Part shown: positions 1 to 64,000 of the stretch, one piece after another | How the letters are laid out: each line of letters begins with the position of its first letter | Position numbering within the stretch: position 1 is the first letter of the stretch | NCBI GenBank assembly: GCA_944383265.1 | Contig: CALWOX010000003.1 | Coordinates: 62,001-126,000, forward strand | Direction of reading: 5' to 3' | DNA: 64,000 nt | Source: an uncultured Lachnospiraceae bacterium | GTDB taxonomy: Bacteria; Bacillota; Clostridia; Lachnospirales; Lachnospiraceae | The notes under the pieces: generated by a model | The model's database searches: none | What the model was told of the DNA's origin: nothing | Seen by the model: the letters and a program-made list of their open reading frames with translations, nothing else | Program-made: the position numbers and the translations under genes

Positions 1-986
1 ACCTCACCTGCTCCGTTAAGGATAGTATCGATAAGGAGCTGACGATCTATAGCAAGGTTTATAGCCTCTCTTACTCTCTCATCGTCAAAGGGCTTATGAT
101 TCATATTCATTGAAATATAGTAGCAGTTCATTGAAGGAGCCTCGAAGAGCTGAAGATCGGGATTCTCCTTGATCTTGTCGATATCGTTGCTGACGATTCC
201 GTAAACAAGATCCACCTCGCCTGTCTCAAGAGCGATAGTTCTCTGAGCAGCCTCAGGTATAACCTTCATTATAAGGTTCTTTGTAGCGGGTGTTCCGCCG
301 AAGTACTCGTCAAAGGCCTCAAGTGTTACAGAGTCTCCCTGCTTCCACTCTACGAACTTGTAAGGGCCGCATCCGATGGGATGAAGCTTGAAGCCCTCCT
401 CGTCAGCCTCTACAACAGCCTTGGGAACGATTGCCGCAAAAGGAACCGCAAGGTTTCTGAGTGTAGGTGCGTAAGGGAACTTGGTTGTTACAGTTACTGT
501 GTAGTCGTCGTTTACCTCAACAGTGTCGATGAAGTCTACGAGGTAAGATACAGATGCTGAGTTTATAGCTCTCTCAAGAGAGAACTTTACATCCTCTGCT
601 GTAAGATCTGAACCATCATGGAACTTGATTCCCTGACGGATCTTGAACACATAGGTAAGATCGTCTGTCTGCTCCCATGATTCTGCGATCTGGGGCTCAA
701 GCTCATTTGTCTCGGGATTTACTACAGTAAGGGTATCAAAGATCTGGTCTGTTACCTCAACTGAAGGTGTCTCCTTTCCCTGATGAGGGTCCATTGAGGT
801 CACGTCAGCTCCCTGAGCCCAGATAAGGGTATCCTTGTATCCGCCCTCTCCTGAAGACTCGTTTGCCGCTGCCTCTCCGTTTCCTGAAGATGACGAAGCA
901 TCTCCGCCGCCTCCGCAACCTACAAGGCTGAATGCCATTGTAGCAGCGAGGCCAAGTGCAATGATTTTCTTAAGATTTCTTTTCAT
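1..986 (-). CDS. Peptide ABC transporter substrate-binding lipoprotein (family 5), 3' end cut by window edge
   Basis: Extracellular lipoprotein that would capture oligopeptides and pass them to the DppB/DppC channel encoded upstream. The start ATG (986-984) follows a clear AGGAGG site. The translation begins with a basic stretch and hydrophobic signal ending in a lipobox LVGC with the lipidated Cys at residue 24, then a Gly/Ser-rich linker. The motifs TSMDPHQG, the LTAEDVKFSLERA-type segment and GCGPYKF are typical of the SBP_bac_5 family. About 328 codons are visible of a usual 500-600, so the C-terminal part lies outside the window. It is the last visible gene of the dpp run, 134 bp after dppF. 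Substrate (dipeptide, oligopeptide or another small ligand) cannot be told from sequence. Confidence 0.93.
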   Translation of the reverse strand, partial: MKRNLKKIIALGLAATMAFSLVGCGGGGDASSSSGNGEAAANESSGEGGYKDTLIWAQGADVTSMDPHQGKETPSVEVTDQIFDTLTVVNPETNELEPQIAESWEQTDDLTYVFKIRQGIKFHDGSDLTAEDVKFSLERAINSASVSYLVDFIDTVEVNDDYTVTVTTKFPYAPTLRNLAVPFAAIVPKAVVEADEEGFKLHPIGCGPYKFVEWKQGDSVTLEAFDEYFGGTPATKNLIMKVIPEAAQRTIALETGEVDLVYGIVSNDIDKIKENPDLQLFEAPSMNCYYISMNMNHKPFDDERVREAINLAIDRQLLIDTILNGAGE

Positions 987-1120
987 ACTGCCTCCTATTT
1001 CTAAAATTTCCTTCCGTATATATAAATGTGCATTCACATTTGACGGCAAAGTTTATTCGGAACCGGTTCGAAACCTGTTTGCGCCGTGTTATTTTTAAAT
1101 AACATAGCATGCGCTTTAAT

Positions 1121-2116
1121 CTATGCGTTAGGATTTTCCTTAAGCTCCGGATCTCCTATCCTCTCGCATGATACAAAGTGACCGGGTTCAACCTCCTTGA
1201 GTCCTATATTCGGATTCTTACAGCAATCCTTTGCGTAAGGGCATCTCTTGTAGAATCGGCATCCGGGCTCGGGATTGATAGGTGAGGTAATCTCACCCTT
1301 CATCAGTATCCTGTTCATAGGGTAATCAGGATCCGGGATAGGTATCGCCGAAAGCAGAGCCTGAGTATAGGGATGCACAGGATTCTTAAAGAGCAGCTCC
1401 GTGGGAGCCATCTCAACCATCTGTCCCAGGTACATAACCACAATGTTGTCCGAGAAATGCTTTACTACAGAGAGGTTATGGGTAATAAACATATATGTAA
1501 GTCCCAGTTCATCCTGCAGGTCCTGCATAAGGTTCAATATCTGCGCCTGGATTGACACGTCAAGGGCTGATACAGGCTCATCACATACTATGAATTTAGG
1601 TTTTAAGGACAGCGCTCTCGCTATTCCTATACGCTGTCTTCTTCCTCCGTCAAGCTCATGAGGGTAAGAGTTTTTAAGTCTGTCCGCAAGTCCTACCATC
1701 TCCATTAGTCTTGAGACCTGCTTTTGAAGCTCAACTCTGTCCTTCTTTGTGTACATCTTCTGAATGAGCATGGGAGCTGCTATAGCCTCGCTCACGGTAA
1801 GACGGGGGTTAAGAGATGCGAAAGGATCCTGAAAGACTATCTGCATATCTCTTCTGAGCTGCTTCATCTTGCTCTTGTCATACTCAAGGATATTGTGACC
1901 TTCAAAGAAGACCTTTCCTTCGGTAGGTTCGTGGAGCCTTAAGATAGCTCTTCCCATGGTTGACTTTCCGCAGCCCGACTCACCTACGACTCCAAGAGTC
2001 TCGCCCTCGTTTATAGAGAAGTTGACATTATCTACAGCGTGGAGCAGACCGCCCGGAGTGTTAAAATATTTTTTGAGTCCTTCGACTCTCAAAAGCTCTT
2101 TCTTGTTTTCGTTCAT
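1121..2116 (-). CDS. dppF: Oligopeptide ABC transporter ATP-binding protein (OppF/DppF type)
   Basis: Cytoplasmic ATPase of the peptide importer, 331 residues, the usual family length. Walker A GESGCGKST, Q-loop VFQDPFASLNPR, Walker B IVCDEPVSALD and H-loop FITHNL are all present. The signature is LDGGRRQR rather than the common LSGGQRQR. The C-terminal oligopeptide/dipeptide extension contains CRFYKRCPYA with further Cys, the probable iron-sulfur binding segment seen in many DppD/F proteins. It begins 12 bp after dppD, so the two are co-transcribed and probably act as a heterodimer. Confidence 0.95.
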   Translation of the reverse strand: MNENKKELLRVEGLKKYFNTPGGLLHAVDNVNFSINEGETLGVVGESGCGKSTMGRAILRLHEPTEGKVFFEGHNILEYDKSKMKQLRRDMQIVFQDPFASLNPRLTVSEAIAAPMLIQKMYTKKDRVELQKQVSRLMEMVGLADRLKNSYPHELDGGRRQRIGIARALSLKPKFIVCDEPVSALDVSIQAQILNLMQDLQDELGLTYMFITHNLSVVKHFSDNIVVMYLGQMVEMAPTELLFKNPVHPYTQALLSAIPIPDPDYPMNRILMKGEITSPINPEPGCRFYKRCPYAKDCCKNPNIGLKEVEPGHFVSCERIGDPELKENPNA

Positions 2117-2128
2117 ATCGGCACTCCT

Positions 2129-3106
2129 TTACTTCTCTTCGTTTGCCAGTATGCAGCGCACCATGTGCTCTCCGCCTACATTCACCATATCGGGAACCTT
2201 CTCGCGGCATTTATCAGTGGCATACTTGCATCTTTCGCTGAATTTACAGCCCTTGGGGAGGTTTGTGGGGTCAGGCATAAGTCCCTCAATTGTCTGTAGC
2301 CTTCTTACATTCTCCACAAGGTTCGGAATAGACGCCATAAGTCCCTTGGTATAAGGATGTCTCATATCCTTATAAACCTCTCTTAAAGTACCGTACTCTA
2401 CTATCTCTCCGGCATAAACTATACCCACATAGTCGCAGGTCTGTGCCACAACGCCCAGGTCGTGGGTTATGAGAAGCATCGATGTGTTATCTCTTGTCTT
2501 AAGTTTTTGAATAAGGTCGAGAACCTGAGCCTGGATAGTAACATCAAGAGCCGTGGTGGGCTCGTCCGCTATAAGGAGCTTGGGCTGGCAGGCAAGAGCT
2601 ATAGCTATGATTACCCTCTGCTTCATGCCTCCTGAGAACTGGTGAGGATACTCATGTCCTCTCTCCGCAGGTATACCTACGAGCTCGAGCATATCATCCG
2701 CTCTCTTCTCGGCCTCCTTCTTTGAAATGTTGTTGTGCTGGAGTATTACCTCCATGATCTGATCCCTGACTGTCATAACAGGATTTAAAGATGTCATGGG
2801 ATCCTGAAAGATCATAGAAATGTGCTTTCCTCTGATCTTTCTCATTTCCTCCTCGGAGAGCTTAAGAAGGTCCTTCCCGTCATAGAGAACCTCTCCGCTT
2901 ACTATCTTTCCGGGAGGGCTGGGTATAAGCCTCAATACTCCCTTTGCGAGAGTTGTCTTTCCGGCTCCTGTCTCTCCTACAAGTCCCAGCGTCTTTCCTG
3001 TATGTATCTCTATACTGACTCCGTTTAAAGCTTCCACCACTCCGTCGTCAGTCTCGTAACGGATCACCAGATCCTTTACCTGCAATAATGTATTGTTGTC
3101 CGCCAT
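2129..3106 (-). CDS. dppD: Oligopeptide ABC transporter ATP-binding protein (OppD/DppD type)
   Basis: Second ATPase subunit of the peptide importer. It shows Walker [11 protein letters not shown]-loop [12 protein letters not shown], signature FSGGMKQR, Walker [13 protein letters not shown], and a C-terminal Cys-rich segment [10 protein letters not shown] followed by two more Cys. A longer reading from 3124 exists, but AAAGGAAGG inside that extension is an ideal ribosome site for the ATG at 3106, giving 325 residues starting MADNN. It lies between dppC (33 bp upstream of this start) and dppF (12 bp downstream). Confidence 0.94.
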
Positions 3107-3139
3107 TTTTAACCTTCCTTTCATAATAGCTTTGAAAGA

Positions 3140-4048
3140 CTAATTCTTAAGTCTCGGGTCAAGGGCGTCTCTCAATCCGTCACCCACAACATTTAAGGCA
3201 AGGATAGTGAGCATGATTCCAAGTCCCGGGATAACCGTGATATGCCATGAATCACGGATATAGGTCCTTGCGCTGGAGAGCATTGAGCCCCACTCCGGTG
3301 TGGGAGGCTGAACACCCATTCCTATGAAGGAAAGTCCTGCTATTGAAAGTATGGCACCTGCTACTCCAAGAGTAGTCTGAACTATTATTGGAGCCATGGC
3401 ATTAGGTATGATGTACTTAAATATGATAGTTGCATCATTTGCACCTACAGCCCTTGCTGCCTCGACATACTCCTGATCCTTAACGGTCATAATGGATGCT
3501 CTTACGGTTCTTGCAAAAGTAGGGATATATGATATTCCTATAGCCAAAAGCACATTTACAAGGCTTGTTCCGAAGGCCGCAACGATAGCTATCGCAAGGA
3601 GCATTGAAGGTATTGCAAGAAGTATATCCATAGCTCTCATGATAATGTTGTCGGTCTTATTTCCGTAATATCCCGCAACAGCTCCGAGAAGTCCTCCCAG
3701 CACACCTGAAATAAGGATGGCGATAACACCCATAAAGAGGGATGAACGCACAGCCCAAAGCATTCTCAAAAGCATGTCTCTTCCGAACTCGTCAAGTCCG
3801 AGAGGATGAGCCGCACTGGGGGGCTCAAGCCTTCCCCTGAGGTTCTGCTTTATTACATAGTTTTCGTATATATAATTGTTTGTTACAATGTCAACCACTA
3901 TAGTTCCTATAGCGATCACAACCAGAACAGCAAGGAAAACCAAGCCGACCATGGCTAATTTATTCTTCTTAAATCTCCTCCAGGCATCCTGCCAAAGCGA
4001 ACGCTGCTTTACGCCTGAGGAGAGCTCTTTGGTATTATCTTTCTTCAC
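3140..4048 (-). CDS. dppC: Oligopeptide ABC transporter permease (DppC type)
   Basis: Integral membrane permease, 302 residues, with the OppC/DppC N-terminal helix (WRRFKKNKLAMVGLVFL), the AHPLGLDEFGRDMLLRML segment and the EAA-type loop EYVEAARAVGANDATII that docks with the ATPases. Six membrane helices are expected. The start codon is GTG (4048-4046), 10 nt after AAGGAG; an ATG lying between them is out of frame and soon meets a stop. It begins 14 bp after the end of dppB. Confidence 0.95.
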   Translation of the reverse strand: MKKDNTKELSSGVKQRSLWQDAWRRFKKNKLAMVGLVFLAVLVVIAIGTIVVDIVTNNYIYENYVIKQNLRGRLEPPSAAHPLGLDEFGRDMLLRMLWAVRSSLFMGVIAILISGVLGGLLGAVAGYYGNKTDNIIMRAMDILLAIPSMLLAIAIVAAFGTSLVNVLLAIGISYIPTFARTVRASIMTVKDQEYVEAARAVGANDATIIFKYIIPNAMAPIIVQTTLGVAGAILSIAGLSFIGMGVQPPTPEWGSMLSSARTYIRDSWHITVIPGLGIMLTILALNVVGDGLRDALDPRLKN

Positions 4049-4062
4049 CTGTCTGCATCTCC

Positions 4063-5010
4063 TTACTTTTTCTTATACTGAGATTTAATTCTCGGATCGA
4101 TGTAAGCGTATACTATATCCACCACGAGATTGACTATTGAAAACATTACCGCCATAAATATAACGGAACCCAATACCATGGGGATGTCCTTGGACTTTAT
4201 GGAATCTACCATAAGTCTTCCGAGTCCGGGCCATGAGAATACAGTCTCTGTAAGCATTGCGCCTCCGAGGAGCTGTCCGAACTGAAGTCCTACAGCTGTG
4301 ACTATGGGAATCATAGCGTTTCTCAGCATGTGTCTGAAGGTTACAGTCCTTTCGGATACACCCTTTGCTCTTGCTGTGCTGATGTAATCCTGACGTATGA
4401 CCTCAAGCATGGAGGATCTTGTCATTCGGGTAATGGTTGCTGCGGACATGGTTCCGAGAGTTATTGAAGGGAGTATCAGGCTCTTTACAAGGTCCATTCC
4501 TCCGCTTCCCATTCCCTGTGAGGGGAGCCATCCGAGATTAAGTGAAAAGACGATAACAAGGAGAAGTCCGAGCCAGAATACCGGCATGGAAACTCCGATA
4601 AGTGCAAGCACCATTGAGCAGTTGTCCATTATGGAATACTGCTTCTTTGCGGAGATGATTCCTGTGGGGATACCTATTATAAGAGCCACACAGATTCCGC
4701 ATATAGCAAGTATAGCGGTGTTGGGGAAACGCTCTGTAACCTGAGACCAAACACTTATACTGTTCTTATAAGATGTTCCCAGATCTCCGTGGAGCATTCC
4801 CACTATATAGTTGAAATAGCGCACCAAAAGAGGATCGTTTAAGCCAAGCTCTTCCCTCTTCATGGCCAGGGCTTCCGCTGAAGCCTGATCACCCAGAATC
4901 ATGGCTGCCGGGTCTCCGGGAGACACATTCAGGATGAAAAAGACTATGAAGGTGACTCCCAAAAGTACGGGGATCATCATCAGCAGTCTTTTAATGATAT
5001 ACTTATACAT
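4063..5010 (-). CDS. dppB: Oligopeptide ABC transporter permease (DppB type)
   Basis: First gene of the importer operon; 315 residues, normal DppB/OppB length. The N-terminus MYKYIIKRLLMMIPVLLGVT, the NVSPGDPA segment after helix 1 and the EAA loop DYISTARAKGVSERTV are family hallmarks, and the C-terminal DIVYAYIDPRIK ending is typical. A GGAGGG ribosome site sits just before the ATG. It is preceded by a leader of roughly 310 nt with a promoter and terminator-like hairpin, so its expression is probably attenuated. Confidence 0.95.
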   Translation of the reverse strand: MYKYIIKRLLMMIPVLLGVTFIVFFILNVSPGDPAAMILGDQASAEALAMKREELGLNDPLLVRYFNYIVGMLHGDLGTSYKNSISVWSQVTERFPNTAILAICGICVALIIGIPTGIISAKKQYSIMDNCSMVLALIGVSMPVFWLGLLLVIVFSLNLGWLPSQGMGSGGMDLVKSLILPSITLGTMSAATITRMTRSSMLEVIRQDYISTARAKGVSERTVTFRHMLRNAMIPIVTAVGLQFGQLLGGAMLTETVFSWPGLGRLMVDSIKSKDIPMVLGSVIFMAVMFSIVNLVVDIVYAYIDPRIKSQYKKK

Positions 5011-5084
5011 TCTCTTCCCTCCTACATAAAATATTTATATATCGGCCTTTAAGTATTTGCCGAATATAAAACATTCTCTTTGTC

Positions 5085-5117
5085 CGGATATCTCTGTGGT
5101 GGTACCGCAGATATCCG
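5085..5117 (-). promoter_or_regulatory. Second hairpin in the dppB leader
   Basis: Arms GGATATCT and AGATATCC (5086-5093 and 5109-5116) are perfect complements, extended inward by a further G/C-rich pairing after a short bulge. No T-run follows on either strand, so it is not a terminator. It lies between the leader terminator and the dppB start. Its role (mRNA stability or alternative pairing) is unknown. Confidence 0.6.
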
Positions 5118-5130
5118 AATATTTCCGAAA

Positions 5131-5183
5131 ACAAAAAAGAACGCATAAACCCGCCGAAGCCATGCTTCGGCAATTATGCATTC
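5131..5183 (-). terminator. Intrinsic terminator inside the dppB leader (attenuator candidate)
   Basis: On the minus strand an outer stem GAATGCATAA/TTATGCGTTC (one wobble) encloses an inner stem GCCGAAG/CTTCGGC, followed at once by a T-rich run ending at 5131. No minus-strand gene lies upstream, since the neighbour at 5456 is divergent. The terminator therefore sits between the dpp promoter and dppB and should act as an attenuator. Confidence 0.8.
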
Positions 5184-5222
5184 CTTAAATCTCTATATGA
5201 TGTTTTGATTTGTGAAATTAAT

Positions 5223-5311
5223 ATGCGAAAAAGAAGGTAATGATTTACCTCTCTGTCTGACTGTAAAAACAAAATTCATATTCATAGCAGACACAAGCCC
5301 TTTCTTCGCAT
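5223..5311 (-). promoter_or_regulatory. Three-way-junction leader RNA upstream of dppB, class not recognised
   Basis: About 12 nt after the predicted transcription start, ATGCGAA (5311-5305) pairs with TTCGCAT (5229-5223). Inside are two further stems, TGTCTG/CAGACA and AGGTAA/TTACCT, giving a compact three-way junction followed by the terminator at 5131-5183. The order promoter, folded domain, terminator, gene is that of a riboswitch or attenuator. It does not match the conserved cores of the purine, TPP, SAM, lysine, glycine or T-box classes as far as can be judged by eye. Confidence 0.5.
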
Positions 5312-5329
5312 GTTTTTATCATTTTTCGT

Positions 5330-5358
5330 ATAGTAACATTTTTGAAGTTAATTGTCAA
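5330..5358 (-). promoter_or_regulatory. Sigma-A promoter of the dpp operon
   Basis: Minus-strand TTGACA (5358-5353), a 17-bp spacer and TACTAT (5335-5330). The -35 is a perfect consensus. The transcript would start near 5323, giving an untranslated leader of about 310 nt before dppB. Confidence 0.75.
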
Positions 5359-5455
5359 TTTTTAATATTTTTTTATTGATTTTTTTGCTGTAAATTGATA
5401 GTTTTATATACTGTAAAATAAATTTTTAAACTTTTCACTAAAAGGAGGCCTTTTT

Positions 5456-6532
5456 ATGAGACAAATCGGCGGATACTTTCCTATAGCTCCCCTCACTGAT
5501 TCGGAGAGCGGATATTTGGAGGCACTGTGCCCTGAGGAGGGAGAGCTCAGGTATCTTATGTCCGGGCGCTGCGCAAATTATCTTGCTTTAAAGGATAATG
5601 CCTTAAGCGACACAAAGAAAGTGGCATATGTGCCCCTCTATACCTGTGAGACTGTAATAGCTCCGTTTGTAAAGGCGGGCTACAGTCTTATTTTTTATGA
5701 TTTTAAAAAGGATATGACTCCTGTCTTTGACCACTCTGTCCTTGACAAGATAAGCATAATATCCATATGCGGCTACTACGGCTTTTCCCGCTATGACAGA
5801 GACTTTGTTGACGAATGTGTAAGCAGAGGCATAAAGGTCATAGAGGACACGACCCATTCCATTTTTTCAAAGGACGGCATATATCCAAAGTGCGACTATG
5901 TGGTCGGAAGCCTCAGGAAATGGCTGGGAGTCGCCGCAGGAGGATTTGCAATAAAGACAAAGGGAAAGTTCAACCTTTCGTCCGCTCCTATTCACAGCGA
6001 GCATATAAAAATGAGAAGCGATGGACTTAAAGAGCTTACCCTCCTTGCAAAGGAAGCCCCCTCTCCCGAAGTTGATGAAGAAAAGAAGAAAGCCTCCGAT
6101 CTTTTATGGGATTCCGAGATGCTTTTAAGAAGGATCTTTGACTGTCAGGAGAGCGATGAGGAATCCGTAAATATCATAAAGCATTTTGACTACGAGAATC
6201 TCCGGAAAAGGCGCAGAGAAAATTACAGCTGTCTTCTTGAAAACTGCCCGAGAAGCGATAAATTCAGCATAGTTTTTGACAGCCTTGACTCTGAGACGGT
6301 TCCAAGCCACTTCACTCTTTATGTGGAGGACAGGGCTTCATTTAAGGAATTCATGGAGGAAAGAGGCGTACATGCCACCACCTATTGGCCCGTAGGACCC
6401 GAGGTGAATTTGACAGGACATGACGATGCGGCATTCATATATAACCATGTGATATCGCTGCCCTGTGACCAGAGATATAACAGGGAAGACATGCTGTACA
6501 TATGTGAGGTTTTATCTCAGTACATACGTTGA
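5456..6532 (+). CDS. DegT/DnrJ-like PLP-dependent aminotransferase fold protein
   Basis: A 358-residue protein preceded by AAAAGGAGG. Two sites match fold-type I PLP enzymes of the DegT/DnrJ/EryC1 group: IEDTTHS with Asp131, the usual partner of the pyridine nitrogen, and VGSLRKWLGVAAGG, where Lys155 is in the position of the Schiff-base lysine. SGRCANYLAL near residue 36 fits the N-terminal cofactor-phosphate loop. The rest is divergent, and no sugar biosynthesis genes are nearby, so the substrate is unknown. ridA follows 64 bp downstream on the same strand; RidA proteins remove reactive enamine/imine products of PLP enzymes, which makes the pairing sensible but unproven. Confidence 0.65.
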   Translation: MRQIGGYFPIAPLTDSESGYLEALCPEEGELRYLMSGRCANYLALKDNALSDTKKVAYVPLYTCETVIAPFVKAGYSLIFYDFKKDMTPVFDHSVLDKISIISICGYYGFSRYDRDFVDECVSRGIKVIEDTTHSIFSKDGIYPKCDYVVGSLRKWLGVAAGGFAIKTKGKFNLSSAPIHSEHIKMRSDGLKELTLLAKEAPSPEVDEEKKKASDLLWDSEMLLRRIFDCQESDEESVNIIKHFDYENLRKRRRENYSCLLENCPRSDKFSIVFDSLDSETVPSHFTLYVEDRASFKEFMEERGVHATTYWPVGPEVNLTGHDDAAFIYNHVISLPCDQRYNREDMLYICEVLSQYIR

Positions 6533-6596
6533 CTGTTAATCTTATAAATGTTATTATTCAGACATAAATATTTATCAAAAGGAGAGGTATAAAGAT

Positions 6597-6980
6597 ATGA
6601 GCATCAAAGCAATCGCAACAGAAAAAGCACCCGCAGCTATCGGACCTTATTCACAGGCTGTTAAGGCAGGAGATTTCATTTATGTATCCGGTCAGCTTCC
6701 CATCGATCCCGCTACAGGAGCCTTCGCTTCCGACGAAATCAAGGGCCAGACAAAGCAGTCTCTCACAAATATCAAGGCTATACTTGAGGCTGAAGGACTT
6801 GATATGTCCGCAGTCGTTAAGACAACTGTATTCATGAAGGATCTCGCAGGCTTTGGAGATATGAACGGTGTTTACGCAGAGTTCTTCAACGAGCCCTACC
6901 CTGCAAGAGCGGCTTTCCAGGTAGCTGCACTTCCCAAGGATGCTCTCGTTGAGATCGAGGTAGTTGCCTGCGCAAAGTAA
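6597..6980 (+). CDS. ridA: RidA family reactive intermediate/imine deaminase
   Basis: 127 residues, the full length for YjgF/YER057c/UK114 proteins. These trimeric cytoplasmic enzymes hydrolyse enamine/imine intermediates released by PLP enzymes such as threonine dehydratase. The opening GPYSQAV, the IYVSGQLPIDP strand, and the catalytic Arg104 (YPARAAF) and Glu119 (LVEIEVVA) are all present, so it belongs to the active RidA subgroup. The ribosome site AAGGAGAGG precedes the ATG. It follows the DegT-like gene on the same strand. Confidence 0.93.
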   Translation: MSIKAIATEKAPAAIGPYSQAVKAGDFIYVSGQLPIDPATGAFASDEIKGQTKQSLTNIKAILEAEGLDMSAVVKTTVFMKDLAGFGDMNGVYAEFFNEPYPARAAFQVAALPKDALVEIEVVACAK

Positions 6981-7070
6981 TGATTTGTAATCATTATCTT
7001 TTCAGTTCAAAATATACTGAATAAAAAATTAAGGGACAGATGCGATATATTTCACGCCTGTCCCTGCTTT
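6978..7070. terminator. Terminator region between convergent ridA and ddh
   Basis: A short hairpin TAATGAT/ATCATTA (6978-6996) is followed by TCTTTTC. A stronger hairpin, GGGACAG/CTGTCCC (7033-7039 and 7058-7064), is flanked by T-rich sequence on both strands. The second would serve as a bidirectional terminator for ridA (plus) and ddh (minus). Confidence 0.7.
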
Positions 7071-7076
7071 TATATA

Positions 7077-8060
7077 TTACAGCATGGTGTGTCTCAATTC
7101 TTCTCCCGAAAGAGGGCTCAAGTATGCGGGTGCAATATCAAATACTGTCATAGCCCCACTCTTTCCTTCCTTATTAAGTCTTGCCACAGCTCTTGCAAAG
7201 GCCAAAAGCACAGACGAGGTAAAGTAAGGATTAGAGTCAAGCTTAAGGCTGTACTCTATAACATCCTTGTACTCGTTTGAAGGGCCGGTCTCTCCGCTCC
7301 TTATAACAGTTCCGCCGTGAGGCATTCCGCTGTGATCTCTCTTCAGCTCCTCCATAGTCACGAAATGAACCGTAGTGTCATAGTCGCTGAAGTAGTTGGG
7401 CATTGTAACTATCTTTTCCTCTATTGCCTTTTTGTCAGCCCCCTCCTCAACTACTACAAAGCACTCTCTCGTATGCTTCTGTCTTGTAGTGAGCTCGGGC
7501 TTTTCACCGCTCTTTGCAGCCTCAAGGGCAGCCTCCACGGGAATAGTATACTGTCTTGCATCGACTACTCCTTCGATACGTCTTATGGCATCACTGTGGC
7601 CCTGGCTGATGCCCTTTCCCCAGAAGGTATAATCCTTTCCCTCAGGAAGCACACAGCTTCCGTAAAGTCTCATAAGAGAAAACATTCCGGGATCCCATCC
7701 ACAGGAGATAAGAGCCGCCTTTCCCGACGCCTTCGCAGCCTCGTCAACATTTTTGAAATGCTCTCCTATCCTTGCATGGGTGTCAAAACTGTCAACCACA
7801 TTAAAAAGTTTTGCAAATTCAGGGGTCTGCTCGGGGAGATCGGTTGCGCTTCCTCCACAGAGTATCATTACATCTATATTGCCCTTATGCTCAGCCGCCT
7901 CGCTGATATTATATACCTTAGTTCCCTCTGAAGCCTTCACTGTGCTCTTGTCTCTCCTTGTAAATACGCCGTAAAGCTCCATATCAGGATTCTTTTTTAT
8001 CTCAGATTCAATTCCCTTTCCGAGGTTTCCATATCCAAGTATACCGATTTTAACAGTCAT
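7077..8060 (-). CDS. ddh: meso-Diaminopimelate D-dehydrogenase
   Basis: NADPH-dependent enzyme (EC 1.4.1.16) catalysing the one-step conversion of tetrahydrodipicolinate to meso-DAP for lysine and peptidoglycan synthesis. At 327 residues it has the family length. The N-terminal Rossmann motif ILGYGNLGKGIE, the GGSATDLP segment, SFDTHARI, ISCGWDPGMFSLMR and QGHSDAIRRIEGV match Ddh closely. A GGAGG site lies before the ATG. It stands alone between ridA and rsuA. The direct dehydrogenase route is common in Clostridia. Confidence 0.95.
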   Translation of the reverse strand: MTVKIGILGYGNLGKGIESEIKKNPDMELYGVFTRRDKSTVKASEGTKVYNISEAAEHKGNIDVMILCGGSATDLPEQTPEFAKLFNVVDSFDTHARIGEHFKNVDEAAKASGKAALISCGWDPGMFSLMRLYGSCVLPEGKDYTFWGKGISQGHSDAIRRIEGVVDARQYTIPVEAALEAAKSGEKPELTTRQKHTRECFVVVEEGADKKAIEEKIVTMPNYFSDYDTTVHFVTMEELKRDHSGMPHGGTVIRSGETGPSNEYKDVIEYSLKLDSNPYFTSSVLLAFARAVARLNKEGKSGAMTVFDIAPAYLSPLSGEELRHTML

Positions 8061-8232
8061 AGTATCCTCCTTTTAAGGTTTTATTTTTTCTCCTTAAATA
8101 ATAGTTATCACTTTTTTTTTAGTCAAGGACATTTATAATCTTTTAACTTATTTTTACTTGTGGTAAGCTTTATATAACGCAGGCTTATAAAAGCCGTGAG
8201 CATCAGGACTTTCGAAGGGAGCTTAATACTTT

Positions 8233-9018
8233 ATGAGACTTGACAAATATCTGTGCGAATCCGGAAAAGGCACGCGAAGCGAGGTAAAAAAGCTGATATC
8301 AAAGGGGAGAGTGTCTGTAAACGGAGCTGTTGTAAGGGACTCCGCCTTTCAGCTTGAGCCTGAAAAGGATGAAATAAAAATTGACGGTGAAAACGTAAAA
8401 TATGCCGCCTTTGAATACTTCATGCTCAATAAGCCGAAGGATGTCATATCGGCATCAAGGGCCGATCTGAGAAACCCGAATGAAGTATGCGTTGTGGATC
8501 TCATAAAGGACAAAATAAGAAATGACCTCTTTCCCGTGGGAAGGCTTGATAAGGATACAGTGGGCCTCCTTTTGATAACAAATGACGGGGCCTTGAGCCA
8601 CAGACTGCTTTCACCTAAAAAGCATGTGGATAAGACATATTATGTGGAGCTTTCCACTCCCATAGGCCAGGCTGACATAGAAATGCTTGAAGCAGGCGTG
8701 GACATAGGTGACGAAAAGCCTACCCTTCCCTGCAAGATAGAAAAAGCTATATATGGTATTGGCGAAGCCTGTAACGAGGCCAAGGCCGAGACCGAAGCAG
8801 GGAGAAAACCGAATGAACGATCTGAAGGCAGTTCATTTTTTATAACTATCCATGAGGGGCGCTTCCATCAGATAAAGAGGATGTTCGAGACCTGCGGCAG
8901 CAGTGTGACCTATCTCAAGCGAATAAGAATGGGCCCTCTCGAGCTTGATGAAAAGCTCAAAGAGGGCGAATACAGGAGGCTCACCGATGATGAGCTCTCG
9001 GCTTTACTGCTGTTGTAG
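8233..9018 (+). CDS. rsuA: 16S rRNA pseudouridine synthase, RsuA/RluB/E/F family
   Basis: 261 residues with an N-terminal S4 RNA-binding domain (MRLDKYLCESG, GRVSVNG; about residues 1-60) and a pseudouridine synthase domain with the catalytic Asp in VGRLDKDTVGLL. FHQIKRMFETCG and LKRIRMGPL are further family motifs. It probably modifies U516 of 16S rRNA or a similar site. An extra Glu/Ala/Lys-rich segment of about 25 residues (around 176-201) is inserted in the catalytic domain. The protein ends in ALLLL, encoded within a degenerate repeat that continues past the stop. Confidence 0.88.
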   Translation: MRLDKYLCESGKGTRSEVKKLISKGRVSVNGAVVRDSAFQLEPEKDEIKIDGENVKYAAFEYFMLNKPKDVISASRADLRNPNEVCVVDLIKDKIRNDLFPVGRLDKDTVGLLLITNDGALSHRLLSPKKHVDKTYYVELSTPIGQADIEMLEAGVDIGDEKPTLPCKIEKAIYGIGEACNEAKAETEAGRKPNERSEGSSFFITIHEGRFHQIKRMFETCGSSVTYLKRIRMGPLELDEKLKEGEYRRLTDDELSALLLL

Positions 9019-9079
9019 ATTTACTATTGCAGCTTTATTGTTCTTGTAGCTTTACTGTTTCGGCCTTACTGCTGTTGCA
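9001..9079. repeat. Degenerate 17/14-bp tandem repeat spanning two convergent gene ends
   Basis: Five units related to GCTTTACTGCTGTTGTA follow one another with lengths 17, 14, 17, 14 and 17. They cover the last codons of rsuA (plus), the 47-bp gap and the last codons of the pyrophosphatase (minus). Consequently the two C-termini (ALLLL and AELQQQ) are low-complexity. Confidence 0.6.
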
Positions 9080-10772
9080 GCTCTGCCACTATTACAGGCA
9101 CCAGCTGCTTCTTTCTTGAAACCACGCCTTTAAGGTGCAAAACATCATCGCAGGCCTTCACGTTGAAGGCCTCCTCCGCGATGGATGCGGAATCCTTTCC
9201 GCAGCAGATAAGCTCGGAACTCTCATTGAGTATGCCTGTGAGCATAAAGAAAAGCATATCTATCTTCATTTCTTTAAGAGTCTTTTCCATAAAGGGCTTC
9301 AGTTTTTTGATTATATCCGGGAAGTCCTCCTCGTTCATGGAATTTATCTGTCCCACTCCGAAGGTAATGTCGCTTACGGTAAATTTCTTAAAATCCTGGA
9401 AGAATATCTCTTCGGCACTCTTTTTGTTGAGATTGCTTCCCGCATTGAACATTTCTCTTGCAAAGGCCTTAAGATCTGATATTCCCGCCTTCTCTGCAAG
9501 CTCCTCTGCGGCCTCCTTGTCTTCAAGGGTACAGGTGGGAGACCTGAACATAAGCGTATCGGAAATTATTGCCGAGCATAACAGTCCCGCCATATCCTGC
9601 GGTATCTCCACACCGCTCTCCTTATAGAGTCTCCTTACTATCGTGGCCGTGCAGCCCAAGGGCTGACATCTGAAATACACGGGAGCCGAGGTCTCTATAG
9701 TTCCCAGCCTGTGATGGTCTATGATCTCAAGTATATCCGCACTCTCTGCCCCGTCCACAGCCTGTCCGAGCTCGTTATGGTCTATCATTATGAGCTGCTT
9801 TCTGTGGAGATTCAAGAGGTTTCGTCTGGATATCATTCCGAGATACTTTCCATGAACATCCACTATAGGGAAATCTCTGAAACGTCTCTTTGCCATGACC
9901 TCCCTTGCCTCCTCGACACTCTCCTCCGTCTCGAAGGTCACAAGATTCTCCCTGCACATAAAGTGACTTATGGGCATAGACTGGTTTAAAAGCCTTGCTG
10001 TGGTATATGTGTCGTAAGGTGTTGTTATGACGATGCACTCATTCTCGCCCGCTATCTTTCTTATGGTCTTTGATACAGTTGCGCCCTCGCACACTATAAT
10101 GCAGCCCGCCTTCATCTCTATGGCGCAAAGCTGAGATTCATAGCGGTTTCCGAGAATAACTATATCGTCCTCATTGATATAATTCTCCATCACATCGGGA
10201 TTTGCGGCTGCTATAACCACCTTTCCCTTTGTGATGCAGAAATTCTCGTCTCCGACCACAAGCTCTCCCTCAAGGGTCTCCAAGATATTTTTTACGGGAG
10301 TCTTTGCCGCTCCTATTATGCAGTTGTCATATACATCCATGTCAGACTCTGCAATATCATTTATGGTAATTATGCCCTTGAGCCTGTCTCCGTCGTCTAC
10401 CACAGGAAGTGTGACTGTTGACTTCTCCTTCATTATGCCATAGGCCTTTTTAAGGGATATGCCTTCATCCACCCCTGCGATCTTTTTAAGCTCAATGTCC
10501 TTTACCTGAGGTTCTACATTTGATATGTAGTCGGGCTCCTTTATACCGAAATGCTTGAGCACGTACTCAGTCTCCTGATTGACATGCCCTGCTCTCATGG
10601 GTACGAAGCAGCGCTCGTCCGTGACATTCTTAAGGTAGGCATATGCTATGGCGGAAGCTATGGAATCCGTGTCGGGATTCTTGTGTCCGACCACAAACAC
10701 TTTTCTGATATCAGGATCCTTTAAGTCCTTTTTTTTCTTTTCGATCTTCTTCATGTTTTTTTCAGCACTCAT
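9066..10772 (-). CDS. ppaC: Manganese-dependent inorganic pyrophosphatase with CBS and DRTGG regulatory insert
   Basis: Family II soluble pyrophosphatase hydrolysing PPi to phosphate. The N-terminal DHH domain has VVGHKNPDTDSIASA and, after the insert, the EIIDHHRLG metal motif; the C-terminal DHHA2 domain ends in a VVSRKKQLVP motif. Between DHH halves (about residues 80-310) lies a regulatory insert: CBS repeats (TLPVVDDGDRLKGIIT, and FRDFPIVDVHGKYLG) with a DRTGG domain between. In characterised clostridial homologues the CBS units bind adenine nucleotides and diadenosine polyphosphates. At 568 residues the length fits this subgroup. It begins 13 bp after fprA, implying co-transcription. 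Confidence 0.92.
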   Translation of the reverse strand: MSAEKNMKKIEKKKKDLKDPDIRKVFVVGHKNPDTDSIASAIAYAYLKNVTDERCFVPMRAGHVNQETEYVLKHFGIKEPDYISNVEPQVKDIELKKIAGVDEGISLKKAYGIMKEKSTVTLPVVDDGDRLKGIITINDIAESDMDVYDNCIIGAAKTPVKNILETLEGELVVGDENFCITKGKVVIAAANPDVMENYINEDDIVILGNRYESQLCAIEMKAGCIIVCEGATVSKTIRKIAGENECIVITTPYDTYTTARLLNQSMPISHFMCRENLVTFETEESVEEAREVMAKRRFRDFPIVDVHGKYLGMISRRNLLNLHRKQLIMIDHNELGQAVDGAESADILEIIDHHRLGTIETSAPVYFRCQPLGCTATIVRRLYKESGVEIPQDMAGLLCSAIISDTLMFRSPTCTLEDKEAAEELAEKAGISDLKAFAREMFNAGSNLNKKSAEEIFFQDFKKFTVSDITFGVGQINSMNEEDFPDIIKKLKPFMEKTLKEMKIDMLFFMLTGILNESSELICCGKDSASIAEEAFNVKACDDVLHLKGVVSRKKQLVPVIVAELQQQ

Positions 10773-10785
10773 AATGAGTCTCTCC

Positions 10786-12000
10786 TTAATTCTCGGAAAG
10801 TCTTGAAACTATATCGCCTACTACCTCCTCCAGCTCATCCGACTGCTCAGGCTTAAGTCTTGACTTTATCACCACTGACTTCTCGGATACGTCCATGTCT
10901 TTCATCTCCGAGAGATAATTTCTCATTATTTTGTCGGACTGCGGAGCCCAGCTACCGTTTCCGAGTACTGTAGCTTTTCTCTTTCTGACTGTAAGGTTCT
11001 TCATATCCTCCATAAACTCGGCCATCTTGGGGTAAAGTCCGTTGTTGTAGGTAGGTGCGGCAAATACAAGATACTCACATCTGAAGCACTCCGCAATGAG
11101 ATATGACTTCTCGGTCTCAGATACGTCATACACCTTTATATTCTTTACGCCCCTCTCGGCAAGTCTTGTTGCAAGTATCTCCGCAAGCTCCTTTGTGTTT
11201 CCGTACATCGAGCCGTAAACTATGAGCACCGCTCCCTTGTCCTCCACCTCATAGGATGACCAGATATCATACTTTTCAAGGAACATGGGGATATTTGTCC
11301 TCCATACCGGTCCGTGAAGAGGCGCTATCATCTTTATATCAAGACCTGCCGCCTTTTTGAGCACACTCTGAACCTGCTGTCCGTACTTTCCTACTATATT
11401 TGTATAATATCTCCTTGCATCCGTAAGCCAACTTGCGTTGAAGTCAAGTTCATCGTCAAAGAGGTTTCCGTCAAGGCTTCCGAAGGTTCCGAAGGCATCT
11501 GCGGAAAACAGTATCTTGTCGGTCATGTCATAGGTCATCATTACCTCAGGCCAGTGAACCATGGGAGCCATGATGAATTTAAGTACATGCTTTCCGAGGC
11601 TTAACTCATCGCCCTCCTTTACAAGGACCTTCCTCTCCTCAGAAAGTCCCATACCGTAAAACTGCTCGAAGATAGTAAATATCTTAGCATTTCCCACCAT
11701 CTTGCATTCAGGGTAAAGGTCAAGGACTCTCTTTATTCCGCTGCAGTGGTCGGGTTCCATATGATTCACAACTATATAATCAGGCTGCCTGTCTCCGAGA
11801 ACATAGAGGAGATTATCCATAAACTGAGGCAGCACACCCTCATCCGCCGTGTCAAGTATTGCTGTCTTTTCATCAGTTATCACATACGAATTATAGGAAA
11901 CTCCATGGGGAAGGGGAAAAAGATTCTCAAAAAGATGAAGCCTCCTGTCATCCGCTCCCACCCATGTTATATCGTCATTAAGCTTTCTTACCGCCTGCAT
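10786..12000 (-). CDS. fprA: Flavodiiron protein (FprA family A-type flavoprotein)
   Basis: Cytoplasmic O2/NO-scavenging reductase of anaerobes. The N-terminal metallo-beta-lactamase domain carries the diiron ligands HMEPDH (His80, Glu82, Asp84, His85) and the later HWPEVMMTY and APLHGPVW histidines. The C-terminal flavodoxin domain (from about residue 257) has the FMN loop YGSMYGNTKELA. 404 residues is the full FprA length. An AAAGGAG site precedes the ATG, and a promoter lies at 12084-12112. It probably protects the cell from oxygen and shares a transcript with ppaC. Confidence 0.95.
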   Translation of the reverse strand: MQAVRKLNDDITWVGADDRRLHLFENLFPLPHGVSYNSYVITDEKTAILDTADEGVLPQFMDNLLYVLGDRQPDYIVVNHMEPDHCSGIKRVLDLYPECKMVGNAKIFTIFEQFYGMGLSEERKVLVKEGDELSLGKHVLKFIMAPMVHWPEVMMTYDMTDKILFSADAFGTFGSLDGNLFDDELDFNASWLTDARRYYTNIVGKYGQQVQSVLKKAAGLDIKMIAPLHGPVWRTNIPMFLEKYDIWSSYEVEDKGAVLIVYGSMYGNTKELAEILATRLAERGVKNIKVYDVSETEKSYLIAECFRCEYLVFAAPTYNNGLYPKMAEFMEDMKNLTVRKRKATVLGNGSWAPQSDKIMRNYLSEMKDMDVSEKSVVIKSRLKPEQSDELEEVVGDIVSRLSEN

Positions 12001-12083
12001 ATAAAAAACTCCTTTCGTCCGTAAGGGAGCAAAACCTCCGACTCCCTGTCTGTATCATGTATATTTTATTGAATTCTTAAGAT

Positions 12084-12112
12084 ATTATAGTATCTTTTTT
12101 TTGTTTCTCCAA
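12084..12112 (-). promoter_or_regulatory. Promoter of fprA-ppaC
   Basis: Minus-strand TTGGAG (12112-12107), a 17-bp spacer and a consensus TATAAT (12089-12084), about 85 bp before the fprA start. Confidence 0.6.
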
Positions 12113-12133
12113 TGGTTAGGAGGAACAAATCTT

Positions 12134-12152
12134 GTATTTTTCGGAAAAATAC
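12134..12152. promoter_or_regulatory. Perfect palindrome between divergent fprA and peptidase genes
   Basis: GTATTTTTC and its exact complement GAAAAATAC are separated by one base. The palindrome lies just upstream of the fprA -35 element and is not followed by a T-run, so a regulator binding site is more likely than a terminator. Confidence 0.4.
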
Positions 12153-12246
12153 AGGAGAGATTGCCGAATAAAACCGGCTGTTTGTCCTATATTATTTTTA
12201 ATATTTAAGTTATACTCTATAAAGCAGCATCTTACAGGAGGTTCAC

Positions 12247-13236
12247 ATGTCGGAAAAATCTCTTTTAAAAGGAATAAAAATATCAGAAATCTCAGATTTT
12301 AAAATAGGAAACGCACAAGATATCATAAGTGCCACAGGCTGTACAGCCATCATCTGTGAGGAAGGAGCCACAGCAGGGGTATGTGTGCGAGGCGGAAGCC
12401 CTGCGTCAAGAGAGACTGAGCTCTTGCACCCAGAAAACACTGTTCAAAAGATAAACTGCGTAATGCTCTCAGGAGGAAGTGCCTACGGCCTTGAGGCAGG
12501 AGACGGAGCCATGACATTTCTTGAGGAAAAGGGAATCGGCTTTGATGTGGGTATCGGAAGAGTTCCCATAGTATGCGGTGCGTCTCTCTTTGACCTTGAG
12601 ATAGGAAGCTTTAATATACGCCCCGATAAGAAAATGGGATATAAGGCCTGCGTAAACGCCTACTCCGGAGTGGAGCCCGAGGAGGGAAACGCAGGAGCAG
12701 GTACAGGAGCCACTGTCGGAAAGCTTCATAATGAAAAGGATATGATGAAATGCGGCTTGGGAATATACGCGGTACAGATAGGTGAGATAAAGTGCGGGGC
12801 TGTCGTTGCGGTAAACGCTCTCGGAGATGTCACAGATTACGAAACAGGAAGGATATTGGCGGGACTTCTGAACGATGATCACACAGACTTTTACGGAAGC
12901 GTAAAGTGCCTCTACGAGGAGCTTGAGCGACCGAGAGACCTTTGGAGCGGAAACACTACCATAGGCTGCGTCATTACAAACGCAAGGCTTGACAAAAGCC
13001 AATGTACAAAGTCCGCATCCATAATACATAATGCCTTTGCAAAAACAATAAGCCCCGCCCACTCTACAGCAGACGGGGACACGATTTTTATAATGGCCTC
13101 AGGCAAGAAAGAGGTACATGTCGATGCATTCAATGCCCTTGCCACCGAGGTCATGGCCCGCGCGGTAAACAGAGCTGCCCTTATGGCAAAACCTGCCTAT
13201 GGGCTGAAGGCGGCATGTGATTTTATGAAATGTTAA
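12247..13236 (+). CDS. P1 family peptidase (DmpA/endo-type 6-aminohexanoate oligomer hydrolase-like)
   Basis: N-terminal nucleophile hydrolase of 329 residues. Members self-cleave and then act as aminopeptidases or amidases. Visible family features are the GNAQDIISATGCTAI opening, SGGSAYGLEA, and the GNAGAGTGATVGK segment just before the usual autocleavage region, plus AHSTADGDTIF in the small domain. A CAGGAGG ribosome site precedes the ATG and a good terminator follows. Substrate is unknown; peptides or amides are expected. Confidence 0.85.
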   Translation: MSEKSLLKGIKISEISDFKIGNAQDIISATGCTAIICEEGATAGVCVRGGSPASRETELLHPENTVQKINCVMLSGGSAYGLEAGDGAMTFLEEKGIGFDVGIGRVPIVCGASLFDLEIGSFNIRPDKKMGYKACVNAYSGVEPEEGNAGAGTGATVGKLHNEKDMMKCGLGIYAVQIGEIKCGAVVAVNALGDVTDYETGRILAGLLNDDHTDFYGSVKCLYEELERPRDLWSGNTTIGCVITNARLDKSQCTKSASIIHNAFAKTISPAHSTADGDTIFIMASGKKEVHVDAFNALATEVMARAVNRAALMAKPAYGLKAACDFMKC

Positions 13237-13247
13237 AGAATGCTCAT

Positions 13248-13285
13248 AACCGTCCTGCATATCAGTGTGGGACGGTTTTCTTTTT
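13248..13285 (+). terminator. Terminator after the P1 peptidase gene
   Basis: Stem AACCGTCC/GGACGGTT (13248-13255 and 13270-13277) followed by a run containing TTTTCTTTTT. Confidence 0.85.
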
Positions 13286-13319
13286 CCATATCTGATTTTT
13301 CCATGAAAGGAGTATCCCT

Positions 13320-13830
13320 ATGGATCATCTGCAACTATGTGCAAAAGCTTTTGAACATTTGCTTGATATCAAATGTCATATAATCATCGGGCGAAGGGGA
13401 AAGCTGACCGAGTTAAATCTGTTCTTTGAGCCAACAGAATTTCACCACTTGATTGGGCTTCACAAATTACATGACCTTCGTTTGGCAAGAGGTAATCGTG
13501 AAAAAATTTTTCCAAAATCCTTGTCGGAGATATATCTATGGATGATTTAAAAAAAGTCAATATTTTTCTTTCATTCAAAAACGATTGGAGCCACTAGACA
13601 AAATCGAAGATCTGTCAGACAGTAACAGGCTTATTTTTCGATATAATTCAAAACTTCAATCATTTTCTTTAATAGAAGCGGAATATCTGCTTTCCACATC
13701 TTATAAAAGTACTGATATTTATATCTTTCTTGACAGACCTCCTGAGCCTAACAGTTTTTTCTGCCGTTCTTTTTTTCCTAAAGAAGAAAAAGATTATACA
13801 AAAGGACAAGCCATTTATACAATGGTGAAG
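13320..13830 (+). pseudogene. Broken PBECR4-domain (phage-barnase-EndoU-colicin-RelE-like nuclease) gene
   Basis: The first frame (13320-13550) encodes an N-terminal half containing FEPTEFHHLIGLHKL. It runs into TAA, while a frame shifted by one base continues with DDLKKSQYFSFIQKRLEPL and runs through FFCRSFFPKEEKDYTKGQ. Joined, the two give one protein resembling the PBECR4 family of mobile-element nucleases and toxins. The frameshift lies near 13536-13545. The 3' end stops abruptly near 13820-13830, where the sequence becomes the antisense of another broken gene. A GGAG site and ATG remain at the 5' end. The region is AT-rich compared with the next fragment. Family assignment is by motif recall and is moderately sure. 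Confidence 0.6.
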
Positions 13831-14110
13831 AAACATGGCGGGGTTCGCCACCGCTCTCGCCCATAAAGGCAGGATCAAAAGCCAGAGAGACAAATCCGCG
13901 CTGCGCCGGTTGATTGGCATATACGCTCGGCCCCCGCTCTTTCACACCGCCATAGGGAGGGCCGATCACCAGCGCAGGATGTTTTGCCGTCTCATCCATG
14001 TCTTTGGCCGTATAAAGGTCAGCCGCAATCCGGATACCGTAACGGTTCGGATAAGAAACCGTCTTGCGAGTTACATTTTCGCTCAGTTCAAATGTGTAAT
14101 AGCTGCTCAT
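13826..14110 (-). pseudogene. 5' fragment of an alpha/beta hydrolase gene
   Basis: About 90 N-terminal residues of a dienelactone-hydrolase-like alpha/beta hydrolase are readable (YGIRIAADLYTAKDMDE, VIGPPYGGVKE, then GESGGEPRHVSSP). The reading then passes into unrelated AT-rich antisense of the nuclease gene and stops. A full protein would be about 300 residues with the nucleophile elbow further on, so the catalytic core is missing. A GGAGGG ribosome site before the ATG is intact. Its base composition is richer in G+C than the neighbours, suggesting a transferred segment. Confidence 0.7.
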
Positions 14111-14134
14111 AGCAAAAACTCCCTCCTGATATTG

Positions 14135-14518
14135 TTATTTCCTTCCTATTGTTCGGATTTCTTTAGCTGGAACACCGGCCATGACTGTATCGGCCGGCAC
14201 ATCCTTTGTTACCACCGCGCCTGCGGCAATCACGGCGTTATCTCCGATGGTCACACCCGGCAGTACTGTCACATTTGCTCCCAGCCAGACATTTTTCCCA
14301 ATATGAATAGGAGCCGGGAATAAATCATGCCGTTCATCCGGTGATAGGCCATGATTCAGCGTGGCCAACACGACATTATGGCCAATCAGACTGCCATCCC
14401 CTATCGTAATACCACCCTGATCCCGGAACCGGCAGCCACTATTGATAAACACATTCTTACCAACCGTGATATAAATATCACAAGGATTTTTATATATCAA
14501 ATACTTATTGTTTATCAA
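14135..14518 (-). pseudogene. 5'-truncated sugar O-acetyltransferase (LacA/Maa/NodL type)
   Basis: Left-handed beta-helix acyltransferase fragment with hexapeptide repeats (IGDGSLIGHNVVLATLNHG, IGKNVWLGANVTVLPGVTIG, VVTKDVPADTVMAGVPAK). The C-terminus is complete, but the N-terminal 60-70 residues of the family, including the Mac domain, are missing. The only start is a TTG at 14518 without a convincing ribosome site, next to AT-rich sequence. It lies 24 bp upstream of the hydrolase fragment in the same direction, so both may have arrived as one piece. A shortened functional protein cannot be excluded. Confidence 0.65.
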
Positions 14519-14575
14519 TTATCATAATAATATTTTATATTATTTTTGTTAGAGTAAATCTTATTCGTGTTTTTA

Positions 14576-14606
14576 ATGAAAAAAATACAGAGGTATTCCC
14601 TCTGTA
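14576..14606 (-). terminator. Terminator of the ABC-F gene
   Basis: Stem TACAGAGG/CCTCTGTA (14586-14593 and 14599-14606). On the minus strand it is followed by a T-run (14585-14579), about 75 bp past the stop of the ABC-F gene. Confidence 0.75.
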
Positions 14607-14679
14607 CTTTTACTTCCTATATTCTTAGCCGGACTGCACTCTCCGATTTTCTCTTACCTACAGCTTATACGACCTTTTC

Positions 14680-16587
14680 TCATTGCTCCGCAATCTTTGT
14701 CGCCAGGTCTTCAAGATACATCCATCTCTCCATCTTTTCATCCAAAGCGGCCTCCAATTCCTCCTTTTCAGTCATCAGCTTATTCAGCTTTACAAAGTCA
14801 TGAGCGGAAGCCTCGATCTCCTTATCCGTCGCGGCAATCTTTTCCTCCAATTCAGCCATATCCGCTTCTATTGTCTCATAGTCTCTTTGCTCTTTGTATG
14901 TAAACTTAAGCTTCTGAGGTCCGCGTGTACGTTTTCCTTTTTCTGAGGCAACAGCGCTTCCGTTTGGCACTGAATCCTTCTCGCCCCGCTCCCTTTTCTT
15001 TGATTCATTTTCTCCTGAGGGACGCTTTTCTGCGGCCTGCTTTTCCTCCTCTTCGGCTGCCTTTCGCATCGCATAATCCGTATAGCCGCCCTCAGACTGC
15101 CTCAGCCTTCCGTCATCTTCAAAGGCGAAAATGCGCTTCATGGTCCTGTCGAGAAAATATCTGTCATGAGATATGGCAACCACTATTCCCTCATAGCGGT
15201 CAAGATAGTCCTCTAATATCGCCAAGGTCGCTATATCAAGGTCATTGGTTATCTCATCGAGCAGGAGGAAGTTGGGCGAGCCTGCAAGGACTCTCAAAAG
15301 ATTCAATCTCTTTTTCTCCCCTCCGGAAAGCTTTCCGATAGGACTGTATTGCTTTTCAGGCGGAAACAGGAAGCGCTCAAGCATGGCTGAAGCTGAAATC
15401 AAGCCGTCTGCAGTGCGGATATATTCCGCCGTATCCTTTACATAATCGATCACCCTCTCGTCAGGATCCATATACGAATAGTCGATACCATGCTTTTCTT
15501 CACTGTCAGAAGGTTTTTCATAGGAGATCTCCTGAGAATAATATCCCATATTTACAGTCTGACCCACTTTGACCTCACCTGAGTCCGGAGGAATGATTCC
15601 CGCAATTATCTTCATCAGTGTGGATTTTCCGCAGCCGTTCGGGCCTATAATACCAACGCGATCCCCCTTTAAGAAAATATAGGAGAAGTCATCAATTAAT
15701 TTTCGCTCTCCGTAGCCTTTACATATATGTGAAAGTTCCACTGTTGTCTTTCCGAGCCTTGTCGATATGGATCCGAGCTCAATCTTTGAATCCTGTACAG
15801 GTGCCTTTCTGTCACGCAGCTCCTCATATCTTTGAATATGGGCCTTCTGCTTTGTGGAACGGGCTCTCGCTCCTCTTCGTATCCATTCAAGCTCCACACG
15901 AAGTACCGACTGCCTTTTGCGTTCGCTCGCAAGCTCCATCTCTTCACGCTGAGTCTTTAATTCCAAAAAGCCCTCATAGTTCGTCTGATAGCTGTAAATT
16001 GAGCCCTTGTCGATCTCCACTATCCTATTGGTAACACTATCCAAAAAATAGCGGTCATGCGTTACCATAATAATAGCCTTTTTTCTGTTTTTCAGATAAT
16101 CCTCAAGCCAATCCGCCATTTCATTGTCCAGATGGTTCGTAGGCTCGTCAAGGAGCAAAACATCAGCAGGAGAAAGCAGCACCGAGATCAAGGCCAATCG
16201 CTTCCTCTCACCTCCCGACAGCTGACCTGCAGGCTGATTGAAGTCCGTGATCCCAAGCCTTGTCATCATTGCCTTTGCATCGCTTTCCACGGACCATCGG
16301 TTCTCATCGGACACATTTCCATAAAGCACACACTCAAGGCAGGTAAGCTTCGGGTCAAAAACAGGGTGCTGAGGCAAATACCTTATTACGACATGATTAG
16401 CTATAGTAATCTTCCCCTCGTCAGGCTCCTCCAATCCCGCAAGCATCCTTAAAAGCGTTGTCTTTCCTGTACCGTTTATGCCTATAATGCCGACCTTCTC
16501 TCCCTCCTGCAAGGAAAAGGATGCATGATCGAAAAGCAGGCTGTCTGTATATGACTTGGTTATATCCTCTACGTTTATCAAATTCAT
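14680..16587 (-). CDS. ABC-F family ATPase, Uup-like
   Basis: Soluble ribosome-associated ATPase with two ABC domains and no membrane segment, 635 residues. Domain 1 has GINGTGKTT, signature LSGGERKRLAL and LLLDEPTNHLD. Domain 2 has GPNGCGKST, LSGGEKKRLNL and LLLDEITNDLD. An arm/linker region (about 215-290) is rich in Arg/Lys, and the C-terminal tail (about 520-635) is charged and predicted coiled coil, as in Uup. Such proteins act on ribosomes or DNA; some subgroups give antibiotic resistance, but nothing here shows that. Confidence 0.88.
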   Translation of the reverse strand: MNLINVEDITKSYTDSLLFDHASFSLQEGEKVGIIGINGTGKTTLLRMLAGLEEPDEGKITIANHVVIRYLPQHPVFDPKLTCLECVLYGNVSDENRWSVESDAKAMMTRLGITDFNQPAGQLSGGERKRLALISVLLSPADVLLLDEPTNHLDNEMADWLEDYLKNRKKAIIMVTHDRYFLDSVTNRIVEIDKGSIYSYQTNYEGFLELKTQREEMELASERKRQSVLRVELEWIRRGARARSTKQKAHIQRYEELRDRKAPVQDSKIELGSISTRLGKTTVELSHICKGYGERKLIDDFSYIFLKGDRVGIIGPNGCGKSTLMKIIAGIIPPDSGEVKVGQTVNMGYYSQEISYEKPSDSEEKHGIDYSYMDPDERVIDYVKDTAEYIRTADGLISASAMLERFLFPPEKQYSPIGKLSGGEKKRLNLLRVLAGSPNFLLLDEITNDLDIATLAILEDYLDRYEGIVVAISHDRYFLDRTMKRIFAFEDDGRLRQSEGGYTDYAMRKAAEEEEKQAAEKRPSGENESKKRERGEKDSVPNGSAVASEKGKRTRGPQKLKFTYKEQRDYETIEADMAELEEKIAATDKEIEASAHDFVKLNKLMTEKEELEAALDEKMERWMYLEDLATKIAEQ

Positions 16588-16603
16588 TTTTTTGCCTCAC
16601 TTA

Positions 16604-16735
16604 TTAGCCTTCCATTAGCGCTTCATTAAGAGATCTCTCCTGAATATCCTTATCCTTGCTCGGACATACGCTTAGTTTCTTATCCAAGTCTCCCTTTGTA
16701 CAGCCCAAGGCTCCGCATTTTGAACAGTTAAACAT
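16604..16735 (-). CDS. 43-residue Cys-rich protein (DUF1847-like N-terminus)
   Basis: A short frame with a strong GGAGG ribosome site and ATG at 16735. It starts MFNCSKCGALGCTKG and contains four Cys (4, 7, 12, 24) in a pattern suited to one metal site. The spacing resembles the N-terminal Cys motif of DUF1847 proteins, which are several times longer, so this may be a stand-alone small metal-binding protein or a remnant. It lies between cstA and the ABC-F gene on the same strand, 16 bp before the latter. Confidence 0.5.
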   Translation of the reverse strand: MFNCSKCGALGCTKGDLDKKLSVCPSKDKDIQERSLNEALMEG

Positions 16736-16845
16736 TTACTTCCTCCGTGATATTTCCTTTTATCGATCCTTCTTTCTTTTATAACCTATTATCAGAAATA
16801 TCACAAGCATTATACCGCACAGAAGCCTTGTGATCTGTAAAGGGC

Positions 16846-18531
16846 TTATGCAGCCTTTCTTCCTATAAGCTCCTTCCCGGAGGTATATACTATGGTTACT
16901 CCGAGTATCATCAGCAGTACTGCAACTATGAGCTGAAGTCCTTCTACCATAAACACTCCTGTTCCTGAGGCAAAGGCATTGATAAGCGCTAAGAATCTCT
17001 GAACCAGTGCCGAGAAGGTGACTATAAGCATTATAACAAAGGGAGGAACAAGCGTCCTCATCTCTCTTCCCGTTACCTTAAGGAATACGCAGAGCGTTAT
17101 CAACACGAGAGCGCTCAAAAGCTGATTTGCGCTTCCGAACAGAGGCCATATATTCGAGTAACCGACCTGAGTCAGTATGTATCCGAAAAAGAGTGTTATC
17201 AATGTAGAGAAATATTTGTTGCAGAGGAGTTTCCTCCAACCCTCCGCATGTTCCATATCATCTGTGCTGAACAACTCCTGAAATGACATTCGTCCTATAC
17301 GGGCTACCGAGTCGAGCGTCGTGAAGGCAAGTGCCGATACACACATAGTCATAAAGCTTTCGGCGACATATACGGGGATTCCGAACATCTCAAGGAAGCC
17401 TGCTACTCCTGCTGAAAAGATATTAAAAGGTGTTCCGTCAGCAGGTGTCCCGTCAGCAGCCGCAGCTGCTCCCGCAACGCAGAGGGCAATGACAGCCAGT
17501 AGGCTCTCGAGCACCATTGCTCCGTATCCGACCTTTAGCATATCTTTCTCGTTTGAAATAGTCTTTGATGAGGTTCCTGAGGATACAAGGCTATGGAATC
17601 CTGATACGGCTCCGCAGGCAACTGTTACAAACAGTATGGGGAATAACGTGCCAAGGCTTGCATTATTAAAGCCTGTGTAAGCCGGAAGGTTCATATCCGG
17701 GTGTGCGAACACAAGTCCGAGTACTGCTCCGGCTATCATAGCTATAAACATAAAGGTCGACATATAGTCTCTCGGCTGCATGACGAACCACATGGGGAGC
17801 ACAGCAGCCAGAAAGATATATGCGAAAGCTATATAAACCCACATATCTTTTCCGAGCAGAACGGGAAGATTCATGCCGAAGGCAAAAGCCAGCACTGTGA
17901 ATATGAGTCCGAGTCCGACCTCCTTTGCCCCTGTGAACTTAAATTTTCTCTGCATAACTCCGAAAACCGCGGCAAACAGTATGAAGAAAAGAGATATGCT
18001 TCCCGCGGCACCGTTTACGTTTGCCTTCTCTGAAAGCGTTTGTGTGCCATCAGTAACCACATAGGCGTTGAAGGTGTCTGCAACCATATCCGCGAAAGCG
18101 GCCATGACTATGAGTGTAAACAGCCAGCAAAATCCGAGGAATAGCTTCCTTCCGGTCTTACCTATATACTTTTCTATCAAAAGTCCCATTGATTTTCCGT
18201 CATTTTTTACGCTGGCATAAAGAGCTCCAAAGTCTGTGACGGCTCCGAAGAAGATTCCACCGATGATTATCCAGAGCAGAACGGGCAGCCAACCGAAGGC
18301 CGCGGCCTGTATAGCTCCTGTGACAGGTCCTGCGCCTGCGATAGATGAGAACTGATGTGCAAATACGGTCCATCCGTCCGTCGGCACATAATCTTGACCG
18401 TCATTATGTGCTACTGCGGGGGTCTTTGCATTGGGATCTATTCCCCACTTGTTTGCGAGCCAACGTCCGTAAAGAGCATAGGCCGCCACAAGACATACAG
18501 CTGCGATCAATACAATTACAAGTGTGTTCAT
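16846..18531 (-). CDS. cstA: CstA family transporter (peptide/pyruvate uptake)
   Basis: Multi-helix inner membrane transporter of the carbon-starvation CstA/BtsT family. Known members take up peptides or pyruvate with protons. Hallmarks are GPVTGAIQAAAFGWLPV, GAVTDFGALYASVKN and GSANQLLSAL. A frame open from 18645 includes the leader terminator; the ATG at 18531 preceded by AAGGAG gives 561 residues starting MNTLVIVL, the expected N-terminus. Length is that of the shorter Firmicutes CstA forms. A T-box leader lies directly upstream, implying control by an uncharged tRNA. Confidence 0.92.
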   Translation of the reverse strand: MNTLVIVLIAAVCLVAAYALYGRWLANKWGIDPNAKTPAVAHNDGQDYVPTDGWTVFAHQFSSIAGAGPVTGAIQAAAFGWLPVLLWIIIGGIFFGAVTDFGALYASVKNDGKSMGLLIEKYIGKTGRKLFLGFCWLFTLIVMAAFADMVADTFNAYVVTDGTQTLSEKANVNGAAGSISLFFILFAAVFGVMQRKFKFTGAKEVGLGLIFTVLAFAFGMNLPVLLGKDMWVYIAFAYIFLAAVLPMWFVMQPRDYMSTFMFIAMIAGAVLGLVFAHPDMNLPAYTGFNNASLGTLFPILFVTVACGAVSGFHSLVSSGTSSKTISNEKDMLKVGYGAMVLESLLAVIALCVAGAAAAADGTPADGTPFNIFSAGVAGFLEMFGIPVYVAESFMTMCVSALAFTTLDSVARIGRMSFQELFSTDDMEHAEGWRKLLCNKYFSTLITLFFGYILTQVGYSNIWPLFGSANQLLSALVLITLCVFLKVTGREMRTLVPPFVIMLIVTFSALVQRFLALINAFASGTGVFMVEGLQLIVAVLLMILGVTIVYTSGKELIGRKAA

Positions 18532-18591
18532 AATATTTGCTCTCCTTTTTAATTTTTTCGGAAACTTGTCATGAGCACGTTTTCCGCAAAT

Positions 18592-18952
18592 AAAAAACGC
18601 CCTCTGCCAAATCTCTTTTGTCAGAAGACGAAGTAATTTCAACAATTAACCTCCGCGGTACCACTTCTGTTGCTTTCATATAGAAAGCCTCTCTGTCTCA
18701 TCTTCCCATCAGGCGTTATCCAATGCCCTCTAAGGCTCAATGAGCTTCCCTTTAACGGTGGAAATCCGTTCAGAGCTACCCTTCGCACACAGTTCTGAAA
18801 ACTTTGTATAAAAGTCTATGGGAACTGATCATCCGACACTTCACTCTGACTGCTCGCAGGTGATGACTACTCAGGCTATGCTGTTTCCTCTCACCAACCG
18901 GAAACTCTCTGAAAGCATTATTGCCACGGAAGCCTTGTCCTGTTCGTCGCAT
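18592..18952 (-). promoter_or_regulatory. T-box riboswitch with ATC (Ile) specifier upstream of cstA
   Basis: The antiterminator T-box core AGTGGTACCGCGG is at 18665-18653 (minus). The Stem I apical segment GGTTGGTGAGAGG and the following specifier loop lie upstream. In the specifier loop the triplet before ACCTGCGAGC is ATC (18864-18862), aligning with ATG before GTCTTGGAGC in the methionine T-box of this window. The terminator stem is CGTCTTCTG/CAGAGGGCG (18630-18622 and 18606-18598) with a T6 run. The tRNA ligand is therefore read as tRNA-Ile. Confidence 0.88.
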
Positions 18953-18971
18953 TTGTTTTAAATTGTTTTAC

Positions 18972-18999
18972 ATTATAATCAGGATTTCCTGTATGTCAA
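18972..18999 (-). promoter_or_regulatory. Promoter of the cstA T-box transcript
   Basis: Minus-strand TTGACA (18999-18994), a 16-bp spacer and TATAAT (18977-18972), both perfect consensus, about 20 bp before the start of Stem I. Confidence 0.8.
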
Positions 19000-19108
19000 T
19001 AAAAATTACAGAATATTATATTAAAGCGTAAAAAGTTACAATCAATGTCATTAACAATACTTATTATAATTTTAATTATTATAAATTTAAGTTATATAAA
19101 TAAAATAT

Positions 19109-19145
19109 AAGGCTGCCGCCGGTATTTTTATCAGCAGCAGTCCTT
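19109..19145 (-). terminator. Terminator of the fru operon
   Basis: Stem built from AAGG/CCTT and CTGC/GCAG with one bulged base, 25 bp past the fruA stop. T-rich sequence is present on both strands, so it may work in both directions. Confidence 0.5.
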
Positions 19146-19170
19146 TTATTATTACTATTATTTGTATTTT

Positions 19171-21084
19171 TTATTGCTCCACGTTCTTCTTAAGAATTCC
19201 GAGAGCTATAGCTGAAACTACAGTTCCCACAACAAGAGCTGCAAGGTACATAAGAGAATTTCCTACTACAGGGAATACGAAGATTCCGCCGTGGGGAGCC
19301 ATAAGCGTACATCCGAATACCATCGAAAGTGCTCCCGCAACAGCTGAACCGATAACGCATGAAGGGATAACTCTCAGAGGATCAGATGCTGCATAAGGGA
19401 TAGCTCCCTCTGTGATGAATGCAAGTCCCATGATGAAGTTTGTGGGGCCTGACTCTCTCTGCTCCTTTGTGAACTTGTTCTTGAAAATCATTGTGGCAAG
19501 TGCTATTGCACAGGGAGGAACCATTCCGCCTATCATTACAGCTGCCATAACATCGTAGTTACCTGAAACTATTGATGCTGTTCCGAATACATATGCGGCT
19601 TTGTTGAAGGGGCCGCCCATATCTATCGCCATCATTCCTGCAACTATAGCTCCGAGAAGTATCTTTGAGCTTCCGCTCATACCTGCAAGTCCGTTGTTAA
19701 GAGCCTGATTAAGTGCTCCTACAGGGGGCTCAACTATAAAGTTCATTATGAGACCTATAAGGAGTATTCCTATTACAGGATAAAGCAGTACAGGAGCGAT
19801 TTTCTCTATTGTACGGGGAAGCTTGTCAAAGGCCTGCTTTAATATAAGAATAAGGTAACCTGCTATAAATCCTGCAAGCAGGGCTCCTAAAAATCCCGAC
19901 TTTCCGTTTGCCGCAATATATCCGCCTACAAAGCCTACCGCAAGTCCCGGCCTGTCCGCTATACTCATGGCAATATATCCCGCAAGTATGGGAAGCATGA
20001 AGGAGAACGCCGCATTTCCGATTCCCTTAAAGGTGGCCGCAAGGGGAGTTATGGTTCCGAAGTTTGCCCTTACCTCTGCTGAAACTGATGCCATATCAAC
20101 GCTCATAGTATCTATAAGGAAAGCTATGGCTATAAGGATTCCGCCTCCTACTACGAAGGGAAGCATATGGGACACTCCATTCATAAGGTGCATATAGAGC
20201 TGATGAGCCATTGAGCCGCCTGATTTTCCGCCCTCAGAAGCGCTATCCGAATCATTTCCCGCAGCATCAGCATTATATACAGGCACATTTCCTGATACAG
20301 CTCTCTTTATAAGCTCGTCAGCCTTTCCGATTCCGTCAGATACCTGACACTCTATTACTTTTTTGCCTGCAAATCTTGCCATGGGGACCTTTGTGTCGGC
20401 AGCAACTATTATGGCGTCCGCCTCTCTTATCTCGTCCTCTGTGACGACATTCTTCGCTCCGCTTGAGCCTCTTGTCTCAACCTTAATGAAGCAATCATTT
20501 GCCTTTGCAGCCTTCTCAAGAGCTTCCGCCGCCATATATGTGTGGGCGATTCCTGTAGGGCATGAGGTTACGGCAAGAATCTTCTTTTTCGCCTCTTCCT
20601 TTGATACAGTTTCTGTCTTGGGCTTTTCCTCAGTGTCGAATTCATCAATGACACTCACAAACTCCTCAGGAGTCTTTGCCGCCCTGAGCTTATCCGCAAA
20701 CTCCTCCTGCATCATCAATACAGAAAGTTTGCTTAATACCTCCAAGTGTACATTGTCCTTTGTGTCGGGAGCGGCTATAAGGAAGAGCAACGTAACGGGA
20801 GCTCCGTCCATTGAGTCAAAATCAACTCCCTCGGGAATTACCATAGCAGCAAGTCCGGGGGCATTTACAGCTGCGCATCTTCCGTGAGGAATAGCTATTC
20901 CGTCACCTACGCCTGTAGTTCCCTCCTCCTCTCTCGCAAATACCTGCTTCTCATATGCCTTAAGGTCGTTGAGCTTGCCTGACTTATTCATCAGCTCACA
21001 AGCCATCTCAAGGGTCTCCTGCTTAGTTTTGGGGGCCGCTTTAAGGTCTATGCTCCTTAAATCCAGCAAATCTGATATTCTCAT
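19171..21084 (-). CDS. fruA: Fructose-specific PTS enzyme IIABC
   Basis: Membrane phosphotransferase importing fructose as fructose 1-phosphate. Order is EIIA (about 1-145, phosphorylatable His67 in IAIPHGRC), EIIB (about 165-262, Cys175 in TSCPTGIAHT) and EIIC (about 290-637, multi-helix, with GFLGALLAGFIAGYL and GPFNKAAYVFG). An upstream GTG at 21093 is possible, but the ATG at 21084 is better spaced from the purine-rich AGGCAGG site. Length of about 637 residues is normal for FruA. It follows fruK and uses the same promoter region. Confidence 0.95.
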   Translation of the reverse strand: MRISDLLDLRSIDLKAAPKTKQETLEMACELMNKSGKLNDLKAYEKQVFAREEEGTTGVGDGIAIPHGRCAAVNAPGLAAMVIPEGVDFDSMDGAPVTLLFLIAAPDTKDNVHLEVLSKLSVLMMQEEFADKLRAAKTPEEFVSVIDEFDTEEKPKTETVSKEEAKKKILAVTSCPTGIAHTYMAAEALEKAAKANDCFIKVETRGSSGAKNVVTEDEIREADAIIVAADTKVPMARFAGKKVIECQVSDGIGKADELIKRAVSGNVPVYNADAAGNDSDSASEGGKSGGSMAHQLYMHLMNGVSHMLPFVVGGGILIAIAFLIDTMSVDMASVSAEVRANFGTITPLAATFKGIGNAAFSFMLPILAGYIAMSIADRPGLAVGFVGGYIAANGKSGFLGALLAGFIAGYLILILKQAFDKLPRTIEKIAPVLLYPVIGILLIGLIMNFIVEPPVGALNQALNNGLAGMSGSSKILLGAIVAGMMAIDMGGPFNKAAYVFGTASIVSGNYDVMAAVMIGGMVPPCAIALATMIFKNKFTKEQRESGPTNFIMGLAFITEGAIPYAASDPLRVIPSCVIGSAVAGALSMVFGCTLMAPHGGIFVFPVVGNSLMYLAALVVGTVVSAIALGILKKNVEQ

Positions 21085-21205
21085 GATTTTCACCTGCCTG
21101 ATTTATTTTATATTTTTTACTTTAAAAAGTTAATTCAAATAAATTTGTTTTCCGTTTATCCCGCCTGTGAGTTTTTCCATCAGGAAATTTTATATGGAGT
21201 CTTAT

Positions 21206-22108
21206 TTAGAGTCTGCTTCTGAGATCCTCTATCTCCGCACCTGTAGCAAGATTTTCGGAATATGCGCTTGCGCTGCCTGCAGCCATACCGTACTTGAAAG
21301 CCTCGTCATAGCTTCCGTATTTGAGGTATCCGTAAAGGAATCCGGCAACCATGGAGTCTCCCGCTCCGACTCCGTTTACAAGCTTTCCCTTGGGAGGCTT
21401 TGCACTGTGTACCTCTCCGAACTCGTCCACAAGTATAGCTCCTGCTCCCGCCATCGATACGAGAACGTTCACAGCGCCCTTTTCCTTAAGCTTCCTCGCA
21501 TATTTAATTATTGCTTCCTCTGTTCCGAGCTCCACGTTAAAAATATCCGCAAGCTCATGATTGTTGGGCTTTATGAGGAAAGGCTTGTTTTCCAGAACAT
21601 TTACCAAGAGTTCTCTCTCAGCATCCACGACTATCCTTACATTCTTGTCGGAAAGCCTCAGCATGAAATCCTTATATATGGAATTCGGCAGAGAATTGGG
21701 AATGCTTCCGGCAAGTACAAGGACATCTCCGTCGGAAAGCATATCGATCTTTTTGCAAAGCTCCTTAAGGCTTTCCTCGTCAATATCCGGGCCCTTTCCG
21801 TTTATCTCTGTTCCCTCTATGCTCCTGAGCTTTACATTTATCCTTGAGCTTCCCTTTTTAAGCTCGATAAAGTCGGTTTTTATACCGTCCTTTTCAAGCA
21901 TCTTTCTTATCTGTTCACCTGTGAAGCCTGCTGTAAATCCAAGGGCAATATTCTCCATCCCAAGATTCTTAAGTACTGTGGAGACATTTACACCCTTTCC
22001 TCCTGCAAGGAGCTTTTCTGAGCTTGTCCTGTTTGTAAGTCCGAGCCTGAAATTATCCACCGACACGATATAGTCAAGCGCCGGATTAAAGGTGATGGTA
22101 TATATCAT
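21206..22108 (-). CDS. fruK: 1-Phosphofructokinase
   Basis: PfkB-family kinase converting the fructose 1-phosphate made by FruA into fructose 1,6-bisphosphate. It has the N-terminal MIYTITFNPALDY motif, GGKGVNVSTVLKNLG, and the C-terminal catalytic motif NGVGAGDSMVAGF with the base Asp. A longer frame starting at 22150 is less likely, because the ATG at 22108 is the family N-terminus and is preceded by AAGGGG. The product is about 300 residues. fruA follows about 120 bp downstream. Confidence 0.95.
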   Translation of the reverse strand: MIYTITFNPALDYIVSVDNFRLGLTNRTSSEKLLAGGKGVNVSTVLKNLGMENIALGFTAGFTGEQIRKMLEKDGIKTDFIELKKGSSRINVKLRSIEGTEINGKGPDIDEESLKELCKKIDMLSDGDVLVLAGSIPNSLPNSIYKDFMLRLSDKNVRIVVDAERELLVNVLENKPFLIKPNNHELADIFNVELGTEEAIIKYARKLKEKGAVNVLVSMAGAGAILVDEFGEVHSAKPPKGKLVNGVGAGDSMVAGFLYGYLKYGSYDEAFKYGMAAGSASAYSENLATGAEIEDLRSRL

Positions 22109-22200
22109 CGGCTCTGCACCCCTTTCTGTCTTTGATTGTTTGAACAACAATCCGGACTGAATAATATTTTGAAAATATTAAGTCAATATTAAATCAATAT

Positions 22201-22284
22201 ATCAATGATTGATTTTTAAGTTTTGTGATTATCTTTGATTTATTTTTCTTTATGATACAATTATAATCAATCATTTTCAATCAT
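22201..22284 (-). promoter_or_regulatory. fruK-fruA promoter with three candidate FruR operators
   Basis: Minus-strand TTGAAA (22280-22275), a 17-bp spacer and TATCAT (22257-22252) form a promoter. The octamer TCAATCAT occurs twice in tandem, 10 bp apart (22267-22274 and 22277-22284), over the -35. Its complement occurs again at 22205-22212 within the palindrome ATCAATGATTGAT. Helical phasing and position suggest binding of the DeoR-type regulator encoded upstream. Confidence 0.55.
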
Positions 22285-22323
22285 AAAACTGCATAAAAAA
22301 TTAATATTTTTATGTGCAAAAGA

Positions 22324-22349
22324 CACAAAAAAGAGAGCCCCCTGGGCTC
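22324..22349 (-). terminator. Terminator between fruR and fruK
   Basis: Stem GAGCCC/GGGCTC (22335-22340 and 22344-22349) with a 3-base loop, followed on the minus strand by TCTTTTTTGTG. It separates the regulator transcript from fruK-fruA. Confidence 0.75.
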
Positions 22350-22398
22350 CCTTTAACGCATTAAAATAACTATTTATAAGTCTTTGTTGTAGCTTTTA

Positions 22399-23151
22399 TT
22401 ACAGGCCTGTCTCTTTTATATTTTCCTTCCCTTCAAACTCGGGACTGCCTATCCTGTCAGTTATGATCTTTGCAGAGTCATAATTTCCGAAGCTCACCAT
22501 GCTTTTTACTCCAAATTTGTCGTGGTCACACAGGACATATCTCCTTCCTGTCTGCTCCATTGAGACGCGCTTTACCGCAGCCTCATCGCTGTCGGGAGTA
22601 GTATAGCCGGTCTTAAGGTCTATGCCGTTCGTCCCCCAGAAGCCTATAGTGAATCGGTATTTCAGAAGGTTGGCAACTGCGGTAGCCCCTGTTACCGCGT
22701 CAGTGGAATATTTTAGATTTCCCCCAAGAAGTATCACATCAAATCCCCGCTTTGCAAGCTTCCTTGCTATACCCACTCCGTTTGTGACATATACAGCCTT
22801 CTTCTGATTAATAAAGTCCGCAAGAAATCCCGTAGTGCTTCCGGCATCGATATAGACAAAATCATCCTCCTTGATAAGCCTCGCGGCGTATTCCGCTATC
22901 CTGCGTTTTTCATCCACATTTATCAGCTCTCGGTCACCAATCTCGGTATCCTTTGTCATAAAGTCGCTTTTTTCGGGAAGGACCGCACCACCGAATACCT
23001 TTTTAAGCTTTCCTGTCTTGTCAAGGGACGCAAGGTCTCTCCTTACAGTCGCCTCAGACGCATGGAGAAGTACTGTAAGCTCTCCTACAGTAATATTTCC
23101 TCTCTCTTCCAAAAGCTTTATTATCTCATTGTATCTTTGCTCAGCAAGCAT
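22399..23151 (-). CDS. fruR: DeoR family transcriptional regulator of fructose genes
   Basis: N-terminal winged helix-turn-helix (RYNEIIKLLEERGNITV, then LLHASEATVRRDLASLDK) and C-terminal DeoR sensor domain (YIDAGSTTGFLADF, VTNGVGIARKL, ILLGGNLKYSTDAVTG) that binds a phosphorylated sugar. The frame is open from 23178, but the ATG at 23151 gives the family N-terminus MLAEQRYNEI; its ribosome site (AGAGGCG) is modest. Position next to fruK-fruA indicates control of these by fructose 1-phosphate. Confidence 0.9.
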   Translation of the reverse strand: MLAEQRYNEIIKLLEERGNITVGELTVLLHASEATVRRDLASLDKTGKLKKVFGGAVLPEKSDFMTKDTEIGDRELINVDEKRRIAEYAARLIKEDDFVYIDAGSTTGFLADFINQKKAVYVTNGVGIARKLAKRGFDVILLGGNLKYSTDAVTGATAVANLLKYRFTIGFWGTNGIDLKTGYTTPDSDEAAVKRVSMEQTGRRYVLCDHDKFGVKSMVSFGNYDSAKIITDRIGSPEFEGKENIKETGL

Positions 23152-23361
23152 CTTTTCGCCTCTTTTACTCAATGTCAAGTATAATTATTAGCGGAAAACA
23201 GCAATGTTCTCCTTATTTAAGTCATTGTACCACACTTAAGGTCTGATTTCATTATTTTGTTTTCCCTGTCAGTCATATCCCGCTTTCATAAACAAATCCT
23301 TCCTCTGAAAAATTACTTTTAATTATCCTGATTTCTTATGTATTTTCAGTAATTTACAGCA

Positions 23362-23390
23362 TTGACAATTTTTAATCAATTATATAAGAT
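23362..23390 (+). promoter_or_regulatory. Promoter of the decarboxylase beta-subunit gene
   Basis: TTGACA (23362-23367), a 17-bp spacer and TAAGAT (23385-23390), ending 37 bp before the ATG at 23428. Confidence 0.7.
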
Positions 23391-23427
23391 TTTTTATGAT
23401 AATACTTTCTCAGGAGGTAGCTTGAAG

Positions 23428-24564
23428 ATGCAGAGCTTAAGCTTTCTGTGGGAAGGCGTTATGGCCGTTACCCCACAGCAATTCATTATGTACATTGTCG
23501 GGATCCTGTTGATATTCCTTGCGATCCGAAAGAACTACGAGCCGTCGCTGCTTTTGCCCATGGGATTCGGAGCAATACTTGTAAACCTTCCCATGTCGGC
23601 AGCTGTAAACCAGATGATGGCGGGAGTCGGGGAGACTCACGGAATCATACAGTGGCTCTTTGAGACAGGAATAGAGGCTTCCGAGGCCTTCCCTCTCCTT
23701 CTCTTTATCGGAATCGGCGCCATGATAGATTTTGGCCCCCTTCTTTCAAATCCCAAGATGTTCCTGTTCGGAGCTGCGGCTCAGTTCGGTATCTTCTTTA
23801 CAATAGTATTTGCCGTTATCTTAGGCTTTGACCTTAAGGATGCCGCATCAATAGGTATAATCGGAGCGGCAGACGGCCCCACCTCGATACTTGTATCACA
23901 GGTGCTTAATTCAAATTATATAGGCCCTATAGCCGTGGCGGCATACTCCTACATGGCCCTTGTTCCCATAGTACAGCCTATTGCCATAAAAGCTGTCACT
24001 ACTAAAAAGGAAAGACTCATAAGGATGCCCTACAATGAAAACAAAGTGTCCAAGGCTTCAAAGATAGCCTTCCCCATAATAGTGACCTTCATTGCAGGCT
24101 TTGTCGCTCCGGATTCAATATCGCTTGTAGGTATGATAATGTTCGGAAACCTAATAAGGGAGTGCGGCTGTCTCAACACTCTTTCACAGACAGCTCAGGA
24201 TGGCCTTGCAAACCTTATAACACTGCTCCTCGGTATAACGATCTCCTTCAGCATGAGAGCCGAGCAGTTTGTACAGCCCTCAACCATACTTATAATGGCC
24301 CTCGGACTTTTCGCCTTTATATTTGATACTGTCGGCGGATGTCTGCTTGCAAAATTCATTAACCTGTTCTCAAAGAACAAGATAAACCCCATGGTCGGAG
24401 CGGCAGGAATTTCAGCATTCCCCATGTCCTCAAGAGTTATTCAGAAGCTCGGACTCGAGGCTGACCCTACCAATCACCTTCTTATGCACGCTGTAGGAGC
24501 AAACGTATCTGGTCAGATCGCCTCAGCAGTTGCAGGAGGAATAATACTCGGATTCTTCCGTTAG
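23428..24564 (+). CDS. oadB: Sodium ion-translocating decarboxylase, beta subunit
   Basis: Integral membrane subunit that decarboxylates carboxybiotin and pumps Na+ (oxaloacetate, methylmalonyl-CoA or glutaconyl-CoA decarboxylase complexes). The family core IIGAADGPTSIL with the Na+-site Asp is present, as are LLFIGIGAMIDFGPLL and MHAVGANVSGQIASAVAGG at the C-terminus. A reading from 23362 would start on the promoter -35; the ATG at 23428 has AGGAGG 10 nt before it and gives 378 residues, the normal length. No alpha, gamma or biotin-carrier subunit gene is adjacent, so the complex type is unknown. Confidence 0.93.
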   Translation: MQSLSFLWEGVMAVTPQQFIMYIVGILLIFLAIRKNYEPSLLLPMGFGAILVNLPMSAAVNQMMAGVGETHGIIQWLFETGIEASEAFPLLLFIGIGAMIDFGPLLSNPKMFLFGAAAQFGIFFTIVFAVILGFDLKDAASIGIIGAADGPTSILVSQVLNSNYIGPIAVAAYSYMALVPIVQPIAIKAVTTKKERLIRMPYNENKVSKASKIAFPIIVTFIAGFVAPDSISLVGMIMFGNLIRECGCLNTLSQTAQDGLANLITLLLGITISFSMRAEQFVQPSTILIMALGLFAFIFDTVGGCLLAKFINLFSKNKINPMVGAAGISAFPMSSRVIQKLGLEADPTNHLLMHAVGANVSGQIASAVAGGIILGFFR

Positions 24565-24660
24565 TCAAAGCGAAAAACGAGTATTTATAATTATTACTGT
24601 TGTGTTTTCAAAAATGATAAAACTTTATTGATCATACATCCAATGAAAGGCGGTAGAAAA

Positions 24661-24777
24661 ATGAGCGCTAATCTTATAACAGCCCTCAATATGATGTGGC
24701 AGGGAATGCTCGGACTCTTTGTCGTCATGGGCCTCATAGCCGTGATCGTTTATTTTATGATAAAGACCGACAAATAG
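24661..24777 (+). CDS. 38-residue single-helix membrane protein beside oadB
   Basis: Short frame MSANLITALNMM... with one hydrophobic helix (about residues 16-34) and the tail IKTDK. AAAGGCGG precedes the ATG, and the gene follows oadB by 96 bp on the same strand. Size and topology recall the membrane part of the small gamma subunit (OadG/GcdD) of Na+-pump decarboxylases. It lacks the soluble tail and may be a reduced gamma-like stabilising subunit. The function is inferred from position. Confidence 0.6.
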   Translation: MSANLITALNMMWQGMLGLFVVMGLIAVIVYFMIKTDK

Positions 24778-24827
24778 CTTTTATAGTCTTTTTAATTCAG
24801 GGCCCGGCATTAAGCTCAGACCGGAGT

Positions 24828-25685
24828 CTAAAACTTTACAGAGCCCTGAGTCATTCCGTTTATTAAATATTTTCTGAATATCAAAGCCATTAAGGCGGGA
24901 GGTACTATCGCGAGAAGTCCTCCCGCTGCTGTTACTCCGTAAAAAATCGTATCCTTTGTCATAAACTCTGATGTGACTATGGATACAGGTTTTGTGGCTG
25001 CGCTTGAGGCGAGTATAAGCGGTATCTGATACTGTCCCCAAGCTGAAAGAAACATTATCAGCGAGGAAGCCGCTATTATAGGATATGAAACAGGCAGTAT
25101 CACCCTGAAAAAGCAGCTCATATATCCGCATCCGTCAACTCTTGCAGCCTCCGACAGCTCTCCGGGTATGGAGGCAAAATAATTACTCATAAGCCATGTG
25201 TTCATTGGAAGGAATGAGCTTACATATACAAGGCTCAGCCAAAATGTCTTATCAAGAAGTCTGTTCATGGAGAATATCCTGAAAAGCGGTATGATAGTTG
25301 CAAACACAGGGATCACCATCGTTATCAAAAGCCCGTATTTAAAAAATGTCCTTCCCTTAAAGCGCAGTGACGAAAGTGCATATGCTGTAATGACAGCTAT
25401 AGGCTGCCCTATTAAGAGGGTCAAGGCAACCGCCTTTACCGAATTTACCATACCCTCTGTAAATCTCAGGGAATACTGTGACTCCATCCCCAGAAGCTCG
25501 GCATAATTTCCCCATGTTATCTCTCCGGGAAGCATACCGGAATCATTCGTAAACATCTCATACTCCGGAGTCACCGATACTATGAAGGCCCATATGAAGG
25601 GTCCCAAGGTCAGTATTAAAAACGCAGCGCAGGCTAATATATACGCAGGGCTCAGAGGCTCCCTCTTTTTTATTTCATTCTTCAT
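24828..25685 (-). CDS. Carbohydrate ABC transporter permease (MalG type)
   Basis: Inner-membrane permease of a CUT1-type sugar importer, 285 residues, about six helices. It has the family LGPFIWAFIVS start and the EAA loop LSEAARVDGCGYMSCFFRVILP that contacts the ATPase. An AAGGATCAGG region precedes the ATG, and the gene begins 31 bp after the first permease. No dedicated ATPase is encoded here, so a shared MsmK-like ATPase elsewhere is expected. Confidence 0.92.
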   Translation of the reverse strand: MKNEIKKREPLSPAYILACAAFLILTLGPFIWAFIVSVTPEYEMFTNDSGMLPGEITWGNYAELLGMESQYSLRFTEGMVNSVKAVALTLLIGQPIAVITAYALSSLRFKGRTFFKYGLLITMVIPVFATIIPLFRIFSMNRLLDKTFWLSLVYVSSFLPMNTWLMSNYFASIPGELSEAARVDGCGYMSCFFRVILPVSYPIIAASSLIMFLSAWGQYQIPLILASSAATKPVSIVTSEFMTKDTIFYGVTAAGGLLAIVPPALMALIFRKYLINGMTQGSVKF

Positions 25686-25716
25686 TTTTTTCCTGATCCT
25701 TATTTTCCTGTCCCCA

Positions 25717-26592
25717 TCAATAAGAGACCTCTTTATTGAGGCTTCTCAGATAGAACACTCCTATTGCCGAGGTCAGAAGCATAATTATATATGTGAGAGC
25801 ACTTCCCTTTCCGAAATCAAGGAAGCTGAAAGTCGTAAGGTAATTTTGTATAAGCAGGTTCTTTCCTGTGTCGGAAAAGCCTGAAAGGGCAACGATCTCG
25901 TCAAAAATATTTACTGCTGTGACAGAGGAGCTCGTTATACCTATACCGAGAAAGGGCAGCGACAAAGGAAGCGTTATATATCTGAAGGATGAGAAAGAAT
26001 TGCTTCCGTCTATAGCTGCTGCCTCATAAAGCTCTTTTGGTATGGTCTTTAATCCCGCAAGGCATACTATGGCGCAAAATGGTGCGGAACGCCATGCTGT
26101 AACTATTGCCACCACAGTCAGCAAAAGGAATCTGCTCGATAGCCAATCCACAGGCTCGTTTATAATGTTAAGCCCCAACAACAGCTTATTTACGAAGCCG
26201 TATCCCGGAAAGAATATAAACCTCCATATGATTCCGTTTACAATAGGCGGCATGGCCCAGGGAAGTATGGCTATTGCCAGGAATACTCCCGAAAGCCTGT
26301 GCTCTCTGTTAAGTATCAGTGCAACACAAAATCCGCATATTGTTGTAAGGAGGACTACAAGCACAAGAAGAAAAACAGTATTCTGAAGACTGTAAATAAA
26401 GTCCTCCGACTTAAGCACCTCAATATAGTTTTGAAGCCCTATAAACTCTATGTCATTGGGCCTTGTAAGCTTCATTCGCTTAAGGCTGTAGCTGAAGGTG
26501 ACTGCTATCGGATAGTATACAAGGGCAGTCATCAGTATTATCATCGGCAAAAGAAGTATATAGGGGAGCAGTCTGTTGTAAAGTTTTTTCAT
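25717..26592 (-). CDS. Carbohydrate ABC transporter permease (MalF type)
   Basis: First permease of the sugar importer, 291 residues from the ATG at 26592 (MKKLYNRLLP), which has AAAGGAT before it; the reading from 26640 includes an upstream terminator and is unlikely. It shows the usual YYPIAVTFSYSLKRM periplasmic start, AILPWAMPPIVNGIIW, and the EAA loop PKELYEAAAIDGSNSFSSF. It works with the downstream MalG-type permease and the lipoprotein encoded upstream. Confidence 0.92.
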   Translation of the reverse strand: MKKLYNRLLPYILLLPMIILMTALVYYPIAVTFSYSLKRMKLTRPNDIEFIGLQNYIEVLKSEDFIYSLQNTVFLLVLVVLLTTICGFCVALILNREHRLSGVFLAIAILPWAMPPIVNGIIWRFIFFPGYGFVNKLLLGLNIINEPVDWLSSRFLLLTVVAIVTAWRSAPFCAIVCLAGLKTIPKELYEAAAIDGSNSFSSFRYITLPLSLPFLGIGITSSSVTAVNIFDEIVALSGFSDTGKNLLIQNYLTTFSFLDFGKGSALTYIIMLLTSAIGVFYLRSLNKEVSY

Positions 26593-26605
26593 CGTTCTAT
26601 CCTTT

Positions 26606-26634
26606 AAAAAAACAGCGCCCCTTAAAGGACGCTG
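26606..26634 (-). terminator. Internal terminator after the sugar-binding protein gene
   Basis: Arms CAGCG/CGCTG with a short inner pairing (26613-26634), followed on the minus strand by a T7 run. It lies between the binding-protein gene and its permeases, which would raise the relative level of the binding protein. Confidence 0.75.
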
Positions 26635-26649
26635 CCACATAACAGTTTT

Positions 26650-28008
26650 TTATTGAGCTGCGAGTTCCTTTATCTTTGCATCCATAGCATCAAAGGCTTC
26701 CTCGGGAGTCTGCTCTCCAAGCACCATCTGATTTATATTGTTGTACATGGTGTTTGACATCTCTGCATAGTAGTCGGGCACTCCGTTGGGGAAGGGGCTC
26801 TTGATGAGCTGAGCCTGCTCAAGCATAGCTCCGGGAGTCTTTATTGTTCCGTCTGTGATCATCTCCTCTATAACAGAGTTTCTGTTAGGGATAGATCCGT
26901 TAGCTGTGTAAAGCTCCTTCTCTATCTCAGGGGAGTTAAGCCATTTTACAAATGCAATAGCTGCATCCTTATTCTCAGAATAGGCTGATACTCCATATGC
27001 CTCCGGAAGGGGCATTGTCCTGTCTGATGTTCCGTCAGTTCCGGGAAGAAGGATGGGCTCCACATTTCCCAAAACATCCTCTGCTGTCTTCTCAGGATCC
27101 GAGATAAAGTTTACGAACTTTGTGGGTCCTACCATAAAGCTGGTCTCTCCTGAACAGATCTTGTTGTAGCAATCCATGCCTGTAGCTGTTCTCATGGCAG
27201 GGTCAACATATCCGTCAGTTACCATCTTGTTTTCAAAGGTGAGTGCATCAAGGACGGAATCCTTGTTAAGTGTTCCGTCGTCGTTGAATACAACACCGTT
27301 CTTTGCCCAAGCAAGCCATGTAAGAGAAGTGGTTCCCGCCTCCTCAGCGCCCATAGGCATTGAGAAAGGATACTCACAGATACCTGCATCCTTTATAGCC
27401 TTCATAGCCGCCTCAACATCAGCCCATGTCTCAGGAGCCTCTGTGATACCTGCCTGCTCAAAGTGATCCTTATTGTAATAAGCTATTCTGTAATCGTTTG
27501 CATAGGGGAGAGCAAGTATCTTTCCGTCGATAGTAAAGGTTTCAAGTGTGGGCTCGTCTGCTATGTCCTCCTCAGTCATCTCAATGGGCTCAAGCCATCC
27601 TGCGGAATTCATCTCTCCTACCCATGACCAGTCTACCTCAAATACGTCTGCAGCCGCCTGTCCGCCGACAGCAGCTATAGATATCTTGTCACGGATGTCA
27701 TCCCATGATACCTCAGTCACATTTACCTTGCAGCCTGTCTCCTCCTCAAATCTTTGAAGAAGCTCCTCTCCGGGGTTTCCCCAGTCGGGAACCATCATGC
27801 TGATCTCAACACCTGTAAAGTCCTGTGTCTCCGCGCTCTCAGACTCAGCCTCAGAAGCCTCGGTCTCTGCTGCTTCCTCAGTAGTTTCAGTCTCCTCTGC
27901 AGCGGGTTCTGTAGCTTCCGCCTCGGTCTCTGCAGTATTGCCTGAGCAAGCCATAAGAGAGAATGCGGCAGCAAAAGCAAGTGCTGTCAATGATAATTTC
28001 TTTCTCAT
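26650..28008 (-). CDS. Sugar ABC transporter substrate-binding lipoprotein (family 1)
   Basis: Extracellular lipoprotein of the MalE-like family. The ATG at 28008 is 5 nt after GGAGG; an upstream TTG at 28020 is rejected because it overlaps that site. The signal ends in LMAC with lipid Cys at residue 21, followed by a long Glu/Ala/Thr-rich spacer that keeps the domain off the membrane. The body has the family MMVPDWGNPGEELLQRFEEE opening and the VKWLNSPEIEKELY segment. About 452 residues. Ligand is unknown, probably an oligosaccharide. Confidence 0.93.
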   Translation of the reverse strand: MRKKLSLTALAFAAAFSLMACSGNTAETEAEATEPAAEETETTEEAAETEASEAESESAETQDFTGVEISMMVPDWGNPGEELLQRFEEETGCKVNVTEVSWDDIRDKISIAAVGGQAAADVFEVDWSWVGEMNSAGWLEPIEMTEEDIADEPTLETFTIDGKILALPYANDYRIAYYNKDHFEQAGITEAPETWADVEAAMKAIKDAGICEYPFSMPMGAEEAGTTSLTWLAWAKNGVVFNDDGTLNKDSVLDALTFENKMVTDGYVDPAMRTATGMDCYNKICSGETSFMVGPTKFVNFISDPEKTAEDVLGNVEPILLPGTDGTSDRTMPLPEAYGVSAYSENKDAAIAFVKWLNSPEIEKELYTANGSIPNRNSVIEEMITDGTIKTPGAMLEQAQLIKSPFPNGVPDYYAEMSNTMYNNINQMVLGEQTPEEAFDAMDAKIKELAAQ

Positions 28009-28035
28009 CTTATCCTCCAATTAAAGTTTTATTTA

Positions 28036-28076
28036 ATTATCAGAATGATAATAAACTGTTGTTTTATTCTTGTCAA
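28036..28076 (-). promoter_or_regulatory. Promoter with palindromic operator of the sugar importer
   Basis: Minus-strand TTGACA (28076-28071), a 17-bp spacer and TATTAT (28053-28048). The perfect palindrome ATTATCA-GAA-TGATAAT (28036-28052) overlaps the -10 and the start site, a position suited to a repressor. Confidence 0.65.
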
Positions 28077-28293
28077 CCGAGGGAAAAAGAGCTTTTTTTC
28101 TCACGAGGAACTTATAATTAACAAAAAAGTACAATAATATATGGCATCTTCAGCTGCCCTTGTTTCATATAGGCCAATGAATTATAGCTATGGGCTATGC
28201 AGTTTGAAATACCTGCATATATTCAATTTAAAATATTTTTTACATAAGTTGACAATTTCTTTAAAAAATTTTTGATAAATTTTTTATCAATAG

Positions 28294-28393
28294 GACTCTG
28301 CTATCCGATATAAAACATTACCGGCATAAAACTCTATCAAATATAGAGCTTTACCGGCATAAGACTTTGCCACATATAAAGCTTTACAGAAAT
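28294..28393. repeat. Three imperfect tandem repeats of about 33-36 bp
   Basis: Each unit has the form GACTCT...ATATA...GCTTTACCGGCATAA with substitutions; starts are near 28294, 28328 and 28361. They lie in the 470-bp gene-free stretch between the sugar-importer promoter and the mgl terminator. There is no reading frame of note and no CRISPR-like spacing. Confidence 0.55.
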
Positions 28394-28402
28394 ATATAAA
28401 TA

Positions 28403-28428
28403 CAGGCCCGGAATTCTTTCCGAGCCTG
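28403..28428 (-). terminator. Terminator of the mgl operon
   Basis: Stem CAGGC-CGGAA/TTCCG-GCCTG with one mismatch, 67 bp after the mglC stop. The following sequence is T-rich (TATTTATATATTT) rather than a pure T-run. Confidence 0.6.
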
Positions 28429-28494
28429 ATTTATCATCAGATCCTGTCACCGCAATATTTCCGACTGAAATATCTGATATAGAATTTCTTTTTT

Positions 28495-30147
28495 TTACTT
28501 CTTCTGAACATACTTCAAGCAGTCAAGAGTAACCGCTACAAGGATGATTATACCTGAGAATATGAACTGAAGGTTTGTATCGATTCCGAGGATGGTAAGT
28601 GAGTATGTAAGAGCTGTGAAGATAAGAACTCCGACAACAACTCCTGATATCTTACCTATACCTCCTGTGAAGGATACACCGCCGACTACGCAGGCAGCAA
28701 TAGCGTCAGTCTCCCAACCCTGTCCGTAAGCAGCAGATCCTGAACCTACCATTCGCATACACTCAAGCCATGAACCGAAGCCGTAGAGTATACCTGCAAG
28801 TACGAATGCGCCTACAGTTACCTTAAATACTGAAATACCTGATACTGATGCCGCCTCGGGGTTTCCGCCGACAGCATAAAGGTTTTTACCGAAAGTGGTC
28901 TTGTTCCAAATGAACCAAATGATAGCTACCGCCGCAACTGCCCAGAGAATGATCGTGGGGAAGCCGTTTATCTTAGGTATTATCATGTTGGGTATAGTGT
29001 TCTCAATAGCACCGAAGGATACACCCTTTGTGGCATATGTTGTCAAACCGAAGATGATAAGCATGTTTGCCATAGTTGAAATGAAGGGATGCATCTTAAA
29101 TCTTGCCGTAAAGCATCCTGCAATAGTTGTGAAGAAAGTACACATAATAATGCAGACTGCCAATGCGAATATTATCTTCACGCCTACAGGAAGTCCGGAG
29201 AAATCAAAAGCATGTCCGAAAACCATACCTGTGTTGGGTCCGTTGTGCATGATGATAGTTGCCGCTGTCATTCCCATACCTACCATACGTCCGATGGAGA
29301 GGTCTGTACCTGCAAGAAGTATAAGTCCCGCAACTCCCAAAGCAAGGAACATTCTGGGTGAAGCCTGCTGAAGGATGTTAAGGATGTTGTTGTAGGTAAG
29401 AAGGGGAACTCCCTTTATAACAGGTGTTATAGCGCAGAGTATGATGAATACGATTATTATCGCTATATAAAGTCCGTTTCTCAAAAGGAAGTTTCTCTTG
29501 TTGAAGGTGTACTGATAGTTCTCCCACTTATCAGCCATAGTCTCGGAAAATGTAAATTTGGAGAGACGAAGAAGGTCGATGAGATGGCTCCTGTGGGCAT
29601 AAGCTGCGTGCTTTCTGTCCTTTATCTGCTGGAGATCCTTCTCATACTCCATCTTTGCATCGAACTGTCTGTTCTTGTATACGTACTTCTCGTCCTTTAT
29701 CTCCTGCGCGTCGCTGATCTTTGAGATGATAGCCTGATGCTCCTTCTCAAGCTCTACCAGCTTATCACGGTATTTAGCCTGTGCCACTACCCTTTCTTCC
29801 TTGCAGCTCTCACATACGGGCTGATAGTACTCCTTCTCATAATGCGCCTTAATATAAGCCTCGGCATCAGCAATGAGCTTTGCGATCTCGTTCTTATTTT
29901 TTGCTTCAACAGCCTTAGCTGTTTCAAGATCAGCCTGAGCTTTTTTCAGCTTTGAAGCCTTCTCATCGCTTGAATAGATCCTGTCTCTCTTTATAACGTC
30001 TATCTCGTTGAGAAGAGATACGACCTTGTCGGTGCCGTCCACTCTGAGACTGTCGATCTTACTTTGAATTTTGCCGACATAATCATCTATCGGCTTAAGC
30101 AGCTGCATTTCCTGATCAGCTGTCAATATCTTACTGTTATTAGCCAT
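28495..30147 (-). CDS. mglC: Galactose/methylgalactoside ABC permease MglC with long N-terminal extension
   Basis: Membrane permease of the sugar importer. The BPD_transp_2-type membrane domain (about residues 225-550) has LGVAGLILLAGTDLSIGRMVG and GGVSFTGGIGKISGV. Ahead of it is an extension of about 220 charged residues rich in Lys/Glu/Ala, predicted coiled coil and cytoplasmic, with a CESC motif at residues 112-115 that could bind metal. E. coli MglC (336 residues) lacks it; similar long forms are known in Lachnospiraceae. Start chosen at ATG 30147, 10 nt after AAGGGAG, rather than TTG at 30156. It follows mglA by 18 bp. Confidence 0.92.
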   Translation of the reverse strand: MANNSKILTADQEMQLLKPIDDYVGKIQSKIDSLRVDGTDKVVSLLNEIDVIKRDRIYSSDEKASKLKKAQADLETAKAVEAKNKNEIAKLIADAEAYIKAHYEKEYYQPVCESCKEERVVAQAKYRDKLVELEKEHQAIISKISDAQEIKDEKYVYKNRQFDAKMEYEKDLQQIKDRKHAAYAHRSHLIDLLRLSKFTFSETMADKWENYQYTFNKRNFLLRNGLYIAIIIVFIILCAITPVIKGVPLLTYNNILNILQQASPRMFLALGVAGLILLAGTDLSIGRMVGMGMTAATIIMHNGPNTGMVFGHAFDFSGLPVGVKIIFALAVCIIMCTFFTTIAGCFTARFKMHPFISTMANMLIIFGLTTYATKGVSFGAIENTIPNMIIPKINGFPTIILWAVAAVAIIWFIWNKTTFGKNLYAVGGNPEAASVSGISVFKVTVGAFVLAGILYGFGSWLECMRMVGSGSAAYGQGWETDAIAACVVGGVSFTGGIGKISGVVVGVLIFTALTYSLTILGIDTNLQFIFSGIIILVAVTLDCLKYVQKK

Positions 30148-30165
30148 ATCTATCAATCTCCCTTG

Positions 30166-31674
30166 TTATAGGTATTTTGCACTGAGCCTTAAGAGCTCTT
30201 CCTGGTTTGTCTCTTTAGTATTGACAATTCCTGAAAGATGTCCGTTTGACATAACACCGATACGATTTGTTATTCCCAAAATCTCGGGCATCTCAGAAGA
30301 GACAACTATGATCGTCTTTCCCTGCTTTGCCATCTTGATGATAAGCTCATATATCTCGTATTTGGCTCCGACATCTATTCCTCTTGTAGGTTCGTCCATC
30401 ATGAATACCTGAGGACTTCTCTCAAGCCACTTACCGAAGATGACCTTTTGCTGGTTACCACCTGAAAGGCTTGTTATCATATCGTCAGGACCCATACATT
30501 TGGTGTGCATGATCTTTATCTCATCGGCTGTAGCCTTTACCATCTTTGAGTCCGAAAGTGCGATACCTGATTTGTATTGATCAAGGTTTGCGATAGTTGT
30601 GTTAAAGGTCAGATCGCTCTTTAAGAAAAGTCCGTTTGCCTTTCTCTCCTCTGTGATCATCGCAAAACCGTGCTCTATAGCTTCCTTGGCGCTGCTGAAG
30701 TTCATGAGTCGGCCCTTAAAGTAAACACGTCCCGCCGCTCTTGTCCTCACGCCGAATATAGTTTCAAGAAGCTCTGTTCTTCCTGCTCCTACAAGTCCGT
30801 AGAGACCGAATATCTCTCCCTCTCTGACATCAAAGGTTATGTCCTGAAGGTGAGGCTCATACTTTGTTGAAAGGTGCTGAACAGACAAAATAGGCTCCTT
30901 GGGAGTATTGTCAACAGGAGGGAATCTGTTCTCAAGAGAACGGCCTACCATGGCTGATATGAGCTCATTCATGTTTGTGTCCTTCGAGTCCTTGGTCATT
31001 ACGAGCTTACCGTCACGGAGGACTGATATCTGATCACATATCTCAAATATCTCGTCCATCTTGTGGGAAATGTAGATAAGTGCTATTCCCTGCTCCTTGA
31101 GCATCCTCATCATCTCGAAGAGCTTGTCGACCTCCTGCACTGTGAGGGATGATGTGGGCTCGTCAAGAACTATTACCTTTGAATTGTAGGAAATAGCCTT
31201 CGCGATCTCACACATCTGCCTCTGAGAAACAGACATATTTCTCATGGGCTGAGTGAGGTTTACAGTCATTCCAAGCTTTCTGAAAAGCTCTGTGGCTTTC
31301 TTCTTCATTCGTCCTTCATCAACAACACCCATGGAATTTACGGGATAGCGTCCGAGGAAAAGGTTGTCTATAACATTTCTCTCAAGACACTGGTTCAACT
31401 CCTGATGAACCATGGCGATACCGTTTTCAAGGGCGTCCTTGGGGCCTGAGAAGCTTATCTCCTTGCCGTCGAGATAGATAGTGCCCTCGTCCTTCTGATA
31501 AGTACCGAAAAGGCACTTCATCATGGTGGACTTTCCCGCACCGTTTTCTCCCATGAGTCCCATGACTGTTCCCCTCTTTACATCAAGGTTGATATGGTCA
31601 AGGACTCTGTTACGGCCGAAGGATTTACTCATACCGCGTATTGATAAGACGATATCATCTTTCTTATCTGCCAT
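30166..31674 (-). CDS. mglA: Galactose/methylgalactoside ABC transporter ATPase MglA
   Basis: Tandem ABC ATPase of 502 residues typical of CUT2 sugar importers. The first domain has GENGAGKST, VHQELNQ and signature MSVSQRQMCEIAKAI; the second has the degenerate Walker A GLVGAGRTEL, then LSGGNQQKVIFGKWL and FMMDEPTRGIDVG. CAGGAG precedes the ATG. It lies between mglB and mglC in the usual order and supplies ATP hydrolysis for the same importer. Confidence 0.95.
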   Translation of the reverse strand: MADKKDDIVLSIRGMSKSFGRNRVLDHINLDVKRGTVMGLMGENGAGKSTMMKCLFGTYQKDEGTIYLDGKEISFSGPKDALENGIAMVHQELNQCLERNVIDNLFLGRYPVNSMGVVDEGRMKKKATELFRKLGMTVNLTQPMRNMSVSQRQMCEIAKAISYNSKVIVLDEPTSSLTVQEVDKLFEMMRMLKEQGIALIYISHKMDEIFEICDQISVLRDGKLVMTKDSKDTNMNELISAMVGRSLENRFPPVDNTPKEPILSVQHLSTKYEPHLQDITFDVREGEIFGLYGLVGAGRTELLETIFGVRTRAAGRVYFKGRLMNFSSAKEAIEHGFAMITEERKANGLFLKSDLTFNTTIANLDQYKSGIALSDSKMVKATADEIKIMHTKCMGPDDMITSLSGGNQQKVIFGKWLERSPQVFMMDEPTRGIDVGAKYEIYELIIKMAKQGKTIIVVSSEMPEILGITNRIGVMSNGHLSGIVNTKETNQEELLRLSAKYL

Positions 31675-31755
31675 ATTTTTACTCCTGTATATTGCATATT
31701 GATAGTGTCGGCAGTGAAACCGACATTATCGCGCTTACCTTGTCTTAAATAGGGT

Positions 31756-31781
31756 ATTAGGGAGAATTTCTTCTCCCTAAT
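31756..31781 (-). promoter_or_regulatory. Hairpin between mglB and mglA
   Basis: Perfect 11-bp arms ATTAGGGAGAA/TTCTCCCTAAT with a 4-base loop, 30 bp after the mglB stop. No T-run follows, so it is more likely an mRNA-stabilising or processing structure that lifts mglB levels than a full terminator. Confidence 0.6.
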
Positions 31782-31810
31782 AGCCTGTACATTTCTTATT
31801 TCAATAGATA

Positions 31811-33151
31811 TTACTGACTAAGCAATGCTGTGTAAGAAGCAGCGTTATCAGTCTTAACCATGTTGATTGCGAATGCATCGTACTGGCTCGGGTTGCCGAG
31901 ACGGTTTGTGATATTGGACTCTGTCTGTCCGTCACCGCCGATGTAGTCAACCTTGAGGTTAAGAAGATCATCGTAATTCTGAAGAAGAGGCTGATATGTT
32001 GAGCTTAAGAAGTTATCTGAAGCATTGTAGATATCAAGCCATACATTCTTTACAGGATGCTCAGCCTCGTCAAGCTGATTTGAAACGGGCTCGTAAACCT
32101 TTGTTGAATCCATGAAATCCTGATAGTTGTCAGCAGTAACAGCAACGTTTAATGCGTAGTATGAACGCTCATCAGCATTGTATACATATACATCGTCTGA
32201 AAGTACGTTTCCGGCCTCGTCAGCTGTTCCGATTCCTGTGTCGGGATCTACTCCGTCAAGTGCGTTACGAAGAACACGGAGTGTAAGGTAAGCCTGAACG
32301 TCAGCGTGCTGGCTGATTGTTCCGCCGTAGCCCTCAGATATAGCTGCTACAGCATCTGCGTTAGCATCGTATCCGAATGTGGGAACCTGATTGTCCTTTG
32401 ACCAAGCATTGAACATTGACATTCCCATACCGTCGTTATTTGAAACGACTACATCGATCTGATCTCCGAAGGATGAAGCCCATGTTCCGATAGCGTTACC
32501 TGCTGTTGCAGCGTCCCATGTAGCTCCTGCAGAGTTCTTCATCTCCTGTGAAGCAAGCTCACGAACTGTGTATGTTGTTCCGTTTACTTCAAGTGTTCCG
32601 TCCTGAACAGCTGTAGCTGTTCCGTCTGTGTTTGTTCCGATAGGATCGCTGTTTACAGCTCCATTGTTGTCAACAGCTGTTCCGAGAGCTGAACGAACAC
32701 CTCTTGTACGAGCGATCGAATCATTGTGTCCGATGTCACCGATAGCAAGAACATATCCGATAACTCCGTCGCCGTTTCTGTCGATAGTGTCGATATTAGC
32801 CTCGATGTAATCCTTAACCATGGTTCCCTGAAGCTCGGCACCCTGGTTAGCGTCGAATCCTACATAGTAGGTGTCATCGTTGAATTTAAGAGCAGCCATG
32901 TCAAGCTCTCCTGTGGAGCTGTTTGAAGGCTGACGGTTGTACCATACAAGGGGCTTATCCTTGTTTGCAACCTCGGCATCGGCAGCAGCCTCAGCTGTCT
33001 CTGACTCCCCTTCAGCAGCAGCCTCATCGCCTGCAGCCTCGGTAGCTGTGTCTGCTGCTGTAGTCTCAGCAGTATCTCCGCCGCCGCATGCTGTAAGGCT
33101 CAGTGCCATAACTGAAGCCATGGTCAATGCCATAATTCTTCTTTTTCTCAT
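31811..33151 (-). CDS. mglB: Galactose/glucose-binding lipoprotein MglB
   Basis: Extracellular sugar-binding protein of the importer. The ATG at 33151 is preceded by GGGAGGAG; the longer frame to 33244 covers the promoter. Lipobox LTAC puts the lipid Cys at residue 22. After an Ala/Glu/Thr-rich spacer the periplasmic-binding fold includes the EF-hand-like calcium loop DRNGDGVIGY (about 124-133), equivalent to the calcium site of E. coli galactose-binding protein, then IGDIGHNDSIARTRGV and VVSNNDGMGMSM. About 446 residues, longer than Gram-negative MglB because of spacer and insertions. Confidence 0.92.
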   Translation of the reverse strand: MRKRRIMALTMASVMALSLTACGGGDTAETTAADTATEAAGDEAAAEGESETAEAAADAEVANKDKPLVWYNRQPSNSSTGELDMAALKFNDDTYYVGFDANQGAELQGTMVKDYIEANIDTIDRNGDGVIGYVLAIGDIGHNDSIARTRGVRSALGTAVDNNGAVNSDPIGTNTDGTATAVQDGTLEVNGTTYTVRELASQEMKNSAGATWDAATAGNAIGTWASSFGDQIDVVVSNNDGMGMSMFNAWSKDNQVPTFGYDANADAVAAISEGYGGTISQHADVQAYLTLRVLRNALDGVDPDTGIGTADEAGNVLSDDVYVYNADERSYYALNVAVTADNYQDFMDSTKVYEPVSNQLDEAEHPVKNVWLDIYNASDNFLSSTYQPLLQNYDDLLNLKVDYIGGDGQTESNITNRLGNPSQYDAFAINMVKTDNAASYTALLSQ

Positions 33152-33350
33152 ATGAAATCTCCTCCCTCTTGGATATTCTATCCGATGTATCGTAATTGAT
33201 ACATCAATTATCTTAATTATATACCCATTTAAAAGAAAGTACATATAAATTTCAACTTTTTCTTGTTAAAATTTCCATGCTTCCGGATTGATTTTTCAAA
33301 AATTCATAAAAAATCACCAAACAGCCGCCACATTATTCTCTTTTACTTAT

Positions 33351-34352
33351 TTATTCATATTTAAATAAAATCTTCTGGTATTCAGGTTTGAACATATTTT
33401 CAGCTGTCACTATCGTGGTCTCCGTATCCACATCCGTGCTTTCGAGTTGCTCATTTTCTATGAGCTTATAGGCGCTCTCGATCCCAAGATACCCCATTGC
33501 ATAGGGATTTTGAACTATAAGCGCGTCCACGACTCCGGTCTCAAGCATATTTACAGATTCCTCATTGCTGTCAAAGGCTATGACCGCCACACTGTCCTTG
33601 CTTCCCAGGTCGTCAATAGCCCTTCCGACTCCGAGGCTCGTCCACTCGTTAAAGGTCACAATTACATTTATATCCGGATTCAGCGAAAGCAGCTCCTTTG
33701 TTCCACGATTCGCATCGTCTATTGTCGAAAGCACATAGGTAGTCTCTATGCTTTTTACTCTTTTATCCGCACTGACAGCGTCCTTAAAGCCCGCCTCTCT
33801 CTGACTTCCGTTCTCTGTGTTTTTATCAAAGTTCACTATTCCGATGTTAAGCTCAGCCTCAGGCTCCGTAACCAGTTCGACAGCCTCAGCCGTCATGCGC
33901 CCCGCTTCATAGTTATCCGTGCTTATCCTGCAACTTACCGCCTTGCTGTTTACATCACTGTCAATAATGACGACAGGTATGCCTCTTCCCGCAGCCTCAT
34001 TTACCGCCTCCGCATTTGCATTGTAATCCACCGCAGACAAGACTATAGCGTCCGTTCCGTCGGATACAGCATCCCTTATCATCCTGTTTTGGGTCTCATA
34101 GTCCTCCTCGTCCTCCGGTCCCTCTGTCACAAGCTCCACATTATACTCTGTGGCCGCTGCGTTTCCTCCGGAAAAGACAGATCTGAAAAACTGAGAGTCC
34201 GTGGACTTTGTTATCATGGTTATCTTATGATTTTTTCTCTGTATATCAGGCTTTATAAAACCGTTGTATGAGAAGTGCAGCAGTGCGGCGATAACGGCAA
34301 TCCCCAAAAAAGCGGCCAAATAAAGTCTCGGATTTTTCTTATTTTGCTTCAA
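33351..34352 (-). CDS. Membrane-anchored periplasmic-type sugar-binding protein of the sensor system
   Basis: 333 residues starting at a TTG with GGAGGAG just upstream, overlapping the end of the kinase gene by 14 nt (translational coupling). A single N-terminal hydrophobic segment (about 8-28) without a lipobox suggests a membrane anchor. The rest is a type I periplasmic binding domain (MITKSTDSQFFRSVFSGG, DAIVLSAVDYNANA, VIIDSDVNS, VIAFDSNEESVNML) of the RbsB/XylF kind. Position suggests it binds sugar and signals to the adjacent kinase, as XylFII does with LytS in Clostridium; this is inference. Confidence 0.85.
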   Translation of the reverse strand: MKQNKKNPRLYLAAFLGIAVIAALLHFSYNGFIKPDIQRKNHKITMITKSTDSQFFRSVFSGGNAAATEYNVELVTEGPEDEEDYETQNRMIRDAVSDGTDAIVLSAVDYNANAEAVNEAAGRGIPVVIIDSDVNSKAVSCRISTDNYEAGRMTAEAVELVTEPEAELNIGIVNFDKNTENGSQREAGFKDAVSADKRVKSIETTYVLSTIDDANRGTKELLSLNPDINVIVTFNEWTSLGVGRAIDDLGSKDSVAVIAFDSNEESVNMLETGVVDALIVQNPYAMGYLGIESAYKLIENEQLESTDVDTETTIVTAENMFKPEYQKILFKYE

Positions 34353-36081
34353 TGTACTCCTCCTCTATCTTTGGCATCCTGATGCTGACTCGGGTCCCCA
34401 TATCCGGCTCACTTTCTATCTTTATGCCGTATCTTTCTCCGAAGTATATCTTTACTCTGTCGTTTACGTTCTTTATGCCTATGCCGCCTGTCCTTCCCGG
34501 GCCGTCCTCCTTAAGGATATTTTCGCACTGTTCTTCTGTCATACCGACTCCGTTGTCTGTGACCTCAAATATCACATCATCACCGTCGGAGTATATGTCC
34601 ACCTTTATCTCGCCCTCATCTATCATCCTGTTTATGCCGTGGTATATGGCATTTTCTATGATGGGCTGCAAGGTTATCTTATTGCAATAATATTTAAGAC
34701 ATTTTTCCTCGACATTAAAGCTGTAGCTGAACTGATTCTTGTATCTGAAATTTTGGATCCTGAGGTAGCTCTTCGCATGCTCCACCTCCTTTTCTATGGG
34801 AATGAGCTCATGTCCCTTGCTGATGCTTATGCGGAACAGCTTTGCAAGGGCATTTACCATTTCCACAGCCTCCTTATTGCGCCCGTCCTCACACATCCAG
34901 GCTATTGAATCCAGAGTATTATAGAGGAAATGAGGGTTTATCTGGGCCTGAAGAGCTCTGAGTTCTGTCTTTCTGAGTATAGTCTCCTCGTTTTTCACCT
35001 TTGCCATAAGCTCCTGTATCCTTATTACCATGTGACCGAAGGAGCTTGATAAAGAATTTATCTCATTGCTTCCCCTTACGGGTTCGTAGCTGAAGCCCGC
35101 AGCATCCTTTTCAAATTCTCCCATAGCGGTCATAAGCTTTTCTATGGGCCTTGTAATGTGCTTGGTGAGTATTATGCTGCTGATAAGGGTAGCTATTATG
35201 ACTATAAGCATCAATACGAGAAGCAGAAAAACACAGCTTACAAGGCTGTCTGTAACCATCTCGTCAATATAGCTCACGGCGACTATCCTCCAATCGCCGC
35301 CCTCTCTTGTCTTCAAGCTGTATATTATTCCGTCGCTTTCAAGGCTTCCGTCGGGAGCCTCTTTTAGTATATCTGTATTTTCCGTCTTTAATCCCGCAAA
35401 AATAAGCTGCTGCTGAGGGTGATATATAATATTTCCCTCTGTATCCATTATAAAGCAGTAGCCATGTCTCCCCATGCCTATATTGTCAATGTACGAAGCT
35501 ATCTGTGAAAATCGTGTATCCAGGATGACCACGCTCTTTTTTTCAGCTGTCTCCACAACCCCTGTTATGGACACCACCCAGGGATAACTGTTTTCAAAGA
35601 GGCTCTCCACATGAGGCTCGGATATAGTGTAATAGTCTGTGTTCTCAGGTATCAGCTCTCTGTCATATGACAGATTGGTAAAGATCTCGGGCTTGAGTTT
35701 TTCATTTCCCACCCAAGCTCCGATGAGCTCTCCCGACTCAAAGTCATACTCCGTGACAGCCACTGCATCAGGTCTCAGCTCCACCAGATAATTTAAAAGC
35801 TCATCCCGCTCCTTTTTTTCGTAGCTGAAGGCCTCCTTTATGCTTTCCATGGATCTGTCTATGTCAAGCATATAATTTTCTACTATATTTGAGATCTGTT
35901 CTGTGGTCTGCTCCCCTGATATCCTCATATTTTGAGTCATGGAGCTGTGATATATCTGAATAAAAATTGCGGTTCCCGCGGCAAGAGCAGCCGTAGTTAT
36001 ACCCACAACAAGAAGAGTCATCACTCCGGAAGCTGTATTAAGCCTTTCATTTATGCGCTCTTTAAGATCCGTGATCTTCAT
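34339..36081 (-). CDS. Sensor histidine kinase, YesM/LytS type
   Basis: Membrane kinase of 580 residues. It has TM1 (about 20-45), an extracytoplasmic dCache-like sensor (about 46-275), TM2 (about 278-305), a HAMP segment beginning KHITRPIEKL, a His_kinase domain with phospho-acceptor His384 in AQINPHFLYNTLD, and an HATPase_c domain (DNGVGM, GIGIKNVNDRV). Ribosome site AAGGAG. It is 9 bp after the response regulator and overlaps the sugar-binding protein gene, forming a three-gene sensing unit next to mgl. Confidence 0.93.
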   Translation of the reverse strand: MKITDLKERINERLNTASGVMTLLVVGITTAALAAGTAIFIQIYHSSMTQNMRISGEQTTEQISNIVENYMLDIDRSMESIKEAFSYEKKERDELLNYLVELRPDAVAVTEYDFESGELIGAWVGNEKLKPEIFTNLSYDRELIPENTDYYTISEPHVESLFENSYPWVVSITGVVETAEKKSVVILDTRFSQIASYIDNIGMGRHGYCFIMDTEGNIIYHPQQQLIFAGLKTENTDILKEAPDGSLESDGIIYSLKTREGGDWRIVAVSYIDEMVTDSLVSCVFLLLVLMLIVIIATLISSIILTKHITRPIEKLMTAMGEFEKDAAGFSYEPVRGSNEINSLSSSFGHMVIRIQELMAKVKNEETILRKTELRALQAQINPHFLYNTLDSIAWMCEDGRNKEAVEMVNALAKLFRISISKGHELIPIEKEVEHAKSYLRIQNFRYKNQFSYSFNVEEKCLKYYCNKITLQPIIENAIYHGINRMIDEGEIKVDIYSDGDDVIFEVTDNGVGMTEEQCENILKEDGPGRTGGIGIKNVNDRVKIYFGERYGIKIESEPDMGTRVSIRMPKIEEEYIEAK

Positions 36082-36090
36082 ACCGTCTCC

Positions 36091-37695
36091 TTATCGGCTG
36101 CCTGAATTCTCGGAAGCCCTCTGCCTGAGCATGTTGGGAGAAAGTCCCTCATACTTTTTGAAGCAATAGCTAAAGTAGTGCTGGTCATTGTAGCCGCATG
36201 CCTCGGATATCTCCCTTATTTTCATAGCAGTGTCCAAAAGCAGGTGCTTTGCATTTTCCATCCTTGTAAAGGTCAGGTAGTCTATAAAGCTTCTTCCTGT
36301 CTTTTTCTTTATGAGTACGCTGAGATAATTGGGGCTTACTCCGATATCAGTGCTTGCCTTCATAAGGGAAAGGTCCGCATCAGAATAATTCTTTTCTATA
36401 TAATCTATGGCATGCTCACATATATCCATGCTGCTTTTTGATTTTTTTTCGGCGATTATATTCATGGCATTTACGCAGAAGCTTATAAAATGCTCCTCAG
36501 CTTCAGAAAGCTCGCTGTCAAGAAATTCCATCTGCTGCATGAAACCGTCACTCTTTATTATTTTTGCGTCAGGCTCGGGAGCTGAGGAATAAAGTATCCT
36601 GCATACTCCTGAAAACAGCTCAACAAGAAAGAAGTCCGTCTCCTTCTTTGTAGCCTTTCTTTCTTCCAGAGCGGAAAATACCTTTCTCAAGCAGTCAGTG
36701 ACCTCCGCTTGCGTACCGGTCTTTATTTTTCCTTCGATAGTCGTCACAAGCTTCATGACCGAATCAATATCCATTCCGGAAAAGGGCTCCTCATCGGATA
36801 TATATCTTATCCTTCCCTCGGCTCCCTCCTTTGCATATTCCATAGCATTTACGGAATCCTTATATGCCTCATAGAGTCCGCACAAAAAAGGCGTCGACCT
36901 TCCCACGCCTATGGTACATTCCAGCTTAAGTATCCTCTCTGTGGACTGAATTATTTCATCAAATATTATATGAAGGTATTTATCAAAAGAATTGGGGGTA
37001 GCCGCAAGGACTGCAACTATCTTATCCCCGAAAAAGAAGGTGCTGTACTTGACATATTTCCTGAGTATGCTGTTTACAGCATGGACATGGCTGAATTCAG
37101 TTCTGTTGGTGCCGTCCTTATCCTTAAATCTCATGGAGATCACATTAAATCTGATGTTATCGGCTTCCTTGCCTATAAAGCCCCCTGCCACAGCCTGAGC
37201 CCTAAGCCTCGCTTCCCTTTCGGGAGAGCTGTCAGTCTGAGAAAAATCAAGCATAAGCGGCAGCAAAAATTCGGACATGCTCACCTCATTTTTCCTCGTC
37301 TCAGAGAATTCCTTGAAGATGCTGTCCAGCTTTTCCTTTATGTTTATAAGATTTTCCGTAAGCTCAGCCATGGATATCGGCTTTAAAAGGTAGCTTATTA
37401 TATTGTAGCGTATAGCTTCCTGAGCATAGGAAAAATCATCATATCCGCTCAAAAAGGCGATCTGGGTATAAGGCCTTACCTCCCTGACCTGCCTTGCAAG
37501 CTCAAGGCCCGATATAAAGGGCATCCTTATATCTGTAAGTAAAAGGTCAGGCTCGGTCTTTTCCACAAGGTCAAGAGCCTCGGCTCCGTTTTCCGCCTCT
37601 CCGACCACCTCAAAGCCTATGCTTTCCCAGTCTATCTTTCTGATGATAGCTCTTCTGAGCTCTTCCTCATCATCGGCAACTACGATCTTATACAT
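36091..37695 (-). CDS. Response regulator with AraC-type DNA-binding domain (YesN type)
   Basis: N-terminal receiver domain (MYKIVVADDEEE; phosphorylation site Asp55 in LLLTDIRMP; switch residues in AFLSGYDDFSYAQEAIRY), a variable middle region, and a C-terminal AraC helix-turn-helix pair (about 435-530: DLSLMKASTDIGVSPNYLSV, EISEACGYNDQHYFSYCFKK). The ATG at 37695 is 4 nt after AGGAGG, which lies in the end of the methyltransferase gene; the two genes overlap by 8 nt. It probably activates mglB-A-C in response to the adjacent kinase. Confidence 0.93.
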   Translation of the reverse strand: MYKIVVADDEEELRRAIIRKIDWESIGFEVVGEAENGAEALDLVEKTEPDLLLTDIRMPFISGLELARQVREVRPYTQIAFLSGYDDFSYAQEAIRYNIISYLLKPISMAELTENLINIKEKLDSIFKEFSETRKNEVSMSEFLLPLMLDFSQTDSSPEREARLRAQAVAGGFIGKEADNIRFNVISMRFKDKDGTNRTEFSHVHAVNSILRKYVKYSTFFFGDKIVAVLAATPNSFDKYLHIIFDEIIQSTERILKLECTIGVGRSTPFLCGLYEAYKDSVNAMEYAKEGAEGRIRYISDEEPFSGMDIDSVMKLVTTIEGKIKTGTQAEVTDCLRKVFSALEERKATKKETDFFLVELFSGVCRILYSSAPEPDAKIIKSDGFMQQMEFLDSELSEAEEHFISFCVNAMNIIAEKKSKSSMDICEHAIDYIEKNYSDADLSLMKASTDIGVSPNYLSVLIKKKTGRSFIDYLTFTRMENAKHLLLDTAMKIREISEACGYNDQHYFSYCFKKYEGLSPNMLRQRASENSGSR

Positions 37696-38869
37696 CAGGC
37701 CTCCTGTTTTTTTCTCTGTCCCTGTCAAGTACCTTTTTTATCTCGCGGGCGATTGCTTCTATCACATTTACCGTTACACTGTTTCCAAGCTGCTTATAAA
37801 GATGCGTGTCGGCAAGCTCAAGCCTGAAGCTGTCGGGAAAGCCCTGAAGCCTCGCCCACTCTCTGGGGGTCATCTTCCTTATGCCCTCCCTGTTTACCTC
37901 TCCCTTGATATGAGTCACAGGAGTGAGATCCTTAAGTCTGTTGTCGACTATAAGATTCCTCTCTCTTCCCATGCCTCCGCACACAAGGGCTCCGGCAATG
38001 CCGTCAATGTCCCTTATCTCATATCCGAAGCCGTTTCCCTTGTCCAGATGACGCTTTTTGTGTCTTCTTAGGGTCTCAAGATACACATCCGAAAGATAGT
38101 ATTTCACGCTCACCGGCTCCTTTTCCATTATGTCCTTTATGGATGTCTCCCGCTTTTCCCCTTCGGGAAATCTGAAGCTGCTGCTGTCGATATCTTTTCT
38201 GAAGGCTACTATGTATACTCTCTCCCTGTTTTGGGGCACACCGAAGTCCTTGCTGTTTAATACCGCTGTGTATACATTATACCCAAGCTGATTAAGTGTT
38301 CCCTTTATGATCTCAAAGGTCCTTCCTCTGTCGTGGATGACAAGCCCTTTTACATTCTCGCAAAATATGACCTTCGGTTTTCTGAATTCGCATATCCTCG
38401 CCACATCAAAAAAGAGTGTGCCTCTGGACATACCCTTGTAATCGTCATCAAAGCCCATGCGTTTTCCGGCGAGGCTGAAGGCCTGGCAAGGAAAACCTGC
38501 AAGGCAAAGATCAAATTCCGGGATCTTCTCCTCCTTCTCGGCAGTTATGTCTCCTGCTATGTCAAAGCTGTCATTAAAATTAAGTCTGTAGGTCTTTTTT
38601 GCATATTCGTCCCACTCGCAGACATATACAGTCTCTATCTCATCTCCGAAGGCTCTGTCAAAGCCCAGGCGTATACCTCCTATTCCGGCAAAAAGGTCTA
38701 TGGACTTAAAAACTCTTTTTTCGTGCTGAAGCTTCCTGTAATCTGAAAGTATATACTCTAATTTGCGGGAAAGGCTCTCACCTCTCCCGCTGTCCTCTAT
38801 TTCCTGTGCTTCTTTATCTGTAAGATATACAGTGTATGGCTTAAGGCTGTCTGTAGTCTCCTCGGGCAT
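37688..38869 (-). CDS. dcm: DNA (cytosine-5-)-methyltransferase
   Basis: C5 methyltransferase of about 393 residues. Motif I DLFAGIGGIRLGF, motif IV GFPCQAFSLAGKR with catalytic Cys128, motif VI ENVKGLV, motif VIII QNRERVYIVAF, and C-terminal GNSVTVNVIEAIA are all present, so it should be active. The ATG at 38869 (MPEETTD) has GGAGA upstream. It is preceded by vsr and has no restriction endonuclease nearby, so it looks like an orphan, Dcm-like enzyme; its target sequence is unknown. The last 8 nt overlap the response regulator start. Confidence 0.93.
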   Translation of the reverse strand: MPEETTDSLKPYTVYLTDKEAQEIEDSGRGESLSRKLEYILSDYRKLQHEKRVFKSIDLFAGIGGIRLGFDRAFGDEIETVYVCEWDEYAKKTYRLNFNDSFDIAGDITAEKEEKIPEFDLCLAGFPCQAFSLAGKRMGFDDDYKGMSRGTLFFDVARICEFRKPKVIFCENVKGLVIHDRGRTFEIIKGTLNQLGYNVYTAVLNSKDFGVPQNRERVYIVAFRKDIDSSSFRFPEGEKRETSIKDIMEKEPVSVKYYLSDVYLETLRRHKKRHLDKGNGFGYEIRDIDGIAGALVCGGMGRERNLIVDNRLKDLTPVTHIKGEVNREGIRKMTPREWARLQGFPDSFRLELADTHLYKQLGNSVTVNVIEAIAREIKKVLDRDREKNRRPDV

Positions 38870-38922
38870 ATTCAATCTCCGTCTTAAAAATTTATTTGTA
38901 ATTATAGCCCAAAACTTATTTT

Positions 38923-39381
38923 TTAGCAATCCGGAAGAAAGGATTCTCCTGTTCGCTCGTTCACAGTTTCATGAATCAGCCTTTCGATCTCCTCAACACA
39001 ACTCTCGGGGGCCTTGAGTATATCCTTTCTCCAAAAGTGCAGGACTCTGTATCCGAGAAATTCCAGCTCCTTATCCACCTTGTAATCTCTCTCTATATTT
39101 TTGCCTATCTTTTCTATCCAGAACTCTCCTCGAGGCTGTCCCTCGAAATGCTTTTTCAGGGCTTCAAAGTCTTTTCCGTGAAAAAACTCGCTGTCACAAA
39201 AAACAGCTATCTTATACTTTGTCAGCACTATATCGGGCTTTCCGGGGAGATTTTTATAGTTTTTCCTGTACCTTATGCCCCGCTCCCAAAGCTTTTTTCT
39301 CAGGACAAGCTCGATATCTGTATCACGGCTTTTTACTCTGCGCATATTTTCGCTGCGCTTTGACTTGCTTATCCTGTCCAT
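38923..39381 (-). CDS. vsr: Very short patch repair (Vsr) endonuclease
   Basis: 152 residues, normal for Vsr, which nicks at T:G mismatches produced by deamination of 5-methylcytosine. MRRVKSRDTDIELVLRKKLW matches the N-terminal helix, and GKPDIVLTKYKIAVF contains the metal-binding Asp. The usual HGCFWH segment is replaced by CDSEFFHGKD, as in a divergent Firmicutes subgroup. It lies between the amidohydrolase (3-nt gap) and dcm (53-nt gap), so methylation and its repair are made together. Confidence 0.9.
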   Translation of the reverse strand: MDRISKSKRSENMRRVKSRDTDIELVLRKKLWERGIRYRKNYKNLPGKPDIVLTKYKIAVFCDSEFFHGKDFEALKKHFEGQPRGEFWIEKIGKNIERDYKVDKELEFLGYRVLHFWRKDILKAPESCVEEIERLIHETVNERTGESFLPDC

Positions 39382-39384
39382 AGC

Positions 39385-40578
39385 CTAATCAAATTCCCCA
39401 TTCAAATATGAAAGAGCATAGTCCACATAAACATTACATGACAGGAGCAAAGACTCTTCGTCTATATCAAAATGCCCGTTATGCTGCGCCACAGCTGTGT
39501 CGGGATTTACACCGTTGTTTGTGCCCAGGAATGCATACATTCCCTTTGTGACCGCAAGGTAATCCGCAAAATCGTCCGCTCCAAGGGCCTTCTGCTGATC
39601 ATGTATTATACATTCTGAGGGGATTATCCTCTCCGTGACCTTTGTGACCTCATCCACAGCCCCTCCGTCATTTATAAGAGGCGCCGCAAAGTCCTTAAAC
39701 TCCACCAAAGCCTCGGCTCCGTACATTGCCGCTGTATTTTCCGCGATCTCTATTACTCTGCGGTTTGTCTTTTCTCTTATCTCAGGAGTAAAGGTCCTTG
39801 TAGTTCCCTCCATTACAGCATCTTCAGCCACTATGTTGTAGGCGGTTCCCGCCTCAAGCCTTCCGACTCCGACAACTACCGTGTCAAGGGGCGAAGTACC
39901 TCTGGAAACTATGGACTGCAGAGCATTTACTGTCTGTGAAGCTATATACAGCGCGTCCTTTCCGAGCTCCGGAGTGGATACATGCGCTCCCTTTCCTTTT
40001 ATGGTGATCTTAAAATAATCACAGCTTGCATTCATAGGTCCCTTTGTGAGAGAAATGGTCCCCGCCTTAAGCTTAGGGCATACATGAGCGCCATATACTC
40101 TCTGCACATCATCAAGGAGTCCCGCCTTCACAAAAAGCCTTGCCCCTGCTCCTATCTCCTCCGCCTGCTGGAAGAAAAGCTTTACCCTTCCTGAGAATTC
40201 ATTTTCCTTCTCCTTAAGTACCTTTGCAGCCGCAAGGAGTGTAGCTGTATGTCCGTCATGTCCGCAGGCATGGCATACTCCCTTGTTTTGAGAATGATAT
40301 TCGCAGGTCTTAAGATCATCCATAGGCAAAGCGTCTATGTCTGCTCTAAGAGCTATTATCCTTTTCTTCTCGTCCTTTTCTGCCGCCTTCTTTCCGTCTA
40401 TCACAGCATATATTCCCGTCTCTCCCACTCTTTCATGGGGAATGCCGAAGGATGAAAGCTCTTCCTCTATAACCCTCGCTGTGTTGAATTCATGAAGACT
40501 TGTCTCAGGGTGCATATGGAAGTATCTTCTCTTTTCTCTTATATAATCTCTTTCCTTTTCTATATAATCCTTGATCAT
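39385..40578 (-). CDS. M20 family amidohydrolase (N-acyl amino acid/hippurate hydrolase-like)
   Basis: Cytoplasmic zinc amidohydrolase of 397 residues in the M20D group. The metal motifs ALRADIDALPM, HACGHDGHTATLL and QQAEEIGAGA are intact, and GAHVCPKL and the C-terminal QHNGHFDIDE close the site. Characterised relatives cleave N-acetyl amino acids, N-acetyl-diaminopimelate or auxin conjugates; the substrate here is not known. It is the first gene of the tight run with vsr and dcm. Confidence 0.92.
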   Translation of the reverse strand: MIKDYIEKERDYIREKRRYFHMHPETSLHEFNTARVIEEELSSFGIPHERVGETGIYAVIDGKKAAEKDEKKRIIALRADIDALPMDDLKTCEYHSQNKGVCHACGHDGHTATLLAAAKVLKEKENEFSGRVKLFFQQAEEIGAGARLFVKAGLLDDVQRVYGAHVCPKLKAGTISLTKGPMNASCDYFKITIKGKGAHVSTPELGKDALYIASQTVNALQSIVSRGTSPLDTVVVGVGRLEAGTAYNIVAEDAVMEGTTRTFTPEIREKTNRRVIEIAENTAAMYGAEALVEFKDFAAPLINDGGAVDEVTKVTERIIPSECIIHDQQKALGADDFADYLAVTKGMYAFLGTNNGVNPDTAVAQHNGHFDIDEESLLLSCNVYVDYALSYLNGEFD

Positions 40579-40624
40579 GGCTCTGCCTCTCTCCGAATTT
40601 TACAGTTCTTTATTTAAGCAATAA

Positions 40625-40682
40625 GGCCGCCGCAGGCCTTATATTCCTCTACAAAAATGAAGAGCTTTCGCTTGCGGCAGCC
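40625..40682 (-). terminator. Candidate terminator after metQ
   Basis: Arms GGCCGCCGCA (40625-40634) and TGCGGCAGCC (40673-40682) pair over 10 bp with one wobble, and a nested AAGGCC/GGCCTT hairpin (40623-40640) is an alternative. The T-run is weak (TTATTGCTT), so termination may be partial. Confidence 0.45.
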
Positions 40683-40699
40683 AATTATTTCATTAATAT

Positions 40700-41614
40700 T
40701 TAGAATGCACAGATGAATGCTCCGTCATATGCCTCTTCAATAGTCTGCTTTACTTCATCTGTCTGATAAGCCTCTACGACCTTCTTGTAAACCTCGTTAT
40801 CAGCATCCTCGGCTCTTGCGGCAATTATGTTTATAAGCTGAGCCACATTAGGATTTGTCTCGGGATCAACGTCCTCTGTAAAGATAGAATCCTCATTGGG
40901 ATTAAGTCCTGCTGTAAACGCATTTCCTCCGTTGATGACAGCTGCTGTACAGTCGGGAAGGAGGTTTGCAAGTGTAGCTGACTCGGCCTCAAGTATCTCT
41001 ATCTGAACATTGTACTTTGTAATGTCAAGCTTTGTGGGGGTATATCCCTTCTCAGGGTCACACTCTATAAGGCCTGCAGCCTCAAGAAGCTTCAATGCTC
41101 TTCCGCCGTTTGTAAGGTCGCTGGGGATAGCTATGATATCTCCGTCCTTTATATCCTCAACAGATGATATCTTGTCCTTATTATTATAAATTGAAAGGGG
41201 AGCTATAATAGTATCTCCGATATCCACAAGATCATATCCCGCTGTCTCTATATCATTTGCCAAAAATGCCTTGTGCTGGAAAGCGTTCAAATCGATCTCA
41301 CCGTCATTTAAAGCTCTGTTGGGTGTGGCATAGTCTGTAAACTTCATAAGCTCGACCTGAATTCCCTCGGGAGCAAGGAGCTCGTTTACAGTATCCCACT
41401 GTGCATTGTACTCACCTACTACTCCTACTGTTACTGTTGTCACCTCTCCGTCTGCGGCAGGCTCCTCGCCCTCCGCTTCAGTCTCAGCCTCTGCAGCCTG
41501 CTCCTCTGAAGAAGCTGCAGCAGTTGTCTCCTCCGCATTTGATCCGCAGCCTGCAAGCAAAAGTGCGGCGCTGATTCCTAAAATTGCAACAAGTCCTCTT
41601 TTTTTCATAATCAT
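40700..41614 (-). CDS. metQ: Methionine ABC transporter substrate-binding lipoprotein MetQ
   Basis: NlpA-family lipoprotein of 304 residues (lipobox LLAGC, Cys23). After a Glu/Ala linker come the family motifs VGVVGEYNAQWDTVNELL, DGEIDLNAFQHKAFL and IAIPSDLTNGGRALKLL. AAGGAGAG precedes both the ATG at 41614 and a second ATG at 41608; either could be used. It is the last gene of metN-I-Q and binds methionine outside the cell. Confidence 0.95.
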   Translation of the reverse strand: MIMKKRGLVAILGISAALLLAGCGSNAEETTAAASSEEQAAEAETEAEGEEPAADGEVTTVTVGVVGEYNAQWDTVNELLAPEGIQVELMKFTDYATPNRALNDGEIDLNAFQHKAFLANDIETAGYDLVDIGDTIIAPLSIYNNKDKISSVEDIKDGDIIAIPSDLTNGGRALKLLEAAGLIECDPEKGYTPTKLDITKYNVQIEILEAESATLANLLPDCTAAVINGGNAFTAGLNPNEDSIFTEDVDPETNPNVAQLINIIAARAEDADNEVYKKVVEAYQTDEVKQTIEEAYDGAFICAF

Positions 41615-41624
41615 CTCTCTCCTT

Positions 41625-42302
41625 TTAATGTTTTGTATTTTTAATTATTATATTTCCGATGATCTGTACTATGCTTACCATGATAAGTGTGATTATCACA
41701 GATATCCATATGGTATCTCTCTGATGAAGCTGATATCCGTATCTTATGGCGAAGTCTCCGACTCCTCCCGCTCCTACGGCTCCCGCCATTGTCGTAAGTC
41801 CTATAAGGCTTATGAGAGTTATCATTGAAACTCTGGCAATGCCGGGGATACTCTCTCTTAAATATACAGAAAAGATTATCTCTATGGGTGAAAATCCCAT
41901 GGCCTCACTGGCCTCTATAAGTCCGGGATCGACCTCCGCTATAGCAGTCTCTATCTGTCTTGAGAAGAAGGGCACTGTACCGAATATAAGAGGAACATAT
42001 GCACCCTCGACTCCAAGGCTGGTGCCTACTATAGCTCTGCTCATAGGTATGAGAAGGAATAAAAGTATAAGGAAGGGTATAGATCTGAGTATGTCTATGG
42101 CCTTGTCTATTACATTGTACACAGGCACGCACTCAAGTATTCCGCCCTTTTTTGTAACTATCAGCAGCGAGCCGAAAAAGAGTCCGAAGAAGAAGGATAT
42201 TATTCCCGACACCGCCACCATCTGAACTGTCTGGCCTGTACATTTTATAAGCTCAGGCGCGAGCTTTTCGAGATTTGGAAAAATCTGATATATTATACCC
42301 AT
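41625..42302 (-). CDS. metI: Methionine ABC transporter permease MetI
   Basis: 225-residue permease with about five helices. SIPFLILLFLLIPMSRAIVGTSLG and AEVDPGLIEASEAMGFSP (coupling loop) are typical of MetI, as is the GAVGAGGVGDFAIRYGYQ end. Its ATG overlaps the metN stop (TAATG), so translation is coupled. It forms the membrane channel for MetQ-delivered methionine. Confidence 0.95.
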   Translation of the reverse strand: MGIIYQIFPNLEKLAPELIKCTGQTVQMVAVSGIISFFFGLFFGSLLIVTKKGGILECVPVYNVIDKAIDILRSIPFLILLFLLIPMSRAIVGTSLGVEGAYVPLIFGTVPFFSRQIETAIAEVDPGLIEASEAMGFSPIEIIFSVYLRESIPGIARVSMITLISLIGLTTMAGAVGAGGVGDFAIRYGYQLHQRDTIWISVIITLIMVSIVQIIGNIIIKNTKH

Positions 42303-43330
42303 TATTTGATCTCCTCCGTGTCTATTCCTACAGATTTAATATAATCCACAGCAGAAACTATATTTTTCTCTTCTCCGCTGAATACTACAACAAGCTTTCC
42401 TAAAGGAATATCCTTCAATACCTCCACGTTTCCGAAGATAATGCTGGCATTCACATTGTACTCTCTTGATACATAGGATATTATGGCATCCTTTGTGTTT
42501 ACGCTGGTGTAGGTGAGCATGTACATCTTTTCTCCGGGCTTAAGCCTTGTAAGAGGGCTGTCCTCCTTTATGAGTTCATATATCTTTCCTATATTTCCCG
42601 CAGTCTCTATGAAGCTCTTTGTCACAGGCATCTTCGGATGGGAGAATACATCTGCCGTCCTTCCCTCCTCCACAACGCTTCCGTTCTCCATTACCGCCAC
42701 TCTGTCACATATGTCCTTCACCACCTCCATCTGGTGTGTGATAATGACTATTGTGATCCCGAGCTTTTTGTTTACGGATTCCAGAAGCTTAAGTATGGAC
42801 CTTGTGGTCTGAGGATCGAGAGCTGATGTCGCCTCGTCGCAAAGAAGGATCTTGGGGTCATTTGCAAGAGCTCTTGCTATAGCCACTCTCTGCTTCTGGC
42901 CTCCCGAAAGCTGCGAAGGATAAGAATCTGTCTTGTCGGAAAGGTCAACAAGCTCAAGCAGCGACCTTATCTTCTTGTCCTTTTCCTCCTTTGAAAGTCC
43001 GCTCTTTCTTAAGGCGAAGCCCACATTGTTGTATACTGTCCTTGAAGGCATGAGGTTAAAGTGCTGAAATATCATTCCGGTCTTTCTTCTGACATCTCTG
43101 AGTTCCTTCTCCGAAAGCTTTACTATATCTCTTCCGTCGATAATGACCTCACCCTTATTAGGCTTTTCCAAAAGATTTATGCATCTTACCAAGGTGGATT
43201 TTCCCGCTCCTGAAAATCCGATGATACCGAATATCTCTCCGTCCTCGATCTTTAAGCTCACATCCTGAACGGCATGGACGTTTCCGGCTGCGGAATTGAA
43301 GGTTTTAGTAATGTTCTTTAATTCTATCAT
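42302..43330 (-). CDS. metN: Methionine ABC transporter ATPase MetN
   Basis: 342 residues: ABC domain with GFSGAGKST, FQHFNLMPSRTV, LSGGQKQRVAIARAL and LLCDEATSALDP, then the C-terminal NIL regulatory domain (about 265-342) that senses methionine and inhibits transport. First gene of metN-I-Q, downstream of a methionine T-box. Confidence 0.96.
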   Translation of the reverse strand: MIELKNITKTFNSAAGNVHAVQDVSLKIEDGEIFGIIGFSGAGKSTLVRCINLLEKPNKGEVIIDGRDIVKLSEKELRDVRRKTGMIFQHFNLMPSRTVYNNVGFALRKSGLSKEEKDKKIRSLLELVDLSDKTDSYPSQLSGGQKQRVAIARALANDPKILLCDEATSALDPQTTRSILKLLESVNKKLGITIVIITHQMEVVKDICDRVAVMENGSVVEEGRTADVFSHPKMPVTKSFIETAGNIGKIYELIKEDSPLTRLKPGEKMYMLTYTSVNTKDAIISYVSREYNVNASIIFGNVEVLKDIPLGKLVVVFSGEEKNIVSAVDYIKSVGIDTEEIK

Positions 43331-43372
43331 TCTATCTTCCCTTTCCTTAAAGGTTCTTTGCTGATTACAAAT

Positions 43373-43645
43373 AAAAAAGTCCTATATATTCCGAAAAATA
43401 TATAGGACGAAATAAACTATATTCCGTGTTACCACCTAAATTCATCTGACACTCACGCGGCAGACCTCTGCAGGTACGCATGTATCTCACATTTAATACC
43501 CTATCGCTGTAACGGGCGATACCCGTCACGTCTTATCCTTAAAGGTTCATACGTGCTGCTCCAAGACCATCTTCGGCTGCTTCATTGCCTGCCCATTCTC
43601 AGCTTAAGGGCTCTCTGTAAGGAATTCCACGGCTTACTCTTCTTT
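43373..43645 (-). promoter_or_regulatory. T-box riboswitch with ATG (Met) specifier upstream of metNIQ
   Basis: Minus strand: T-box core TAGGTGGTAACACGGAAT (43438-43421) and a specifier loop GAAG-ATG-GTCTTGGAGC with the ATG at 43570-43568. The terminator stem GTCCTATATATT/AATATATAGGAC (43379-43408) is followed by a T6 run. It lets uncharged tRNA-Met induce the methionine importer. Confidence 0.92.
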
Positions 43646-43707
43646 TCAACGCCATTTTATTCTGTATTAAGTTTTAATTTAAATCTGAAATTCAAAGTGA
43701 TGTTTAG

Positions 43708-43736
43708 ATAATACTTCCTGTCATTGATTTTGTCAA
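43708..43736 (-). promoter_or_regulatory. Promoter of the metNIQ T-box transcript
   Basis: Minus-strand TTGACA (43736-43731), a 17-bp spacer and TATTAT (43713-43708). It starts within 10 bp of the stop codon of the Rrf2 gene. Confidence 0.75.
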
Positions 43737-43745
43737 CTGTTTTTT

Positions 43746-44153
43746 TTATGCATTTTCCTGCATAAGCTTTTCTATAGTTACTGAATTCAAAAGCTTCTCT
43801 ATAGTCTCCTGTACATTTATATAGCATTTTCTGACAGGGCAGGTCTCTGTTGCGCTCCTTCCGCAGTATTTGTCGGGCTCAAGGCATCTGTTTATCTTCA
43901 TTTCAGTCTCCATGATGCTTATAATGTCCCAAAGGGTTATCTCAGAAGGCGATTTTTGAAGAGAATAGCCGCCGTTTTTTCCCTGCCTGCCCTCCACTAT
44001 ACCTGTCTCCTTAAGCCTGTGAAGTACCTTCATAAGATAATTCTCCGATACAGCCACAGCTTCTCCTATCTCGGGAGCCGAGGCAATGTCGTTTTTTTCA
44101 GCTAGATAAATAACTGTCCTTATAGCGTAGTCTGTCGTCAAATTAAGCTGCAT
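43746..44153 (-). CDS. Rrf2 family transcriptional regulator with Fe-S-type cysteines
   Basis: 135-residue winged-helix regulator: TTDYAIRTVIYLAEK, then the recognition helix ENYLMKVLHRLKETGIVEGRQGKNGGY. The C-terminal loop has Cys90, Cys97, Cys105 and Cys110, a pattern fit for an iron-sulfur cluster as in IscR/NsrR/RsrR, whereas CymR lacks it. AAAGGAC precedes the ATG. It sits directly upstream of the metNIQ promoter. Iron-sulfur, redox or sulfur control is possible, and the target is not shown by sequence. Confidence 0.88.
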   Translation of the reverse strand: MQLNLTTDYAIRTVIYLAEKNDIASAPEIGEAVAVSENYLMKVLHRLKETGIVEGRQGKNGGYSLQKSPSEITLWDIISIMETEMKINRCLEPDKYCGRSATETCPVRKCYINVQETIEKLLNSVTIEKLMQENA

Positions 44154-44297
44154 TTTTATTCTGTCCTTTCAAGAAGGAAGCCCCGAGCGCAAATGCTTAA
44201 GGCTTCCGAACCGGATTGTAAACAATAATATTTTTTGTTATTTTACTTTAAATCATTTGAACTGTAAAGTACGAAAATTAACACTTTTTTCATTATG

Positions 44298-45290
44298 TCA
44301 GAATGAATACCCCACAGGTTCCTTGTCAAAGCTCACCTTTTCTCCGTCCGAAACAGCTGTTATATTGCCCTGCTTGTCGGTCCTGTATACATTTGCCCGG
44401 ATAGTCTCAAGCTTTCTTAAAGTACTGTCATGAGGAAAGCCGTACTCGTTATTTCTTCCGCAGCTTATCACCACATACTCAGGAGAAAACGCCTCCAAAA
44501 GCTCCCACGAGGTAGCCGTCGAGCTTCCGTGATGTCCCGCCTTATACACATCCACATCCATGTCCAAACCAAGCCTCTCGGCGGATTCTATTATATCCTC
44601 CTCTTCGGCCTCCTCCGCATCTCCCGTAAACAAAAATGAGGTATCCCCGTTTTCAAGAAGAAGCGCTATTGAATAATTATTTATATTGTCCCCGTAATCA
44701 GCGTACGAATCGGGCCATATTATCGTAAAACTCGCGCCTCCGAGGTTAAAACTGTCTCCCGGCTCAGGATTTATTATCTCGGTACCGTTTTCCTCGGCGC
44801 TCTCCAAAACCTCTGTATAGGTCTTTATGTCTCTCTCATAGTCAGGCATCATGAGCACATCGCAGTCAATGCTGTCCAAAACATCATCCATTCCCCCTAT
44901 GTGGTCAGAGTGCGGATGAGTCCCTATGGCATATTTAAGTTCGCTTATGCCCTTTGATCTTATATACTCGGAAAGCTCCTCTCCTGTATCATTTTCTCCC
45001 GCATCTATAAGCATGCTCTCACCGCCGCAGCTTATAAGCGTGCTGTCAGCCTGGCCTATATCTATAAATTCCACCTCAAGTATGCCTTTTTCCGCATTTG
45101 AATCCGCCCTGTCCGCTGTATTTCGGGTTGCGCCTTCAATCTCATACTCGGATAAATTTTCTATGCGCTCGTCGGCATCACTTTCATTAAATCCGCCCTC
45201 AAGCCCCTTTAAAGCCGATGCCGCAAAGAGTATGAGAAGTATCAATGCTCCTCTCAGCTTTTTTATCTCGCTTTTCCTTAAGCGTCCCAT
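44298..45290 (-). CDS. Secreted metallo-beta-lactamase-fold protein, ComEC C-terminal-like
   Basis: 330 residues with an N-terminal hydrophobic segment (about 13-30, uncleaved anchor or signal) and an MBL-fold domain like the C-terminal domain of ComEC. Motifs are VEFIDIGQADSTLI, THPHSDHIGGMDDVL, LFTGDAEEAEE and KAGHHGSSTATS, so the metal ligands are kept. Stand-alone extracellular ComEC-like MBL proteins are thought to be nucleases or phosphodiesterases; activity here is unproven. CAGGAG precedes the ATG. It is divergent from the TPP-thiT unit. Confidence 0.88.
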   Translation of the reverse strand: MGRLRKSEIKKLRGALILLILFAASALKGLEGGFNESDADERIENLSEYEIEGATRNTADRADSNAEKGILEVEFIDIGQADSTLISCGGESMLIDAGENDTGEELSEYIRSKGISELKYAIGTHPHSDHIGGMDDVLDSIDCDVLMMPDYERDIKTYTEVLESAEENGTEIINPEPGDSFNLGGASFTIIWPDSYADYGDNINNYSIALLLENGDTSFLFTGDAEEAEEEDIIESAERLGLDMDVDVYKAGHHGSSTATSWELLEAFSPEYVVISCGRNNEYGFPHDSTLRKLETIRANVYRTDKQGNITAVSDGEKVSFDKEPVGYSF

Positions 45291-45387
45291 ATCGCCGTCT
45301 CCTGTTTTAATGCATACTAAAAATAATTATATCACCTCAAAAGCTTTAAGTGACATTTTTATTGAAAATTTAAGGAACATATTCTTA

Positions 45388-45415
45388 TTGACATACACAA
45401 ATATCCCTATATAAT
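45388..45415 (+). promoter_or_regulatory. Promoter of the TPP riboswitch-thiT transcript
   Basis: TTGACA (45388-45393), a 16-bp spacer and TATAAT (45410-45415), both perfect consensus, just before the riboswitch. Confidence 0.85.
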
Positions 45416-45434
45416 TAGTATGTAAATAATAACA

Positions 45435-45587
45435 AGGCTAGGGGCGCTTTATGCTGAGATGGAAGCTTTTGCTTCGGTCCCTCATTACCTGAACAGGATA
45501 ATGCCTGCGTAGGAAAGCCGATCTTTATTTGATTTATATTTCGATTAAAGATCGTATTATGCCCCTCCTTAGTTTAGCTTAAGGAGG
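45435..45587 (+). promoter_or_regulatory. TPP riboswitch controlling thiT, with RBS-sequestering hairpin
   Basis: The aptamer (about 45435-45519) has the conserved GCTGAGAT, ACCTGAACAGGATAATGCC and TGCGTAGGAAAGC elements. Downstream, GATCTTTA/TAAAGATC (45520-45553) forms one hairpin and CCTCCTTA/TAAGGAGG (45564-45587) another that buries the Shine-Dalgarno of thiT. There is no T-run, so control is probably translational. Confidence 0.95.
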
Positions 45588-45594
45588 TTTTATT

Positions 45595-46167
45595 ATGTCA
45601 GTATCTGTCAACAAAAAAGTAAGGTCTTCATCCTCTGCCGTAAAACGGCTTGCCTTTTGCAGCATGTGCATAGCTCTCGCAGCTGTCACGAGCATGATAA
45701 AGGTATTTGAATTTTCTTATGGCGGCTCTGTCACTTTGTGCAGCATGCTCTTTGCCATGCTTCCGGCTTGGATCTACGGCGCTCCCACAGGCTTCCTCTG
45801 CGGATTGGTCTACGGGCTTGTACAGTTTCTTTTGGGGCCGTACTTTTTAACCCTCCCCCAGTTCCTTTTTGACTATATCTTTGCATTTATGATAATGGGA
45901 GCTGCAGGATTCTTTTCCGACAAAAAATACGGGCTCATCATCGGCTACATAGTTGCGGTCACAGGCAGATGGATAATGGCCACTATAGCAGGACTTATCT
46001 GGTATTCTCTCGGCAGCACCATATGGGCCGGCTGGGCTCCGCTTCCCTACTCCATGGTCTACAATATTATATATATAGGAGCGGAGGCAATATTGACACT
46101 TGTCATACTTAGTGTGCCCGCAGTCCGCAGTGCCCTTAAGAGAGTAAAGCTTGCGGCGCGTGACTGA
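45595..46167 (+). CDS. thiT: Thiamine ECF transporter substrate-binding subunit ThiT
   Basis: 190-residue, six-helix S-component (YuaJ/ThiT family) that captures thiamine and docks to the shared EcfAAT module encoded elsewhere. After a basic N-terminus (residues 1-20) come GSVTLCSMLFAMLPAWIYG, the LVYGLVQFLLGP segment and AVTGRWIMATIAGLIWY, which hold the ThiT ligand-site residues. AAGGAGG precedes the ATG and is masked by the upstream riboswitch hairpin. Thiamine uptake is therefore switched off when TPP is plentiful. Confidence 0.93.
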   Translation: MSVSVNKKVRSSSSAVKRLAFCSMCIALAAVTSMIKVFEFSYGGSVTLCSMLFAMLPAWIYGAPTGFLCGLVYGLVQFLLGPYFLTLPQFLFDYIFAFMIMGAAGFFSDKKYGLIIGYIVAVTGRWIMATIAGLIWYSLGSTIWAGWAPLPYSMVYNIIYIGAEAILTLVILSVPAVRSALKRVKLAARD

Positions 46168-46257
46168 GAAACGACGGAAGGCGGTAAAACCGGCTTCAAA
46201 AACTAATAAAAGTCTGTAAAATCACAAATATAAATCAGACGAAAATTCATAAAAATC

Positions 46258-46418
46258 TTGAAAAGGTCTTTCCGGTGTGATATTTTAAAGTTTGTGCCTT
46301 AAAAATAACGGAGCGGAATATGGCCATATGAGAGATGATTATATAAAACACAGCTTCAAATTCAAATATAATATATCCTGTAAGGATGATCGGCGAGCTT
46401 TTAGTGCTCGCCTTTTTT
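46258..46418 (+). ncRNA. Candidate small RNA or YitT leader between thiT and yitT
   Basis: A possible promoter TTGAAA (46258-46263), 17 bp, TATTTT (46281-46286) is followed about 100 nt later by a strong terminator. No convincing gene lies between them; a 35-codon frame there runs through the terminator and lacks a ribosome site. It could be a short RNA of about 125 nt. The rest of the 46168-46480 gap shows nothing else. Confidence 0.3.
46392..46418 (+). terminator. Strong intrinsic terminator
   Basis: Stem GGCGAGC/GCTCGCC (46392-46398 and 46406-46412) followed by TTTTTT. It lies 225 bp after the thiT stop and 63 bp before the next gene. Confidence 0.9.
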
Positions 46419-46480
46419 GTGCTTTAGCACGATAACAATCTAACATAATCAAATTATAAAAATTTTAAGGGTGAAATTTT

Positions 46481-47365
46481 ATGGAACAGCTGAGAAAAAG
46501 AATATTTGACATTATCATGATACTTTTCGGAAACACCACCTATGCTCTCGGCATAGTTATGTTCGTGCTTCCCGCAAATCTTATCACAGGCGGCACGACA
46601 GGTCTTGCTCTCTCCATGGAGCATTTCTTCGGTGTTCCGATATCGATATTTGTATTTTGCTTTAACCTTGCCATGTTTATTTTGGGAGCTCTGGTGTTGG
46701 GAAAGGCCTTTGCCCTCACGACACTTATAAGCACCTTCTACTATCCGGTAATACTCGGAATACTGCAAAATATTCCAACTCTCTCAAATTTTACTGACGA
46801 CCCTATGCTTGCCACTGTATGCGGTGGACTTATGATAGGCTTCAGTATAGGCCTTGTTATCCGTGCCGGAGCATCCACCGGAGGAATGGATATCCCGCCT
46901 CTTGTACTTAACAAAAAGATGGGGCTTCCTGTGTCTGTCATGCTCTATGCCTTCGATTTCACAATACTTATATCCCAGATGCTCTTTTCAAACAGGGAGC
47001 AGATACTCTACGGAATACTGCTTGTTCTGATCTATACCATAGTTCTTGACAAGATGCTTATGTTCGGAACAGCTCAGACTCAGGTAAAGATAATGAGCAA
47101 GGAATATCAGAAGATAAACGAGGCAATATCCGCCAAGCTTGACAGAGGAACTACTCTCATGCATACTACTACAGGCTATATGCACAGGGAATATCCCATG
47201 GTTCTGACTGTCGTTTCAAATCGTGAGCTCAATGCTCTCAACAAGCTTGTGATGGACATAGACCCGGACGCATTCATGGTCATAAACAGAGTCAATGAGG
47301 TAAAGGGCCACGGCTTCTCTCTTCAAAAAAAATACAGAGAAGCCAAAAATCAGACTTCCCTGTAA
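46481..47365 (+). CDS. YitT family membrane protein (DUF161/DUF2179)
   Basis: 294 residues. Five or so helices in the N-terminal 200 residues form the YitT domain (LPANLITGGTTGLAL and GFSIGLVIRAGASTGGMDIPP are its repeat motifs). A C-terminal soluble DUF2179 domain follows (about 205-285: MSKEYQKINEAISAKLDRGT, TTGYMHREYPMVLTVV, INRVNEVKGHGF). The function of the family is not settled. AAGGGTGA precedes the ATG; it is convergent with coaX. Confidence 0.9.
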   Translation: MEQLRKRIFDIIMILFGNTTYALGIVMFVLPANLITGGTTGLALSMEHFFGVPISIFVFCFNLAMFILGALVLGKAFALTTLISTFYYPVILGILQNIPTLSNFTDDPMLATVCGGLMIGFSIGLVIRAGASTGGMDIPPLVLNKKMGLPVSVMLYAFDFTILISQMLFSNREQILYGILLVLIYTIVLDKMLMFGTAQTQVKIMSKEYQKINEAISAKLDRGTTLMHTTTGYMHREYPMVLTVVSNRELNALNKLVMDIDPDAFMVINRVNEVKGHGFSLQKKYREAKNQTSL

Positions 47366-47390
47366 GTTTTTATGTGCTTTTATAATACTT

Positions 47391-48248
47391 TTATAATACA
47401 GCTTTGGTATTTTTTTCGTAAATGAGCTTCAGCCCCTTGAGCTTCAAGTTCTCGTCATATTCTGTTTTTATACTGCCATAAGGCCTGCTTTCCGCTGACG
47501 GAGGGCAGGCTTTTGTCACAGCATTTATATCGAAAAATCTCATTATTTTTCCCGCATGTACTCCCGTCATTATGACTGTTGAGATGGCCTGTTTCTCATA
47601 TATCCGCCTTATTATTCCCTCACAAAGAGCCGCTGTACCATATATAATTCCGCTCTGCATTGCTTCCTCTGTATTTGTACCTATAAGTTCCTTGGGGGAC
47701 TCCAGGCTTATATCGTAAAGCCTGGATGCGGACTCTGAAAGAGCTCTGAGAGATGGTCCCATGCCCGGGCATATGATACTTCCTGTATATTGCTTTTTTT
47801 CATTTATCACAGAAAAAACCGTGGCGGTTCCGAAATCCGCCACAACAGCAGGTGTATCGTACAGATTTACCGCCCCTACGGCATTTGAAATGAGATCCGT
47901 ACCTATCATAGCAGGATTATCCATAAGTATTTGAAGACCTGTCTTAAGCCCCGGCCCCGCTGTCTTGCACGGAGCCTTGGTAAAGTCTTCAACGGCATTT
48001 TTGATCACAGAGGTAAGTCCCGGAACCACAGAAGCTATTATGCTTCCCTCCACCTCGCAGCTCCTTAAGCCATTGAGCTCAAAGATATTTTTAAAGGTCA
48101 GTATATAGTCAAGACCTGTCTTTTTTATATCCGTGGCTGTCTCTGCTGTAAATACAGGGACAGATCTTCCATCCTTATTACCTTCTTTTCTCCCGGGGAA
48201 GGCTGCCATGCTTATATATTCATTTCCCACATTAAGCGTAAATATCAT
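47391..48248 (-). CDS. coaX: Type III pantothenate kinase (CoaX) homologue, divergent
   Basis: Acetate-and-sugar-kinase-like fold, 285 residues. CoaX phosphorylates pantothenate in coenzyme A synthesis. VVADFGTATVFSVI (Asp138) and CPGMGPSLRALSESASRL match the family, and SGIIYGTAALCEGI is typical. Two hallmark sites differ: the N-terminal DVGNT-type motif reads LNVGNE with Asn6 for Asp, and the GADR-type motif reads GTDL (Asp118 kept, Arg lost). The codon for Asn6 is unambiguous. It overlaps the PanT-like gene by 17 nt, which supports a pantothenate role. It may be altered in activity or be a regulator. Confidence 0.8.
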   Translation of the reverse strand: MIFTLNVGNEYISMAAFPGRKEGNKDGRSVPVFTAETATDIKKTGLDYILTFKNIFELNGLRSCEVEGSIIASVVPGLTSVIKNAVEDFTKAPCKTAGPGLKTGLQILMDNPAMIGTDLISNAVGAVNLYDTPAVVADFGTATVFSVINEKKQYTGSIICPGMGPSLRALSESASRLYDISLESPKELIGTNTEEAMQSGIIYGTAALCEGIIRRIYEKQAISTVIMTGVHAGKIMRFFDINAVTKACPPSAESRPYGSIKTEYDENLKLKGLKLIYEKNTKAVL

Positions 48249-48855
48249 TTCTTAATAATACCTTTCCGATAAAAGCGGTCAATATTCCTGCAGCAACAGC
48301 CTCAGGTATTCCGGATGCAAAGACCGTGCCCATTATAAGGCCCCAGACAGCGTCCGCAGTCACATCCTTTGCAATAGCATATTCCTTTGCCAAAAGCAAA
48401 TATATACTTCCCATTACGATAAGAGTGTGAAACATTGACATAAGAAAGCCCTCAACGGGCAATGTCAGACTGCTTTTACTCGACAATTTTCTTAAAAGCT
48501 TCCATAGGATACCGGCCGAAAAGCCCATTAATATCCTGCAGCCTACAGATATCCATAATGCCTTTACCGCCCCCGAAAGTCCCGTCGTGCTCATAAACGG
48601 TGAAAAGGCAAAGGAGAGAAGTGGGGGGGCAAAGGTATTACTCAAGACAGAGCATACTCCAAATACCGCTCCCAGAAAGGCCCCTGCCGAAGGCCCGAAG
48701 ATCACAGCTCCCAGAATCACAGGGATGTGTACGGTAGTTGCCTTTATAACGGGCAGCTGTATCATTCCCAAAGGCGTGTTTGCCAAAACTATAATAACAG
48801 CCGCCATAAGTGCAACTCCGCTCATTTTGCGCAGTTTGCTTTCATTTCTTTTCAT
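48232..48855 (-). CDS. ECF transporter S-component, pantothenate (PanT)-like
   Basis: 207-residue, six-helix membrane protein. VIIVLANTPLGMIQLPVIKA, TVHIPVILGAVIFGPSAGAF and GAVFGVCSVLSNTF are characteristic of the PanT-like S-component group. It needs the EcfAAT module from elsewhere. AAGGAGG precedes the ATG. It starts 93 bp after luxC and overlaps coaX by 17 nt, so uptake and phosphorylation of pantothenate are probably coupled. Specificity is inferred from family and neighbour. Confidence 0.82.
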   Translation of the reverse strand: MKRNESKLRKMSGVALMAAVIIVLANTPLGMIQLPVIKATTVHIPVILGAVIFGPSAGAFLGAVFGVCSVLSNTFAPPLLSFAFSPFMSTTGLSGAVKALWISVGCRILMGFSAGILWKLLRKLSSKSSLTLPVEGFLMSMFHTLIVMGSIYLLLAKEYAIAKDVTADAVWGLIMGTVFASGIPEAVAAGILTAFIGKVLLRNDIYA

Positions 48856-48948
48856 TTTTTACCTCCTTGTTACTGTTCTTCCCTCAGAAGATACAATACA
48901 ATTCCGTATATATTTTACATTCTGTTTTGCTTAAAGCAAAGTCTTTTT

Positions 48949-50124
48949 TCAGAAACTTTGTATCTCCGCCCTCCTTGTATATTCATAAAGGGGTGCTCTT
49001 CCGTCATGATACTCTCCCGGAATATACTCTGACATGTCTGCAGGCTTCCTTACTCTGTGAGCTCCGGCTTTTATAAGGAGCTGCGAGATAGCTGCTCTCT
49101 CATCATCTTTGCATATGAGCCCTGCTGTCTGCAAAGAATATGGTAGGCTTCTGAGTTCATCAAACAGGCTTTCCCTGTCAAATCCTTTTACAGGGCAGCC
49201 CAAAAGATTGAGCCCCTGGGCTCCGTCATCCCCTCTCAGCTCTGATAAAAGCCTGTCTGTATAATTTAAAAGTGTGTCTGCAGCATCCTGTCCGAGCGTA
49301 TCTTCGTTATATTTACATATCGAATTTATATATTGCACAGCCTTATAAAGCTCGTCACTGTTTTCAGCCTCAATATAAACAGCCTGACAGGAGCTGCAAA
49401 GTCTCATTTTTGTCTTTGATATATGCTCAAGCAATCCTTGCAGTGATGCTTTATCCTTTAATCCCCTTTTGGTGATACAGACAAAACTGAATTTATGTCC
49501 CCATTCTATTAGCCTTTTATCAGGACCTGCAAGATTTCTTACGAATCTTACAGCTTCGTCTCCTCCCCATATGCTGACAGCATCAGACAGTGATATAAGC
49601 TTCTTTATTTTACGCTCTACATCGGCACTTTCAGATGGTATATCAAACATATAGATATAAGGCTTGAGCTCCGGCTCTGCCCTCACAAGCTCTCTTAATA
49701 TAAAGCCGGAAATAATGCTGTCTGACGCCGCAGGCTTAAGTACATTAATATTTCCTGAAAGAAGCCCTTCTATCACACTGAATGCCCCAAGCCCCGGCAT
49801 ATTTCCCGCCCCTATATGAAGAATAACTCCCAGAGGGACTCTGTCCGAGGCATCAGGAAGTTCATTTTTAAGTCTTTGTCTCAAGGTATCCTCCGATATA
49901 AGCTTAAGTGCCCTTGAAATCTGAGGATCTGTCTCTCTATAAGTTTCTCCCCATTTGATGCCGCCTGTAAAAAACTTTTCACCTATAGCCTTTATAAAAC
50001 TGTCATAGTATCCGCTTTTAACATTATCCGAAAGCTTGCCGAGAGCATGAAGTACCTTCTCAGGCTGCAGATATTCTTCCTTTAGGGTTTTATTTATTTT
50101 GAATTCCAGCTCTTCAAACTTCAT
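48949..50124 (-). CDS. Acyl-CoA reductase, LuxC-like
   Basis: 391 residues of the LuxC family (aldehyde-dehydrogenase-like fold), which reduces an enzyme-bound or CoA-linked acyl group to aldehyde with NADPH. ILHIGAGNMPGLGAFSVIEG and LLSGNINVLKPAASDS form the nucleotide-binding region, and RLCSSCQAVYIE holds candidate catalytic Cys243 and Cys246. GGAGGAT in the end of the preceding gene serves as its ribosome site, with a 3-nt gap. Paired with a LuxE-like gene but no luciferase (LuxA/B) is present. In lux operons the pair converts fatty acid to aldehyde. Confidence 0.85.
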   Translation of the reverse strand: MKFEELEFKINKTLKEEYLQPEKVLHALGKLSDNVKSGYYDSFIKAIGEKFFTGGIKWGETYRETDPQISRALKLISEDTLRQRLKNELPDASDRVPLGVILHIGAGNMPGLGAFSVIEGLLSGNINVLKPAASDSIISGFILRELVRAEPELKPYIYMFDIPSESADVERKIKKLISLSDAVSIWGGDEAVRFVRNLAGPDKRLIEWGHKFSFVCITKRGLKDKASLQGLLEHISKTKMRLCSSCQAVYIEAENSDELYKAVQYINSICKYNEDTLGQDAADTLLNYTDRLLSELRGDDGAQGLNLLGCPVKGFDRESLFDELRSLPYSLQTAGLICKDDERAAISQLLIKAGAHRVRKPADMSEYIPGEYHDGRAPLYEYTRRAEIQSF

Positions 50125-50127
50125 TTT

Positions 50128-51291
50128 TTATCCTCCGAAGCCCACAAGATCATATGCGCTCTGAGCACAGGTCACTATTTCGGGGAGTCCCACCCTCTTT
50201 ACTATCTCAAAATATGGTGTTTGTATTCCGCATCCGCAGTCCTTTCCCTCTCTGAGTACGGCAATATCGTCTGTCATCACGCTTAAAAGAGGAATGCTCT
50301 CGGCTATAGGAGTTATAAGATTCAGCAGTCCCTCTTTTCCATAAGATAAAGGCTCTAAGTTTTTTTCATCTCTTATTAATACCCTGCTGTATATCGGCAC
50401 ATGAAAATGTCCGTTTTTGCAGCTGCAATAAAGGCAGGGATGCTCTGCCGCTCCGAAAAACTCTCTCACGCAGGCTCCGTCTGTCCCGAGGATATGCTTT
50501 GAGAGCCTGCGCAATTCATCGGCGTCAACCTTTATCCCCTCAAAGCTTTTCCACCCTCCTCCCAGAAGGACCATAGAGCCTTTCGGAAGACTGAGCCTTT
50601 TTCCCGAGGCCTCCAATTTCTTTAGAAGAAAATAGAAATATGAAGGAAAGCCTATTATCCTTACGGGAAATACAGACCGTTCAAAACTGCAAAGAGATCT
50701 TAGGACTCCCTCGGCGTTAAGCCTGTACCCTGATTTTGTATATTTGAGAGCATAGCTTTTCCTTAAGGGCGGAGCAAAAAAGGATGATATTCTCTGTGTT
50801 TTTGCTATAACTGTCTTGTTCGAGGGATGAGGCTCAAAGCCAAGCATAATATAATTTGCCGGCTTTGCCGAAAAAAGTCCGTGAAATCTTCCGAGCCTGA
50901 ATGTAAGGGCGGCTCCGAATATTATTGTGTCAAGATCATAGCCCATTTCGCTCCTTTTCCCCTTAGTTCCCGAGGATGTAGCCTTTATGAGCATTTTCCT
51001 GCTATCCATAGTTCTGATATTCCTCCGCTTAAAAAGCGCCGTGGGTATAGGCGGTATCAGCGAAATATCACAAGGCTTTCTTATCTTTTCCACAGCTTTT
51101 GCCGCAAGTCTCTTCCCGCTCATTCCGTTAAGCTTCATTTCAGCTTCCACGATCCGCGCATACTCAGGATTATGTAAAATATGATAAAAAAGATTCTGTC
51201 TTACCGCACCAAGAAAAATATCCTCTGTACCGTTGATATCATACGGATTCTTATTGAGATACAGAGGTATCCTTCTGTCATAATTTCTCAT
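50128..51291 (-). CDS. Acyl-protein synthetase, LuxE-like
   Basis: About 387 residues of the LuxE/PaaK-related adenylating family, which activates fatty acids as acyl-AMP and transfers the acyl group to a Cys and then to LuxC. The phosphate-binding motif is ATSSGTKGKRS (about residues 104-114); GFPSYFYFLLKKLE and MVLLGGGWKSFEG are further conserved parts, followed by FFGAAEHPCLYC with Cys near the C-terminal third. The ATG at 51291 is 10 nt after TGGAGG; the GTG at 51300 is too close to it. It directly precedes luxC. Confidence 0.83.
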   Translation of the reverse strand: MRNYDRRIPLYLNKNPYDINGTEDIFLGAVRQNLFYHILHNPEYARIVEAEMKLNGMSGKRLAAKAVEKIRKPCDISLIPPIPTALFKRRNIRTMDSRKMLIKATSSGTKGKRSEMGYDLDTIIFGAALTFRLGRFHGLFSAKPANYIMLGFEPHPSNKTVIAKTQRISSFFAPPLRKSYALKYTKSGYRLNAEGVLRSLCSFERSVFPVRIIGFPSYFYFLLKKLEASGKRLSLPKGSMVLLGGGWKSFEGIKVDADELRRLSKHILGTDGACVREFFGAAEHPCLYCSCKNGHFHVPIYSRVLIRDEKNLEPLSYGKEGLLNLITPIAESIPLLSVMTDDIAVLREGKDCGCGIQTPYFEIVKRVGLPEIVTCAQSAYDLVGFGG

Positions 51292-51362
51292 ATTGTGCAC
51301 ACCTCCATATTTATCCTGATACTGTGTCCTTCTCTATATGAATATTTATAATGTTCGTGTTT

Positions 51363-52739
51363 CTAAAAGCCCGTCTCCTTAAGCTCATGCACAAGCTCCA
51401 CGTAAAATTCCCTCACATCAAAGCCCTCTATATTTTCCCTGTTAAGATCGATAACGTCTCCGTGAGATATACCCCTCTTTCCTTTGGGAGTAAGGAAAGT
51501 ATATTTGCTTCCCCATTTAAAGGAGCTTTCCGCCACGAGTCCGTCGTTGGGACCGTCAAAAAGCTTCACAAGCTCATGTGAAAAATTAAGAGGAAATTGT
51601 CCTCCTTTCGCCTTCAAAAGCTTGGAGCCTATACTCTGATAGTATACTCTCGGATCATCCTTTACCTCCCGGTTGAATTTCTCGCAGGCGGATGCGGTAA
51701 GATCTGTAACCGCCGCCATAAAATCAGGCGATTCATCTCCCAGCTTTTTTAATGTGCTGTTATAGGTCTCCTCTACCCTTTTCTTTACATTATCAGGTAT
51801 CTTCTCCAAAAGATAGTCGGCAAATATGCATCCCCTGTGAGGAGTATTTACAGTGGTGAGAGATGCAACCCTGTCTCCCTCTCCAAGCATTGCTATAGCG
51901 TATCTTGAGTCAAGGCCTCCTTTTGAATGGGCTATTATGTTTACCTTCTCCGCCCCTGTTTCCTTCAAGATATCTCTTATCCTTAGAGAAAGCTCCTGAG
52001 CGCTGTCCTTTACTGCTGCGGCGGACTGATGATTTCCATAATAAATCTTTGCCCCGTTTTCTTTAAGCTCCGCAGGTATCCTTCCCCAATAATTAAAGTA
52101 CTTGAAATCTCTGAAGAAAACTCCGTGTACAAGAAGTATCGGGTATCTTGTCTCACATATCCTGTCCTGTTTTCTTGACACATCAAGAAGAAGCTTCTCG
52201 TTTTCAAAGCTTACCTCGCGGGCCGCAGTCCTTATTATCTTTATGAGAACAAATAAGTTTAAGGGAAATATCATTCCGCATATTATTCCTATAGTTCTGA
52301 GCTTTATTCCAAGCTGCAGAGATGAAACATACACTCTTATTATCCCGTTCCAAAATACTATGGCCTCCATTGCCCCGCTAAGTAAAATACATGTAATTAA
52401 TGCAAGGCCCCCATGAGACAAAAGCACGTTTAGATTGATAATATAGAAAATTACGAGAAATGCCGAAGAAATAAGAAATGCTGAAAGAAGCATCACTCCT
52501 TTAAAGCAGCGCCTAAGTCTCTTTGTAACTGTCCTACAGGGCTTCATCACAGGCATTATATTAAAGTATAAGAATGCCGATAAAAGAAGAAACACATATA
52601 ATCCGCTTCGTATAAAATCCATTCCGCTCAGATTCCCAAAAATAAGCCGTATGGGAGTATAGCCCGCTGTAAGAAAAAATACAACCGACAAAATCACACA
52701 ATAAAATCTATCCTTTAATTCAAGGCCTTCCCCTCTCAA
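51363..52739 (-). CDS. Membrane-anchored serine lipase, alpha/beta hydrolase
   Basis: 458 residues. Residues 1-170 hold four or five hydrophobic helices; residues 195-458 form an alpha/beta hydrolase with oxyanion motif YPILLVHGVFF and nucleophile elbow IIAHSKGGLD (Ser272). The GDVIDL ending carries the likely catalytic His. The body is closely related to the smaller lipase just upstream, pointing to tandem duplication with gain of a membrane part. The start is TTG at 52739, 8 nt after GAGAGGG within the tail of that gene. It precedes the LuxE-like gene by 71 bp. Confidence 0.82.
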   Translation of the reverse strand: MRGEGLELKDRFYCVILSVVFFLTAGYTPIRLIFGNLSGMDFIRSGLYVFLLLSAFLYFNIMPVMKPCRTVTKRLRRCFKGVMLLSAFLISSAFLVIFYIINLNVLLSHGGLALITCILLSGAMEAIVFWNGIIRVYVSSLQLGIKLRTIGIICGMIFPLNLFVLIKIIRTAAREVSFENEKLLLDVSRKQDRICETRYPILLVHGVFFRDFKYFNYWGRIPAELKENGAKIYYGNHQSAAAVKDSAQELSLRIRDILKETGAEKVNIIAHSKGGLDSRYAIAMLGEGDRVASLTTVNTPHRGCIFADYLLEKIPDNVKKRVEETYNSTLKKLGDESPDFMAAVTDLTASACEKFNREVKDDPRVYYQSIGSKLLKAKGGQFPLNFSHELVKLFDGPNDGLVAESSFKWGSKYTFLTPKGKRGISHGDVIDLNRENIEGFDVREFYVELVHELKETGF

Positions 52740-52741
52740 TT

Positions 52742-53572
52742 CTAAAACCCTCTCTTTCTGAGATCGTCCGCTATATCAACATAGAGCTTTAAAATATCAG
52801 GCCTGATATATTCTCTGCCGCGCCAATCTGCTATATCCCAGTGTGAATAACCGAAATATCTGTTTTTTGCTTTCGCATCCGGCCTTAACAATCTGTAGTT
52901 TTTCCACCTTCTTTGTGAGTATTCGCCGCAAAGCCCGTCATTTTCCCCGTCGAAAAGCTTTATAAACCGGTAGCAGCGGTTTAACGGAGGCTGTGCGTCA
53001 GAGGCCCTTAAAAGCTTTGTGCCAAAGCTCTGATAATATACAGATTCATCGTCGGGCATAATGCTGTTTAAACGGAGGCAGCCCTTAGCGGAAAGGTCTG
53101 TAATCGTTTTTAAAAAGTCGGGCCTCGTGTCTCCGAGCCTTAAAAACTTTTTGTTTTCATAATCGACTATCCGGCTCTTTATGGGCCCCGGAAGTACCTT
53201 CAGAAGAAAGTCAATATACCTGCAGCCCCCATGTGGAGTATTTATAGTGGTGAGAGAGGCTACATATCTCCCCTTTTCGAGAACGCTTATGGCATATCTT
53301 GAGTCCAGACCTCCCTTTGAATGAGCAATTATATTAAGCTTTTCCGCACCGGATTTCTCTATTATCTCCTCTATCCTGCGGGCCAAAAATATTCCGTTTT
53401 CCTCTACGCCACAGGCAGCATTCTGATTTCCACGATAGATAACAGCTCCGTTTTTAATAAGCTCCGAGGGTATCTCTCCCCAGGGGTCAAGATTTCCATC
53501 ATCTCTCAAAAAAGCTCCATGAACAAGCATTATAGGATATTTGGTTTTGCAGCTTTGCACTTTATTATCCAT
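52742..53572 (-). CDS. Serine lipase, alpha/beta hydrolase (soluble form)
   Basis: 276 residues, triacylglycerol-lipase-like. It has oxyanion motif YPIMLVHGAFLRDDG, nucleophile elbow IIAHSKGGLD (Ser85), FDGENDGLCGEYS, probably around the acid residue, and GYSHWDIADW with the likely catalytic His. It lacks a signal peptide and membrane segment, so it should be cytoplasmic. The start ATG has no clear ribosome site; a TATAAT-like box ends only 8 nt before it, suggesting a very short leader or a leaderless message. It heads the run lipase-lipase-LuxE-LuxC. Confidence 0.82.
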   Translation of the reverse strand: MDNKVQSCKTKYPIMLVHGAFLRDDGNLDPWGEIPSELIKNGAVIYRGNQNAACGVEENGIFLARRIEEIIEKSGAEKLNIIAHSKGGLDSRYAISVLEKGRYVASLTTINTPHGGCRYIDFLLKVLPGPIKSRIVDYENKKFLRLGDTRPDFLKTITDLSAKGCLRLNSIMPDDESVYYQSFGTKLLRASDAQPPLNRCYRFIKLFDGENDGLCGEYSQRRWKNYRLLRPDAKAKNRYFGYSHWDIADWRGREYIRPDILKLYVDIADDLRKRGF

Positions 53573-53693
53573 GATTTTATTATATCACAGACGATCCGCC
53601 AAAAGCCAAAAAAATATGCCGTATATCCATATGTATATCCGTATGCATATTCGCTTATAGATCCACTTGTCCTTTCGTTATCAGCGCGCTGTT

Positions 53694-54014
53694 TTAGTGA
53701 GCCGAGGTCGCCTTTAAGCCGATTATTCCTATGAGAAGCAATGCCGCAAAGAATAATCTTACAGGCGATACGGATTCCTTAAAAAGTATTATTCCCGCCA
53801 CTATGGCTCCCAAGGCTCCTATTCCTGTCCATATTCCATATGCGGTACCGAGGGGCAGGCTCTTCATCGCCTGAGATAGAAGCACAAAGCTGAGTATCAT
53901 CCCCACTATGGTAAGCACGGAATATCTCATTACCGTAAAGCCTTCTGAAAACTTAAGACAGGTAGACCAAAACACCTCCAAAAGTCCTGCTGCAATCAAT
54001 AATATCCATTTCAT
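53694..54014 (-). CDS. Small multidrug resistance exporter, SugE/Gdx type
   Basis: 106 residues, four helices, homodimer-forming SMR family. WILLIAAGLLEVFWSTCLKF carries the essential membrane Glu13, and AMKSLPLGTAYGIWTGIGALG is the hallmark second motif. The SugE/Gdx branch exports guanidinium; sequence features (GLLEVFW, LKFSEGFT) favour that branch over EmrE. AGGAGG precedes the ATG. A structured leader of about 165 nt and a TTGACA promoter lie upstream, consistent with ligand-controlled expression. Confidence 0.88.
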   Translation of the reverse strand: MKWILLIAAGLLEVFWSTCLKFSEGFTVMRYSVLTIVGMILSFVLLSQAMKSLPLGTAYGIWTGIGALGAIVAGIILFKESVSPVRLFFAALLLIGIIGLKATSAH

Positions 54015-54065
54015 TATAAATTTCCTCCTGCTGTTATTTTTGCCGTGATTTACCGATTAGTATTT

Positions 54066-54178
54066 CCGGGTAGATTTTTGTTTTGGGCAAAAATAAAGCG
54101 TCGGCTCTGTGTCTTCTACGGCCTATCGACACAAAGCAGGCGCTGTTACCCGGCGGTAAAAATATATTTATTATTTTC
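54066..54178 (-). promoter_or_regulatory. Structured leader upstream of the SMR exporter, riboswitch candidate
   Basis: On the minus strand TACCCGG-complement arms CCGGGTA (54153-54147) and TACCCGG (54072-54066) can close a domain. Inside, an AGCG/CGCT hairpin with an inner CTTTGTGTC/GACACAGAG-type stem (54144-54097) is followed by TTATTTTTG and looks like a terminator. The two pairings could compete. The class-defining motifs of guanidine-I, -II or -III riboswitches were not recognised. Confidence 0.45.
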
Positions 54179-54184
54179 GAGCTT

Positions 54185-54213
54185 AATCTATCAAACCGCT
54201 AAGGCTTTGTCAA
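54185..54213 (-). promoter_or_regulatory. Promoter of the SMR exporter gene
   Basis: Minus-strand TTGACA (54213-54208), a 17-bp spacer and TAGATT (54190-54185). Confidence 0.65.
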
Positions 54214-54301
54214 GGAATTTTCATTGTTCAACTGACTGAAGCTTTACTAAGTCATTATTAAGCCTTCATTATTTGAACAGTTCTTCTTAGGACAGCTCTT
54301 C

Positions 54302-54919
54302 TTAGGCTTTCTTTATAAATGCCAATATCTGCTTTGACAAAAGTCCCACAAATACGGCAGCGGCAACTGTCCCTTCTCTCACGCCCTGAATATGACCTGT
54401 AAATACCAAGGAAAGGACGCAGGCTACAGCTACCAATGTGACGTCAAAGCCTACCTTCATATATCCGAACTTTATCGGGAGAACCTTGCATATGGCTATA
54501 ACCACTCCCTCTCCCGCCAAAACGACCACATTCGCTGTGACCTCAAGGCTCACTCCGACTGCAACTAAAAATATTCCTACTATGCATGCAATCCATTGGC
54601 TCAGGTATCCCTCGCATACTATAGAGCTTGTTGCCCACACGCCAAAGTCTGTGAGATACCCGAAGAAAAAGGCTACAGGCAGCTGCATAAGCTGTATCGG
54701 ATCATATTTTTTTCTCAAAATAAGTATCTGAATAATTATAAACACACAGTGCATAGCTATGGTTGCCGTGCCTACTGTAAGCTTTGAGAAGAGGCTGATA
54801 ACATACGGAACGCTTGAAATAGGGGATGTGCCGAGGCCTGCCTTTATGGAAAATGCCACCCCGAAGGCCATAATAGAAAGCCCGACTAAAAGAATGATAT
54901 AACGCTTTAATAAATTCAT
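54302..54919 (-). CDS. YczE/YitT-like membrane protein
   Basis: About 205 residues with five or six helices. LSIMAFGVAFSIKAGLGTSPIS at the N-terminus and VVLAGEGVVIAICKVL in the second half are the repeat motifs of the YczE/YyaS/YitT-like group (DUF6198-type). Family function is not known. The ATG at 54919 is 7 nt after AGGAGG, better than the longer reading from 54937. It stands alone upstream of the SMR gene with a 90-bp gap to that promoter. Confidence 0.8.
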   Translation of the reverse strand: MNLLKRYIILLVGLSIMAFGVAFSIKAGLGTSPISSVPYVISLFSKLTVGTATIAMHCVFIIIQILILRKKYDPIQLMQLPVAFFFGYLTDFGVWATSSIVCEGYLSQWIACIVGIFLVAVGVSLEVTANVVVLAGEGVVIAICKVLPIKFGYMKVGFDVTLVAVACVLSLVFTGHIQGVREGTVAAAVFVGLLSKQILAFIKKA

Positions 54920-55069
54920 GCTGATACCTCCTGCCAATTAACTGTCAATTAAATCCTATTTATTATAGCACTTATATCCTTTTTCGGTTAATTTTATAGT
55001 ATTCCATATCTTCTCAGGCTTCAGTATTCCATATCTTCCCCGGATTGCTGTTTATTCTCAGATCGTAAA

Positions 55070-55103
55070 AGGGTATTGCCCGGTCAATGATCCGCAATAC
55101 CCT
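55070..55103 (-). terminator. Terminator of the zinc-ribbon/TM2 gene
   Basis: Arms AGGGTATTGC/GCAATACCCT, 10 bp perfect, 65 bp after the stop. T-rich sequence is present on both strands. Nearby (54995-55040) a 16-bp sequence AGTATTCCATATCTTC occurs twice; the rest of the gap to 54938 shows no gene. Confidence 0.75.
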
Positions 55104-55168
55104 CTTTTCTGTGTTTTTATTTATAAATTTCTGTATTTTATTCAAACAAATATTTCTTTGTAAAGTCT

Positions 55169-56113
55169 TTAATCCTTAAGAGGGAAGCCCTTTCCGTCCT
55201 CATTGATCTTTCCCACAAGGATAAGTATTCCCTCCACAAGGCCCCAAATTCCTGAAATCACAGGTCCTATGAAGAAGAAAATTGCTCCCACTGTTCCGAG
55301 CAATACCTGAATAATTGCCTTTTGAGTGTACCCGAGATAGAAATTGTGTATTCCAAGTCCTCCGAGGAATATTCCCAAAAGTCCCGCAACCAATTTTGAT
55401 TTTGCTCCCGGTACAGCTGTGGAATTTACACTATTTACAGCTGTCATATTTGTAAGGGCGCACCCGCAATTTATGCAAAATGCCGCATTGGGGTCGGTTT
55501 CCTTTCCGCAGTTCGGGCAGTACGAATTTCCCATGCCCTTTGCAACTCCGCATTTCACACATACAACAGCATTTTCATTCATTTCGCTTCCGCAATTTCT
55601 GCAATACATTGTTCTATTACCTCCATTATTTGTTATGGTATCACCAATACCTGTAACAGTCGGCATCGGTGTCATTGTCATGGCTGCCGGAATCGGCTCA
55701 ACAGCAGCTTGTCCCGGTGTTGAAAATTGAAGTATGAGGAATTCTCCCGCTCCGATAACAGCATAGAAAAATATCGAGCGAATAAGCGAAACTATGATTA
55801 ACGGAATATATGATTCTGCAGGGAATAGTCCGAAAATAAACCCGATAACTATATTAATAATTGTCTCTGCAAGAGAAGCCAAAGCAATGACTCCATAATT
55901 CACATTCTTTTTCATAAGATAGTTTGCGGCAAAATAAGAAGCAAACAGGCAAAGAAAATTTACCGCAAAATTCAGCACTCTGTAGATAATATCATTGTAA
56001 ACCACATAAAAGACTATGTTTTGAATAAATGAACCTAATAAGTTACTAAGCAAAGCAAACAGCGATACCGATAGAATAACAGGTACAAGCATTTCCCTAT
56101 ATTTTTGTTCCAT
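55169..56113 (-). CDS. Membrane protein with two zinc ribbons and a TM2 domain
   Basis: 314 residues. Residues 1-135 hold about four helices with no recognised family. Residues 168-220 hold two zinc ribbons (CRNCGSEM...CVKCG and CPNCGKE...CINCG). Residues 230-305 form a TM2 domain (LGIFLGGLGIHNFYLGY). The zinc-ribbon part is nearly the same as in the next gene. AAGGGGG precedes the ATG. The function is unknown; TM2/zinc-ribbon proteins are widespread in gut Firmicutes. Confidence 0.82.
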   Translation of the reverse strand: MEQKYREMLVPVILSVSLFALLSNLLGSFIQNIVFYVVYNDIIYRVLNFAVNFLCLFASYFAANYLMKKNVNYGVIALASLAETIINIVIGFIFGLFPAESYIPLIIVSLIRSIFFYAVIGAGEFLILQFSTPGQAAVEPIPAAMTMTPMPTVTGIGDTITNNGGNRTMYCRNCGSEMNENAVVCVKCGVAKGMGNSYCPNCGKETDPNAAFCINCGCALTNMTAVNSVNSTAVPGAKSKLVAGLLGIFLGGLGIHNFYLGYTQKAIIQVLLGTVGAIFFFIGPVISGIWGLVEGILILVGKINEDGKGFPLKD

Positions 56114-56190
56114 TTTGAATCCCCCTTATATATTTTTAATATTTAAAAAAGTCGTAAGCCGGCAGCTGCTCCGGTGACATATACTGCGCC

Positions 56191-56592
56191 TTATACCGCT
56201 AATACGACCGCCAATATTATCAGCAGTATGTAAAGTGCAATTCCTATGACAAATGAGATCAGGGCGCCCTTTCCGGCTAATTTTGCCGATTTGGGCTTGG
56301 AGTCATGCCATACTATAAAGAGTATCAGGCCTACAATGGGAATAAAAAATCCCAAAACTCCCCATCCTATATTTCCTTCATCAACGGAGGCGAGCTGTGG
56401 CTCATGCCTCGGTCTTTCATTTGCCGAAATACTTGTAAGGGCGCACCCACAGTTTACGCAAAACGCAGCATTAGGACCGGTCTCTTTTCCACAGTTCGGA
56501 CAGTACGAATTTCCTGTGCCCCTTGCGAAACCGCATTTTATACATACGGCCGCATTTTCATTCATCTCATTTCCACAGTTTCTGCAGAACAT
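56191..56592 (-). CDS. Small membrane protein with two zinc ribbons
   Basis: About 133 residues from the ATG at 56592 (MFCRNCGNEM), 6 nt after GAGGGG; readings from 56625 or 56598 are less well spaced. Residues 1-50 carry two zinc ribbons (CRNCG...CIKCG and CPNCG...CVNCG), followed by two hydrophobic helices (WGVLGFFIPIVGLILFIVW and the C-terminal 20 residues). The zinc-ribbon half is almost the same as that of the downstream gene, so the two are products of duplication or domain shuffling. Function unknown. Confidence 0.8.
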   Translation of the reverse strand: MFCRNCGNEMNENAAVCIKCGFARGTGNSYCPNCGKETGPNAAFCVNCGCALTSISANERPRHEPQLASVDEGNIGWGVLGFFIPIVGLILFIVWHDSKPKSAKLAGKGALISFVIGIALYILLIILAVVLAV

Positions 56593-56692
56593 GTTCATCC
56601 CCTCTTTTTTATTGTTTTCGGTCATTATATCAAACTGAACCGGAAATACAATTAACCGGCTGCATAGTGTTTTGGCATTTCAGGTAAAAAAT

Positions 56693-56738
56693 AAATAAAA
56701 AAGACACATCTCAAGTATCACTTGAAGAAATGTGTCTT
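56693..56738 (-). terminator. Terminator of the DUF3089 gene
   Basis: Long stem AAGACACAT/ATGTGTCTT (56701-56709 and 56730-56738) with an inner TCAAGT/ACTTGA pairing, followed on the minus strand by TTTTTTATTTATTTTT. Confidence 0.88.
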
Positions 56739-56818
56739 AAGCAAAATATTTAATTTTTCTACACCTTCAGTGTATGTCAACCTCTGAAAATTCAATATTT
56801 AAACCAATTCAATTCGCA

Positions 56819-57892
56819 TTATGCCGCTTCTTTCTGCGCTTCCGCATCCATATAAGCGTCGATACGGACAGAGACATTTTCCTGCAGGTTTCTGTAGAAG
56901 AATTGGTAATCGTAAAGATGGTAAATGCCGTCCTCAAAGATATAAAGGCCTGCGGGGTAATCTTCCGGCGTTACATCTGTTATCTTGAGGGCTCCACGTT
57001 TAGGATCTATGTAAGCGCCTGTCAGCTCCGGAATCTCCTCGGTGATGTTTCCGTCATAGTCTGTGAAGCGGGCTCCCTTGTTGAGGCTCTTATCAGCAGG
57101 TGTGCTGTCAGTAGTCCAATTTAAGGGATTAATGCAGAGGCTGCGGGTTCCCGCAGGAATCATCATGGAATCGGTGACAGATTCCGCCTCGCTGTTAAAG
57201 GCTATGATCACACCGGTATCATCTTTTGAGGAAGCAAAGTTCAGCCAAGGATACTCTGAAAGCTCTTCCTCTGTGATGCTCCAGCCAATGGCATAGCAGG
57301 CGATGAGTTGTTCCTGAAGCGCCGGGTCCTCAAATTTATCCTTTAAAAGACGAATGCACAGATCCGCACCCTGAGAGAAGCCCGCCAATATAATAGGCTG
57401 CCCCTCATTTTCGTGTTCCAAATAATAATCGAAGGCCCGGGAGATATCCTCATAGGCAAACTGCAGCCACGGTTCTCGTTCTTCGGCGGACAGCTCATAT
57501 ACATTGAGTCCTGCCTGACGGTAGTAGGGGGCGAAGAAACGAGCATCCTCGTCATAGATGCCTTTTTCCATGTTGGTAGCTCCCAGAAAGTCAGCCTTTG
57601 TCTCTTCATCAGAAAGGCTCATGTTGAAAACATCCTCATCACCACTGTAAACTGTAGGGCAAATAAAGAACACATCCGCCGAGGCATCGTTCGGACCTTC
57701 CCCAATATAGGCCCAATTTTCCGAAAGGCTGTAATCAGGCGCGGTGGTATCTGTGTCTTCGACTTTGTCAGTGGAAGCTACTCTGGTCTCGACAGAATCC
57801 GCAGTCGTTTCATCTGCGGTATTTCGGATGCAGCCTGCAAGGACAGACGCAAGCAAGAGCCCTGAAACAAGAATTTTTATAGGTTTTTTCAT
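56819..57892 (-). CDS. DUF3089 family alpha/beta hydrolase lipoprotein
   Basis: 357 residues with a lipobox LAGC (Cys21), so it is held on the outer face of the membrane. The DUF3089 region has VFFICPTVYSG near residue 75, RFFAPYYRQAGLNVY, and the nucleophile elbow LAGFSQGADL with Ser173. It is probably an esterase of unknown substrate. AAAGGAGG precedes the ATG. It stands alone between terminators. Confidence 0.85.
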   Translation of the reverse strand: MKKPIKILVSGLLLASVLAGCIRNTADETTADSVETRVASTDKVEDTDTTAPDYSLSENWAYIGEGPNDASADVFFICPTVYSGDEDVFNMSLSDEETKADFLGATNMEKGIYDEDARFFAPYYRQAGLNVYELSAEEREPWLQFAYEDISRAFDYYLEHENEGQPIILAGFSQGADLCIRLLKDKFEDPALQEQLIACYAIGWSITEEELSEYPWLNFASSKDDTGVIIAFNSEAESVTDSMMIPAGTRSLCINPLNWTTDSTPADKSLNKGARFTDYDGNITEEIPELTGAYIDPKRGALKITDVTPEDYPAGLYIFEDGIYHLYDYQFFYRNLQENVSVRIDAYMDAEAQKEAA

Positions 57893-57959
57893 AAATCCTC
57901 CTTTTCGTTGATCTTCATACTTATTAAGAAATGGAACACGTAGGGAACAAATTTTAATT

Positions 57960-58003
57960 TTTTGAAAAAGAGGAGCCGAATTATTAAAAATTCAACTCCT
58001 CTT
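57960..58003 (-). terminator. Terminator of the GGGtGRT pair
   Basis: Stem AAGAGGAG/CTCCTCTT (57968-57975 and 57996-58003) with an inner GAATT/AATTC, followed on the minus strand by TTTTTC. Confidence 0.85.
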
Positions 58004-58050
58004 AAAATTACCTGATATCATTAAAACCCTTATTTTACAAGGCTTTTCGC

Positions 58051-59061
58051 TTAGAACTTTCCGTTCTCTGCAGCTTCCTGAACAGCAACCGCTACAGCCA
58101 CAGTCGCGCCAACCATAGGGTTATTTCCCATTCCGATAAGTCCCATCATCTCAACGTGAGCGGGAACTGATGATGAACCTGCAAACTGTGCGTCAGAGTG
58201 CATACGTCCAAGGGTATCTGTCATTCCGTAGGAAGCGGGACCTGCAGCCATATTGTCGGGATGAAGTGTACGTCCTGTACCGCCGCCTGATGCAACTGAG
58301 AAGTACTTCTTTCCTGCCTCAAGTCTCTCCTTCTTGTAGGTTCCTGCAACGGGATGCTGGAAACGAGTGGGGTTGGTTGAGTTTCCTGTGATGGATACGT
58401 CAACGTTCTCCTTCCACATAATAGCAACGCCCTCTGAAACGCTGTTTGCTCCGTAGCAGTTTACCTTTGCTCTGGGGCCGTTTGAGTATGACTTTCTTGA
58501 AACTTCCTTAACTGTATTTGTATAGGGATCGTACTCTGTCTCAACTGATGTGAATCCGTTGATCCTTGAGATTATAACGGTTGCATCCTTTCCGAGACCG
58601 TTAAGTATAACGCGGAGAGGTTTCTTACGAACCTTGTTAGCGTTGTTTGCTATACCGATAGCGCCCTCTGCAGCTGCAAACGACTCATGTCCTGCAAGGA
58701 AGCAGAAACACTCTGTATCCTCTGAAAGGAGCATCTTGCCGAGGTTTCCGTGTCCGAGACCTACCTTACGGTTGTCGGCAACAGAACCGGGGATACAGAA
58801 AGCCTGAAGTCCCTCACCTATAGCTGCCGCAGCATCAGCCGCATTTCTGCAGCCCTTCTTTATAGCGATGGCAGCGCCTGTGATGTATGCCCAGCATGCA
58901 TTTTCAAAGCAGATAGGCTGAACGCCCTTTACCATGCTGTAAACATCAAGTCCGGCGTCCTCGGTTATCTTTCTCGCCTCTTCAATATCCTTAATTCCGT
59001 ATGAGTTAAGGACTTCGTTTATCTTGTCTATTCTTCTCTCATATCCTTCGAAAAGTGCCAT
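58051..59061 (-). CDS. GGGtGRT protein
   Basis: 336 residues matching the uncharacterised GGGtGRT family, named after its motif, seen here as SGGGTGRTLHP near residue 255. Other conserved parts are CWAYITGAAIAIKKG, AFCIPGSVADNRKVGLGHGN, FLAGHESFAAAEGAIG and ITGNSTNPTRFQHP. No membrane segment or signal. AAGGAGG precedes the ATG and it begins 21 bp after the Fe-S scaffold gene. Function is unknown; the constant pairing with a NifU/IscU-like scaffold suggests a metallocofactor-linked enzyme. Confidence 0.88.
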   Translation of the reverse strand: MALFEGYERRIDKINEVLNSYGIKDIEEARKITEDAGLDVYSMVKGVQPICFENACWAYITGAAIAIKKGCRNAADAAAAIGEGLQAFCIPGSVADNRKVGLGHGNLGKMLLSEDTECFCFLAGHESFAAAEGAIGIANNANKVRKKPLRVILNGLGKDATVIISRINGFTSVETEYDPYTNTVKEVSRKSYSNGPRAKVNCYGANSVSEGVAIMWKENVDVSITGNSTNPTRFQHPVAGTYKKERLEAGKKYFSVASGGGTGRTLHPDNMAAGPASYGMTDTLGRMHSDAQFAGSSSVPAHVEMMGLIGMGNNPMVGATVAVAVAVQEAAENGKF

Positions 59062-59082
59062 AATTCTTATCCTCCTTAACCC

Positions 59083-59790
59083 TTATCTCTCTATCTCTTT
59101 GTCTGTACGAGGATCGATTATCTTTACCGCATCCTCAACACGACCGTATTTTCCCTTAGCCTTCTCATATGCTGTGTTGGGATCGTCGCCCTTCTTTATG
59201 AAGTCGGTCATCTTTCCGAGAGAAACGAACTCGTATCCTATTATCTGGTTCTCCTCGTCAAGTGCGATACCTGTTACATAGCCCTCTGCCATCTCAAGGT
59301 ATCTGGGACCCTTCTTGAGAGTTCCGTACATTGTTCCGACCTGTGAGCGGAGTCCCTTTCCGAGATCCTCAAGACCTGCTCCTACAGGAAGTCCGTCGTC
59401 AGAAAATGCAGACTGTGAACGTCCGTAAGCGATCTGAAGGAAAAGCTCTCTCATAGCTGTATTTATCGCGTCACATACAAGGTCGGTATTGAGTGCCTCC
59501 AAAACTGTGAGTCCGGGAAGGATCTCAGCCGCCATAGCAGCGGAATGTGTCATTCCTGAACATCCGATAGTCTCCACAAGGGCCTCCTGGATTATTCCAT
59601 CCTTTATGTTGAGAGTAAGCTTACATGCTCCCTGCTGAGGCGCACACCAGCCCACTCCGTGAGTAAGACCTGAAATATCCTTTACCTCTTTTGCCTGTAT
59701 CCACTTTCCCTCTTCAGGAATAGGAGCGGCTCCGTGATGTACGCCCTGAGCTACAGGACACATCTTTTCAACTTCCTGTGTGTAAATCAT
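59083..59790 (-). CDS. Iron-sulfur cluster assembly scaffold-like protein paired with GGGtGRT
   Basis: 235 residues with a NifU/IscU N-terminal-like core. LVETIGCSGMTHSAAMAAEIL and THGVGWCAPQQGAC contain Cys residues in positions like those of IscU, and the C-terminal part (about 150-235) is extra. AAAGGAG precedes the ATG. It lies directly upstream of the GGGtGRT gene on the same transcript. Whether it builds or carries a cluster for that partner is inference. The 268-bp stretch upstream (59791-60058) holds only promoter-like AT-rich sequence. Confidence 0.82.
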   Translation of the reverse strand: MIYTQEVEKMCPVAQGVHHGAAPIPEEGKWIQAKEVKDISGLTHGVGWCAPQQGACKLTLNIKDGIIQEALVETIGCSGMTHSAAMAAEILPGLTVLEALNTDLVCDAINTAMRELFLQIAYGRSQSAFSDDGLPVGAGLEDLGKGLRSQVGTMYGTLKKGPRYLEMAEGYVTGIALDEENQIIGYEFVSLGKMTDFIKKGDDPNTAYEKAKGKYGRVEDAVKIIDPRTDKEIER

Positions 59791-60058
59791 GCGAAATGAC
59801 TCCTTTCATATCTGATATTAAAAACCTGATATTAAATGATAAATAATTAACACCGCTTGTATTTTATGATAAAACTCGTTAAAAGTCTATAGACAGGACT
59901 TACTAAAATTTACTCTAAAACCTACTTAAAATTCAAAATCGAATTCTTGCACAAATTAATTAAGCCAAAGCACCTATTTTTCTCCCACAGCTTATCTTGC
60001 GAAATGTCACGCTTTAGTTTATATTATTTCGGATGTAAAAAGAAAGGATATTTGAGAT

Positions 60059-61510
60059 ATGAACGGTATCGCTGAAAATAATTCCTCCCTTCCGAAAGCA
60101 GCAGGCTCGTTTTTTAATAACGGCGGCTCTAAGGCGCAGAGCGATTCAGAAAGCAAACTCAAAAAAGGCGTTGTGGACATGACACAAGGCTCCACCATGA
60201 AGCATATCGCGGCCTTTGCTCTCCCTATGTTTCTGGGCTATCTCTTTCAACAGTTCTACAGCATGGTGGACACTATAATCGTAGGAAAATTCGTAGGAGT
60301 TTACGCTCTTGCGGGAGTCGGCTCCACAGGAGCCATCAGCTTCATGATAATAGGCTTCTGCACAGGAATATGCGCGGGCTTTGCCATACCTGTCGCCCAA
60401 GCCTTCGGCGCAAGGAATACGGAAGCTCTGAGGAAATACTTTGCAAACAGCATTTGGCTCTCGCTGTTTTTTGCTGTATTTCTTACGATCACGGTATGCA
60501 TGCTTACAGGCACGATACTTGATCTCATGAACACTCAATCCGATATTTGGCAGTATGCCTACGATTACATATTTATAGTATTTGCGGGAATACCCGCCAC
60601 CCTCCTTTATAACCTCGCCTCAAGCATCATAAGAAGCCTCGGAGACTCAAAGACACCTGTGTATTTTCTTATACTCTCCTCTCTTCTTAATGTGTTTTTG
60701 GACCTCTATACCATTATAGTTCTCGGCATGGGTGTAAAGGGAGCCGCATATGCGACGGTATTCTCCCAGCTGGTATCGGGAATTCTCTGCGTTATATATA
60801 TGTATCGTCGTTTTGATATAATACATTTAAACCGCAGCGATCTTGTCCCTGATATGAAGCATATCAAACGGCTCTCCCTCATAGGTATACCTATGGGGCT
60901 TCAGTATACGATCACCGCTATAGGAAATGTATTGCTTCAGACCTCTGTAAACGGTCTCGGCTACGCTGCCGTCGCGGCTACTACCGCGGGCTCAAAGATA
61001 AGACTTTTCTTCTGCACTCCCTATGATGCACTCGGAGGAACTATGGCCACCTTTGCAGGGCAAAATATAGGAGCCGGAAGACCTGACAGAGTAAAAAAGG
61101 GCCTTCATGAGGCCACTTTATTCGGATTTATATATTCAGTTTTCGGAATAATTTTGATGCTTACTTTGGGGGACAGGCTGAGCCTTCTCTTCCTTGATTC
61201 GGGAGAGACTGAGATAATAGCCATGGCAAAGTTTTTCCTTGTAGCTGATGCGGCCTTCGGATTTTTCCTTACAGTGGTAAACACATATCGCTTTGCCATA
61301 CAGGGTATGGGATATTCAGGCCTTGCCATACTTGCCGGCGTCATGGAGATGATAGGCCGCTCTGCGGTTGCCTTTTTGGCGGTTCCGGTGCTGGGGTTCC
61401 CTGCCGCATGCTTTGCCGCGCCGCTGGCATGGGTGCTTGCAGATCTCTTCCTTATCCCCGCAGCCTATTACTGTCTTAGAAAATTAAATAAGTCCTGCAA
61501 TTATGCCTAA
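60059..61510 (+). CDS. MATE family multidrug/toxin efflux transporter
   Basis: 483 residues, about twelve helices, DinF/NorM-like. After a polar N-terminal tail of about 40 residues the MATE domain starts with DMTQGSTMKHIAAFALPMFLG; VDTIIVGKFVGVYALAGVG, SIIRSLGDSKTPVYFL and IGIPMGLQYTITAIGNVLLQ are characteristic. It exports cationic compounds using a Na+ or H+ gradient; the substrate is unknown. AAAGGA lies 12 nt before the ATG. Its 3' end overlaps traX on the other strand by 27 bp. Confidence 0.93.
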   Translation: MNGIAENNSSLPKAAGSFFNNGGSKAQSDSESKLKKGVVDMTQGSTMKHIAAFALPMFLGYLFQQFYSMVDTIIVGKFVGVYALAGVGSTGAISFMIIGFCTGICAGFAIPVAQAFGARNTEALRKYFANSIWLSLFFAVFLTITVCMLTGTILDLMNTQSDIWQYAYDYIFIVFAGIPATLLYNLASSIIRSLGDSKTPVYFLILSSLLNVFLDLYTIIVLGMGVKGAAYATVFSQLVSGILCVIYMYRRFDIIHLNRSDLVPDMKHIKRLSLIGIPMGLQYTITAIGNVLLQTSVNGLGYAAVAATTAGSKIRLFFCTPYDALGGTMATFAGQNIGAGRPDRVKKGLHEATLFGFIYSVFGIILMLTLGDRLSLLFLDSGETEIIAMAKFFLVADAAFGFFLTVVNTYRFAIQGMGYSGLAILAGVMEMIGRSAVAFLAVPVLGFPAACFAAPLAWVLADLFLIPAAYYCLRKLNKSCNYA

Positions 61511-62323
61511 AATAAAAAGATGTACAGGATAGAAAATATAAAACAGATATTTCGAGAAGGGGAGCGCTCCGCGCTCTCCGTTATATTTTGCCAAAAATCC
61601 GAAGGAAAGTATTCCGAAGGCCTCTGTTATTCCTGCTGAGAGGAAAGCAAAGAGAGTATCGGAAAATCCGTAATTCCTTAACAGATACATATATTCGACC
61701 GGATATAAAAGTGTATTTAAAATCGCAGACCCTATGAAGAGCCATACGCCCGCCACAAAAAACAGGCGAGCTCCGCTTCCTCTCAAGACATAAAATATAA
61801 GAATAAGCGCCACTCCGAAAAATCCGTAGTCAGCTCTCAAAAGCTGTGCGACCAAAAGACAAGCCGCAATGCCGAAAGCATAAGCAAGCCTTTTCTTGTC
61901 TCCTTTTTCTGTATTGAAGAGCCTTTCATAAAGCTCCATAGCTATGAGTCCGATAGAAAGTGTGAAAAACACATTTTGATTTTGCGGGAAAAATATGCTT
62001 CCCGACAGAGCTATGTTAAAGGGTATCTCCGAAATTACAGAGAAAATAAGCAGAGAACGAAGATATTTTTTCCTGTTTCTTGTATGTACAAAGCCCTCCA
62101 CAAGAAGGAAGCAAAATATGGGAAAGGCTATCCTTCCCAATAACCTTAGTATCATATCGACGGCATATACTGAAGAATTGATCTCACCTGTCTGCGTAAA
62201 TACAAAGCAGCGCTCAAGTATGATAGCTCCTATGTGATCGATGAACATAAAGGCCATTGCCGCAAGCTTAAGATCCGTTCCGGTAAAGCCCCTGCCTCTG
62301 TGATTTTCAGCTGTAAGTTCCAT
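61484..62323 (-). CDS. TraX family membrane protein
   Basis: 279 residues with about seven helices. FTGTDLKLAAMAFMFIDHIGA, RIAFPIFCFLLVEGFVHTRN and LLIFSVISEIPFNIAL are the TraX motifs. In F plasmid TraX N-acetylates pilin; chromosomal Firmicutes copies have unknown targets, presumably extracytoplasmic acylation. GGAGGG precedes the ATG. No conjugation gene is nearby. It overlaps the MATE gene tail-to-tail. Confidence 0.9.
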   Translation of the reverse strand: MELTAENHRGRGFTGTDLKLAAMAFMFIDHIGAIILERCFVFTQTGEINSSVYAVDMILRLLGRIAFPIFCFLLVEGFVHTRNRKKYLRSLLIFSVISEIPFNIALSGSIFFPQNQNVFFTLSIGLIAMELYERLFNTEKGDKKRLAYAFGIAACLLVAQLLRADYGFFGVALILIFYVLRGSGARLFFVAGVWLFIGSAILNTLLYPVEYMYLLRNYGFSDTLFAFLSAGITEAFGILSFGFLAKYNGERGALPFSKYLFYIFYPVHLFILGIIAGLI

Positions 62324-62358
62324 ATATATTATTCCCTCCGTTATCTTTGAGGCTTATT

Positions 62359-63687
62359 TTATCTCATATCACAGGGCTCGTCCACATCTTTAAGCTTTTT
62401 GCTCTCTATCTGATATATAAATACCTTCTCGGGATTTCTCTTAAGTATGCTCATGCAGCCTCTGTCCCCCTCAAGGCTCTCTATCTCGCAAAAACAGTCC
62501 GAGCTTAAGGCGGCGGGATTTGACATGTGGCCATCTGTATACATTGCCGCCATGTCCTTTCCCGAATATATATAATATTTCAAAAAGTCCGCTATTGACC
62601 GGCTGTCAAGCTCAGGCTGATCCGCCACGAAATAGCATACACTGTCGGCATTAAGCTCCCTTGAGACCTTGGCTCCGATCCTGACAGAGCCTGCTATTCC
62701 CTCTGCATAGTCCGGATTAAACACCGGCCTTATATCTATTTGCCCGCACTCTTTACCATATGTTCCCTTGCCATATCTTACCTCATCATATCTTGTGGCA
62801 TAATCGAAGTTTAGGATCTCGTCATATCTTGTCACTACAGTAATATAAAGCTTTGCCTTAAGAGAGCGTTCTCCGTTTGTACGGTTTATTATTTCATCAT
62901 TGTCCTCCTCAAGGATCTTCCCGAGAAGTCCCGCAGCCCCCACAATATTGTCAAGTGTATTTAAAAACAAAGGCTTTCCTTTATAGCTCTCAAGGAGCTT
63001 ATTTTTCCCGAAGCGTCTCCCGTAGCCTGAGGCTGTCATGACAAGATTTATTCTAAGTTCCCTGTTCTCCTTTCCTGAAACGAGCTCCGAAAGAAAGTCC
63101 TTTCTCATATCACTCAGAAAAAAGCTGATTTTTTTTCCCGGATATTTATTTTTAAGAGGCTTGATATAATACTTTTCTGCAATATATCTTATGATATTAT
63201 CAGCAACTATAATATCATCAGATGTCCTGTCATCTGAAAATGCAGCCTTACATGACTCTGACATGCTCTTGAGCTCGGTTTCTTTTATAAGCTCAAACCT
63301 GTGGCATACTGTGCTCATCCTTCTTCCTATGGCGTGAGCTCCCATTACCACAACTGTTTCATCCGCATTTTCGGGGATCACAGGCTCATATTCTGCAGGT
63401 ACCTTAATAGGCATACGCCTTGAGCCGTCAGCCTCCACAAGGACTATATCCGCCTCCTCACAGCATTTTTTATACTTCTCATGGGATGGCGCCCCCAGCT
63501 TTCCCGACTCTACAGTTTTTCCCAAAAGGCGGATATTTTCAAATTTATCATAATCCCTGTCATTAAAAATATGAGTTGTCGTAGTAACGACAACCCTCTT
63601 TCCCATGGCGGCACAGGCCATAGCTTTTTTCTTAATATAGGTGCTCTTTCCTCCGGCACCGCAGACTGCTATAACATAAGCGCACAT
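62359..63687 (-). CDS. yqeC: YqeC-type selenium-dependent hydroxylase accessory protein fused to a MocA-like nucleotidyltransferase
   Basis: 442 residues. The N-terminal half (about 1-225) is YqeC-like with P-loop CGAGGKSTYIKKKA, TTTTHIF and VLVEADGSRRMPIKVPAEYEP. The C-terminal half (about 226-435) is a molybdopterin nucleotidyltransferase-like domain with NTMTASGYGRRFGKNKLL-type loop (LVMTASGYGRRFGKNK), GIAGSVRIG and FVADQPELD. Both belong to maturation of selenium-dependent molybdenum hydroxylases (xanthine dehydrogenase-like). GAGG precedes the ATG, and it follows the XdhC-type gene by 5 bp. Confidence 0.85.
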   Translation of the reverse strand: MCAYVIAVCGAGGKSTYIKKKAMACAAMGKRVVVTTTTHIFNDRDYDKFENIRLLGKTVESGKLGAPSHEKYKKCCEEADIVLVEADGSRRMPIKVPAEYEPVIPENADETVVVMGAHAIGRRMSTVCHRFELIKETELKSMSESCKAAFSDDRTSDDIIVADNIIRYIAEKYYIKPLKNKYPGKKISFFLSDMRKDFLSELVSGKENRELRINLVMTASGYGRRFGKNKLLESYKGKPLFLNTLDNIVGAAGLLGKILEEDNDEIINRTNGERSLKAKLYITVVTRYDEILNFDYATRYDEVRYGKGTYGKECGQIDIRPVFNPDYAEGIAGSVRIGAKVSRELNADSVCYFVADQPELDSRSIADFLKYYIYSGKDMAAMYTDGHMSNPAALSSDCFCEIESLEGDRGCMSILKRNPEKVFIYQIESKKLKDVDEPCDMR

Positions 63688-63692
63688 AAATA

Positions 63693-64000
63693 TTACCTCG
63701 GACTCCTTATATCGGATAGCTTTAAGGTCTTTCCCTGCCTTACCTTTCTCCGTCCCTCAGCATCAGCCCTTACAAGGATAAGCTCCGCCGCTATGCTTAT
63801 GGCTATCTCCTCAGGGCTTTCCGCCCCTATCTGAAGCCCCAAAGGAGCGTAAAATCTCGCAAGGTCAGCCTCGGAAAATCCGTCCTCTGTGAGCTTTTTG
63901 TCTATGGTCTCAAGCTTTGCCCTGCTCCCTATAACGCCTATGAACATGGCCTTTGATAAAAGCACCTGTTTTTGGATCTCATAGTCGAATTGGTGGCCTC
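63693..64000 (-). CDS. XdhC-type molybdenum hydroxylase maturation protein, C-terminal part (5' end beyond window)
   Basis: The frame runs open to the window edge, so only the last 100 or so residues are seen. KAMFIGVIGSRAKLETI is the C-terminal Rossmann-fold motif of XdhC/CoxI, and GLQIGAESPEEIAISIAAELI matches the family ending. These proteins protect and insert the sulfurated molybdenum cofactor. An internal GTG at 63965 is not the real start. The following yqeC-type gene supports a selenium-dependent hydroxylase locus to the right. Confidence 0.85.
   Translation of the reverse strand, partial: GHQFDYEIQKQVLLSKAMFIGVIGSRAKLETIDKKLTEDGFSEADLARFYAPLGLQIGAESPEEIAISIAAELILVRADAEGRRKVRQGKTLKLSDIRSPR

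Follow-up and report, generated by a model that had tools for sequence, protein, structure and literature searches.

LuxE-LuxC pairs are best known from bioluminescence, where they convert fatty acids to fatty aldehydes in luminous bacteria. The window analysed here (the whole 64,000-nt stretch of DNA, from a host that is probably a clostridial anaerobe) carries such a pair next to two lipase genes, which raises the question of whether the lipases supply it with acyl chains. On the minus strand the genes run LipA, LipB, LuxE and LuxC (Table 1), all co-directional, with gaps of 2, 62 and 3 nt. The first-pass annotation had given 2, 71 and 3 nt; the outer values are right, and the middle one is 62 nt with the GTG start of LuxE and 71 nt with an ATG three codons inward. 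Its description of four genes on one strand, two lipases, one LuxE-like and one LuxC-like, agreed with both the reading frames and the Pfam families. The frames are under constraint, with pN of 0.24-0.30 and pS of 0.70-0.77 between the window genome (G000) and its congener G021. Of seven flanking genes used for comparison, six had a lower synonymous divergence than the module and one, an MBL gene, was similar to it; such a pattern would fit an old divergence or a replacement. With 0.416-0.441 in the four genes and 0.441 in the window as a whole, GC content was uninformative on a foreign base composition, which was dropped as a candidate. A promoter scan yielded 14 predictions against 13.5 in shuffled sequences, i.e. 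no excess, and a terminator scan yielded 9 against 5.7 (sd 2.7), a result that was not used as evidence.

Table 1. Features of the lipase-LuxE-LuxC locus (window positions).
Feature	Position	Strand	Basis
LipA, soluble alpha/beta-hydrolase lipase, 276 aa	52742..53572	-	ORF, Pfam, alignments
LipA catalytic set	Ser85 53318-53320, Asp212 52937-52939, His244 52841-52843	-	Aligned columns
LipB, lipase with N-terminal membrane part, 458 aa, TTG start	51363..52739	-	ORF, Pfam, hydropathy, AlphaFold2
LipB catalytic set	Ser272 51924-51926, Asp399 51543-51545, His426 51462-51464	-	Aligned columns
LipB N-terminal membrane part (residues 1 to about 180), five main helices, the fifth broken	52200..52739	-	AlphaFold2 model, hydropathy
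LuxE-type acyl-protein synthetase, 390 aa from GTG	50128..51300	-	PF04443
LuxE acyl-carrying Cys378	50167-50169	-	Aligned to Cys near the end of 7xc6 chain E
LuxC-type acyl reductase, 391 aa	48949..50124	-	PF05893
LuxC acyl-carrying Cys243	49396-49398	-	Aligned to Cys in YDQQACFSTQ of 7xc6 chain A

The LuxE-like and LuxC-like identities were borne out by Pfam matches, by matches to PDB chains and by the retained acyl-carrying cysteines. LuxE scored 110.7 bits against PF04443 (Pfam cut-off 24.9) and LuxC 134.2 bits against PF05893 (cut-off 21), and profile searches matched both to chains of PDB 7xc6 (E = 2.4e-38 for LuxE and 6.6e-28 for LuxC). Cys378 of LuxE and Cys243 of LuxC were each invariant in 9/9 aligned sequences (the window and eight relatives), and they fall on the P. 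phosphoreum acyl sites, Cys364 of LuxE and Cys286 of LuxC in YDQQACFSTQ, as given in the part of PMC8301110 that describes them. This family membership supports the earlier proposal that LuxE-LuxC would act as an acid-to-aldehyde reductase. The NCBIfam equivalog cut-offs were far from reached (LuxC 42.8 of 750 bits, LuxE 66.1 of 550 bits), and long-chain specificity is therefore not transferable; judged by these profiles, the window proteins are family relatives and not NCBIfam equivalogs.

LipA scored above the Pfam cut-off for DUF676, and LipB above those for Abhydrolase_1, DUF676 and Lipase_2. The best PDB matches of the two, by sequence and by fold, were Pseudomonas and Burkholderia lipases, and the Ser-Asp-His columns were invariant in 24 aligned lipases as well as in a nine-sequence alignment. 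Fold and catalytic residues are thus like those of Family I triacylglycerol lipases (Pseudomonas aeruginosa 1ex9, Burkholderia 4lip, 1cvl), but LipA has no strongly hydrophobic segment (highest 19-residue hydropathy 0.58), LipB has a membrane part, neither appears to have the secreted form of the enzymes it resembles, and no foldase is found among the four genes. The AlphaFold2 model of LipB (mean pLDDT 91.6) contained helices at residues 8-25, 42-61, 73-101 and 111-139, short helices at 27-34 and 103-108, and a broken helix at 145-154/158-190. Several of the helices are hydrophobic, and hydropathy and model agree with the first description of one soluble lipase and one with four or five N-terminal helices. 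Charged residues that follow helix 2 point to a loop on the cytosolic side; for the fifth, broken helix a membrane crossing is possible but not certain.

The two lipases had also been called paralogous. Their homology stands (46-48% identity), but a recent tandem duplication finds no support in a tree of 24 lipases (from about 70 in the family search) that places them in two distinct clades: LipA groups with the lipases of G021 and of a second congener, G017, and LipB with a set that is spread through the bacterial family. Identity between LipB and 13 membrane-part lipases of the latter group is 50-58%, but the loci of those lipases have no LuxE nearby. Because two lipase clades meet in the window operon, the tree suggests that lipases may have joined the LuxE-LuxC pair on more than one occasion; alternatively, G021 and G017 may have lost LipB.

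Luciferase (PF00296) had no match at E = 0.001 in the window genome (assembly 97.5% complete), in line with the claim that luxA and luxB are absent, and none in the six genomes searched, this one included, with 10 of 14 controls positive. The lipases were rejected as members of a LuxD family, as none appeared among the Pfam matches of LipA and LipB up to E = 1. The locus therefore shares with the Lux reductase of luminous bacteria, LuxC-LuxE with LuxD (PDB 7xc6 contains the LuxC and LuxE chains), the LuxE and LuxC families and both acylation cysteines, but it differs in these two respects, in scoring below the NCBIfam equivalog cut-offs, and in having LuxE directly before LuxC with lipases in the acyl-supply position.

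In relatives of the window organism, LuxE-LuxC is a widespread two-gene unit that normally stands alone. LuxE preceded LuxC in 38/38 relative loci, with a gap of at most 100 nt (overlaps counted) in 35; four loci with a remoter LuxE type (L028-L031) were left out of the 38, and there too the genes adjoin or are fused. The related Bacillota pairs have the same order as the window, and the cysteines are kept in the eight aligned, but they lack an adjoining lipase of this family, except in G021 and, at about 2.3 kb, in G233 from another genus. The pairs of G000, G021 and G233 form one clade among 26 rows treed. LuxE-LuxC was counted in 20/397 genomes of a family sample (>400 bits) and in 14/391 of a class sample (E = 1e-60), the window genome included in each, and the pair appears to be a regular though sporadic unit. 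An open-access literature search, with most subscription papers outside its scope, yielded no publication that deals with such pairs in Clostridia. When neighbours, most of them unannotated, were clustered, no cluster besides LuxE and LuxC recurred in more than 3/25 loci, and other recurrent neighbours were dropped as a clue to the pathway. MATE transporters were seen at three LuxE-LuxC loci.

Linkage of all four genes in relatives, the lack of which the first-pass annotation had named as refuting its reading, held only in reduced form. The four-gene form was seen in the window only, and the DNA fetched around 36 of the 38 relative loci contained no lipase of this family; some of these stretches are cut by contig ends (e.g. 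L027, L051, L112 and L117), so that more distant lipases would have escaped detection. On the other side, G021 has a three-gene form (one lipase, LuxE and LuxC), and G017 has a lipase with a LuxC relic (C-terminus, 34 residues, 62% identical to G021 LuxC). In G233 a lipase of another clade lies upstream of a damaged LuxE-LuxC pair. Within the genus the lipase occurs in 3/25 genomes, all at the same chromosomal place, two with a window-type LuxE and the third with the LuxC relic, and the locus is a shared inheritance there. Neither this lipase nor LuxE-LuxC was found in the other 22 genomes, absences that are not proof since several assemblies are incomplete (53-99%). An EFR1-like flavodoxin-ferredoxin gene lies near the lipase in G021 and G017 (39 and 57 nt).

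In the family sample, such a lipase was present in 9/20 genomes with a window-type LuxE against 61/377 without (one-sided Fisher test, p = 0.003), a comparison uncorrected for genome size or kinship, and several of the positives have large genomes (up to 6.9 Mb). Before the test, the 73 lipase matches had been reduced by three weak ones (G144, G149, G281). Leaving out G000 and G233 gave 7/18 (p = 0.02), and the remoter LuxE type showed no excess (6/30, p = 0.44). In seven other family genomes with both genes, lipase and LuxE were far apart or on different contigs. No lipase of this family was found in the 13 LuxE-LuxC regions fetched for the class sample, and no LuxE near 20 other family lipase loci examined. 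A simple hydrolase motif scan within 3 kb of the 38 loci marked G021, G233 and L024 (another hydrolase, about 1.9 kb downstream), a match at L116 being judged false, and argues against a hydrolase of any kind as the usual companion of the pair. The lipase link is narrow and confined to close relatives, and the LuxE-LuxC pair is easily lost. We see the locus as an unusual arrangement of known components and not as a new kind of system.

We put at about even the chance that the locus encodes a fatty-acid reductase that is supplied with acyl chains by its own two lipases. Membrane-held LipB and cytosolic LipA would hydrolyse the acyl esters of glycerolipids, and LuxE would use ATP to convert the free, presumably long-chain fatty acid to acyl-AMP and load it on Cys378. 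The acyl group would then move to Cys243 of LuxC, where NADPH-dependent reduction would yield the aldehyde. LipA and LipB would thereby take the role of LuxD, with lipids as the source instead of acyl-ACP or acyl-CoA. No aldehyde-using enzyme is found among the four genes; the aldehyde might go to general alcohol dehydrogenases or re-enter membrane lipids. The acyl-supply reading draws on families, folds, cysteines, tight co-directional genes, frame constraint, inheritance in the genus and the co-occurrence test. Against it stand the low NCBIfam equivalog scores, the lack of an aldehyde-using enzyme in the operon, the apparently non-secreted form of both lipases, the lipase-free relative loci, the seven genomes in which the genes lie apart, and G017, whose lipase was kept after loss of LuxE-LuxC.

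The last case, together with the lipase-free pairs, the LuxE-free lipase loci and the EFR1-like gene close to the lipase in both congeners, would also fit mere neighbours without a common pathway, accessory genes gathered at one place. We consider this unlikely, given the shared inheritance in the genus, the gaps of 2-62 nt in the window and the presence of two lipase clades beside one pair. A possible but doubtful alternative is that LuxE-LuxC reduces a non-lipid carboxylic acid, aromatic or sugar-linked, with lipases that either trim the group in question or have nothing to do with it. Roles of this kind are attributed to other LuxC/LuxE-type pairs, among them GriC/GriD in grixazone synthesis, and BagE/FevW is a very weak LuxE relative by NCBIfam (18 bits of 800). 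A CxCG motif near the LuxE end, kept in the window and eight relatives, is absent from 7xc6 LuxE and present in a phenylacetate-CoA ligase in the alignments. In Aeromonas flagellar glycan islands luxE and luxC lie next to glycosyltransferase genes, although the authors (PMC7874193) still link both to a fatty-acid part. The resemblance of LipA and LipB to triacylglycerol lipases speaks against a non-lipid substrate, as does the lack of neighbour clusters, other than LuxE and LuxC, that recur in more than 3/25 loci.

A plasmalogen connection had been proposed as well, as a possible role in precursor supply, with co-occurrence with plasmalogen genes as its check. The PlsA/PlsR protein families differ from the LuxE/LuxC and lipase families. 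PF09989, whose proteins we take to be of the PlsA kind, was present in 9/9 genomes tested, including three without LuxE (G018, G011 and G005); this distribution does not discriminate, and the proposal found no support in it. PlsA/PlsR of anaerobes likewise reduces lipid acyl groups, but acts directly on the diacyl lipid (PMC9702350). The presence of PF09989 throughout makes plasmalogens plausible, and LuxC is distantly related to the aldehyde dehydrogenases (PF00171 match below cut-off), so the module might mainly run in reverse, salvaging fatty aldehydes and acids from plasmalogen breakdown, with LuxC oxidising the aldehyde to acyl-LuxC. We regard this as highly improbable: LuxE would need to run backwards, and no third, plasmalogen-breakdown enzyme lies among the four genes.

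To return to the acyl-supply reading, the lipase-linked form is the one place where gene order hints at the substrate of LuxE-LuxC, and the question of what the pair is for therefore becomes testable. Tentatively, the locus might allow an anaerobe to make fatty aldehyde from membrane lipid without oxygen, with a membrane-bound and a soluble lipase replacing LuxD and feeding LuxE-LuxC, the aldehydes or alcohols serving membrane or signal lipids. Lux-type reductases may then be broadly used in Clostridia-like bacteria, in a role that has been little studied and of which this locus would be one example.

The first-pass annotation had proposed two lipases followed by LuxE and LuxC on a single strand, and the open reading frames of the window bear this out. 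Tightly packed genes encode, in order, a soluble lipase (LipA), a lipase with an N-terminal membrane part (LipB), an acyl-protein synthetase (LuxE) and an acyl reductase (LuxC), separated by gaps of 2, 62 and 3 nt; the earlier figure of 71 nt for the middle gap applies only if LuxE starts at its first ATG. The claimed absence of luciferase was likewise confirmed, as the family PF00296 had no match in the window's genome (G000). An SMR (SugE-type) gene lies 121 nt upstream of LipA on the same strand, and 93 nt downstream of LuxC follow an ECF-transporter S component and a type III pantothenate kinase, perhaps serving to take up pantothenate and to begin CoA synthesis. The kinase is absent from the corresponding place in the congener G021. 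The ORF list, inspected by eye, also holds a cytosine methyltransferase-like gene adjoining a Vsr-like endonuclease gene.

Pfam searches matched LuxC to PF05893 and LuxE to PF04443, both far above cut-off. Profiles of nine sequences each (alignments A1 for LuxE and A2 for LuxC) retrieved the LuxE (E 2.4e-38) and LuxC (E 6.6e-28) chains of PDB entry 7xc6. Cys378 of the window LuxE aligns with a Cys close to the C-terminal end of the 7xc6 chain, and Cys243 of LuxC with that of YDQQACFSTQ; passages of PMC8301110 name Cys364 of LuxE and Cys286 of LuxC, within this motif, as acylation sites. Sequence searches with LipA and LipB led to triacylglycerol lipases of Burkholderia and Pseudomonas, and Foldseek searches with the AlphaFold2 models (mean pLDDT 83.5 and 91.6) gave 9g8u and 1ex9 as top matches for LipA, 1ex9 and 4lip for LipB. 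Ser, Asp and His columns are unchanged across 24 aligned lipases and, by comparison with the known lipase family, probably form the catalytic triad. In the LipB model four long helices, and a fifth that is broken, precede the lipase part. Whereas lux operons have the acyl-supplying enzyme LuxD, the window has two lipases ahead of LuxE, neither of which matched the LuxD family in the Pfam search.

Relatives' loci (n = 38) were drawn from 99 relatives, 397 family genomes, 391 class genomes and two named contigs. In all 38, LuxC follows LuxE in the same orientation, with a gap of at most 100 nt (overlaps included) in 35, and no other neighbour cluster recurs in more than three of the first 25 loci; therefore the pair is a free-standing unit and the lipase is not its usual companion. 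The close LuxE type (>400 bits) occurs in 20 of the 397 family genomes, and 14 of the 391 class genomes, window counted, have LuxE at E 1e-60 or better. In four genomes LuxC, still after a separate LuxE, carries a second AMP-binding ligase domain as a fusion, which may be a clue to the fate of the acid or aldehyde.

Coordinates of the features discussed
Location	Strand	Feature
window 48949-53572	minus	LipA, LipB, LuxE, LuxC
window 47391-48855		ECF-transporter S component overlapping type III pantothenate kinase
window 37688-39381		cytosine methyltransferase-like and Vsr-like endonuclease genes
window 56819-57892		DUF3089 protein
window 58051-59790		GGGtGRT protein (PF14057) and adjoining protein
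L022:12831-13607 (G021)		flavodoxin + 4Fe-4S gene
L078:2637-3389 (G017)		flavodoxin + 4Fe-4S gene
L078:1612-1710 (G017)		LuxC C-terminus relic between lipase and ECF gene
L037:5587-11001 (G233)		damaged-looking LuxE-LuxC; upstream lipase of another clade, RecU and two other genes
L117:89-2563		LuxC-ligase fusion
L120:7485-9950		LuxC-ligase fusion
L121:7750-10389		LuxC-ligase fusion
L049:3367-5961		LuxC-ligase fusion

The expected linkage in relatives held only in part: a lipase of the LipA/LipB family stands directly beside the pair in the window and in G021 only, where a single lipase frame touches that of LuxE. Within the genus such lipases occur in 3/25 genomes and this LuxE type in 2/25, a weak 28% match in G013 being left uncounted. 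In G017, the remaining lipase genome, the flanking genes are the same, and the 210 nt between its lipase and the ECF gene encode a LuxC remnant matching the last 34 residues of G021 LuxC (62% identity, E 1.4e-7 in a small search); against window LuxC the match is 48% (E 1e-3). Lipase and LuxC therefore probably stood side by side in the ancestor of the three genomes, with the pair later lost from G017 and its lipase retained. The case is two-sided: lipase and pair were inherited together, yet without strict dependence. A flavodoxin + 4Fe-4S gene, presumably EFR1-like, lies upstream of the lipase at 39 nt in G021 and 57 nt in G017; it is not beside the lipase in the window. In G233, of another genus, a lipase lies ~2.3 kb upstream of the pair on the same strand, beyond three genes; LuxE is divided between frames and LuxC is short by ~100 residues, possibly through assembly error. 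The close LuxE type is missing from the other 23 genomes of that genus, six of which have a remoter one.

G000, G021 and G233 form one clade in the LuxE and LuxC trees (support 99/96 and 96/98). In the 24-lipase tree LipA and the G021 and G017 lipases form a single long-branched clade, LipB is placed with membrane-part lipases from other genera, and the G233 lipase falls in a third group. Two lipase clades occur beside one LuxE-LuxC clade, which suggests repeated arrival of a lipase at the pair and so speaks for a functional tie; alternatively, LipB may have been lost from G021 and G017. Genome-level co-occurrence points the same way as a functional tie: lipases (73/397 family genomes, including three weak matches left out of the test) occur in 9/20 genomes with close LuxE vs 61/377 others (one-sided p 0.003), and in 7/18 minus the two linked cases (p 0.02). 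For the remoter LuxE type the figure is 6/30 (p 0.44). Genome size and kinship are uncontrolled in all three. In seven further genomes with both, besides G000 and G233, lipase and LuxE are distant or on separate contigs.

Between G000 and G021 protein identity is 64% for LuxE, 56% for LuxC and 58% for LipA, vs 71-98% in six of seven flanking genes and 59% in the seventh, a metallo-beta-lactamase-fold protein. For LuxE, LuxC and LipA, pN is 0.24-0.30 and pS 0.70-0.77; synonymous sites are near saturation, so the comparison indicates constraint on these reading frames and the ratio is inexact. Where present, the module seems held by selection, fast-evolving and losable. Also in the window, a DUF3089 protein whose start, judged by eye, resembles that of a lipoprotein is conserved in both G021 and G017 (85% identity), and a GGGtGRT protein and its neighbour are both 98% identical in G021; the neighbour, which we take to be IscU-like, had no Pfam match at E 0.001.

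Because the lipases precede LuxE, neither is of the LuxD family and luciferase is absent, we infer, as the simplest reading, that LipA and LipB, by their predicted activities, would release acid from lipids and feed LuxE. The earlier link to plasmalogens was not supported. Proteins of PF09989, which we take to hold plasmalogen-synthesis (PlsA-kind) proteins, are present in 9/9 tested genomes, with and without the pair. Since, in addition, diacyl lipid is reduced directly in anaerobes according to part of the review PMC9702350, which also cites use of long-chain aldehydes, the reading need not include plasmalogens. LuxE would convert the acid to acyl-AMP and then acyl-Cys, and LuxC would receive the acyl group and reduce it with NADPH to aldehyde, following the chemistry in passages of PMC8301110. 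In the main rival reading the pair would act on a non-lipid acid; this may apply to the Aeromonas glycan islands discussed in part of PMC7874193, although its authors there consider a lipid part.

The locus is genuine and compact, and it combines known enzymes in an uncommon way. The form with lipases, a lineage-specific variant, suggests what the substrate of LuxE-LuxC may be, and the stand-alone pair is a unit worth study.
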